Positions 1 to 38,181 of a DNA stretch of 38,181 bases are shown piece by piece. The DNA is from Limosilactobacillus kribbianus (GTDB lineage: Bacteria; Bacillota; Bacilli; Lactobacillales; Lactobacillaceae), in assembly GCF_026413145.1 (NCBI RefSeq), contig NZ_JAOVYZ010000013.1, positions 1 to 38,181 of the forward strand, in the 5' to 3' direction. The translations under genes and the position numbers were made by a program. Numbering within the stretch: the stretch's first letter is position 1; each line of letters opens with the position of its first letter. Under the pieces are notes generated by a model. That model worked only from the letters and a program-made list of their open reading frames with translations, was not told the origin of the DNA and made no database searches.

Positions 1-3000
1 TGCAGTACCGCTAGTGCTTTGACCACCATTACTGTTCTGACCAGTATTTGCGGTATTACCGTTGCTAGTCGTCGAACCGGTATCACCAGTAGTATTCTTC
101 GTGTAGGTGACCGTCGTGTCCTCACCAGGAGTGGTTGGCGTAACCGTGCTGGTCGTTGGCGTGTAGCCATCAACACTCGGAACGGTCTGGTTCGTTTTCA
201 CCTTGGTTGGATCGTTTGGATCATTCTGGTAGGTCTGGCCAGTGCCAATCTGCTTACCGTTTTGATCAACCGGAACAATCTGACCTAACTTCTGGTAGGA
301 AACGGTCGTCGAGATGTTCTTTTGAACCGTTGGTTGGCCGGTGATCGTCTTCTGGGTGGTGTAGTAACCGTAGACGACTGGTACTTGGACATCGCTGTAC
401 TTCTTTTGGCTCGGTGTCCAGTCCGTGCCACTGATGACTTTGCCAGTGACCTTGTCGATCGTCACAGTCCGCGTCCAGGTTGAGGTCTGAACGTTATCGC
501 CGGTTAGGGTTTCACCATTTGGTCCAACAAAGTGAACCGTGTAGGTGTAGTCCTTGCTATAAGTATCCTTGGCAGGCCACTTAGCACCGTTTGGATCGTT
601 CGGGTTAATTGGTGTACCAGATTCATGTGGATCATTCGGGCCAAGTTGAGCCGTGCCGTGCTTAACCGTGACGGTGTAGGTTTGGTCAACGGATGGATTA
701 TTGTCGAAGTTCTGGCCGGTTGTTGGGTTAGTGATGTTCGTGACATCGTAACCCTTATTCTTCAGCTCAGTGATCGTCTTGGTTTGGTCATAGTTGATCG
801 GTTGCCCACTCTCGCCAGTAACCGTGTCAGTGGTGATTGGGTTACCATCTGGATCAACATACTTGATAACTACCTTTTCAGTGTCAGTAGCTGGAGTTTG
901 TGAGCTTTGGCTACCTTGATTTTCTGAACCTTGACTGGTTTGGCTGCCCTGGCTCTGGGAACCCTGACTTGGCTGACTACCTTGCGAGCCTTCGCTGGTT
1001 TGGCTGCCTTGACTCTGGGAGCCTTGGCTTGGTTGACTACCTTGTGAACCTTCACTCGGTTGGCTGCCTTGACTCTGCGAGCCTTGACTTGGTTGACTGC
1101 CTTGCGAGCCCTCACTCGTTTGACTGCTCTGGCTCTGGGAGCCTTGACTCGGCTGACTACCTTGCGAACCTTCGCTTGGTTGACTGCCCTGACTCTGCGA
1201 ACCCTGACTCTGCTGACTACCTTGTGAACTTTCACTGGTTTGGCTACCCTGGCTTTGTGAGCCTTGACTTGGCTGACTACCTTGTGAGCCTTCGCTCGTT
1301 TGGCTGCCCTGACTCTGAGAGCCTTGACTTGGCTGACTGCCTTGTGAGCCTTCACTCGGTTGACTACCCTGACTCTGCGAACCCTGGCTTGGTTGACTAC
1401 CTTGTGAGCCTTCACTCGTTTGGTTGCCCTGACTCTGAGAGCCTTGGCTTGGCTGACTGCCTTGTGAGCCTTCGCTCGGTTGACTGCCCTGGCTTTGCGA
1501 GCCCTGACTCGGTTGACTACCTTGTGAGCTTTGGCTACCCTGGCTGCCTTGACCGTTCTTCACATAGGTAACGGTGTAGACCCGGTTTGGATTATTAACC
1601 GTAACCGTGTCGCCACCAACGTAGGCCTTGTCTGGCGTGTAGCCGGCAATTGTTGGCGTGTCGATGACCTGATAGTGCTCCGTCAGTGGCTTCCAACCAT
1701 TATCTTGGACAATCTGGCCCGTCACCTTATCGAGCACCAGATCGTGGCCGAAGTCGACCGTCGTGACACTGTCCTTTGGCGTCTGGTCACCGGCTCCAAC
1801 GTAATGAACCGTTTGGGTGCCGTGAGCGATCAGGCTCGCCTTATCCGTGCCATTCGGGTACTTCGGACTGTTCGGGTCGCCTGGATTAATTGGCTGGCCC
1901 GGGGTGCCCGGATTCTGCGGTGTGACCGTGGTTGTCCCGTGCTTGAGGGTTACCACGAAGACCTGGTTCGTCGCGTCGTTATTATCGAAGTATTGAACCT
2001 GGGTGCCATAGTCAAAGCCATTGTTGACGAGGACGTAACCCCGATTCTCCAGCTGGGCAATCGTATCGGCCGTGCTGTAGTTAATCTGCGTGCCGGGCTT
2101 GCCGGTCAGGTCACCGGAATTAGTCCCGGCAATCTCCTGGTTATTATTGTCGAGGTCCAGGTAACGAACCTGCGCGTGCTGGTCGTTGACCGTTGGCGTG
2201 GTGTCCTTGGTATAGGTCACCGTGTAGGTCTTGTTCGTGTTCGGGCCAACCGTCTCGCCGCCAACATATTGCTGGTCCGGCGTGTAACCCTTAATTGCCG
2301 GCGTACCGACTACCTGGAAAGTCTGGGTCGTCGGCGTCCAGTCCGTGCTATCCGTGATCTTGCCGGTTACATTATCAATTGTCTTGGTCCGCGTAAAGGT
2401 CAAAGTCGAAACGTTATCCTGCGGCGTCTGGTCGCCCGCACCGACGTAGTGAACCGTCTGGGTACCCGTGGTCGTCAGGCTCTTGGCATCCGTGCCGGCC
2501 GGGTACTTTGGCCCGTTCGGATCATTGGGATTAATTGGCTGACCCGGCGTCCCTGGCGTGGTTGGGGTAACCGTCGTCGTGCCGTGCTTCAAGACGACCT
2601 TAAAGAGCTGCGGCGTTTGACTATCGTTGTCATAAACCGCGCCAGCTGGGAAGCCGTCGTTGACCAGGACATAGCCCGCATCGGTCAAGGCCTTGATCTC
2701 TTGTTGCGTACTGTAATTAATCTTGCTGCCCGCAGCCCCCGTCAGCGTGCCTGACGTGGCGAGCTGGGCATCGTGATCGTCCTGGTCAAGGTAAACCACC
2801 TCGGCGGCCTGTTGCTGCGTGTAGACTACCGGCGTGTCCTTGCCGGGATCCGTCGGTGTCACCGTTGTCTTGGCCGGCGTGTAGCCTGGAATGGTCGGCA
2901 CCGGCTCATCTGGCGTCACCTTAGCGGGATTCTTCGGATCGGTCGGGTATTGCGGCTGGTCCACCCCGGGGATCGGGTCGCCATTGGTATCGGTTGGCAC

Positions 3001-5150
3001 GATCTTGCCGTTCGGGGCATAGGTGACGTAAACGTTATAAGAATCAGTGGTCTGATCGACCTTGACTTGGTCAACATCCCGGTTATTTTGACTATCCCGG
3101 TCAACATTGGTCAGATGGTAACCCGCAATCACCGGTGACTGCTGGCTTGCCAAAGTTGGATTCGTGCTAGTCCACTTCAGGGTATCCTGGCCGGTAACCG
3201 CGTCGTGCGTCCCGGTCCCAACCCAATTCGAAGCCTGGGTGACGGGGTCGTGCAGTTCTTGACGATTCTGGTCCTGATAGTGGATGGTCCGGGTAACCGT
3301 CACGTTTTGGGTAACCGGGGTCGTCTTGTGAATAAAGTGGACTTCGTAAGTTTGATTCTTCGTCGAGTCATCATCGAAGACCAATTCCTGGCCCTTGGTG
3401 GTATCGGAGTTCGGCACCAGAACATAGCCCTGGCCCTCGATCGTCTTGATCTTGTCCGCGGTCGTGTAGCCAGACTTGGCGTTGGTAGTGCCGGTCAGGT
3501 TATCATCCCGGACTAAGTTGCCGGTGGAGTCATCAACATATTTAACTTCGATCGCCTGATTGTCGGGAGTGTAAACCACCGTGGTTTCAATATTCTTATC
3601 GGCCGTCGTGCTCAACGGACCAACAGAAGACTTATCCGGCGTGTAGCCCTTGATGGAGGGGCTGGAAACGACATCGAGGAAGTTGACTGGCGTTTGCTTC
3701 CAATCAAGCCAAACTGTCTTACCACTTTTCGCGTCAGTATAACCAATTTGCGATACTGTTTGTTAACCACATCATCACTGGCCTTAACACCATTATTATA
3801 TTTATAGTGAATTATTTCAGATACTGTTTTGGTGGTTTTCTTATTAACCATTATCGTAGCTGGAATATCCGTGCTAGTAACTACCCAAACATTATGATGT
3901 AGCTTTACGTTGCGTATACCAAATTCAAGAACTGGTGATTCACCAGATACTTTAACTATACCTGCCCCAACATAACTGCCTGCAGGTGTATAGTCCCAAA
4001 AGCTCGTACCTTTTTGCCCAGTATTTGGGTCAATCCAAGGTAAGTCCGTATAGTTATTCGGTTGATCTGCATACATCCAACCATCGGAATGAACTGTTAC
4101 TGTACTACCTGCCAAATTTAACGGTGTTCCATTATCTATTTTTGCGCATTCAGCATGGATATTAGTATCGTTATTTAACGAACTTAATACTAGATAAGCC
4201 GGCTGTTCATCACTAAAATTAACAACATTCTTTTGTTCATCGTCATAAAAGTATTTTACAGATACCTTAAGGCTAAGTGCGTCATACCAAAATCCAGCTG
4301 AAATATTATTATAAATTTGTAAATTAACAGGCACATTTTTTCTTGGTACAAAGTTACTAAAAGTATATACAGCACTTCTAATTGGCTTTCCATTATAAGA
4401 ACTATTCTTTAGATTAGTGTAAGCAACTTGAACGATACTTTTTTCATTCAAAGTTCCGGCATCAGTCAAATATTTATATGAATGACCATATATATTCAAG
4501 TTTGCTGGTGTAGGGTTTGAAATCTGCTTACCATTATTAGTAACCTTTATTTCTGCATCTGTCTCTTCACCTATATTTAAAGATTGCTTTAATTCACTTG
4601 AGATAACTGTTTCTCCTGGCGTAAATTGCTGAACTGAGGTTGCCGGAGCTGTCGATTGGCTCGTCGCATCAGAGCCACTCTGGGCCGGCGTCGAATCCGC
4701 ATTTGCCGAGCTTTGGGCCGCCGTATCACTCGGCTGAGCTGAGGCGGCGGTTGAACTTGGCGTGGCCGTGGAAGCCGGCGCGCTTGAGGCCGCGGCATTG
4801 CTTTGCGCTGGGGCACTCGAAGCCACTGGCTGGGCGGCACTGCTGGTGTCAGTTTGCGGGGTGCTGCTTAGCGCCTCTGAAGCTGCCGAACTCGTCACAC
4901 CAGCGCGCAACGGCACGACGTTTTCCGTCTCGGCACTGTTCGCTGGCGTGACCTGGTTCGTCTGATCGCCACTTTGACTATTATTAGTATTCACCTGATC
5001 AGCGTTGGCGACCGGCGTGTTGGCGCCAAAGTACAGGGTCGTCCCTAGTAAAACCGAGGTCACGCCAATCCCCAGTTTCCGCAAGCCGTAGTGCGGCACC
5101 CGGTGTGAGTGCATGACTTCCTTCAAATATGTGTTATTTTTTGAAACCAT
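1..5150 (-). pseudogene. Large Mub/GbpC-type surface adhesin, frameshifted and open at the left edge
   Basis: Cell-wall adhesin of the lactobacillar mucus-binding class. The ATG at 5150 is chosen because a GGGGAG site lies 8 nt upstream; an upstream in-frame TTG at 5168 would overlap that site. Residues 1-50 form a YSIRK-like signal (HYGLRKLGIGVTSVLLG) ending near ANADQ. Next come an Ala/Ser/Gln-rich stretch (about 55-175) and a GbpC/Spa-like domain (about 180-440; YTNLKNSSYNGKP and AGSTVTVHSDG are typical). The frame breaks near 3755-3761 inside the first Mub-B2-like unit. One missing base restores it, and the frame then stays open to position 1, giving MucBP_2 and Mub_B2 units, a Ser-Gln linker (895-1545) and one further MucBP/B2 pair. 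The summed product exceeds 1,700 residues. The LPXTG anchor would lie outside the window. Codons 3760-4640 are AT-rich, unlike the rest. The break may be real or a base-calling error; host surface binding is inferred from the family. Confidence 0.85.
895..1545 (-). repeat. 60-bp tandem repeat encoding a 20-residue Ser-Gln-rich unit
   Basis: About ten head-to-tail 60-bp units lie inside the adhesin gene. Each encodes a variant of SQSQGSQPSEGSQGSQPSQG, with Pro/Thr and Glu/Gln swaps between copies. The period is exactly 20 codons, so gain or loss of units keeps the frame. The tract separates a block of MucBP/B2 units from one more pair nearer the C terminus. It probably acts as a flexible, possibly glycosylated spacer (inference). 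Confidence 0.9.
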
Positions 5151-5426
5151 CTTCCCAACTCCCCTCAAATTTTCAATTACTGATAATAATTGGCTACAAA
5201 CCTAATATAATTAAATTCATAGTTTTCATAGTTTTCATGTCCATTTTAGAAAAAAAAGCAAGATTTTCCATCACTAAATTTATAATAAAATCAGCGTGAA
5301 ACCTTGCCTTTTTCTGCCAAAGCGCGCCGTCAAGCGCCCTGCTGGCGATCGCTCTGACCCACCTGGCAAGCCAAAACTGCCAAGCTCTTCGGTCCAATAT
5401 GATCAATTATTCAATTGTTGCGTAAA
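5151..5426. other. AT-rich intergenic region upstream of the adhesin
   Basis: No convincing gene is seen. The minus strand carries the adhesin ribosome binding site and, further out, a TATATT that could be a -10 box, without a good -35. Tandem copies of ATGAAAACT (minus strand, about 5220-5245) lie just upstream of that box and could be a protein-binding site. The last third is GC-rich and leads into the structured repeat at 5427. Confidence 0.45.
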
Positions 5427-5641
5427 GGGAGTGGGACAGAACTCGCTTGCGAGTTCGTCTTCCCACCCCCGTCGACGCGGAGCAAGCCTATTTGGGAGGC
5501 TGGCTAGGCGTCCCGACGCGAAGCTAGCCTATCTGGTGGGCGTTGATTTATCAACGTTCAGGATCCAGCCAGCTACCGCGCTGCAGCATTTATAAGCTAT
5601 ATAACAGCAAAGAGGCTAGGTTAATTCCCAGCCTCTTTTGG
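5427..5641 (-). repeat. Structured dispersed repeat, copy A (long form)
   Basis: Read on the minus strand this 215-bp stretch matches 22769-22944 over its whole length, apart from two extra blocks of about 20-25 bp. It starts with a GGCTGGG hairpin that serves as the argH terminator. It continues through GTTGATAAATCAAC and a GC-rich stem, and ends with GAACTCGCAAGCGAGTTC enclosed by GTGGGA/TCCCAC. The two extra blocks resemble each other (CCAGATAGGCTAGCTTCGCG and CCAAATAGGCTTGCTCCGCG), so the insertion looks like an internal duplication. No protein is encoded. It could be a miniature mobile repeat or a structured RNA. Confidence 0.8.
5600..5638 (-). terminator. argH intrinsic terminator
   Basis: On the minus strand AAAGAGGCTGGG pairs with CCTAGCCTCTTT around an AATTAA loop, just after the argH stop codon. 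The U tract is short because the Ts form part of the stem. The hairpin is also the first module of repeat copy A. Confidence 0.75.
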
Positions 5642-5645
5642 CATA

Positions 5646-7040
5646 CTAATTTGCTTTTTCTTGGGCGAGCAGCTGCTTGGCCGCCGCAATCTGGGCCCGG
5701 ACCTGGTCAAAGCCGGTCCCGCCGTATGAATTCCGCCGTTGAACGGCCACCCGCGGCTTGAGGACCGTGTAAACGTCCTTTTCAATCCGCGGATCGATCT
5801 TTTGAAAGTCTTCCAATGAAATATCGGCGAGGTTGGTGCCGGTCTTGATCCCCTTTAGCACCAGTTCCCCGACGATCTCGTGCGCCTGCCGGAACGGGAT
5901 TCCCTTAGTAGCCAGGTAGTCGGCCAGCTCGGTGGCGTTGGAGAAGTCGTTGTGGGTAGCGTGGGCCATCTTGTCCTTCTTGACCGTCAGGGTTTCGATC
6001 ATCCCCGTCATCACCTTCAGGCTCGGCAGGATCGTCTTGACCGCATCGAAGACCCCTTCCTTGTCCTCCTGCATGTCCTTATTGTAGGCCAGCGGCAGGC
6101 CCTTCATCACCGTTAAGAGCCCCATCAGGTCACCGAAGACCCGGCCGGACTTGCCCCGGATCAGTTCCGCCATGTCTGGATTCTTCTTCTGCGGCATGAT
6201 CGAGCTCCCCGTCGAATAGGAGTCGGCCAGCTCGATGTAGCCGAACTCGTAGGAGCACCAGTAGATGATCTCCTCGCACAGCCGTGACAGGTGGACCATC
6301 AGGATGCTGGCGTTGCTCAAGAACTCTAGGGCAAAGTCCCGGTCGGACACGGCGTCTAAGGAATTGGCGTAGGGCGCCGCAAAGCCCAGGTAGTCCGCGC
6401 TCAGCTTCCGGTCAATTGGGAAGGTCGTCCCGGCCAGGGCGGCCGCCCCCAGCGGCGATAGGTCGGTGTGCTGCATGTTGAACTGGAAACGCTCGACGTC
6501 CCGCTGGAACATCTGGAAGTAGGCCATTAGATAGTGGCCGTAGGAGATCGGCTGGGCGTGCTGCATGTGGGTGTAGCCCGGCATGACCGTCTCGACGTTC
6601 TCCGCCGCCCGCTTGACCAGGGCCCGCTGCAAGTCCTGCAGCGCATCCACGATCTTGGGCAGACGCTCCTTAACATAGAGATGGAAGTCGGTAGCCACCT
6701 GGTCATTCCGACTCCGCCCTGTGTGAAGCTTGCCGGCGACCGGCCCGATTTCCTTGGTCAAGAGGGCCTCGATGTTCATATGAATATCTTCATTTTCAAC
6801 CGTAAAGGGCAGGCCGTCTTGTTCGAGCCGCTTGGCCAGCTTCTCCAAGCCGGCGATGATCTGGTCGGCATCCCCGGCCGAAAGAATTTTGGTGGCCTTG
6901 AGCATCTTCACGTGGGCCAGTGACCCCATGATATCCTCCTTAGCCATCTCCTGGTCAAAGGAAATGGAGGCGCCGAACTGGTCAACCAGGGCGTCTCCCG
7001 CCTGCTCGAACCGGCCGCCCCACATCCGTTTAATCGGCAT
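5646..7040 (-). CDS. argH: Argininosuccinate lyase
   Basis: Last step of arginine synthesis: argininosuccinate to arginine plus fumarate, in the cytosol. The 464-residue length is normal. The family signature [12 protein letters not shown] is present (about residue 280), as are the N-terminal MWGGRF start and [12 protein letters not shown]. The ATG at 7040 has AGGGGG six bases upstream; a longer frame to 7253 is only overlap with argG. The start overlaps the argG stop by 11 nt, so the two are translationally coupled. Transcription comes from the argG promoter and ends at the hairpin at 5600-5638. Confidence 0.97.
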
Positions 7041-8262
7041 CGTGAACCCCCTTTGCCTGGTTCTGCTTGCTCTTGTTCTGAACCTGGGCGTAGACCTTAT
7101 CCGGTAGCTCCCACAGCTTGATGAAGCCGGTCGCAGCTTCCTGGTCGAACTCGTCGGCAGAGGTGTAGGTTGCCAGGTTCTTGTCGTAGAGGGAGTTTGG
7201 TGACTTCCGGCCTTCGCAGACCACGTTGCCCTTGAAGAGCTTGACCCGCACAACCCCGTTCACAACCTGCTGGGTCTGATCGATGAAGGCAACCATCGCC
7301 TTCATTAATGGTGAGTACCAGAGACCGTTGTAGATGATCTCGCTCATCTTTTGTTCGACGATCGGCTTGAAGTGGGCGACTTCCCGCTCCTGGGTCAGGT
7401 CTTCGAGGTCCTTGTGCGCCGCCAGTAAGACCGTGGCCGCCGGGCATTCGTAGATTTCCCGGGACTTGATGCCGACCAGCCGGTTTTCGACGTGGTCAAT
7501 CCGGCCAATTCCGTTGTCGCCAGCGAGCTTGTCGAGCTTCTTGATCAGTTGATCCAGCGACAATTCTTCGCCGTTAATGGCGGTTGGGACCCCTTCTTTG
7601 AAGCTAATCTCCAAGGTGGTTGGCATGTCCGGCGTATCCTCGATGGCCTTGGTCCGGGCGTAAGCGTCAGCTGGAGCAGCAACCCATGGATCTTCGAGGA
7701 TCCCACATTCATTGGCCCGACCCCAGAGGTTTTCATCGATTGAGTACGGGCTGGCCTTGGTGATCGGGACCAGAATCCCGTTGTCCTTAGCGTATTGAAT
7801 TTCTTCTTCCCGTGACCAGTGCCAGTCACGAATCGGATCCTCGATCTTCATGTCGGGTGCCAGGGCGTGGATGCCGGCTTCAAAACGAACTTGGTCGTTC
7901 CCCTTCCCGGTGCAACCATGGGCGATCGCGGTCGCCCCGTACTGGTTAGCAACGGCAACTAATTTCTGCACGATCAGTGGACGAGACAGGGCAGATACCA
8001 GTGGGTATTTTTGTTCATACATGGCGTGGGCCTGCAGGGCTGGCAGTACGAATTGTTCGGCGAAGTCGCGCTTAGCATCGATCACCACGGACTTCCAGGC
8101 GCCGATTGACTCACCCTTCTTTTGGATGGCTTCCAGATCGAGCCCTTCACCGACGTCAATACAACATGCGATCACGTCATAACCCTTATTCTTCAGCCAC
8201 GCAATTGCGACTGACGTGTCTAAACCACCAGAGTATGCTAATACGATTTTTTCTTTTGCCAT
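7030..8262 (-). CDS. argG: Argininosuccinate synthase
   Basis: ATP-dependent joining of citrulline and aspartate to argininosuccinate. The 410-residue protein begins [18 protein letters not shown], which carries the PP-loop SGGLDTS for ATP pyrophosphatase chemistry. [13 protein letters not shown] is also typical. The ATG at 8262 has GGAGGA eight bases upstream; the frame extends upstream to 8334 but without a better site. It forms an operon with argH. With no earlier arg genes in view, the pair may recycle citrulline (inference). Confidence 0.97.
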
Positions 8263-8302
8263 AATTCTCGTCCTCCAATTACTTGATTTGTGATTGGTGA
8301 CT

Positions 8303-8331
8303 AATATACGCTTCGACTGAATAAAAATCAA
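8303..8331 (-). promoter_or_regulatory. argGH promoter with ARG-box-like operator
   Basis: On the minus strand TTGATT (8331-8326), a 17-bp spacer and TATATT (8308-8303) form a good sigma-A-type promoter. The sequence TGAATAAAAATCAA (8318-8331, plus strand) covers the -35 box and resembles the ArgR/AhrC ARG box TGAATAAAAATTCA. Occupancy would block RNA polymerase, fitting arginine repression. Similar AT-rich TGCAT-containing stretches lie further upstream near 8375-8390. Confidence 0.6.
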
Positions 8332-8395
8332 CAATTATTCGCAAATTTCTTTTATTTTCGTAAAATATACAGAATTATTGCATAATAATGACAAA

Positions 8396-8439
8396 GAAAA
8401 AGCCCGTCACAATGCCATTTGCGGCCGATTGTGACGGGC
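8396..8439 (-). terminator. rpsU-yqeY operon terminator
   Basis: GCCCGTCACAAT pairs perfectly with ATTGTGACGGGC around a short loop and is followed on the minus strand by a run of Ts. It closes the rpsU-yqeY operon. Confidence 0.9.
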
Positions 8440-8462
8440 AGATTACAATTTAATTTTCTCTT

Positions 8463-8912
8463 TTATAAGTTGCTCAGGGTTTCCTTGACGGTCTGGTTGA
8501 CCAGCTTACCATCGGCTTGGCCCTTGACCTTTGGCATCACGGCACCCATGACCTTCCCGAAGTCCTTCATGCTGGAAGCACCGACGGCTTGGACGGTCTC
8601 GGTGACGATCTTCTTAACGTCGTCAGCGGAGAGCTGCTTTGGCATGTACTTCTCGACCACAGCCATTTCCTTCTTGGTGGCTTCGACCAGGTCATCCCGG
8701 CCACCCTTTTCAAATTCGGCCAGGGATTCCTTGCGTTGTTTGTATTCGCGGGCCATAACGGCAATCTCTTCGTCGCTCGTCAGGTCGTGGCCGGCCTCAA
8801 TCTGGGCATTTTGGACGGCGGCCTTTAACATCCGGACCACGGCCAGGGTGTCCTTGTCACGGTTCTTCATTGCACTAATCATGTCGGCTTGCAGCTGTTT
8901 TAATAAACTCAT
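8463..8912 (-). CDS. yqeY: GatB/YqeY domain protein
   Basis: A 149-residue protein of the YqeY family, related to the tail domain of GatB from the tRNA amidotransferase. It begins MSLLKQLQADMISAMKNRDK and contains EYKQRKESLAEFEKGGRDDL and GKVMGAVMPKVKGQADG, all typical. A GAGGAGG site lies just upstream of the ATG. A link to aminoacyl-tRNA handling is only suggested by homology; the precise role is not known. It follows rpsU, a common pairing in Firmicutes, with a weak hairpin between them. Confidence 0.93.
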   Translation of the reverse strand: MSLLKQLQADMISAMKNRDKDTLAVVRMLKAAVQNAQIEAGHDLTSDEEIAVMAREYKQRKESLAEFEKGGRDDLVEATKKEMAVVEKYMPKQLSADDVKKIVTETVQAVGASSMKDFGKVMGAVMPKVKGQADGKLVNQTVKETLSNL

Positions 8913-8932
8913 TATATTTCCTCCTCTTGACG

Positions 8933-8963
8933 AAAAAAGCCCCCACCATCAAAAGGTAGGAGC
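8933..8963 (-). terminator. Weak terminator between rpsU and yqeY
   Basis: On the minus strand GCTCCTACC and GGTGGGGGC can form an imperfect stem followed by six Ts. It probably causes partial termination, so that rpsU is made in excess over yqeY. Confidence 0.55.
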
Positions 8964-8970
8964 AAACATT

Positions 8971-9162
8971 TTAGTAACGACGACCACGCTTGTTCTTGCG
9001 CTTCCGTGCCGCTTCAGATTTTAACTTCCGTCGTACACTAGGCTTTTCGTAGAATTCACGCTTGCGGTATTCTTGCAGAGTTCCGTTACGTGAAACTGAA
9101 CGTTTAAAGCGTCGAAGAGCGTCGTCTAAAGATTCATTCTTACGAACGACTGTTTTTGACAT
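8971..9162 (-). CDS. rpsU: 30S ribosomal protein S21
   Basis: A 63-residue, very basic protein with the whole bS21 pattern: [20 protein letters not shown] at the start and a KRKNKRGRR tail. It helps the 30S subunit engage the Shine-Dalgarno region. A GGAGGGAGGG site precedes the ATG. A strong promoter lies at 9234-9262. It is the first gene of the rpsU-yqeY unit. Confidence 0.97.
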
Positions 9163-9233
9163 GTTGATTCCCTCCCTCCGAGCTTAAAGTTACGTAACAA
9201 GGCTACGAAATTCGCCTTTTCACTACAAAAAGT

Positions 9234-9262
9234 ATTGTACCTAATCCGACCCGGACTGTCAA
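9234..9262 (-). promoter_or_regulatory. rpsU promoter
   Basis: On the minus strand TTGACA (9262-9257), exactly 17 bp, then TACAAT (9239-9234). This is near-consensus and fits a ribosomal protein gene. The rest of the 353-bp gap between rpsU and the ABC transporter holds only the divergent promoters and no recognisable gene. Confidence 0.8.
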
Positions 9263-9449
9263 TAATTCTTTGCAAAAAGCTGACATTTATTTCGTTCTTA
9301 TTTAAGAAGAAACGATTTTAATTCCGTCATCCGGCTTTTTTGCCCTTAATCACTCACCACAAATTTATTTTTTCCATCACAATCCCCCCAGAGCGGGGAT
9401 GAAAGCCCATTCAGCTGATTGCATATTTATACTATTTTTCTGTTTTATA

Positions 9450-9478
9450 TTGCATAAATAAAAATAAAGGTGTATATT
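9450..9478 (+). promoter_or_regulatory. Promoter of the glutamine-type ABC transporter
   Basis: TTGCAT (9450-9455), 17-bp spacer, TATATT (9473-9478). The -35 lies in TTGCATAAATAAAAAT, and a similar TTGCATATTTATAC lies about 32 bp upstream near 9419. These two AT-rich copies resemble ARG-box half designs and could bind a regulator such as ArgR; that is inference. Confidence 0.6.
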
Positions 9479-9515
9479 GCTAACAATCATTAATTCAGAC
9501 AAAGGAGTCACCACT

Positions 9516-11060
9516 ATGAAACACCTCAAGCAATTATTCATGCTCTTCATCCTGCTGTGGTCGCTGGTCATGCCAAGCACGGTCTTGGCCGCGACCTCCA
9601 GCAGCTCGAGCAGCACCGCTAGCTCGACCAGCGCGAGCTCATCCAGCGCCGTCTCCAGTAGCAGTTCTTCAACAAATACTGCTACCGATGATTCGCTGCA
9701 AAAGATTAAACAAAAAGGCACATTCGTCGTTGGGATGAGTGCCGACTACCCGCCATACGAATTTACCACCAAGCAAAATGGCAAGACTAAGTATGTGGGA
9801 TTCGAAGTCGAATTGATTAAGCGGATGGCCAAGGACATGGGCGTCAAGCTGGTCATTAAAAACATGGACTTTGACTCCCTTTTAGTTGCCCTTGAAACCG
9901 GGAAGATTGACGCGATCGCTTCCGGGATGAACGTCACGGCCGAGCGGAAGAAGAGCGTCGACTTCTCCCACACCTTCTATTCAGGAAGCAGCTACTTCCT
10001 TATTAATAAGAGCGACAAAAAGCTCTACACGAAGGCCAAGGACTTTAAGGGCAAAACCGTTGGGGCCCAAAACGGGACGCTCCAATCCACGATGATCAAG
10101 CAGAGCATGCCGTACGCCACCAACAAGGGGCTGGCAAAGCTCTCCTCCTTAGTAATTGCCCTTCAGTCCCACAAGGTTAGTGCCGTGCTGATGGACGAAG
10201 CCACTGCCAAGGCCTATGCCGCCAACAACAGCAACCTCGCCGCCTTCAACTCGAAGCTGCCAAGCACGGCCGGTGACATTGCGATGGCCTTTCCAAAGGG
10301 GTCCACCTCACTGGAAGCCCAGGCCAACAAGACGATTGACCAGGTTAATAAGGAAGGACTCGTTAACAAGAAGTGGATTCCAGAAGCTTCTAAATACATG
10401 AAGAGCTACAAGAAGCATAACACTGTGCTTTCCTACTGGCGGTACTTCGCCAAGGGGGTTGAGTACACCTTAATCATCACGGTCGTCTCCGTCTTCTTCG
10501 GTTTCATCCTCGGGACCCTCTTTGCGCTGATGCGGCTGTCCAAGAACAAGCTGCTTCACGGGATTGCGGTTTGCTACATCGAATTCCTGCGGGGCACCCC
10601 AATGATGGTTCAAATCATGTTCGTCTACTTCGGGATCGGGGCAATCATCCAGTCGCTGCCCGCCCTGCTTGCTGGGATCATCGCCGTCTCCCTGAACTCC
10701 GGGGCCTACGTGGCCGAAATCATCCGTTCCGGGATCCAATCCATCCCGATCGGCCAGACCGAAGCCGCCCGGAGTCTTGGGATGAGCAAAACTACCTCAT
10801 TCCACTACGTCATCATGCCACAGGCGCTCAAAAACATCTGGCCGGCGCTGGGGAACGAATTAATCACCCTCTTAAAGGACAGTTCCCTGGTTTCCACCAT
10901 CGGGGTTGGTGAATTGATGTTTGAAACCCAATTGGTCCAAGCGGACACTTACAAGGGGGTTCTGCCACTCTTTATCACCATGATCATCTACTTTGTCATG
11001 ACCTTTACCCTCTCACGGATCCTGCTCTACTTTGAAGGGAGAATGAAACATGCCCACTAA
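9516..11060 (+). CDS. Fused substrate-binding protein and permease of a polar amino acid ABC transporter
   Basis: A 514-residue GlnPH-type importer subunit. Residues 1-26 are an SPase I signal peptide ([10 protein letters not shown], cut near VLAA). A Ser/Thr-rich linker (about 27-60) follows. A type-3 periplasmic-binding-protein domain (about 66-290; [29 protein letters not shown]) comes next. The C-terminal HisM-type permease domain carries the EAA loop [22 protein letters not shown]. There is no lipobox, so the receptor is held by fusion. GGAG lies 9 nt before the ATG at 9516; a longer frame to 9477 lacks a site. The stop overlaps the ATPase start by 11 nt. Glutamine or another polar amino acid is the likely substrate; the exact ligand cannot be read from sequence. 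Confidence 0.93.
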
Positions 11061-11790
11061 AATGATTGAAGTCAAAAAATTACAGAAGAAATTCAAGGAC
11101 ACCATGGTCTTAAAGGACATCACGGAAGAGGTCGACAAGGGCCAAGTGATCTGCGTAATTGGACCGTCCGGGGCCGGGAAGAGTACCTTCCTGCGCTGCC
11201 TGAACGCCCTGGAGCAGCCCACCGGCGGCCAGGTGCTGTTCGAAGGCCAGGACCTGACCGGGATGAGCGATAAGGAGCTCGACCAGATTCGGGAAAAGAT
11301 GGGGATGGTCTTCCAGAGTTTCAACCTCTTCCCAAACATGACCGTCCTGAAAAACATCATGATCGCGCCGGTGAAAGTCAAGGGAATCGCCGAAGACCAG
11401 GCTAAAGAGACTGCCCTGAAGCTCTTAAAGCAGGTCGGTTTGGAAAACAAGGCCGACCAGTACCCTGACCAGCTCTCGGGGGGTCAAAAGCAGCGGGTCG
11501 CCATCGCCCGGGCCCTGGCGATGGACCCCGAGGTGATGCTCTTCGACGAACCAACCAGTGCCCTGGACCCAGAGATGGTCGAAGAAGTGCTCAAGGTCAT
11601 GCGGGACCTCGCCACTTCGGGGATGACAATGGTTGTCGTCACCCACGAAATGGGCTTTGCCAAGGAAGTCGCCGACCAGATCTGGTTCATGGCCGATGGC
11701 TACATCCAAGAAAGCGGCAAACCGGAAGACTTTTTCGCCCACCCGACCAGCGAGCGGGCCAAGGAATTCCTGCAGAAAATTTTGAAATAA
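11050..11790 (+). CDS. glnQ: Amino acid ABC transporter ATP-binding protein
   Basis: A 246-residue ATPase that powers the fused receptor-permease encoded immediately upstream. It has Walker [10 protein letters not shown] (about residue 37), the signature [15 protein letters not shown], Walker [13 protein letters not shown] and the switch histidine in [10 protein letters not shown]. This is the full set of the polar amino acid subfamily. The start lies inside the end of the previous gene (11-nt overlap), indicating coupling. A strong terminator follows. Confidence 0.96.
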
Positions 11791-11801
11791 CCAGTAAACA
11801 C

Positions 11802-11840
11802 AAAAAGCCATGCAGTCCCAAATGGGTTGCATGGCTTTTT
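11802..11840. terminator. Bidirectional terminator between glnQ and glycerate kinase
   Basis: AAAAAGCCATGCA pairs with TGCATGGCTTTTT. It has A-rich and T-rich flanks on both sides, so it can stop the converging transcripts of both neighbours. Confidence 0.92.
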
Positions 11841-11854
11841 GCTGTCTTAGTTTC

Positions 11855-12997
11855 CTATAGGTAGGTCGCCTTGATCAGCCGCGCAATGTTTTCCGCCGTC
11901 GTCGTTAGGTCATCCGCCGCGCTCGCGCAGGCTGCCTGCAGGCTCTTTGCCCCGGTCGGGGTAGCAAAGAGCGCCGTGAAGCCACAGTCGCACAATTTGG
12001 CGGCCCCCGGACCTAGGCGACCGGCCAGACCAAGCACCGGCGCTGCGGGAACGACCCGGCCAGCTAATTGGGCGACCCCGAACGGCGCCTTGCCGAACTG
12101 GGTTTGAAAGTCAAGACTCCCCTCGCCGGTAAACACATAGTCGGCCCCCGCCAGCTGGTCGGCCAGGTGGTTGCAGGCCATCACCAGGTCCACCCCGTGA
12201 TGCATCTCGGCATTGGCGAAAGCCAGCAGGCCAAAACCCAAGCCCCCAGCGGCCCCAGCACCAACAGTTTTCTCAAGCTCTACGCCTAGGTCCCGGCAAA
12301 CGACGCGGGCCAGGTGATGGAGGTTAGCATCCAACGTTTGGACCATTGCCGGGGTGGCACCCTTCTGCGGACCGAAGACGGCCGCCGCCCCCTGGGGTCC
12401 GGTCAGCGGGTTGGTGACGTCGGCGGCCAGCTTGATTTTGACCTTGTCAAGCACCGGGTCGCGGTCCCCGGTGTCAATCCTGGCGAGCTGGCTCAGTGCG
12501 CCCCCACCGGCTGGCAGCTCCTGACCAGCTTGATCCAGCAGGTGGATACCGAGGGCCTGGGCCATCCCGGCACCGCCATCGGTTGTCGCGCTGCCGCCCA
12601 GACCGATGATGATCTGGCGAACGCCGCGGTGGGCCGCGTCCCGGATCAGCTCGCCGGTGCCATAGGTGGTCGTCACCAGCGGGTTGCGGGTCTGCTCATC
12701 GACGTACTGGATCCCGCTGGCCGCGGCCATTTCAATCACGGCCGTCCTTCCATCCCCCAGCAGGCCGTATTGGGCGCGAACCGGTTTGCCCAGGGGCCCG
12801 GTGACTTCTCTTTCGATCAATCGACCCGCCGTAGCGTCGACCAGGGCCTGAACGGTGCCTTCACCACCATCGGCCATCGGGACGAGCGCATAGTCGGCAG
12901 TCGGGAAGACCCGCCGCAACCCGTCGGCAATCGCCTGGGCCGCCTCCTTGGCGGTTAGGCTGCCCTTAAATGAATCCGGTGCAATCACAAACTTCAA
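11855..12997 (-). CDS. Glycerate kinase, GarK/GlxK family
   Basis: A 380-residue class II glycerate kinase that phosphorylates D-glycerate and feeds lower glycolysis. Family motifs are APDSFKGSLTAKEAA at the start, MADGGEGTV, the GGSATTDGGAGMAQALG loop and FTGEGSLDFQTQ. The start codon is TTG at 12997, with AGGGGGG eight bases upstream; no ATG is better placed. It stands alone downstream of aspS, separated by the aspS terminator. Which phosphate position it uses is unresolved. Confidence 0.94.
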   Translation of the reverse strand: MKFVIAPDSFKGSLTAKEAAQAIADGLRRVFPTADYALVPMADGGEGTVQALVDATAGRLIEREVTGPLGKPVRAQYGLLGDGRTAVIEMAAASGIQYVDEQTRNPLVTTTYGTGELIRDAAHRGVRQIIIGLGGSATTDGGAGMAQALGIHLLDQAGQELPAGGGALSQLARIDTGDRDPVLDKVKIKLAADVTNPLTGPQGAAAVFGPQKGATPAMVQTLDANLHHLARVVCRDLGVELEKTVGAGAAGGLGFGLLAFANAEMHHGVDLVMACNHLADQLAGADYVFTGEGSLDFQTQFGKAPFGVAQLAGRVVPAAPVLGLAGRLGPGAAKLCDCGFTALFATPTGAKSLQAACASAADDLTTTAENIARLIKATYL

Positions 12998-13020
12998 ATT
13001 TACTGCCCCCCTTTATTAGC

Positions 13021-13050
13021 AAAAAAGCACCCCGGCCATCGCCAGGATGC
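13021..13050 (-). terminator. aspS terminator
   Basis: On the minus strand AGCATCCTGG and CCGGGGTGCT form an imperfect stem followed by a run of Ts, just after the aspS stop. Confidence 0.7.
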
Positions 13051-13059
13051 TAATCATTA

Positions 13060-14844
13060 TTAGTCCAGCTTGTAGTCAACTTTGTCGCCGAACTCAATCT
13101 TCAGGTCGTCAAGCTGCTGCGCACTGACCTTGCCCGGTGCAGCCGTCAGCGGTTCGACCGCCTTGGAGTTCTTCGGGAAGGCAATGACGTCCCGAATGTT
13201 GTCGGCCTGGGCCAAAAACATTACCCAGCGGTCCAAACCAATGGCCAGACCACCCTCAGGCGGCATCCCCAGCGTCAGGGCCTTGAGCAGGAAGCCGAAG
13301 CGGGCCTCGGCACGTTCCTTGGTGTAGCCGAGGGCCTTTAAGACCTTCTCCTGGACCTTTGGATCGTGAATACGGATGGAGCCCCCACCAATTTCCTGAC
13401 CGTTCAAGACGATGTCGTAACTCTGAGCGTGGGCCTTGTGCGGGTCCTCGCCGTCCTCTAAGTAGTGCAGGTCTTCGGGGTTGAGCATCGTGAACGGGTG
13501 GTGAGCCGCGATCCACTTGCCGAAGCCTTCGTCGTATTCAAACATCGGCCAGTTGACAACCCAGACGTAGTTCCACTGGTTCGGGTTGGTCAGTCCCAGT
13601 TCTTCGCCAAAGTGACGCCGCAGGTAGCCCAGGGAGTCGCAAACCACGTGGAAACTGCCGGCAACGAAGAGGATCAGGTCACCGGTCTTGGCACCCAGCT
13701 CAGCATTGATGGCGTCGGCCTGGTCACCCAGGAACTTGGCAACCGGACCGCTGTAACCGTCCGCGGTGACCTTAACCCAGGCCAGCCCCTTGGCGCCATA
13801 ACGCTTGATGTAGTCTTCCTGCTTGGAGATGTCCTTGCGGGAGTACTTGTCAGCCCCACCCGGAACGGCGATTGCCCGGACGTAGTTGCCCGCAGCAACC
13901 GTGCCGGAGAAGACCTTGAAGGAGGAGTCCTTGACGATGTCGTTTAAGTCGTGAATCAGCATGCCAAAGCGGGTGTCCGGCTTGTCGGTCCCGTACTTGT
14001 CCATGGCGTCCTGCCATTCCATCCGTGGGAACGGTAACTTGACGTCGATGCCGAGGACTTCCTTCATGACGTCCTTGATCAAACCTTCCGTCATGTCCTG
14101 GATCTCTTCCGGCGTCGCAAAGCTCATTTCGGTATCGATCTGGGTGAATTCCGGCTGACGGTCACCACGCAGGTCCTCGTCCCGGAAGCACTTGGCGATC
14201 TGGTAGTACTTGTCGACCCCAGCGGCCATCAGCAATTGCTTGAAAAGCTGTGGTGACTGTGGCAGGGCGTAGAAGTGACCAGGGTAAACCCGGGAAGGCA
14301 CGATGTAGTCCCGGGCCCCTTCTGGCGTGGACCGGGTCAGGTCAGGGGTTTCCACGTCCAGGAAGCCGTTCTTTTCAAAGTAACGGTGAACGACGTGGGT
14401 CACCTTGGACCGCAGCATCAGCTTCTTCATCATTTCCGGCCGCCGTAGATCGAGGTAGCGGTACTTCATCCGCAGGTCTTCGGAAGCGTCCACGCCGTCG
14501 GTAACGTCGAACGGCGTCGTTTCGGATTGGGCTAGGACCTTGATCGTCTCAACGGCAACTTCGACCTTCCCAGTCTTCATGTCGGGGTTGATTTCCTTTT
14601 CGGCCCGCAATTGAACCTTCCCCTGGACCTCCAGGACGTATTGGTTCCGCACCGCGTTCGCCACCTTGAAGGCCTCCGGGTTTTCCTTTTCGTTGAAGAC
14701 CAGCTGAACGATGCCTTCGCGGTCCCACAGATCAATGAAGATCAGGCCACCGAGATTCCGGCGCTTGGCCACCCAACCCTTGAGGACGACTTCTTGACCA
14801 ACTTGTTGTTCGCTGGTGTCCCCAGCGTAATTAGTTCGCTTCAT
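13060..14844 (-). CDS. aspS: Aspartyl-tRNA synthetase
   Basis: Charges tRNA-Asp with aspartate. The 594-residue bacterial-type enzyme has an N-terminal OB-fold ([28 protein letters not shown]). It has class II motif 2 ([18 protein letters not shown]), the bacterial GAD insertion in the middle, and motif 3 ([10 protein letters not shown], about residue 525). The ATG at 14844 has AAAGGAGAAA eight bases upstream; the longer open frame to 14940 reads through the leader RNA and is not used. Expression is controlled by the T-box at 14878-15062. The usual partner hisS is absent upstream. Confidence 0.97.
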
Positions 14845-14877
14845 TCTCAATTTCTCCTTTTTATCCATGAAAATAAT

Positions 14878-15062
14878 AAAAAAGCGCCCCTGCCGACTGC
14901 AAGGGTGCAAATGCACGGTACCACCTTGGTATCTACTCATGATAACGTCAGACTCTGACGGGGACGCGTCCCAAACCTAAAAAGCGTCAATCGAGCACTC
15001 GTCATGCGGGCTTCCACCAACCCCGCTCGCTGTCTTTCCTAGTGGTCGAGCATTCTTTTATT
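14878..15062 (-). promoter_or_regulatory. T-box riboswitch (aspartate) upstream of aspS
   Basis: On the minus strand AAGGTGGTACCGTG (14927-14914) is the T-box that pairs with the NCCA end of uncharged tRNA. CAAGG/CCTTG plus GTGCA/TGCAC form the antiterminator. GCACCCTTGC/GCAGGGGCGC followed by Ts (14908-14878) is the competing terminator. Stem I is compact: TCGACCACT pairs with AGTGCTCGA with one mismatch, the distal loop carries GGTGGAAGCC, and a GAC codon sits on its 3' side at 15003-15001, the expected aspartate specifier. Uncharged tRNA-Asp would raise aspS transcription. Confidence 0.9.
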
Positions 15063-15181
15063 ATCGGTCATGAATATCAAATTTTCAGTTTTTACCTTAC
15101 TCGTCTCCCCTCCGAAAGTCAATACGCTGCCTTGCTTTTCCCCCGATTAACCTTAGAATTAGAGGAAAGGAAGTGGTTTTT

Positions 15182-16030
15182 ATGAGTAAGTTAAATCAAG
15201 CCTGGTTTGCCCAGCTGCCCTTCAAAAAGCTGGACAGCTTCCAACCGGTCAGCGGCGGGGACATTAACGAATCCTACCGCATCGAGGCCGATGGGCATTC
15301 CTACTTCATCAAGATTCAGCCCAACCAGCCGGCGACCTACTTTCAACACGAAATCAACGGCTTAAAGGCGATCGGCAAGGTCACCAACACCCCGACCCCG
15401 CTGCATAACGGCGTGATTGATGACAACGCCTACCTGGTCCTTAATTGGCTAGACGAGAGTGCCGGCAGCCAGGCCGCGCTCGGTCGGGCGGTGGCCACCA
15501 TGCACCAGCAGGAGAGTGCCAACGGCCAGTTTGGCTTTGTCGACAACCACCGCACCAAGGCCCTGGTAAAGGATAACTCCTGGAACCAGAGCTGGGCGGA
15601 CTTCTACGTCAACCAGCGGCTCTTGCCCGAGGTCAAGGTCGCCGCAGAGCGCGGCCGCTGGAACCGCTGGCGTCAAGAACACTTTGACCAGCTCATCAAG
15701 CAGTTCACCGCCTATTACCAGGAACATACCGTCAAGCCCAGTCTCTTGCACGGTGATCTCTGGGCCGGCAACTTCATGTTTGCCAACAACGAGCCCTACC
15801 TAATCGATCCCGACGCCGTTTACGGGGATCGCGAATTCGACCTGGCGATGACAACCGTCTTCGGGGGCTTTGACCAGGAGTTCTACCAGGCCTACGCCGC
15901 CCAGTACCCATTCACTCCGGGCATTAACGACCGCCTGCCCTGGTACCGGTTCTACTACCTCTGCATGCACCTGGTTCTCTTCGGCGAAAGCTACGGTGGC
16001 GCCGTCGACCAGATTCTCAGTCAGTACTAA
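15182..16030 (+). CDS. Fructosamine kinase family protein
   Basis: A 282-residue protein of the fructosamine/ketosamine-3-kinase family, related to aminoglycoside phosphotransferases. The nucleotide lobe contains SGGDINESYRIEADG and YFIKIQ. The catalytic segment is HGDLWAGNFMF (Asp and Asn of Brenner's motif) and the metal site is LIDPDAVYGDREFDLAM. The family phosphorylates sugar-modified amines, a step in repair of glycated molecules; the true substrate here is unknown. The ATG at 15182 is preferred over a GTG at 15173, which lies on top of the AGGAAAGGAAG binding site. It is monocistronic and faces dtd. Confidence 0.9.
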   Translation: MSKLNQAWFAQLPFKKLDSFQPVSGGDINESYRIEADGHSYFIKIQPNQPATYFQHEINGLKAIGKVTNTPTPLHNGVIDDNAYLVLNWLDESAGSQAALGRAVATMHQQESANGQFGFVDNHRTKALVKDNSWNQSWADFYVNQRLLPEVKVAAERGRWNRWRQEHFDQLIKQFTAYYQEHTVKPSLLHGDLWAGNFMFANNEPYLIDPDAVYGDREFDLAMTTVFGGFDQEFYQAYAAQYPFTPGINDRLPWYRFYYLCMHLVLFGESYGGAVDQILSQY

Positions 16031-16037
16031 CTAATAG

Positions 16038-16071
16038 AAAAGGAGTTCCGTTTTGGTGCGGAACTCCTTTT
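16038..16071. terminator. Bidirectional terminator between the kinase and dtd
   Basis: AAAAGGAGTTCCG pairs perfectly with CGGAACTCCTTTT around TTTTGGTG. It serves the two converging units. Confidence 0.92.
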
Positions 16072-16075
16072 AACG

Positions 16076-16513
16076 TTATTTTTCGTAGATAATAGTGATT
16101 GGCCCGTCATTTTCCAGGTCGACCTGCATGTCAGCACCGAAGCGTCCGGTTTCGACGTGGACCCCGGTCGCCGCCAGCTTCTCGTTGAAACGGTCATAGA
16201 GCGGCTCGGCGATCTCCGGTCTGGCAGCATCAGTGAAGCCCGGCCGGTTCCCGTGACGGGTATCGGCGTAGAGGGTGAACTGGGAAATCGACAGAATTTC
16301 ACCGTCGACGTCCTTGAGCCCCTTGTTCATCTTGCCGTTTTCGTCCTCAAAGACCCGCAAGTTAACTACCTTGTGAACCAGGTAATCGAGCTGTTCGTCA
16401 GTGTCATCCGGGGCAAAGCCAACCAAAAGCATATAGCCCTGCCCGATCTTGCCAACGACCGTGCCGTCAATGCTGACCTGGGCGTGACTCACCCTTTGTA
16501 ATACAATTCGCAT
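16076..16513 (-). CDS. dtd: D-aminoacyl-tRNA deacylase
   Basis: Removes D-amino acids wrongly attached to tRNA. The 145-residue protein starts [17 protein letters not shown] and has the two active-site signatures [18 protein letters not shown] and [18 protein letters not shown] (the cross-subunit Gly-Pro motif appears here as DGPIT). It lies 15 bp after relA in the same direction, the common relA-dtd pairing of Firmicutes, and ends at the terminator at 16038-16071. Confidence 0.96.
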
Positions 16514-16528
16514 CTTTTTAATTCCTTT

Positions 16529-18754
16529 CTAGTGAATAACCCGCTTGACCACGTAGACGTCCTTGATGTTCTTGAGGGCGTTCATGATCAGCTCAAGCTG
16601 CTGGAGGTTGCGGACCCCAATCGTCAGGCTGATCGTCACCATCTTGTTGTGATCGACCTTCCCGTTGACCGAGTTCAAGAAGCGGGTGCTGTTGTTGATC
16701 GAGCGCAGGATATCGTTGAGCATCCCGTTGCGATTGTAGCCCTGAACCTCGATGTCGGCGTCGTAGTTGGTCTTGTCGCCGTTCGGGTTGGCCCAGTAGA
16801 CAGTCACCAGCCGCTGCCCACTCTTCTCAGCATTGGCAATGTTTGGACAATCCGCCCGGTGGATGGAAACCCCGCGGCCCTTAGTGATGTAGCCGACGAT
16901 TGAGTCACCCGGAACCGGGTCGCAGCAATGGCTGAGCCGGACCAGCATGTTGTCGACGCCCTCGACCACGACTCCTTCGCTGGAAGCCTTGGCCTGCTTT
17001 TCGCTTGGCTTCTCTAAGGTCTCGTGATCCTCCAGGAGGGCCTTTTGGGCAGCCGCTTGACGGTCGGAACGCTCCTTTTGCCGGATGTCGGCGGTGAAAC
17101 GATTCCGCACGCCCACCGGTGCCAGGTCGCCAAAGCCAACCGCCGCGAACATGTCGTCGGCCGTGTTGTAGTGCATTGCCTGAGCAACCTGGACACTCTT
17201 CTCCTCGGTCATCAATGCCAACGGATCGTAGCCGGCATCACGCAGCTGGGTGGCGATCATCTGCTTGCCCGTTTCAATGTTCTCGTCCCGGTTGTGGGCC
17301 CGGAAGAACTGCCGAATCTTGTTCCGTGCCCGTCGCGTCTTAACCAGGTCGAGCCAGTCCTGACTCGGTCCTGCCGAAGAGGAGAAGGTCAGAATGTCAA
17401 CGATGTCCCCGTTCTTGATTTCATAATCCAGGGGGACAATCCGGCCGTTGACCTTGGCCCCGGTGGTGTGATTGCCGACCTCGGTGTGGATCTGGTAGGC
17501 CATGTCCAGGGGTCCAGAGCCAACCGGCATTTCGATTACGTCACCCTTCGGCGTAAAGGCGTAAACCTTATCGGCAAAAACGTCGCTCTGGATTCCCTGC
17601 ATGAACTCGTCGGTTCCGTTGCTTTCCTTCCGCAGTTCCAGGATTTCCTTGACCACGTTGAGCTTGCGACTGTCGAGGGTCTGTTGAACGCCGTTGATCT
17701 TGCCTTCCTTGTAGGCCCAGTGGGCGGCAACCCCGTATTCGGCCACCTCGTGCATGTGGTGGGTCCGGATCTGGACTTCCAGTGGCCGTCCTTCCGGTCC
17801 AATCACCGTGGTGTGCAGGGATTGGTAACCGTTGGTCTTCGGCATCGCAATGTAGTCCTTGAACCGTCCCGGCATCGGCTTCCAGCTCGTGTGGATCGCT
17901 CCCAGCACGGCGTAGCAATCCTTGATCGTATCGACCACGACCCGGATCGCCAGGAGGTCATAGATCTGACTGAACTGCTTGTGCTGGGTTACCATCTTGC
18001 GGTAGACCGAGTAAATGTGCTTCGGCCGGCCATAAATTTCGACGTTCGGCCCCAGTTTGAGGTCCTTGAGCGAATCCTTGATCAGCTCAATGGCGTGGTT
18101 GATATAGGCCACCCGTTGGTCCCGCCGCGAGTTCATCAGGTGCACAATCCGGTAGTACTGTTGCGGATTCAGGTAGCGCAAGGAAAGGTCTTCCAGCTCC
18201 CATTTGATCGTGCTGATCCCGAGCCGATCAGCAATCGGGGCATAGATCTCCAGCGTCTCGTTTGAGATCCGGCGCTGCTTATCGGGCCGCAGGTGCTGCA
18301 GGGTCCGCATGTTGTGCAGCCGGTCGGCTAACTTGACAATCATCACCCGAATGTCCTTTGACATCGCCAGCAGGAGCTTCCGGTGGGTTGCCGCCATCTG
18401 TTCGCGGTTGGACTTGTAGTGGATTTTGCCCAGCTTGGTATCACCATCGACGATCAGGGCAATCGTCGGACCAAAAAGCTCCTTGATATCGCCCAGGGTT
18501 GCTCCGGTATCCTCAACAATGTCGTGTAGGTAACCCGCGCAGACCGTTTCCGGATCCATGTGAAGGTTGGCAAGGATCCCCGCCACCTGGATCGGGTGAA
18601 TAATGTAAGGTTCACCCGACTTGCGCCGCTGGTCCCGATGACAAATAGACGCAAAACGGTAGGCCTTCTCAACCAGTGCCACGTGGTCATCATTCATATA
18701 TGAAGAGACGATTTTTTGGACATCGTCGTGCGTTAATTCCTTCGTCTGTGACAT
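16529..18754 (-). CDS. relA: (p)ppGpp synthetase/hydrolase, RelA/SpoT family
   Basis: Makes and degrades the stringent-response alarmone in answer to amino acid starvation. The product has 741 residues. The N-terminal HD hydrolase domain is intact (HRDQRRKSGEPYIIHP, YLHDIVEDT). The synthetase domain follows (DLLAIRVVV, NGYQSLHTTVIGPEGRPLEV, EVAEYGVAAHWAYKEG). Next come a TGS domain (VYAFTPKGDVIEMPVGSGPLD) and a C-terminal ACT domain. An intact HD site suggests a bifunctional Rsh enzyme. The ATG at 18754 has AGGGGGG at good spacing; a TTG six bases further up is less likely. Confidence 0.96.
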   Translation of the reverse strand: MSQTKELTHDDVQKIVSSYMNDDHVALVEKAYRFASICHRDQRRKSGEPYIIHPIQVAGILANLHMDPETVCAGYLHDIVEDTGATLGDIKELFGPTIALIVDGDTKLGKIHYKSNREQMAATHRKLLLAMSKDIRVMIVKLADRLHNMRTLQHLRPDKQRRISNETLEIYAPIADRLGISTIKWELEDLSLRYLNPQQYYRIVHLMNSRRDQRVAYINHAIELIKDSLKDLKLGPNVEIYGRPKHIYSVYRKMVTQHKQFSQIYDLLAIRVVVDTIKDCYAVLGAIHTSWKPMPGRFKDYIAMPKTNGYQSLHTTVIGPEGRPLEVQIRTHHMHEVAEYGVAAHWAYKEGKINGVQQTLDSRKLNVVKEILELRKESNGTDEFMQGIQSDVFADKVYAFTPKGDVIEMPVGSGPLDMAYQIHTEVGNHTTGAKVNGRIVPLDYEIKNGDIVDILTFSSSAGPSQDWLDLVKTRRARNKIRQFFRAHNRDENIETGKQMIATQLRDAGYDPLALMTEEKSVQVAQAMHYNTADDMFAAVGFGDLAPVGVRNRFTADIRQKERSDRQAAAQKALLEDHETLEKPSEKQAKASSEGVVVEGVDNMLVRLSHCCDPVPGDSIVGYITKGRGVSIHRADCPNIANAEKSGQRLVTVYWANPNGDKTNYDADIEVQGYNRNGMLNDILRSINNSTRFLNSVNGKVDHNKMVTISLTIGVRNLQQLELIMNALKNIKDVYVVKRVIH

Positions 18755-18773
18755 TCTCAATCCCCCCTATTCA

Positions 18774-19106
18774 TTATTCCCGGCGCATTGCGCACGCCAG
18801 GTAGCTAATTGCCCAGTAGGCCGGTGCTAAAAAGTACGTGTAGCGCGGCAGGAAGAAGTATGCCGCAATCAGGAACAATCCGGGGAAGACCAGCAGCAGC
18901 CAGGTCGACATTTCCTTACGGGCCAGGTAGCGTCCCAGCCAGATGCTATAAATCCCGTTGATTAACAGCAGGACAATCTCCACCCATTGCACCCGGGATA
19001 AAAACGGGAGCTTGTGTGTCAGCACCGGGATCAGCATCCCAAAGGCCACGCCCAGTCCCCATAACCACTTGTCAAAAATCTGCCGTCCAATCTTAATTCT
19101 TGCCAT
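18774..19106 (-). CDS. Small multi-pass membrane protein, function unknown
   Basis: A 110-residue hydrophobic protein with about four membrane segments (LWGLGVAFGMLIPVL, VEIVLLLINGIYSIWL, WLLLVFPGLFLIAAYF, YFLAPAYWAISYLACA) and short basic ends. I do not recognise the family. The ATG at 19106 follows AAGGTG by nine bases; an upstream GTG/TTG is possible. It sits between rsmE and relA in the same direction, so it is probably co-transcribed, but nothing in the sequence points to a stringent-response role. Confidence 0.7.
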   Translation of the reverse strand: MARIKIGRQIFDKWLWGLGVAFGMLIPVLTHKLPFLSRVQWVEIVLLLINGIYSIWLGRYLARKEMSTWLLLVFPGLFLIAAYFFLPRYTYFLAPAYWAISYLACAMRRE

Positions 19107-19168
19107 TCTCTTCAACACCTTATTATCTATAGATTAATTTGCTTTATTGTATCACAGTTCGCCCGGTC

Positions 19169-19921
19169 TTAACGCCGCCGAAGTGCTAATTCGCTGGCGT
19201 AGGAAACGGCGGCCATGAAATAAAGCGGCGCCGTTTCCGTGCGCAGGATCCGGGGCCCCAGGCCAACCGGAACGACCCCGGCTGCCGTCATTTGGTCGAT
19301 CTCCTGCTCCGTCAGGCCACCCTCGGGCCCAAAGATCGCCACAATTGACTGGTCCGGCGTCAATTGGGACAGCACCTGGTGAAGGGCACTGGTCTCCCCC
19401 TGCTTGGCCGACTCCTCCCAGGCAACGACCCGCGCGTCGGCCGGGTAAGATGCCAGGGCCTGAGAGAGGTTAGGACAGTAGGCCACCGTCGGCTGCAGGT
19501 TACGGTGTGATTGCTCAGCCGCCCCGTCGGCAATTTTTTGCAGGCGGGCAAGCTTCTTCTCTTGCTTATTGGAATTCCAGTGGCTCACGGACCGGGTTGA
19601 CTCGAAGAAGACAATTCGGTCGGCCCCCAGTTCAGTTGCCTTCTGAACAATCAGCTCCGGCTTCTCCTTGGTTTTGGGCAGGCCGCACAGCAAGGTGACG
19701 TGGAGGGGCAGTTCGCTATTGCGGTGCAGATTTTTAATAATCTCCACCTGGGCTGGTTTAATGTTCACGACGCTGGCCAGGTAAACTTGCCGATTGGCCA
19801 GGACCAGTTCAACCTGGTCCCCCGGCTGGGCGCGCAGGACCGTCACCAGGTGGTGGGCAATCTCCTTGGGCAGCGCCAGGGTCCCCTGGTTAGCCGTCGT
19901 ATTTAAAAAGTAGCGTTGCAT
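19169..19921 (-). CDS. rsmE: 16S rRNA m3U1498 methyltransferase
   Basis: A 250-residue SPOUT-family RNA methyltransferase. The N-terminal PUA-like part (MQRYFLN, HHLVTVLRAQPGD) is followed by the SAM-binding trefoil knot with AAEQSHRNLQPTV, FGPEGGLTEQEID and LGPRILRTETAPL, which are diagnostic. Its start codon shares one base with the prmA stop (TGATG), so translation is coupled. The prmA-rsmE pair is a standard translation-modification cluster in Firmicutes. Confidence 0.96.
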   Translation of the reverse strand: MQRYFLNTTANQGTLALPKEIAHHLVTVLRAQPGDQVELVLANRQVYLASVVNIKPAQVEIIKNLHRNSELPLHVTLLCGLPKTKEKPELIVQKATELGADRIVFFESTRSVSHWNSNKQEKKLARLQKIADGAAEQSHRNLQPTVAYCPNLSQALASYPADARVVAWEESAKQGETSALHQVLSQLTPDQSIVAIFGPEGGLTEQEIDQMTAAGVVPVGLGPRILRTETAPLYFMAAVSYASELALRRR

Positions 19922-20883
19922 CAGTCTTCATCCTCACTCGGCTTGTGGGCAATGATCCCGTGCCAGTCCTTCATCTTCGTCTCGCTATCAATGATCATTC
20001 CCTGGTCTTCGATCGTTTGCCGGACCAGGTCGGCCTTATCGTCAATGATTCCCGAGGCCAAGAAGTAGCCGCCGGGTTTGAGGTTTTCGAAGGCCTGAGG
20101 AACCAGGGGCACGATGATCTCGGCCAAAATGTTAGCCACTACCACGTCGACCTGGGTGTGAATGCCGTCCAGGAGGCTGTTGACGCCCACCTTGACATCG
20201 GCAGCGACCGGGTTGAGCGCCAGGTTCTTCTTAGCGGAGCGGACGGCGACCGAATCAATATCGTAGGCGGTCACGTCTCCGGCCCCCAGTTGCTTGGCCG
20301 CAATGCTGAGAACGCCGGAACCGGTGCCGACGTCCAAGACCGACTCGCCCCCGCGAATGACCTTCTCCAGTGCCTGGAGCATCAGTTCAGTTGTCGGGTG
20401 CGTCCCGGTCCCAAAGGCCATCCCCGGGTCCAGGATCAAAAGCTTTTCTTGGGGCTGCTGGGGTTGGTAGTCCTCCCACTCGGGCACGATGGTCAGTTCG
20501 TTGGTGACCCGCAGCGGGTGGTAGTACTTTTGCCAAACCGTCGCCCACTGTTGATTGTCAACCACCGCGGAGCTGACGTCATTTTTGCCCGGATTCAGCC
20601 CGTAGTCCTTGAGCTTGGCCACCCGCTGGCGAATCGTCGGCAAGAGCTCCGGCACAAAGGTCTTGGCCGGGAAGTAACCGGTGACCGCCGCGCCGGACTT
20701 GCGGTGGGGAATCTCTTGGGGATCAATGATTTCACCGTGGTCGCCATACCGCCCCGGCTTGAGCTTGGCAAAGTCAGCGGCGTCATCGATTTGGACCCCC
20801 TGCGCCCCCTCATTGGTGAGAATATAGCTAACGGCTTCGACGACCTCGCTTGAGGTGACGACCGTGATTGCTGTCCAGTCCAT
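19921..20883 (-). CDS. prmA: Ribosomal protein L11 methyltransferase
   Basis: Methylates ribosomal protein L11 using S-adenosylmethionine. The 320-residue protein begins [19 protein letters not shown]. It has [19 protein letters not shown], the SAM loop [14 protein letters not shown] and the [13 protein letters not shown] segment, all typical of PrmA. The ATG at 20883 has AAAGGAGG upstream; the longer frame to 20937 reads an intergenic hairpin. That hairpin (ATCGTGGCCA/TGGTCACGAT, about 20909-20933) may weakly terminate transcripts from the gene before it. Confidence 0.96.
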
Positions 20884-20949
20884 TTGTTTTTCCTCCTTTA
20901 AATGACAAAATCGTGGCCACTTAATGGTCACGATCAATTACCCGATCAC

Positions 20950-21330
20950 TTATTCCGCATCATTATCATCATCGGTACGTGATCGTTCTTGCTCCCGACG
21001 CTTCTCTTTTTCCATGTGATGCTTTAAGTAGTCGATCAAATCGGCTTCCGTCAGAAAAATCCGCGGATGATGCTGATGATGAAGTCGGACATCAATTTCG
21101 TTGATCCGCAGACGACCAGTCCACGTATGGGAATACCGAATGATTACCCGATTGTTTAGTCTGTGTTTACCAAACCGAAAGACATAGACGTGCTGTGGCG
21201 TCATCATTGGACGAATGTACTCTTTTTTATACATTAAATCATTTTCACGCATAAAGTGTTTAGTTCGATTCAGAATGGTAACCACCTCCTCCGGCGTATA
21301 TTCGTAGCTAATTGTCGTATAATCAGCCAT
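20950..21330 (-). CDS. Conserved hypothetical protein, possibly leaderless mRNA
   Basis: A 126-residue protein with a mixed, charged composition and a highly charged tail (EKEKRREQERSRTDDDNDAE). I do not recognise a domain. It heads the prmA-rsmE-relA-dtd gene row. The ATG at 21330 has no purine-rich binding site, and a good promoter (21371-21343) would start the RNA only about six bases upstream. The start is chosen because the frame opens there and the coding pattern begins there; an internal start is possible but no better site is seen. Confidence 0.65.
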   Translation of the reverse strand: MADYTTISYEYTPEEVVTILNRTKHFMRENDLMYKKEYIRPMMTPQHVYVFRFGKHRLNNRVIIRYSHTWTGRLRINEIDVRLHHQHHPRIFLTEADLIDYLKHHMEKEKRREQERSRTDDDNDAE

Positions 21331-21342
21331 TCAGATATCTAT

Positions 21343-21371
21343 ATTCTATCACATGGTTAAGAAAGTGCCAA
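21343..21371 (-). promoter_or_regulatory. Promoter of the 126-residue protein and downstream genes
   Basis: TTGGCA (21371-21366), 17-bp spacer, TAGAAT (21348-21343) on the minus strand. The predicted start point is near 21336, almost at the ATG at 21330. Confidence 0.65.
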
Positions 21372-21460
21372 AGTTTTCTCCTTACTATACCACGCTCTGT
21401 TGGGTGGTGCTATACTTCTGTCCACAAGCTTCAGATTTTTGTTTTGAGGTGAACACTTAA

Positions 21461-21637
21461 ATGAGTATTTTATTCTTAATTTTAGGGTTGTGGATCCTCT
21501 GGAAGCTGGGGATCTTTACCCTGAAGGTTCTAGGAATCATCTTTGTCCTCTTATTAATTGGGACACTGGTGCATGTTTTATTATGGCCGGTCGTAATTTT
21601 GGCCCTGCTGGTCGCCGGCTACGGGGCCTTCAACTAA
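21461..21637 (+). CDS. 58-residue membrane protein, unknown
   Basis: A short gene with GAGGTG ten bases upstream of the ATG (MSILFLILGLWILWKLG...). The product is almost wholly hydrophobic with two predicted membrane segments and ends AGYGAFN. No family is recognised. It lies just upstream of ldh in the same direction, but a separate ldh promoter region follows it. The clear binding site and clean stop support a real small gene. Confidence 0.65.
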   Translation: MSILFLILGLWILWKLGIFTLKVLGIIFVLLLIGTLVHVLLWPVVILALLVAGYGAFN

Positions 21638-22744
<1,107 letters not shown>

Positions 22745-22770
22745 TTCATTATTTGCGTTTGCTTAACCCA

Positions 22771-22803
22771 AAAAAGGCTGGGACTTAATAACCCAGCCTT
22801 TTT
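22771..22803 (+). terminator. ldh terminator
   Basis: AAAAAGGCTGGG pairs with CCCAGCCTTTTT around ACTTAATAA. It lies 26 bp after the ldh stop and is the first module of repeat copy B. Confidence 0.92.
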
Positions 22804-22894
22804 GCTGTTATACAGCTATAAATGCTACAGCGCGGTAGCTGGCTGGATCCTGAACGTTGATAAATCAACGCCCAGGACGCCTAGCCAGCCTCGC

Positions 22895-22944
22895 GGGGGT
22901 GGAAAGACGAACTCGCAAGCGAGTTCTGTTCCACTCCCTTTTTT
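22895..22944 (+). terminator. Terminator-like hairpin closing repeat copy B
   Basis: GGGGGTGGAA pairs with TTCCACTCCC, enclosing the palindrome GAACTCGCAAGCGAGTTC, and six Ts follow. It stands only 23 bp before the ATG of the ASCH gene. Confidence 0.8.
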
Positions 22945-22967
22945 ATTGGTGAGGAGGAATGATTTAA

Positions 22968-23354
22968 ATGAAGGCTCTATCGATTCGCGCCGATTATGCA
23001 ATGGAGATTTTCCAGGGCACCAAAACCATCGAGTACCGAACCTGGTCAACCAATTACCGCGGCGCATTATTAATCTGTGGAACCGCCAAAAAAGTCCACG
23101 GCGGCATCCCCGGCCACGCGATCTGCGTCGTTCGTTTAGTCGACGTCATTCAGTACGGCAATCGTGATTATGGCTGGCAGCTCGCCCCCTTTGGTCCCGG
23201 CGGCTCCTACTGGATTCAGCCCTTCCCTGTTAAAGGACAACTGGGCCTTTTTAACGTCGCCGACGAATTAATCCAGCGAACTCCGGTTACCGGCCCTGCA
23301 GCTCCGGGCGCCCACCAATGGTTCCAGCAGGCAATTGCGCCGTTGATCTATTAG
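22968..23354 (+). CDS. ASCH-domain protein
   Basis: A 128-residue protein of the ASCH (PUA-like) fold. The family pattern is the opening MKALSIRADYAMEIFQGTKT, then IEYRTWSTNYRGALLICGTA and HAICVVRLVDV. ASCH proteins are thought to bind RNA or nucleotides; one related group removes N4-acetylcytidine, but that activity cannot be claimed here. GAGGAGG lies seven to eight bases before the ATG. The gene starts straight after the repeat's terminator, with no room for a promoter outside the repeat. Confidence 0.85.
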   Translation: MKALSIRADYAMEIFQGTKTIEYRTWSTNYRGALLICGTAKKVHGGIPGHAICVVRLVDVIQYGNRDYGWQLAPFGPGGSYWIQPFPVKGQLGLFNVADELIQRTPVTGPAAPGAHQWFQQAIAPLIY

Positions 23355-23399
23355 AAATGCTATACTAAAGCTAGTTTATTAAAGTTAGGAAGTTTTCTT

Positions 23400-23783
23400 G
23401 TGAAAAAGCAATCAACCCTGATCGTTTCGATCATTCTTTTAATCGTCTTCGTCATCTTCGCTCTCCTCAACACGGCCACCGTCAAGGTTAACCTGCTCTT
23501 TGGTACGGTCAAGACACCGCTGGTTCTCCTGATCTTGATCTGCATGCTAATCGGGGCTTTGATTATCTACCTCCTCTCCCTGACCAACCGCCTCAAGGTC
23601 ACCAAGGAGCTCAAGGCTCTGCGCGAATCGAAGGTCTCACCAAAGGAGGTCGCCAAGCTTCGTCAGCAAATCGACCGCCTGCAAAAGGAAAATGCTCAAT
23701 TGAAGAAGACGCCAACAAGTGTTCAGCCGGCATCCGCTCACCCGGCTGAGTCAAGCCAGCCAGCCAAGTCGAGTCAACCATAA
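23400..23783 (+). CDS. LapA-domain membrane protein
   Basis: A 127-residue protein with two membrane segments (TLIVSIILLIVFVIFALL and LVLLILICMLIGALIIYLL) joined by a short loop with TATVKVNLLFGTVKTPLVLL. This is the LapA (DUF1049) pattern. A coiled coil (KEVAKLRQQIDRLQKENAQL) and a Pro/Ser/Ala tail follow. LapA proteins are linked to envelope assembly in Gram-negatives; the role in lactobacilli is not defined. The start is GTG at 23400 with AGGAAG upstream. It ends at a strong bidirectional terminator. Confidence 0.85.
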   Translation: MKKQSTLIVSIILLIVFVIFALLNTATVKVNLLFGTVKTPLVLLILICMLIGALIIYLLSLTNRLKVTKELKALRESKVSPKEVAKLRQQIDRLQKENAQLKKTPTSVQPASAHPAESSQPAKSSQP

Positions 23784-23784
23784 T

Positions 23785-23828
23785 AAAAATGAGTGTGATC
23801 AAGCAATTTTGATCACACTCATTTTTTT
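23785..23828. terminator. Bidirectional terminator between the LapA-like and MFS genes
   Basis: AAAAATGAGTGTGATCA pairs with TGATCACACTCATTTTT around a short loop, with A-rich and T-rich flanks for both converging genes. Confidence 0.93.
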
Positions 23829-25005
23829 AATGCCGCGAAACTGCGGAATTTAGCTTCTTCCGATTCGCCCAGTAGATTATGAGAATCAGTGGCACCGTGA
23901 TCAGCCAGACCAGGTAGAAGGACCTGATCGGCAGATAGGTATCAACCAAACCGGCGATGATTGGGCCAAACGACATCCCCACGTCCAGACCGAGAAAAAA
24001 GGTCGCCGAGGCCAGTCCCCGCTCGCTCGATGGCGCCAGCATCATCGCGGTCGACTGGCAGACCGAATACAGCAATCCATAGGCAACGGCCATCCCAATC
24101 GCGGCCAGGGCCATCTGCCAGTTATTTTGCATGAAAATCAACATTACCAGGTAAAAGACGGTGGCGATCACGCTGACGTAGAGCCAGACGCCAAAGCGGA
24201 CCGTGTCAAACTGGTTGCGCAAAAAGATCCGGCTGAGGACCAAGACCGCCGCGTAGATCAGGAAGTAAAAGCCGACCGCAACCGGGATATGCGCCTGCTC
24301 AGTGTAGGTCACGATGTCCGCCTGGGTGGTAAAATAGGGCATCGCAATCAGGGCCACGATCAAGGCAATCGGAATGCAATCCTTTTGAATCAGTTTCAGG
24401 TGCCCAGCCTTGGCCGCCGCCACCTGCTTGGGACTCGGCTGGGCCCGGTCGGAGACGAACTGGACCGTTACCACCACCATCAGGGCCGAAAGCGCCGAAA
24501 TGATGATCGCCGGTCGGTAGCCGATGACGTGGTAGAGGTTAATTGAAACGGCCGGGGCGCAGGCCATCGCCAGAGCGTTCATGATCCCGTAAAAGCTCAT
24601 CGCCTCACCCACGTGCGCCAGCGGGACCAGATAGGACAGCCAGGTCGTCATACAGACCGTACAGAGGACGTAGCCGGTCCCATTAATCAGCCGGAAGACG
24701 ACCAGCAAGCCGCTGTTAGGCGTCAAAACGTAGCCGGCGACCCCGATAAACGAAAGCAGGCCGCCCCAGAGCGCCAGTCGGTACTTGGAAAAGCGGTCCG
24801 TCAAGTTCCCGACGATCGGCCGCAAGAACATGGCAACGATGCTCATCATGCCGACGATGACGCCGGCAAAGGCGCTGGAGGCTCCCAACTCCTTGGCGTA
24901 ACCGTTGATCAGCGGATTGCAGTACATATTTGAAAAGATAAAGAAGAACGATGCCATCATCACTAAGACAACATCCTTCGTAAAAACGGATTCCTTTTTT
25001 GCCAT
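23827..25005 (-). CDS. MFS transporter, drug/metabolite efflux type
   Basis: A 392-residue major facilitator with about 12 membrane segments. The loop-2 signature is VGNLTDRFSKYRLALWG, and the repeat-like segment GYVLCTVCMTTWLSYLVP lies in the first half. The MFS_1 pattern resembles proton-driven exporters of drugs or sugars; substrate unknown. The ATG at 25005 has GGGGGAG upstream. It is divergent from the aromatic operon and has its own promoter at 25034-25061, so there is no firm link to shikimate metabolism. Confidence 0.85.
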   Translation of the reverse strand: MAKKESVFTKDVVLVMMASFFFIFSNMYCNPLINGYAKELGASSAFAGVIVGMMSIVAMFLRPIVGNLTDRFSKYRLALWGGLLSFIGVAGYVLTPNSGLLVVFRLINGTGYVLCTVCMTTWLSYLVPLAHVGEAMSFYGIMNALAMACAPAVSINLYHVIGYRPAIIISALSALMVVVTVQFVSDRAQPSPKQVAAAKAGHLKLIQKDCIPIALIVALIAMPYFTTQADIVTYTEQAHIPVAVGFYFLIYAAVLVLSRIFLRNQFDTVRFGVWLYVSVIATVFYLVMLIFMQNNWQMALAAIGMAVAYGLLYSVCQSTAMMLAPSSERGLASATFFLGLDVGMSFGPIIAGLVDTYLPIRSFYLVWLITVPLILIIYWANRKKLNSAVSRH

Positions 25006-25033
25006 AATTCTCCCCCTCATTGTATTAATAACC

Positions 25034-25061
25034 ATTATAGCGCCCCGCCATCGATCAACAA
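25034..25061 (-). promoter_or_regulatory. Promoter of the minus-strand MFS gene
   Basis: TTGTTG (25061-25056), 16-bp spacer, TATAAT (25039-25034) on the minus strand, about 30 bp before the ATG. Confidence 0.65.
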
Positions 25062-25087
25062 GCGGAAAATTAAATTAAAATTAGCGG

Positions 25088-25116
25088 TTGACAAAATAAA
25101 ATGAGAATTTTTTAAT
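25088..25116 (+). promoter_or_regulatory. Promoter of the plus-strand aromatic operon
   Basis: TTGACA (25088-25093), 17-bp spacer, TTTAAT (25111-25116); TTAATA with an 18-bp spacer is equally possible. RNA would start near 25123, about 26 bases before the leader peptide. Confidence 0.75.
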
Positions 25117-25148
25117 AATATCAACATCAAACGAAAGGAAGAGTAACG

Positions 25149-25205
25149 ATGAATCAGAAGTCATTAATGCTGACGAAGTTTTATAGCTATGCTGACATGA
25201 ATTAA
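25149..25205 (+). CDS. Aromatic leader peptide MNQKSLMLTKFYSYADMN
   Basis: An 18-residue reading frame with an AAAGGAAGAG ribosome binding site just upstream. It contains Phe-Tyr-Ser-Tyr (codons TTT TAT AGC TAT at 25179-25190) shortly before its stop at 25203-25205. It is the first translated unit after the operon promoter and is followed by competing RNA stems and a terminator. The likely job is to sense charged tRNA-Tyr and tRNA-Phe by ribosome stalling, not to make a functional peptide (inference from layout). Confidence 0.8.
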   Translation: MNQKSLMLTKFYSYADMN

Positions 25206-25387
25206 TGTCCGCGCTTGGAGGTGCGGACGGGGACGTTCGTACCTCAGCATAGTCACATTAATGACGCTCTGCTGGGGACAGCAATCTAGCAGAGTTCATT
25301 CATCTTCTAAACGGCTCGTACCTGTTAAAGCCTGAAGGACCAGCTAGATTGAGCAGCGTCTCAATTAGCTGGTCCTTTTCGTTTTTT
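25187..25387 (+). promoter_or_regulatory. Ribosome-stalling attenuator of the aroC-aroA-aroK operon
   Basis: Four competing pairings can be read. Stem 1:2 is CTATGCTGA (25187-25195, over the last Tyr codon) with TCAGCATAG (25244-25252). Stem 2:3 is CCTCAGCA (25242-25249) with TGCTGGGG (25270-25277). Stem 3:4 is CTCTGCT (25267-25273) with AGCAGAG (25288-25294). The antiterminator is CAATCTAGC (25282-25290) with GCTAGATTG (25343-25351) inside the terminator arm. Stalling at Tyr prevents 1:2, allows 2:3, frees CAATCTAGC and breaks the terminator. Free passage gives 1:2 and 3:4, and then the terminator. There is no TGGNACC T-box. Confidence 0.8.
25335..25387 (+). terminator. Attenuator terminator of the plus aromatic operon
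   Basis: AAGGACCAGCTA pairs with TAGCTGGTCCTT and ATTGAG with CTCAAT, leaving one bulged G and a six-base loop. TTTTCGTTTTTT follows. It stands 20 bp before the first structural gene. Confidence 0.93.
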
Positions 25388-25407
25388 AATCAAAGGAGTC
25401 GATCCAA

Positions 25408-26613
25408 ATGCAAGCAACAGTAAGTACACAGCCACAAGTTAATCGAAAACGCCTGACCGCTAGCCTCTACCTCAATTACCTGGTTCACGGTTTCGGCCTG
25501 ATCATCCTCGCCCAGAACATGGTTGCGCTGGGTGGGGCATGGGCCGTTCCGGTCAAGACCGTTTCCTTCGTTATCTCCGGTGTTGGCATCGGCCGGCTGA
25601 TCTCCTACCTGATCACCGGGACCCTCGCCGACCTCCTGAGCCGTAAGCTCCTGGTCAATATCGGGATGTTCTCCTACCTCATCTTTGCCCTGGGCATGGT
25701 CATGACCCACAGTGTCCCGGTCGCATACTGCCTGGCAATTCTTGCCGGAATTGCCAACTCGGCTCTGGATGCCGGAACCTACACCACCTTGGTCGAAATG
25801 AACGACGGCAATGGCTACGACACCATCCTGATCAAGGGTTTCATGTCGATCGGTGAATTCATCCTGCCCCTGATCGTTGCCAGCCTCAACGCCAACAACC
25901 TCTGGTTCGGCTGGTCCTTCATCATCATGGCCGCCCTCCTGATCGTCAACATTGTCAACATGGCCACCCTGCGTTTTCCAACCATTAAGAAAGCCGAACA
26001 TGTGAAGCTGCACCAGCCCCAATTGCGGCAGGGCAAGGTCAAGAGGGTCCTTTCAACCATCATTCTCTTGGCATACGGTTACACCTCAATGGCCCTGATG
26101 ATCTGGTTCACCCAGTGGATCACCCTCTTCACCCAGCGTGCCTTTCACTTCGGCAACCTGGCCGCCCACACCGTCCTTTCTTGTTACAGCATTGGCTCGA
26201 TGGCCGGCGTAATCGCCCTCTTCTTCCTGCTCAAGCACAATGCCAACGAATTGGCCCTGCTGGTGGGCTTAAACCTGACCGCCGTCTGCGCCTTGGCCGT
26301 TATCCTGCTGGCCGGCCAAAACGTCCTCGTTGCCAACGTGGCCGCCTTCATCTTTGGCCTCTCCGCTGCTTCGGGAGTCATGCAGACCGGCCTGACCGTC
26401 TTCATGAACATGTTCCCCCAGCACCGGGGCATGATCACCGGGATCTTCTACTTCTTCGGCTCGATCGCCTCATTCACCGTGCCGCTGATCACTGGGGTCC
26501 TCTCCACCAGCAGCATCACCCTCACCTTTGGCGGCGACATTTTCGTCGGCATCGTCGGGACGCTCTTGATGATCGCCCTGGCCTGCTTACAAAAGGGCCA
26601 AAAACGCGCATAA
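25408..26613 (+). CDS. MFS transporter heading the aromatic operon
   Basis: A 401-residue membrane protein with about 12 membrane segments and MFS features (loop-2 GTLADLLSRKLLVNIGMFSY; LDAGTYTTLVEMN in the first half). AAAGGAG lies ten bases before the ATG at 25408. Because it is the first gene under the Phe/Tyr attenuator and 19 bp before chorismate mutase, it may move an aromatic amino acid or a shikimate-pathway intermediate. That is inference from context only; general MFS membership is certain, the substrate is not. Confidence 0.85.
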   Translation: MQATVSTQPQVNRKRLTASLYLNYLVHGFGLIILAQNMVALGGAWAVPVKTVSFVISGVGIGRLISYLITGTLADLLSRKLLVNIGMFSYLIFALGMVMTHSVPVAYCLAILAGIANSALDAGTYTTLVEMNDGNGYDTILIKGFMSIGEFILPLIVASLNANNLWFGWSFIIMAALLIVNIVNMATLRFPTIKKAEHVKLHQPQLRQGKVKRVLSTIILLAYGYTSMALMIWFTQWITLFTQRAFHFGNLAAHTVLSCYSIGSMAGVIALFFLLKHNANELALLVGLNLTAVCALAVILLAGQNVLVANVAAFIFGLSAASGVMQTGLTVFMNMFPQHRGMITGIFYFFGSIASFTVPLITGVLSTSSITLTFGGDIFVGIVGTLLMIALACLQKGQKRA

Positions 26614-26632
26614 TAGAGGTAAAGGAGATAAT

Positions 26633-26914
26633 ATGCCCATGAACGAACTAGACCAAGCACGTCAGTCAATTAACCAGCTCAACGCCGCGCTTGTCAAGCT
26701 ATTAGAAGAACGTTTCACCGCGGTAACCCAGGTCAACCATTATAAGGAAAAACACCACCTGCCCATCCTGGACGCCCAGCGGGAAAACGCCGTCCTAAAA
26801 CAGGTCGAAGCGGCAGTGGCCGATCCCCAAAAGGCACCCTTTATCGCCGCCGTTTTCCAAGAAATCATGCACCAATCACGCGCTTACGAAGAAGCATTAC
26901 GAAAGGATGAATAA
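26633..26914 (+). CDS. Chorismate mutase, AroQ class
   Basis: Converts chorismate to prephenate, the branch to Phe and Tyr. The 93-residue all-helical AroQ-type domain shows the pattern LDQARQSINQLNAALVKLLEER, then HYKEKHHLPILDAQRE, where basic and Glu/Gln residues form the active site. It is free-standing, with no fused dehydratase or dehydrogenase. AAAGGAG lies five bases before the ATG at 26633; a second ATG at 26639 is possible. The aroC ribosome binding site lies inside its last codons, so the two are coupled. Confidence 0.92.
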   Translation: MPMNELDQARQSINQLNAALVKLLEERFTAVTQVNHYKEKHHLPILDAQRENAVLKQVEAAVADPQKAPFIAAVFQEIMHQSRAYEEALRKDE

Positions 26915-26915
26915 A

Positions 26916-28082
26916 ATGAACTTTATTACCGCCGGAGAATCACATGGCCCACAGCTGACGGGAATCATCGAAGGAATCCCCGCCGGCTTGCATCTCGACG
27001 TCGACCAAATCAACGCGGCCCTCACCGCCCGCCAAGGCGGCTACGGCCGGGGCAACCGTCAGAAGATCGAGCACGACCAGGTCCAAATCGTCGGGGGTGT
27101 CCGCCACGGCGTCACCCTGGGCTCACCGATCGCCCTGGTCATTCAGAACCGCGACCACGCCAACTGGTCCCAGATCATGGACCCAATCAGCCCGGCCACC
27201 GCGACCAACACCGTTCGCAAAGTCGAGCACCCGCGGCCAGGCCATGCCGACCTGGTTGGGGGGATGAAGTACAACCATCGCGACCTGCGGAACGTCCTGG
27301 AGCGCTCGTCCGCCCGGGAGACCGCCATGCGGGTCGCCATCGGCAACGTCTGTGAACAGTTGCTTGCCGCCTTAGATATCCGCCTGGTTGGCTTTGTCCA
27401 GCAGGTTGGCTCGATCCACGTCGACGCCGAACCGCTGTTGGACGTTGCCCAGATTCAGCAAAAGATTCAGCAAAACGACCTGCGGATCCTCAACCAGGAT
27501 CAGGTTGAGTCGATTCACCAACTAATCGACTCAACGAAGCGCGCCGGGGATTCCCTGGGAGGACTGATCCGGGTAGTGGCTCAAAACGTGCCGGCCGGGC
27601 TGGGATCCTACATCAGCTGGGACACCAAGCTCGATGCCAAGCTCGCCGGGGCGGTCATGGGCGTCAACGCAATCAAGGGCGTCAGCTTCGGGGACGGCTT
27701 CGATGTTGCCAAGACCCCCGGCAGCCAGGTCATGGACGAGATTGACTACCAAGTCGGCCAGGGATTTTCCCGTCTGTCCGACCACCTCGGCGGCTTTGAG
27801 GGCGGAATGACCAACGGAATGCCGATCATCATTAACGCGGCGATGAAACCCATCCCGACCCTTTACAAGCCACTGCAGACCGTCGACATCAACACCAAGG
27901 AAAAGCTGAAGGCCAACGTGGAACGATCCGACGTCACCGCCATCGTGCCGGCCTCGCTCGTGGTCGAAAACGTGGTCGCAATCGAACTGGCCAAGGCGAT
28001 CACTGACACCTTCGAGGCCGCCAGTCTGACGCGGCTGCAGGCGGGGATCGCAGAATACCGCCACCAACTCGCAAATTTCTAG
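26916..28082 (+). CDS. aroC: Chorismate synthase
   Basis: Final shikimate step: EPSP to chorismate, needing reduced FMN. The 388-residue length is normal. Signatures are TAGESHGPQLTGIIEG, RQGGYGRG, HPRPGHADLVGGMKY and ERSSARETAMRVA. The ATG at 26916 is preferred, with AAAGGA eight bases upstream; the ATG at 26907 overlaps that site. It sits one base after the chorismate mutase stop. It is the third gene of the attenuated operon. Confidence 0.97.
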   Translation: MNFITAGESHGPQLTGIIEGIPAGLHLDVDQINAALTARQGGYGRGNRQKIEHDQVQIVGGVRHGVTLGSPIALVIQNRDHANWSQIMDPISPATATNTVRKVEHPRPGHADLVGGMKYNHRDLRNVLERSSARETAMRVAIGNVCEQLLAALDIRLVGFVQQVGSIHVDAEPLLDVAQIQQKIQQNDLRILNQDQVESIHQLIDSTKRAGDSLGGLIRVVAQNVPAGLGSYISWDTKLDAKLAGAVMGVNAIKGVSFGDGFDVAKTPGSQVMDEIDYQVGQGFSRLSDHLGGFEGGMTNGMPIIINAAMKPIPTLYKPLQTVDINTKEKLKANVERSDVTAIVPASLVVENVVAIELAKAITDTFEAASLTRLQAGIAEYRHQLANF

Positions 28083-28104
28083 TTATTTAGGGAGGCACCT
28101 TTTA

Positions 28105-29397
28105 ATGAAGAATTTACCAAGCGCACATTCGACCGGGCTGCACGGCAGTCTGGCTGTTCCCGGGGATAAAAGCATCTCCCACCGGGCCATCATGATCGGT
28201 GCCATCAGTCAGGGCACCACCACCATCCACCATTTTTTAAAGGGCAATGACTGCCTCTCCACCCTCCAGGCCTTCCGGGACCTCGGCGTCAAGATCGACA
28301 TGGTGAATGATGAAATCGTGGTTCACGGCACCGGCTTTGGCGGGCTCCAGGCACCAACGCACCCGTTGGACATGGGCAACTCGGGAACTACGACCCGCCT
28401 GATGATGGGCATCCTCGCGGGCAGCAATTTTTCGACCTCCCTCACCGGTGACCAATCGCTGGAGTCCCGCCCAATGAAGCGGGTCAGCGAACCCTTGAAG
28501 AGCTTCGGGGGCGAAGTCCAGCTCAGTCCTAAGGGAACCCTGCCGGCAACGGTTATCGGCCACCCGCTCCACGGGACCCACTACCAAATGAAGGTCGCCT
28601 CCGCCCAGGTGAAGAGCGCCCTTATCTTTGCCGCCCTCCAGGCTGCAGAGCCGTCAACCATCGTCGAAAAGCTGCCGACCCGGGACCATACCGAGATCAT
28701 GCTGCGTCAGTTTGGCGCGGACATTCAGACCAGTGGGAAGACCATCACGGTGACTCCCGGGGCACCGCTTGTGGGCCAGGAAATCACGGTACCCGGCGAC
28801 ATGTCCTCCGCCGCCTTCTTCCTGGTTGCCGCGGCAATCGTTCCCCACTCCAAGGTCACGCTGACCGGGGTGAACCTGAACCCCACCCGGACAGGCATTC
28901 TGACGGTGCTCAAGAAGATGGGCGCCCAGCTGGAGATCACCCCGCTTGACGGCCCCGGCGAACCCCAGGGTGACATTACCATTGCAACCAGCACGCTCAA
29001 GCCAATCGAACTCGGGGCCGAAGACGTTCCCGCCGTGATTGATGAACTGCCGCTGGTAGCCTTGCTTGCCGCCTGTGCAAACGGGCGCTCCCGGATTACC
29101 GGGGCCCAGGAGCTGCGGGTCAAGGAGACCGACCGGATCAAGACGGTGGTGGCGGAGCTCCGCAAGCTCGGCGTCGCAGTGACCGAACTGCCGGACGGCA
29201 TGGTGATCGACGGCCGGCCGGACTGGGACATCCAGGATTCGCACCTGGATAGCTACGGCGACCACCGGCTGGGGATGATGGATGCGATTGCCGCTTTGAA
29301 GAGTCCGCAGTCCCTGCAGCTGCAAAATGCGGCGGCCGTGGCCGTTTCCTACCCGACCTTTTTCGACGATCTTACTAAACTGCTGGGTCAAAACTAA
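28105..29397 (+). CDS. aroA: EPSP synthase (3-phosphoshikimate 1-carboxyvinyltransferase)
   Basis: Adds enolpyruvate from PEP to shikimate-3-phosphate. The 430-residue two-domain enzyme has VPGDKSISHRAIMIGA (catalytic Lys), MGNSGTTTRLMMG at the PEP site, SLESRPMKRV, and the C-terminal VKETDRI and YGDHRLGMM segments. The GNSGTTTRL and RPMKR spelling fits the class II branch common in Firmicutes (inference). AGGGAGG precedes the ATG. It lies 22 bp after aroC. Confidence 0.97.
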   Translation: MKNLPSAHSTGLHGSLAVPGDKSISHRAIMIGAISQGTTTIHHFLKGNDCLSTLQAFRDLGVKIDMVNDEIVVHGTGFGGLQAPTHPLDMGNSGTTTRLMMGILAGSNFSTSLTGDQSLESRPMKRVSEPLKSFGGEVQLSPKGTLPATVIGHPLHGTHYQMKVASAQVKSALIFAALQAAEPSTIVEKLPTRDHTEIMLRQFGADIQTSGKTITVTPGAPLVGQEITVPGDMSSAAFFLVAAAIVPHSKVTLTGVNLNPTRTGILTVLKKMGAQLEITPLDGPGEPQGDITIATSTLKPIELGAEDVPAVIDELPLVALLAACANGRSRITGAQELRVKETDRIKTVVAELRKLGVAVTELPDGMVIDGRPDWDIQDSHLDSYGDHRLGMMDAIAALKSPQSLQLQNAAAVAVSYPTFFDDLTKLLGQN

Positions 29398-29430
29398 GCT
29401 CTACAACAGGAAGCGAGGTGCATTTTTTCT

Positions 29431-29934
29431 ATGCGAATTATTTTAATTGGCTTCATGGGAAGCGGGAAGACCACCGTCAGCACCCTGCTGGCCGACCAAC
29501 TCCACCTCCCCGTCACCGACCTGGACCAGGCGATTGAACAGTCCAGCGGGAAATCAATTCCGCAGATTTTTCAAGAGAGTGGCGAGGAGGGCTTCCGGAC
29601 GGTCGAGCACCAGACCCTGACCACGGTCCTCCGGGGGCGCGACGGGATCCTCGCTACGGGCGGCGGCACCCCACTGCGGGCCGACAATCGCCGGGCGCTG
29701 GCGGCGGACCCCGCCCCCGTCATCCTGCTGCACGCCAGCCCGGAAGAAACGGCACGGCGAATCCAGCACAATGGCGAACGCCCCTTGGCCGATGCGCTTG
29801 ACACGGCTGGACTGGCGGCACTGCTGGCCAAGCGCCAGGCCCGCTACGACGAGTGTGCCGACTTTACCATCGACACGGACGGCCGGACGCCCCAGGAGAT
29901 TGTTGATCAGATCATTGGTCTTATTAAAGACTAG
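29431..29934 (+). CDS. aroK: Shikimate kinase
   Basis: Phosphorylates shikimate with ATP. The 167-residue P-loop enzyme has Walker A GFMGSGKTT, the shikimate-binding DLDQAIE and GEEGFRTVE segments, the GILATGGGTPL loop and an NGERPLAD lid. A GAGGTG site is spaced ten bases from the ATG. It is the last gene of the plus operon and ends nine bases before the shared terminator. Confidence 0.96.
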   Translation: MRIILIGFMGSGKTTVSTLLADQLHLPVTDLDQAIEQSSGKSIPQIFQESGEEGFRTVEHQTLTTVLRGRDGILATGGGTPLRADNRRALAADPAPVILLHASPEETARRIQHNGERPLADALDTAGLAALLAKRQARYDECADFTIDTDGRTPQEIVDQIIGLIKD

Positions 29935-29942
29935 CTAACGAT

Positions 29943-29982
29943 AAAAGCAGGTTTCGGGAAAGATCTCGAAACCTGCTTTTTT
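29943..29982. terminator. Shared bidirectional terminator of the two aromatic operons
   Basis: AAAAGCAGGTTTCG pairs with CGAAACCTGCTTTT around a ten-base loop, with T runs available on either strand. aroK ends on one side and aroD on the other. Confidence 0.92.
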
Positions 29983-29991
29983 CGTGCTCAA

Positions 29992-30759
29992 TTATATCCT
30001 GAGATCGTTTAGAATCCGCTCCAGCTCGTCCACGGCGATCTGGCCAGGTGCCGATGCCTGTGCCTGTCCCACGCTGGCAAAGGTCAGGCAAGAGCCAAAC
30101 AGCTCGCCGCTGACCCGGGTGATCTTTCCCAGATCGCCCATCGCCATGGTGATTAAAGGCAGTCGACCGTGAAGGTGGTAGTCCTGGGTCAGCTCCAGTA
30201 CCTCCAGGACGTCGGCGGGGCGGTGCGGCATCACCGCGAGTTTGGCGATGTCCGCCCCCGCCGCTTCCATCTGGGTAAGCCGTTGCCTGAGGAGCGCCAG
30301 GCGCGGCGTCTTGGTAAAGTCATGGCTGCTCATGATGACCTTGATCTGATGATCGTGGGCCAGGGCGGTCAGCGCGGTGATGCACTCATTGGAATGGGCC
30401 AGCAGCTCCAGGTCGACCAGGTCCGTGCTCCCCGTCGCCAGCAATGGGCGGTACAGCTCCTGGTAGCGCTCGTCGCTGACCTGAACCTGACCGCCCTCCT
30501 CCTTGGTCCGCAGCGTCACGAGCAAAAGGCGCGGCGAAATCACTGCTTGGATTCGTCGCGCCGTCTTGGCGATTGCTTGCGGATCCACTGTTCCCTTCAG
30601 GAAGTCGATCCGCCATTCAATTACGTCCACCGCTGGCAGGGCGGCCTGCTGTGCCTGGGCGATCGCCGCCGCCATTGTGGCAGCGGTCACCGGAACGGCA
30701 ATCTTCGGGCGACCAGCCCCGAATACCGTTTCCTTAATCGTTAGTGTTTTTTTAGTCAT
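29992..30759 (-). CDS. aroD: 3-dehydroquinate dehydratase, type I
   Basis: Dehydrates 3-dehydroquinate to 3-dehydroshikimate. The 255-residue type I enzyme works through a Schiff base. Seen are DVIEWRIDFL, VIMSSHDFTKTP with the catalytic His, and GADIAKLAVMP with the Schiff-base Lys. The ATG at 30759 has GAGGAGG six bases upstream; longer starts lie within aroE. The start overlaps the aroE stop by eight bases. It is the last gene of the minus operon. Confidence 0.96.
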   Translation of the reverse strand: MTKKTLTIKETVFGAGRPKIAVPVTAATMAAAIAQAQQAALPAVDVIEWRIDFLKGTVDPQAIAKTARRIQAVISPRLLLVTLRTKEEGGQVQVSDERYQELYRPLLATGSTDLVDLELLAHSNECITALTALAHDHQIKVIMSSHDFTKTPRLALLRQRLTQMEAAGADIAKLAVMPHRPADVLEVLELTQDYHLHGRLPLITMAMGDLGKITRVSGELFGSCLTFASVGQAQASAPGQIAVDELERILNDLRI

Positions 30760-31636
30760 GACAATCCTCCTCAAAGAGCAGGTGGCGAACCTCTTCGACC
30801 GGCATCTGCTTGCCGGTCCAGAGTTCAAAGGCCGCCGCCCCCTGTTCAATAATCATCCCAATACCATTCAGACAGTGGCGAACCCCCGCTTGGCGGGCCA
30901 CCTTCAGCAGCTTGGTTTCCCGCGGGGCGTAAACAGCATCGAAGACGATCATGTCCGAGTGAAACCAGGCCGGGTCATTAACGACCGCCTCGTTTTTGTG
31001 CGGCTTCATCCCCAGGCTGGTCGTGTCGGCATAGATGTCCGCCTCCTTCAACGCAGCTTGCAATTCGTCCTGGTCCTCTAGGGCATGCAGGCTGGCCCGG
31101 CAGTTCGTCTGCGCATTAATCAGTGCCACGATTTTCTGCGCCTGGACCCACTTGGCACCGTGCTGGCGGTTGAAGAGCACAATCTCGCCGACACCGTCAA
31201 GGGCGGCTTGGACCGCCACGGCCGTCCCCGCGCCCCCGGCACCGGCAAGTACCATCTTGCGGCCCGTAATGTCGAGCCCCTCATCCTGAAGTGCTCGCAT
31301 GAAGCCGATTCCGTCGGTAATGTGGCCCGTCAAGACGCCGTGATCGTTGACGACCGTGTTGACCGTCCCCGTTAGCCGGGCCGCCGGTGAGAGCCGGTCC
31401 AGGAGGGGGACAATGGCCTGCTTATTAGGCATTGAGACGTTGACGCCCCGCATGTTGAGCGTGCGGATCGACTGAACGGCGCTGGCCAATTCCTCGTTGC
31501 CAACCTCAAAGGCGAGGTAGACGTAGTTAAGGCCTAGCCGCCGAAAGGAATAGTTGTGCATGCGGGGCGAAAGGGTGTGGCCTATCGGGGTCGCAAAGAT
31601 TCCCAGCAGGTCGGTGTGGCCGTCGATCTGCATCAT
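30752..31636 (-). CDS. aroE: Shikimate dehydrogenase, YdiB-like
   Basis: Reduces 3-dehydroshikimate to shikimate with a nicotinamide cofactor. The 294 residues are closer to YdiB (about 288) than to classical AroE (about 270). Motifs are ATPIGHTLSPRMHN, MRGVNVSMPNKQ with the catalytic Lys, INTxVND-type TVNTVVNDHG, HITDGIGFM and the loop LAGAGGAGTAVAVQ. The C-terminal FELWTGKQMP also resembles YdiB. The ATG at 31636 has GGGAGAG six bases upstream; a second ATG follows directly. It starts one base after the stop of a 31-residue frame, so it is probably coupled to it. Confidence 0.95.
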   Translation of the reverse strand: MMQIDGHTDLLGIFATPIGHTLSPRMHNYSFRRLGLNYVYLAFEVGNEELASAVQSIRTLNMRGVNVSMPNKQAIVPLLDRLSPAARLTGTVNTVVNDHGVLTGHITDGIGFMRALQDEGLDITGRKMVLAGAGGAGTAVAVQAALDGVGEIVLFNRQHGAKWVQAQKIVALINAQTNCRASLHALEDQDELQAALKEADIYADTTSLGMKPHKNEAVVNDPAWFHSDMIVFDAVYAPRETKLLKVARQAGVRHCLNGIGMIIEQGAAAFELWTGKQMPVEEVRHLLFEEDCHD

Positions 31637-31637
31637 C

Positions 31638-31733
31638 CTAATCTCTCCCTTCCAGGTCGTTTTCGAGGTCTGCAGCAACTAACTTCAGTTCCTGTTCGCT
31701 GGCTTGGCGCATCAGTTCTTGTTCCTTATTCAT
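31638..31733 (-). CDS. 31-residue acidic small protein between the 136-residue gene and aroE
   Basis: A short frame with a strong AGGGAGGGG site before its ATG at 31733. It begins MNKEQELMRQASEQELKLV and is predicted to form one charged helix. Its stop leaves one base before the aroE ATG, and the aroE binding site lies in its last codons. It may be a coupling cistron for aroE or a small regulatory peptide. No family is recognised. Confidence 0.65.
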   Translation of the reverse strand: MNKEQELMRQASEQELKLVAADLENDLEGRD

Positions 31734-31749
31734 AGTATCCCCTCCCTTC

Positions 31750-32160
31750 CTAGGCGGCTTGTTCAATGATGACTTGGGCGGTAGCAATGTTAGCACCGAA
31801 CAGGTCGGTCAAAACGTCGTGAATGCGACGATTGATGATCGCTTGTTCCTGCTGACTTAATTGGTGAAGTGGCTGGTAAACGAAGTTAATCTCGGCCACC
31901 AGGCTGGCACGAATCCCGGCCAGGCAAGCACTGATCTGGGCATCAATGCGTTCGGCAAATTCGAATGGGGTGAGACGTTGGCCACCCTCATCGAGGTGGA
32001 AGAAGACCGGTCGCTGGTTGGCCAGGGCCAGCTTAATCTGCTGGTTGGCCGCTACGGAGTTCGTGCTCCCCTCGACCCAGGCCAAGTCGGAAATGTGTTC
32101 TTCTTGGCCGGCATTATTCTTAACGACGATTCCGTTGGTGTTGAGTTCTTCAATGATCAT
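31750..32160 (-). CDS. Unknown protein embedded in the aromatic operon
   Basis: A 136-residue soluble protein (MIIEELNTNGIVVKNNAGQE...). The N-terminal third is probably beta-rich, and a Gln-rich helical C-terminal half follows (QPLHQLSQQEQAIINRRIHD). No signal peptide, membrane segment or known catalytic motif is seen. AAGGAG lies eight bases before the ATG; the gap to aroB is 12 bp. I do not recognise the family. The position between aroB and aroE suggests a part in the pathway, for example as a partner or regulator of a neighbour (inference). Confidence 0.75.
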   Translation of the reverse strand: MIIEELNTNGIVVKNNAGQEEHISDLAWVEGSTNSVAANQQIKLALANQRPVFFHLDEGGQRLTPFEFAERIDAQISACLAGIRASLVAEINFVYQPLHQLSQQEQAIINRRIHDVLTDLFGANIATAQVIIEQAA

Positions 32161-32172
32161 AGTTATCGCTCC

Positions 32173-33246
32173 TTATTCTCGTGGTAGTTGCAGTGTGGCA
32201 GCAATTTTTTCTTCAGGAACGGTCAGGATAGCCGGTTCACCGATCGTGTGAACGTAAACCAGGTTTAAGTGGCCGTTATGATTTTTCTTGTCGTGTTTAA
32301 TCTTATCGAGCACCGCTGGCGACTTCAGTAAGGGTGAGTCCACCGGCAGGCCGACAGTGGCGAAACGATCGCGAACCTGTTCGGTCACCCCCGGTGCGGT
32401 TTTACCGGTGGCTTCAAAGGCTTGGCAGATGGCAACGGTGCCGATGCTGACGGCTTCACCGTGGCGTAACTCGCCGGCCGCTAAGGCTTCGACGGCGTGC
32501 CCGATCGTGTGGCCAAAGTTCAGTAGTTGGCGTTGGCCCCCCTCCTTTTCGTCCGCCATGACAATGTCAGCCTTGAATTGGATGGCCCCCTCGCTCAACT
32601 CGGTTGCGTGCCGGAAAATGTCGGCTGGGGTTTGAATTTCGGTAATTAATTTCCAGAAGTCCCCACCGGTCATGGCCGCGACCTTGACGATTTCACCATA
32701 ACCTTCGACCAGGTCCCGTTTTTCCAAGGTGGTTAACGTTGTCGGGTCGATGATCACCAGGTCGGGTTCGTAAAAGGCCCCGACGATATTCTTGGTGGTT
32801 CCGAGGTCAACGGCGGTCTTGCCACCGACCGAGCTGTCAACCTGGGCTAGCAGCGAGGTCGGAATTTGAATCAGTGCGATCCCCCGCATGTAAGTGGCGG
32901 CCAGGAAGCCGGCCAGATCGCCGGTCACCCCACCGCCTAGGGCAATCACCCCGTCGTCCCGGTTGAAGTTGTCGGCCACCAATTGCTCGGTCAGCTTTTG
33001 CAGCTGCGGAAGGGACTTGGAGGCCTCCCCCGCCGGGAACTGGTAGCAATGAACCGTGAAGCCACTCTTCTTCAGCTCGGCGGCCAGTTGTGCTTGGTAA
33101 AGCGGGGCAACGTTGCTGTCGCTGACGATGGCAATCTTGCGCGGCGACCAGACACCGGCGACCAGGCTACCCGCCTGTTTCAGCAAGTCTTTTTCGATCA
33201 GAACATCGTATTGCTTGGTGCTCAGTTTAACCGTAATCTTCTTCAT
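32173..33246 (-). CDS. aroB: 3-dehydroquinate synthase
   Basis: Cyclises DAHP to 3-dehydroquinate using NAD and a metal ion. The 357-residue enzyme has ALGGGVTGDLAGFLAATYMRG, IPTSLLAQVDSSVGGKTAVD, the metal-site segment LVEGYGEIVK and the metal-binding NFGHTIGHAVE. AAGGGG lies upstream of the ATG at 33246, 12 bp after aroF. It is the second gene of the minus operon. Confidence 0.97.
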   Translation of the reverse strand: MKKITVKLSTKQYDVLIEKDLLKQAGSLVAGVWSPRKIAIVSDSNVAPLYQAQLAAELKKSGFTVHCYQFPAGEASKSLPQLQKLTEQLVADNFNRDDGVIALGGGVTGDLAGFLAATYMRGIALIQIPTSLLAQVDSSVGGKTAVDLGTTKNIVGAFYEPDLVIIDPTTLTTLEKRDLVEGYGEIVKVAAMTGGDFWKLITEIQTPADIFRHATELSEGAIQFKADIVMADEKEGGQRQLLNFGHTIGHAVEALAAGELRHGEAVSIGTVAICQAFEATGKTAPGVTEQVRDRFATVGLPVDSPLLKSPAVLDKIKHDKKNHNGHLNLVYVHTIGEPAILTVPEEKIAATLQLPRE

Positions 33247-33258
33247 TCGCTCATCCCC

Positions 33259-34254
33259 TTAATCTGCCGCGGTGAGGGCCGTCCGTACTGCGTTGACCTT
33301 CTTGACCATTTCCTGGAATTGGTCCGGTTTCAGTGCCTGGGGACCATCGGAGAGGGCGTGGGCCGGATCGTCGTGGATTTCGACAATCAGGCCATCCGCC
33401 CCGGCGGCGACCCCAGCCAGGGCCAGCGGTGTCACGAATTCGGTGTGGCCGGCCGCGTGGCTCGGGTCGACAATTACCGGGTAGTGGGTCAGTTTCTGCA
33501 GGACCGGCACGACGCCGACGTCAAAGGTGTTCCGGGTGTACTTGTTGTCGAAGGTCCGAATTCCCCGCTCGGCAATCATGATTTGGTGATTGCCCCCCGC
33601 GGCGATGTACTCGCTGGCGTTTAGGATGTCATCAACGGTGGCGGACATCCCCCGCTTCAGCATCACCGGCTTGTTGGTCTTGCCGACCGCCTTGAGAAGG
33701 GAGAAATTCTGCATGTTCCGCGCCCCAATTTGGAAGATGTCGGTAAATTCCTCAACCAATGGAACGTGTTCGTCGTCCATGACCTCGGTGATGACGTCGA
33801 GGCCAAAGTGATCGGCCGCCTGGCGCAGAGCAACCAGCCCCTCTTTACCCAGTCCCTGGAATGAGTATGGTGAGGTCCGCGGCTTGAAGGCGCCGCCCCG
33901 GAGAACGGTGGCGCCGGATTCCTTAACAACCGCCGCCATCTTCATCACGTGGTCGGCCGATTCAACCGAGCACGGCCCGGCCATCAAAGCGAAGTGGCCG
34001 CCGCCGATGATTGAATGGGCGGTTTTGATCACCGTGTCCTCAGGGTGGAAGAGCCGGGAAGCCTGGACCGCCTTGGGAACGTCGGTGATCAGTTCTGCAG
34101 CGGCTTCCCGTTGTTCCGTCGTCAGGTCGGCGGGTGCAATCCCCTGAACGGCCACCCGATTGCCGTGGACAAAGACCTGATGGTGATCGCCAAAGCGTTC
34201 CTGCAACTGCTTAATAGTTTCGGTGGTCTGTTCTTCGTGGAGTACAATAATCAT
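33259..34254 (-). CDS. aroF: DAHP synthase, type I-beta with N-terminal regulatory domain
   Basis: First and committed shikimate step: PEP plus erythrose-4-phosphate to DAHP. Of its 331 residues, about 1-75 form a ferredoxin-like domain ([20 protein letters not shown]) that in relatives mediates feedback inhibition by Tyr or Phe. The barrel has [41 protein letters not shown] and [12 protein letters not shown]. The ATG at 34254 has AGAAGGG nine bases upstream; the ATG at 34263 overlaps it. It is the first structural gene after the attenuator at 34283-34476. Confidence 0.96.
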
Positions 34255-34282
34255 CTCAATCATCCCTTCTCAAATTCTTGGT

Positions 34283-34320
34283 AAAAAAATATCCTCACGG
34301 TGTGAAAACACTGTGAGGAT
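34283..34320 (-). terminator. Attenuator terminator before aroF
   Basis: On the minus strand ATCCTCAC pairs with GTGAGGAT and an inner GTG with CAC, with one A-C mismatch; seven Ts follow. It ends 29 bases before the aroF ATG. Confidence 0.92.
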
Positions 34321-34476
34321 AATGAGCATTACGTAAATGCTAGTGGAGTTTTCCCGACCACACAGTGTTTGGAATTTACTGTGTAATCGGTAATCATGTT
34401 ATTATCGACCACACAGGCTGTCAAAGGCTAGAGCCCGCAACCCGTGTGGTGTGAACCCTAGTGCACTCGATAATAA
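34283..34476 (-). promoter_or_regulatory. Ribosome-stalling attenuator of the aroF-aroB-aroE-aroD operon
   Basis: Segment 1 TTATTATCGA (34476-34467, over the Phe/Tyr/Tyr codons) pairs perfectly with segment 2 TCGATAATAA (34408-34399). It is stacked on ACCACACGGG (34450-34441) with CCTGTGTGGT (34417-34408). Segment 2 CTGTGTGGTCGATAAT (34416-34401) can instead pair with segment 3 ATTACCGATTACACAG (34394-34379). Segment 3 CCGATTACACAGT (34390-34378) can also pair with segment 4 ACTGTGTGGTCGG (34366-34354). Segment 4 AAACACTGTG (34370-34361) can pair perfectly with CACAGTGTTT (34315-34306) in the terminator. Stalling gives 2:3 and antitermination; free passage gives 1:2, 3:4 and termination. Confidence 0.85.
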
Positions 34477-34502
34477 AACGCATACCAGTTAATCATTGTC
34501 AT
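34458..34502 (-). CDS. Aromatic leader peptide MTMINWYAFYYRVH
   Basis: A 14-residue frame with an AAAAAAGGAG site nine bases upstream of its ATG. Five of its residues are aromatic and closely spaced: Trp-Tyr-Ala-Phe-Tyr-Tyr (codons TGG TAT GCG TTT TAT TAT), including all three aromatic amino acids. The stop TAG is at 34460-34458. The Phe/Tyr codons themselves form the 5' arm of the first RNA stem, the classic design for a stalling sensor. A start at the third codon (ATG at 34496) is possible but less well spaced. Confidence 0.87.
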   Translation of the reverse strand: MTMINWYAFYYRVH

Positions 34503-34545
34503 GATTCAAAACTCCTTTTTTCTTTTCTTCCTTGACGTTGGCTAA

Positions 34546-34574
34546 AGTATATCTTCTTTTGCTTTCCCACGTAA
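34546..34574 (-). promoter_or_regulatory. Promoter of the minus-strand aromatic operon
   Basis: TATACT (34551-34546) is a good -10 box. The -35 at 17 bp is TTACGT (34574-34569), which is poor. Two in-phase copies of TAAGGGAAA (plus strand, 34572-34593, 11-bp period) overlap and extend upstream of the -35, as an activator site might. RNA would start near 34539, 37 bases before the leader ATG. Confidence 0.55.
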
Positions 34575-34749
34575 GGGAAAATTAAGGGAAATACGACAAA
34601 TAATTGGGCTATTTTGTAAATTTATGAAATCAAAAATCCCGTCATGTCAACGTTTACTTCTCGTCGACCTCTTCATCGGTCTTCAAAACGGCCATAAAGG
34701 CTTCAAATCAGATGAGACAATTTTAGCAGTTTCTAAAAAGACTAATAAA

Positions 34750-34785
34750 AGCTTATAAGCCCTGTCAAACATGGGTTTATAAGCT
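34750..34785 (-). terminator. Terminator-like hairpin
   Basis: AGCTTATAAGCCC pairs with GGGTTTATAAGCT; on the minus strand TTTTATT follows. It would stop transcripts leaving the toxin gene. Confidence 0.6.
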
Positions 34786-34910
34786 CTCACTTCTTAATAT
34801 AGCTTTCTACGATACCTTATAGATTTTAAGCAATGTTTTGTTTATGTGGGCATTTCGTGGGCAAGGCCATCTGAAATTGCTAAACTGTTGTTCGCTTTAC
34901 GGAAAATAAA

Positions 34911-34953
34911 AAAGACGATATACTTTAGCTGTTAAGACTAGTATATCATCTTT
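34911..34953. terminator. Bidirectional terminator-like hairpin after the toxin gene
   Basis: GATATACT pairs with AGTATATC, extended by AAAGA and TCTTT around one mismatch. A second small hairpin (CCATCA/TGATGG followed by six Ts on the plus strand) lies at about 34961-34987. Confidence 0.6.
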
Positions 34954-34986
34954 CTGCTCCATCACTTCTTTAAGTTGATGGATTTT

Positions 34987-35325
34987 TTAGTATGTAGCGA
35001 AATTAATCTTTTTAACCTTTTCAATAAATTCAGTAGGTGCTTGGTCAACAACTTTAAACTTCCGATCGCTTAGATCTAGCGTTCGTTCTTGATCAAGTTC
35101 AACCACCCCATGAATGTTATCTAATGCAGGTAGCTTCAAATGTAATGGAAATGGCTTTTCATTTGATGTGATTGGGCACACCTTCACCATCCCACCGCAC
35201 AACTGATTAAAGTCACTATTGGACATGATAAACGCAGGGCGATATCCTTTTTGTTCATGCCCATTAGTTGGGTTGAAGTCAACCATTACAATCTGACCTT
35301 GCTGCAGATCCTTGTAAGAATTCAT
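34987..35325 (-). CDS. MazF/PemK-family toxin
   Basis: A 112-residue protein of the MazF/PemK mRNA interferase fold. It has GQIVMVDFNPTNGHEQKGYRPAFIMSN at the start (family GxRPxxV-like region), VCPITSNEKPFPLHL and LDQERTLDLSDRK. Such toxins cut mRNA at short sequences and arrest growth unless neutralised. GGGGGAA lies eight bases before the ATG. It follows the antitoxin gene by 64 bp, rather than overlapping it as many pairs do. Confidence 0.92.
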   Translation of the reverse strand: MNSYKDLQQGQIVMVDFNPTNGHEQKGYRPAFIMSNSDFNQLCGGMVKVCPITSNEKPFPLHLKLPALDNIHGVVELDQERTLDLSDRKFKVVDQAPTEFIEKVKKINFATY

Positions 35326-35389
35326 AAACGAATTCCCCCTCTAAGAAATATTTTATTGCCATCGCCGAGTATCGAACAAGCTCCGGCAA

Positions 35390-35662
35390 TTAAAATATTT
35401 CTTTACCTTGTGGTTGGCCCCAATCAACTTCCTTATTCTTTGGCCCATTTTTGAAATATGCTTCGGCATCAAAGCCGTCAAACATTTTTCTTAATGGGCT
35501 TTCTTTTTTTTCTGGGGTTAATATGATTTTGTTATCTTCTACTTTGTAGTCTAGCTTGTCATCATTCTCTAACTTAAATGAATCTAGTATCTTTTTAGGT
35601 ATTCTTACCGACAAACTGTTACCCCACCTTGATAGGGTAAGTGTTCCTTTCTGTGCGCTCAT
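35390..35662 (-). CDS. AbrB/MazE-family antitoxin
   Basis: A 90-residue partner of the toxin. The N-terminal swapped-hairpin DNA-binding domain reads LTLSRWGNSLSVRIPKKIL (about residues 8-27), typical of MazE/SpoVT-AbrB. The acidic, poorly ordered C terminus (FDGFDAEAYFKNG, KEVDWGQPQGKE) would wrap the toxin. AGGAGG lies seven bases before the ATG. It probably represses its own promoter at the inverted repeat upstream. Confidence 0.9.
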   Translation of the reverse strand: MSAQKGTLTLSRWGNSLSVRIPKKILDSFKLENDDKLDYKVEDNKIILTPEKKESPLRKMFDGFDAEAYFKNGPKNKEVDWGQPQGKEIF

Positions 35663-35677
35663 GAGAATTCCTCCTTA

Positions 35678-35736
35678 GATGTAATAGCCATGCATCATTA
35701 CATCTTTTATTATACGCCTTTATTCCATCTTGTCGA
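35678..35736 (-). promoter_or_regulatory. Toxin-antitoxin promoter and probable operator
   Basis: On the minus strand TCGACA (35736-35731), 16-bp spacer and TATAAT (35714-35709). The inverted repeat GATGTAAT/ATTACATC (35678-35685 and 35697-35704) covers the start point and fits an antitoxin operator. GTATCGACA occurs twice around the -35. Confidence 0.65.
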
Positions 35737-35759
35737 TACTTTGTATAATGTCGATACGT

Positions 35760-35785
35760 AAAAAGCCCCAGCAACAATTGCTGGA
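35760..35785 (-). terminator. Endolysin terminator
   Basis: CCAGCAA pairs with TTGCTGG around CAA, and on the minus strand GGGGCTTTTT follows. It lies about 40 bp after the endolysin stop. Confidence 0.8.
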
Positions 35786-35822
35786 TCTTGTGTTAACAGG
35801 AGAGGAGACGTTTCGCCCCCTT

Positions 35823-36912
35823 CTAAATTTGAATTGTTTGTCCTACATAAATTACGTTTGGATTGCTGATCCCGTTCTTCTGGGCCAATGCCTGCCAGGT
35901 TGTATGGAACGCACTAGCGATGCCGGATAAGGTATCACCATTTTTGACCGTGTAGGCATTAGACTGACCGCCACCGGCAATAACGATCTTCTGGCCTACG
36001 TAGATCACATTCGGGTTAGCGATATGGTTCAGGTTGCCTAGACTCGAAACGGTCGTCCCGAACTTAGCCGCAATACCGCTGAGCGTATTGCCGTTCTGAA
36101 CATAGTACGTGTTCTGCGCGTTTGGCTGACCTACTACCTTGAGCACCTGACCAACCCGAATCAAGTTTGGATTGCCGATCCCGTTAAGGGCGGCTAAGTT
36201 CTGGTAGGTTGTGCGGTACTTTGCCGCAATCCCAGACAGCGTATCGCCATACTGAACAGTATAAGTACCAGTAGCTGGGTGCCCAACATGCTGAGCAGGC
36301 TTTGGCGCTGGTACCGCGACAGTTGGCACACTCCCACTAGCCGATCCAGTGGTAAAGACTCCATCAAAGTCCAAGCTGGTGTCAATCCCCATGATCCCGT
36401 GATCAGAATACTGCCAAGCAGCGGCGTTGTCGATACCCAGACTAGTGATCAAGCCAGATCTTCCGGCTGCCAAAGCCGTGACTGTTCAGAACTCCACCAG
36501 TAAAGAAAGACTTCATTGAGTAGATCCCAGTCTGCTTGTAGCCGAGTGCCTCCACTTCTTGTAAGAAGGCCAATGAAGCAGCTTGATAGTCAGCGGCAGA
36601 GTGAACTTCGGCATCGTCAATCATTAGGGTGTCATCGTACATGCCAAACCGCTTGGCCACCTTGACGAAGAACCGGGCTTCGTTCTGAGCGTCAGCAGTC
36701 GAAGTATAGCGGGCAAAGTGGTAGCAGGCTACCCGTAAGCCAACTGCAAGGGAATTACGAATTTGGTTAGCGGCCTTCGGATTGATGTAAGCAGAACCGT
36801 CCTCAGACCCTTCCGTTAGCTTAACGACTACCCCCATAGGCCCCTCCTGGAAAAAGGCAACAGTGTCTTCCTGGTAGCCTGAAACGTCAATAAATGGATT
36901 ACGTACTGGCAT
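35823..36912 (-). pseudogene. Prophage endolysin (GH25 lysozyme plus three LysM), frameshifted
   Basis: The N-terminal frame (36912 to 36442) encodes a GH25 muramidase: FIDVSGYQEDTVAFFQ, VACYHFARY, MIDDAEVHSAADY. The second frame resumes with [20 protein letters not shown], the end of the GH25 barrel, then three LysM repeats ([19 protein letters not shown] and similar) that bind peptidoglycan. The frames change between about 36438 and 36456; removing one base would give a continuous 362-residue enzyme of normal plan. As written, translation stops after IWLDH, before the last barrel strand and the wall-binding repeats. Confidence 0.85.
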
Positions 36913-36914
36913 TA

Positions 36915-37309
36915 TTATGCGACCTCCTTTGGATCAATTGCAACGGCGGTGCCTGCAGCAGGCTTAGCGTTTGATGTTAAGTCCGACTTCTCGTAGGCAG
37001 CTTGAATTTTGCTGACTGAATTGCTTTGATGTTGACATTGGTAAATTCTTGTTCATCCAGTGCAGATTGTACAATTTGAGTTGCTTGAGCAAACTTCTCA
37101 GTACCGGACATATTCTTGCCAACTAGCGAATTAACGGCGATTTCAGAGAGCTGGTCAATCAGATTCCACAGTGCTCGAGAACGTTCAGTTTGAGCATGGA
37201 GAACCTTGCTGTAAATCAATGTCTGTGCCTCTTTCAGGCCAAAATAAAAGACCGTTGAGATAACGGCCGTCATGATATAGCTTGGAATTGCGTTAATGAT
37301 TGTGCTCAT
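36915..37309 (-). pseudogene. Phage holin, LLH family, frameshifted near its end
   Basis: One N-terminal membrane segment (IPSYIMTAVISTVFYFGL) is followed by a long helical cytoplasmic part (QTERSRALWNLIDQLSEIAV), as in LLH-type holins. As written the frame ends at 36977. If one base is missing near 37015-37018, the frame continues VSKIQAAYEKSDL and ends IDPKEVA at 36915, three bases before the lysin ATG, giving about 131 residues. The restored end and its tight spacing to the lysin argue that this is the original gene. Confidence 0.75.
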
Positions 37310-37702
37310 GTTGTTTCTCTAAATAATCTTTGCTGAGTTTATAAATATGATCCTTTACCCATGATGGTAGCGGTAATCCCATTTGGCCCCAGTTTTCGAT
37401 AATAGAAACCAGGTAAAATAGGAAAAGAAAAAGACAAGCGAATCTCCTGCTTGTCCTAATCCACATAATTCCAACATTGGATAAACGGTTAAGGTCAAAA
37501 TAATCACTGCAGCATGCTTCAAAAGTCCACCCGTTCCTTTACTAGAAATTGTCCGGTGCGTAATGATACTTTTGAAAAATCCAGTTACAATATCAATCAC
37601 AATCGCCAATACAAACCATTCAATCAGTACGTTGTCGATCATGCTGGCAAAGTATTGAATGTATAGAATGTGCTGTGGCGGTTGTGTGAGAAGTAAGTGC
37701 AT
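37293..37702 (-). pseudogene. Phage holin (pfam05105-like), frameshifted
   Basis: Three membrane segments are visible (LIEWFVLAIVIDIVTGFF, AAVIILTLTVYPMLELC, SLVFFFSYFTWFLL), with the ISSKGTGGLLKHAAV loop typical of the family. As written the frame ends at 37355. If one base is missing near 37399-37408 it continues IIENWGQMGLPLPSWVKDHI, the family's usual end, and stops at 37293 after overlapping the next gene's start by 17 nt. The restored length is about 136 residues. AAGGAGGTGA precedes the ATG at 37702. Confidence 0.75.
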
Positions 37703-37786
37703 TTACAATGATTCACCTCCTTGAGGGTAAAATAAAAACGCCCTGCGGATGACACTTTTTATGTCTGTTAGACAAAAATATAATTT

Positions 37787-38071
37787 TTAAATTGATTCAC
37801 TTTCTTCAAATTGATTTATATAGTAGTTCCTTCTAACTTTAGGCTTACCAATCATTGTCATTGTTTTGCGACCATTGTCTCCTAAATAATGGTAAAACAT
37901 TCTTTCACCTTTTGAAGTAGTAAATTCTATGTCTAAAGCTTTTACAATAGGCGTGAATTTGTCTAATTCTTTTCCGTCCTTATTTGTAATTTTTCGACCT
38001 TCACATCCATAAATAAAAGGAATACATTGAACTATATCTCCTGCATTAATTCTACTAATGGCAGATTGCAA
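37787..38071 (-). CDS. Hypothetical protein, probably 5'-truncated by an IS element
   Basis: A 94-residue frame with no recognised domain (VQCIPFIYGCEGRKITN, MFYHYLGDNGRKTMTMIG). It can only start at a TTG at 38071, with no ribosome binding site, directly after the IS30 transposase end and in the same frame as it. The natural start was probably removed by the insertion. It is AT-rich, like other phage or mobile DNA. Confidence 0.5.
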   Translation of the reverse strand: MQSAISRINAGDIVQCIPFIYGCEGRKITNKDGKELDKFTPIVKALDIEFTTSKGERMFYHYLGDNGRKTMTMIGKPKVRRNYYINQFEESESI

Positions 38072-38089
38072 GAAATAACTTGAACGAAT

Positions 38090-38181
38090 TTAATGACGTA
38101 AATTAAGCAGGAAGATCTCGATTGGTGTGCGCCAGTTAAGACATTTAAGTGGCCGGGAATTCAGATACCAATTGATTTGAA
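38090..38181 (-). mobile_element. 3' end of an IS30-family transposase gene, partial
   Basis: The minus-strand frame entering from the right edge reads NWYLNSRPLKCLNWRTPIEI and stops at 38090. The asparagine/Arg-Pro spacing and the WRTPIEIF segment are typical of the C terminus of IS30 transposases. About 20 bp past the stop, TTCAAGTTATTTCTTGCAA is a candidate for the element's terminal repeat. Only the last 29 or so codons are in the window. Confidence 0.75.

Follow-up and report, generated by a model that had tools for sequence, protein, structure and literature searches.

The aro operon in a 38,181-nt stretch of Limosilactobacillus kribbianus DNA (contig NZ_JAOVYZ010000013.1, positions 1 to 38,181, below referred to as the window) is preceded by a leader that is very probably a ribosome-mediated transcription attenuator controlled by translation of a short leader peptide. 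In our full explanation, to which we assign a probability of about 0.85, this attenuator acts on the aro operon through a relay of RNA segments (X1, X2 and B5). Tyr and Phe, rather than Trp, would be the signal, which is a prediction, as are the stalling, the order of folding and the read-through.

Attenuators of the enterobacterial trp, pheA and his operons combine a leader peptide rich in codons for the product, mutually exclusive helices and an intrinsic terminator, with stalling leading to read-through. In E. coli trp, a ribosome at the stop codon masks segment 2. Many amino-acid genes of Firmicutes are under T-boxes, which usually perform amino-acid sensing in this group, and a leu/phe leader is known from L. 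lactis.

We propose that a ribosome would translate the 14-codon leader and, if tRNA-Tyr and tRNA-Phe are charged, would leave the Tyr codons, cover X1 and be released; B5:B3 (together with A:B'), C:D and E:F would then form and transcription would end at the U-tract. If Tyr or Phe is short, the ribosome would wait with its front edge before X1. X1:X2 would form and put B5 out of play, leaving B3/B' free for C and D free for E, and D:E would block the terminator so that the operon is read. The leader would thus be an alternating chain, in which X1:X2, B3:C and D:E stand for antitermination and B5:B3, C:D and E:F for termination.

Results

A leader frame and a chain of alternative helices precede the aro operon

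The frame, the pairings and the terminator were all found where a preliminary description of this DNA had placed them. On the minus strand, a Shine-Dalgarno sequence leads a 14-codon frame (ATG at 34502, stop at 34458), a short frame with regulatory codons for products of the pathway. The stretches TTATTATCGA (34476-34467) and TCGATAATAA (34408-34399) are exact complements. Three further pairings were read by eye, with the duplexes computed: 15 of 16 positions match between segments 2 (34416-34401) and 3 (34394-34378), all 13 between segment 3 and segment 4 (34366-34353), and all 10 between AAACACTGTG (34370-34361) and the terminator sequence CACAGTGTTT. The terminator consists of the arms TATCCTCACAGTGT and ACACCGTGAGGATA followed by seven U (34321-34283).

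The layout is nevertheless not one of four segments, as had been described, since the stem X1:X2 and the hairpin B5:B3 are also part of the leader region. X1:X2 had been overlooked and was first noticed by eye among the first 32 leaders collected. The order is A (aromatic codons), X1, B5, X2, B3, B', C, D, E and F (Table 1). The minimum free energy of the leader stretch was -84.8 kcal/mol as compared with -50.5 (SD 4.0) for 200 dinucleotide shuffles (z -8.55); because of this value and because the same arrangement is conserved in other genera, the fold is not due to chance.

Table 1. Features of the leader and of the operon that it precedes
Feature	Position	Strand	Evidence
Presumed -10 box TATACT of the leader promoter	34546..34551	-	TATACTTTAGCC identical in sister genome G041
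Shine-Dalgarno AAAGGAGT	34511..34518	-	SD-like motifs also at leaders of relatives
Leader peptide frame MTMINWYAFYYRVH, stop TAG	34458..34502	-	Aromatic frame conserved, e.g. MSFSKASFSYYYYQPR in G014
Segment A, over Phe/Tyr/Tyr/Arg codons; partner B'	34467..34476	-	A:B' paired in 97.7% of cells in alignment A3
Segment X1 AGGGTTC, starting inside the stop codon, 10 nt past the last Tyr codon; partner X2	34453..34459	-	
Segment B5 ACCACACGGGTTG; partner B3	34438..34450	-	B5:B3 paired in 87.8% of cells
Segment X2 GGGCTCT, within the B5:B3 loop; partner X1	34430..34436	-	Covariation test
Segment B3 CAGCCTGTGTGGT; partner B5 (termination) or, with B', C (antitermination)	34408..34420	-	Covariation
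Segment B' TCGATAATAA, exact complement of A	34399..34408	-	Sequence and covariation
Segment C ATTACCGATTACACAGT; partner B3/B' or D	34378..34394	-	B3:C paired in 81.8%, C:D in 77.7% of cells
Segment D (AAACACTGTGTGGTCGGG); partner C or E	34353..34370	-	Covariation; own versus cross-genus arms
Segment E, terminator 5' arm	34308..34321	-	Terminator finder; own versus cross-genus arms
Segment F, terminator 3' arm	34290..34303	-	Terminator finder; own versus cross-genus arms
Terminator U-tract, 7 U	34283..34289	-	Sequence
DAHP synthase (aroF/aroG type), first regulated gene	33259..34263	-	Pfam DAHP_synth_1, E 2.7e-77
3-Dehydroquinate synthase, aroB	32173..33246	-	Pfam DHQ_synthase
136-aa frame within the aro operon	31750..32160	-	No Pfam match
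Shikimate dehydrogenase, aroE	30752..31678	-	Pfam Shikimate_dh_N
Type I 3-dehydroquinase, aroD	29992..30849	-	Pfam DHquinase_I

The leader is conserved across much of the order

Relatives of the DAHP synthase were found in 150 of the 397 genomes of the window's family and in 7 of the 50 genomes of the genus, the window included. Comparison of the aroF upstream regions of the genus revealed an aromatic leader frame with an SD-like motif, which our leader finder demands, in 7/7, about 240-290 nt upstream. At the DNA level, a search of the 49 other genomes of the genus gave a long match in two only (G041, 98%; G014, 75%); the remaining matches were short, with E values of 0.002 or worse, and mostly due to chance.

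A covariance model restricted to the helices A:B', B5:B3 and C:D (R1, built from 21 leaders) matched 75 of the 397 family genomes and 12 of 40 genera. We considered that the leader might be absent from most genera and rejected this: the operon starts with other genes there and the leader lies ahead of those, where R1 located it at a distance of about 1-3 kb from the DAHP gene. The new R1 matches that were read also carry a leader frame, e.g. MTITSNAQLNSYYYYWFT in G282. Across the order, a later model (R3) at E <= 0.01 matched 159/395 genomes and 51/80 genera, and in scans of single families it matched 100 of 105 genomes of family f3 and 13 of 18 of f2, the weakest matches being counted unread and some, e.g. 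G028, possibly due to chance. Families f3 and f4 are presumably Enterococcaceae and Streptococcaceae, respectively. The leader is not a lone case, as some 200 genomes hold a match and relatives are in print as a small RNA or as riboswitch candidates.

An SD-like motif with a frame was present in 79 of 80 leaders, the SD pattern having been loosened for that count; the exception, L066, has no start codon in its frame, lies at the end of a MAG contig and was left out of the counts. An intrinsic terminator was found between frame and first gene in 79/79 leaders (those of L091, L212 and L224 were first assigned to C:D and then reset by hand). In a further set, the aromatic frame was present at 40/40 loci (longer in L326), and in most f3 loci the frame ends approximately in LNNYYFSYFR. 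Counting codons from a key codon that is Tyr or Phe by definition, the preceding codon (key-1) encodes Tyr in 69 of the 76 non-paralogue leaders (TAC 41, TAT 28). This set leaves out the paralogues L227-L229; C and D were set by hand in nine of its leaders (L100, L108, L112, L114, L121, L200, L201, L205 and L219), and the key codon of L069 was placed one Phe too late. The genes after the leaders, which we take from sequence motifs to be those named, are aroE, DAHP synthase, transketolase, aroK, an aminotransferase or the lipoprotein of a TrpX-like ABC transporter.

In many leaders (L073-L086 and the f3 loci), C:D is followed by a U-run (24/76 and, in the second set described below, 42/77, by a loose count), so that two terminators in series may exist there.

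Both sets of helices co-vary

Covariation was assessed in an alignment of 46 leaders (A3), 26 of which were brought in by R1 alone. The models contain A:B', B5:B3 and C:D, and hence only X1:X2, B3:C, D:E and E:F are independent of how the leaders were found; X1:X2 was left out of R1 and still holds in the leaders that R1 found. X1:X2 was paired in 86.9% of cells versus 76.9% after shuffling (0/500 shuffles as high), with 38 cells changed on both sides versus 12.2, and B3:C in 81.8% versus 77.9%. Taken jointly, A:B', B5:B3 and C:D were paired in 86.7% versus 75.8%, with two-sided change in 27 of 32 pairs. For X1:X2, for B3:C and for the joint set, none of 500 shuffles reached the observed paired percentage, number of two-sided cells or covariation score. 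Two of the five measures were within the shuffle range for X1:X2 and B3:C, namely the pairs with two-sided change (281/500 and 48/500 shuffles as high, respectively) and the further pair types (51/500 and 113/500). When partners were slid against each other, all tested helices fell to 24-49% paired.

Furthermore, the own arms of a leader paired more strongly than the cross-genus mean in most of the 76 leaders: 70 for A:B', 72 for X1:X2, 61 for B3:C, 60 for C:D, 70 for D:E and 76 for E:F. This test comprised these six helices and not B5:B3, and its fixed B' interval takes in only part of the A:B' helix of the window leader (-7.2). Both the shuffle and the cross-genus controls are uncorrected for relatedness. 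The leader helices thus co-vary, X1:X2 and B3:C included, and a conserved antiterminator that excludes the terminator is provided by B3:C and D:E.

The predicted antiterminator responds in computed folds to a ribosome on the aromatic codons

RNAs ending 4 nt after C were folded with everything up to 10 nt past the A-site codon hidden, and the probability that C pairs upstream, P(B3:C), was taken as a measure of the antiterminator seed; the values depend on the front edge of the ribosome being taken as 10 nt past the A codon. Among the 76 leaders, P(B3:C) was 0.26 without ribosome, 0.57-0.68 with the A site at key-4 to key (0.66 at key-1), 0.47 at key+1, 0.39 at key+2 and 0.40 at the stop codon. 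A stall at key-1 gave a higher value than no ribosome in 73/76 leaders and than the stop codon in 69/76.

The calculation was repeated on a second set of 77 leaders from other families (f2, f3, f4, f5, f7 and f9) and three more genera, comprising 37 of the 40 loci of one batch and 40 of another. Left out were L301, in which the finder missed the frame (by eye MKQHQTQLNTFNFSYFRRCL), and two loci nearly identical to L269 (L270 and L272); the automatic frame pick was wrong for L270 and L301. Five of the 77 had been used in training R3, a model without X1:X2 or B3:C. P(B3:C) was 0.81-0.89 over key-5 to key, then 0.64, 0.52 and 0.41 at key+1, key+2 and key+3. The value at the key codon exceeded that without ribosome in 70/77 leaders and that at key+3 in 75/77, and the no-ribosome value (0.49) exceeded that at key+3. 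The claim that a stalled ribosome favors the pairing of segments 2 and 3, and hence antitermination, is backed by this computed response.

In the window itself, P(B3:C) with successive codons in the A site was 0.21 (TGG), 0.84 (TAT), 0.74 (GCG), 0.86 (TTT), 0.86 (TAT), 0.26 (last TAT), 0.23 (CGA), 0.27 (GTG), 0.30 (CAC) and 0.72 (TAG). Tyr and Phe are therefore the predicted signals and Trp is not. Of the tRNAs proposed in the preliminary description as the sensed species (Tyr, Phe and perhaps Trp), the first two are thus retained as predictions and the last is dropped, TGG giving 0.21 versus 0.74-0.86 for the next four codons. The value at the stop codon implies that a ribosome lingering there would be read as starvation, so that release must be fast; stop-codon values of 0.50-0.74 were also obtained in genera g1, g15, g22, g30 and g38. 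When the RNA included D, equilibrium folding favored C:D in every ribosome state, and the switch therefore needs a co-transcriptional order of events.

A probable relay across the distance between the ribosome and B3

Segment 2 (B3) starts 38 nt past the stop codon in the window, too far for the kind of masking that a terminating ribosome exerts in E. coli trp. This is where the plain four-segment trp/phe design of the preliminary description fails, and we think it likely that the X1/X2/B5 relay fills the gap between ribosome and B3.

A free finder placed X1 9-11 nt after the key codon in 46/79 leaders and 14 nt after it in the 7 of genus g33; in 11/79, the window included, it returned B5:B3 instead, and the remaining 15 gave a helix 4-8 nt or, in L069, 14 nt after that codon. 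In the second set, X1 starts 8-10 nt past the key codon in 66/77. The position of the stop codon is more variable, 1-5 codons after the key codon in the first set and 2, 5 or 13 in the second. By eye, X2 abuts B5, overlapping it in g38, g2, g32, g15, f3 and f4; in f3, X1 upstream and B3 downstream have almost the same 13 nt as their partner. X1:X2 therefore competes with B5:B3.

We considered the possibility that the leader is after all a plain trp-like attenuator of four segments, in which the stalled ribosome masks A only and thereby frees B', X1:X2 being an RNA polymerase pause hairpin that synchronizes ribosome and polymerase. A:B' is indeed the best conserved helix, and two leaders before aminotransferase genes (L228 in G143 and L229 in G115) are a minimal version without X1, B5 and X2. 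In these two, B3 comes immediately after the stop codon, within reach of a terminating ribosome, which would mask it in the manner of E. coli trp. If masking of A were sufficient, holding X1 unpaired should leave the response to a stall intact. Yet, P(B3:C) fell from 0.66 to 0.35 at key-1 in the first set (lower in 73/76) and from 0.81 to 0.39 at the key codon in the second (lower in 75/77; 0.39-0.44 over key-5 to key), though A was masked. Moreover, X2 overlaps or equals B5 by eye in g38, f3 and f4, and a pause hairpin needs no such overlap. We therefore consider this explanation unlikely. In our models, the antiterminator seed requires that X1 be able to pair, and it forms mainly while the A site is in the aromatic block.

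The order X1-B5-X2-B3 also brings to mind an H-type pseudoknot, in which X1:X2 and B5:B3 would jointly make up a stable termination structure. In g1 and g13, X2 does not overlap B5, and the two stems could coexist there as a pseudoknot. The overlap seen by eye in g38, g2, g32, g15, f3 and f4 makes the stems mutually exclusive in those groups, and we judge a pseudoknot quite improbable as compared with a relay of competing helices.

Relation to known leaders and RNA families

No Rfam family, and no leader family, matched the window leader in either gathering or E-value mode; a match to IsrM (E 0.94) was discarded as chance. With the enterobacterial trp, pheA and his attenuators, the leader shares the product codons, the exclusive helices and the terminator, the alternating helix chain of the his type being nearest in layout. 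It differs from them in having no sequence relation (no Rfam match) and in that it would act via X1, X2 and B5. It belongs to a leader family of its own with a probable relay, and to the enterobacterial class by mechanism, not by descent.

The window did not match RF02863 (sRNA_2410), nor did four other leaders of family f1 or 20 f1 loci (0/20). At gathering, this model matched 10 of 20 loci, 17 of which were from outside f1, and 5 of 7 f2/f3 loci were over the gathering score. The matches, in f2, f3, f5, f7 and f9 loci, start at the last leader codons. RF02863 derives from a list of E. faecium small RNAs, in a paper that does not use the word 'leader' (PMC5593968). Two elements that precede ABC transporter operons in Streptococcus agalactiae, gbs2033 and gbs1262, were called new riboswitches; the gbs2033 type also precedes E. 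faecium aroFBC-tyrA, RNA-seq showed that a single start site gives rise to a terminated and a long RNA, and 'leader peptide' is absent from the main text of the report (PMC4448216). Judged by the gene context given there, gbs2033 would be the same element as the window-type leader, in which case the terminated and long RNAs are experimental support for attenuation.

Before aroF of Acholeplasma, a DAHP synthase gene, a motif that combines a terminator with a short frame bearing Phe codon(s) (uORFC-13-1) has been proposed to act by attenuation; it comprises 24 sequences, from Acholeplasma and environmental samples only (PMC8632094). Ribosome-mediated attenuation has also been described in Firmicutes for other genes, with a His leader before hisS/hisZ of bacilli (PMC2965389) and an ilv leader in S. 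aureus (PMC5794164), a relay being absent from the parts of these sources used here. In the openly licensed PMC literature, we found no description of the relay, and searches with the leader peptide strings and element names yielded no other paper.

In line with the preliminary description, neither the T-box motif nor the RF00230 model matched at the window leader. In the genera that seemed to lack the leader, no T-box stood in its place (0/20 loci at the strict cut-off of 93 bits), and a motif search in the same genera gave one full motif, L110. At this locus (G082, genus g34), about -450 to -200 of the DAHP synthase gene, a terminator-like hairpin accompanies the T-box motif GGGTGGTACCGCG, and next come a Tyr-rich leader frame (MFKNLSLTLYQGVYLYRYYTNTIYACVN) and a second hairpin of this kind, which may make two attenuators in tandem; G082 is absent from the R1 matches. 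In S. suis, trpX is reported to be under a T-box (PMC9382623), and the transporter is therefore not under the present leader everywhere. That the operon is under T-box or repressor control and the leader a remnant is hardly credible: this trpX, of a gene type found after these leaders elsewhere, the 26 T-box matches of the window genome and a palindrome upstream of the -10 box speak for it, and the lack of a T-box at the leader and the six helices that hold their own pairing better than cross-genus arms, which is unexpected for a remnant, speak against it.

The trpB motif and a probable modular chassis

The trpB motif (RF04312, SRC-39-1) has been presented as a strong riboswitch candidate, classic attenuation being 'not ruled out' in the published account, with a terminator, an antiterminator in the right shoulder of P1, ABC transporter genes downstream and more than 900 representatives (PMC11109978). 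Its matches start after X1 and the leader frame, and judging from these starts, its P1 seems to be B5:B3. The window leader did not match RF04312, and sub-threshold matches fell inside the leaders L242 and L268. In family f4, RF04312 was found in 25/87 genomes at E <= 1e-3, 7 being over cut-off. A clear-type leader frame was present at 26 of 29 loci (30 minus L351, an incomplete locus), 11 being aromatic (L372 mixed Trp/Tyr), 10 His and 5 Trp. Two more frames were recognized by eye, MLKSNFKSWQSWHF in L348, where the finder gave none, and MNFVQMRHHHLHR in L360, where it picked wrongly; L367, with no frame by the finder, looks like a false match. X1:X2 comprised 8-18 pairs by the finder at f4 loci.

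TrpX-like lipoprotein genes follow the Trp leaders (SWQSWR) and amino-acid permease genes the aromatic leaders (TVFYFWRR); behind the His leaders (HHHLHR), the genes that were read are transporter genes. One f4 locus (L363) combines an RF04312 match with the f3-type peptide QLNKYYFSYFR and so links both. P(B3:C) without ribosome, with the ribosome on the codons and at key+3 was 0.23, 0.70-0.74 and 0.31 for Trp leaders and 0.19, 0.40-0.54 and 0.27 for His leaders; the response was weaker for aromatic ones (0.37, 0.47-0.50 and 0.37). The idea that loss of leader translation switches this compact f4 form on was rejected, as folding gave 0.19-0.37 without ribosome.

Outside f4, contig C51 of the window genome (G000:C51:55929-56023, L378) holds an RF04312 match of 42.4 bits, against a cut-off of 59, with a leader (MKKFQSHNVNICWQSR) bearing a single Trp before what looks like a TrpX-type gene. 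In L376 (family f15), an HHHH leader with a sub-threshold trpB-motif match precedes a hisZ-like gene, which may link the trpB-motif chassis with the His leader of hisS/hisZ in bacilli. Across the class, RF04312 matched in 7/101 genomes, and one of the 8 loci (L379) was without a frame.

Based on their architecture, the Tyr/Phe, Trp and His versions are probably one modular chassis. We lean towards regarding this chassis, across the order and in other Bacilli, as a peptide-reading counterpart of the T-box, in which relay and terminator are kept and the leader codons set the amino acid that is sensed. Tyr/Phe codons would serve aro genes and some TrpX-like transporters, Trp codons other TrpX-like transporters, and His codons histidine-type transporters and the hisZ-like gene. 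If true, this would give a single explanation for sRNA_2410, the gbs2033 element and the orphan trpB-motif candidate. The reading by the ribosome would be inverted with respect to E. coli trp, the signal being that X1 is not reached rather than that a segment is masked. It would also offer a testable answer as to the signal of the trpB motif, namely translation of Trp, His or Tyr/Phe codons and not a free metabolite, and the leader would be a codon-programmable switch for lactic acid bacteria. According to a survey from 2010, no amino-acid leader peptide system had been shown outside Proteobacteria and Actinobacteria (PMC2965389); the present leader, very probably such a system, is conserved in a large part of an order of bacteria from food and gut.

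These observations also bear on the possibility that the leader is a metabolite-binding riboswitch for aromatic amino acids and the short frame incidental. Structural conservation reaching beyond the codons, together with a terminator, would fit a riboswitch, and the gbs2033/gbs1262 elements and the trpB motif were published as candidates. If the frame were incidental, it should not be kept, yet SD-like motif, frame and aromatic block were present at 40/40 loci, the first being demanded by the finder. Before other genes, Trp or His codons replace the aromatic ones on what is apparently one and the same chassis, and the position of X1 tracks the key codon and not the stop. Furthermore, no invariant aptamer-like core was seen (2 invariant columns in A3), and the leader-codon logic accounts for the data without an aptamer. 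We therefore regard a riboswitch as very improbable, and retain attenuation by leader translation.

Genomic surroundings of the leader

The window genome gave one match to the leader models R1-R3, by construction, as the window was in the training sets. A second, convergent aro cluster lies at 26633-29934 on the plus strand (chorismate mutase, aroC, aroA and aroK by Pfam), and the R1 search gave no leader match before it. At E <= 0.01, 7 of the 26 T-box matches of the genome were over cut-off. One below it, at 14898-15073 on the minus strand (32 bits, E 1.8e-5), lies at the start of an aspartyl-tRNA-synthetase-like gene.

The identity with the sister genome G041 (95% over 1.5 kb) breaks off at 34555, four bases past the -10 box in the upstream direction. 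In relatives, G041 included, TTGACA is found 17 nt upstream of this box; the -35 region is different in the window, an 18-nt palindrome (TTTCCCTTACGTGGGAAA) occupying the place of TTGACA, with prophage-like frames beyond. An insertion may thus have altered the promoter of the window leader. Upstream of the junction, at 34987-38071 on the minus strand, are frames that we take to be MazF-like, AbrB-like, LysM and lysozyme-like (in overlapping registers) and holin-like.
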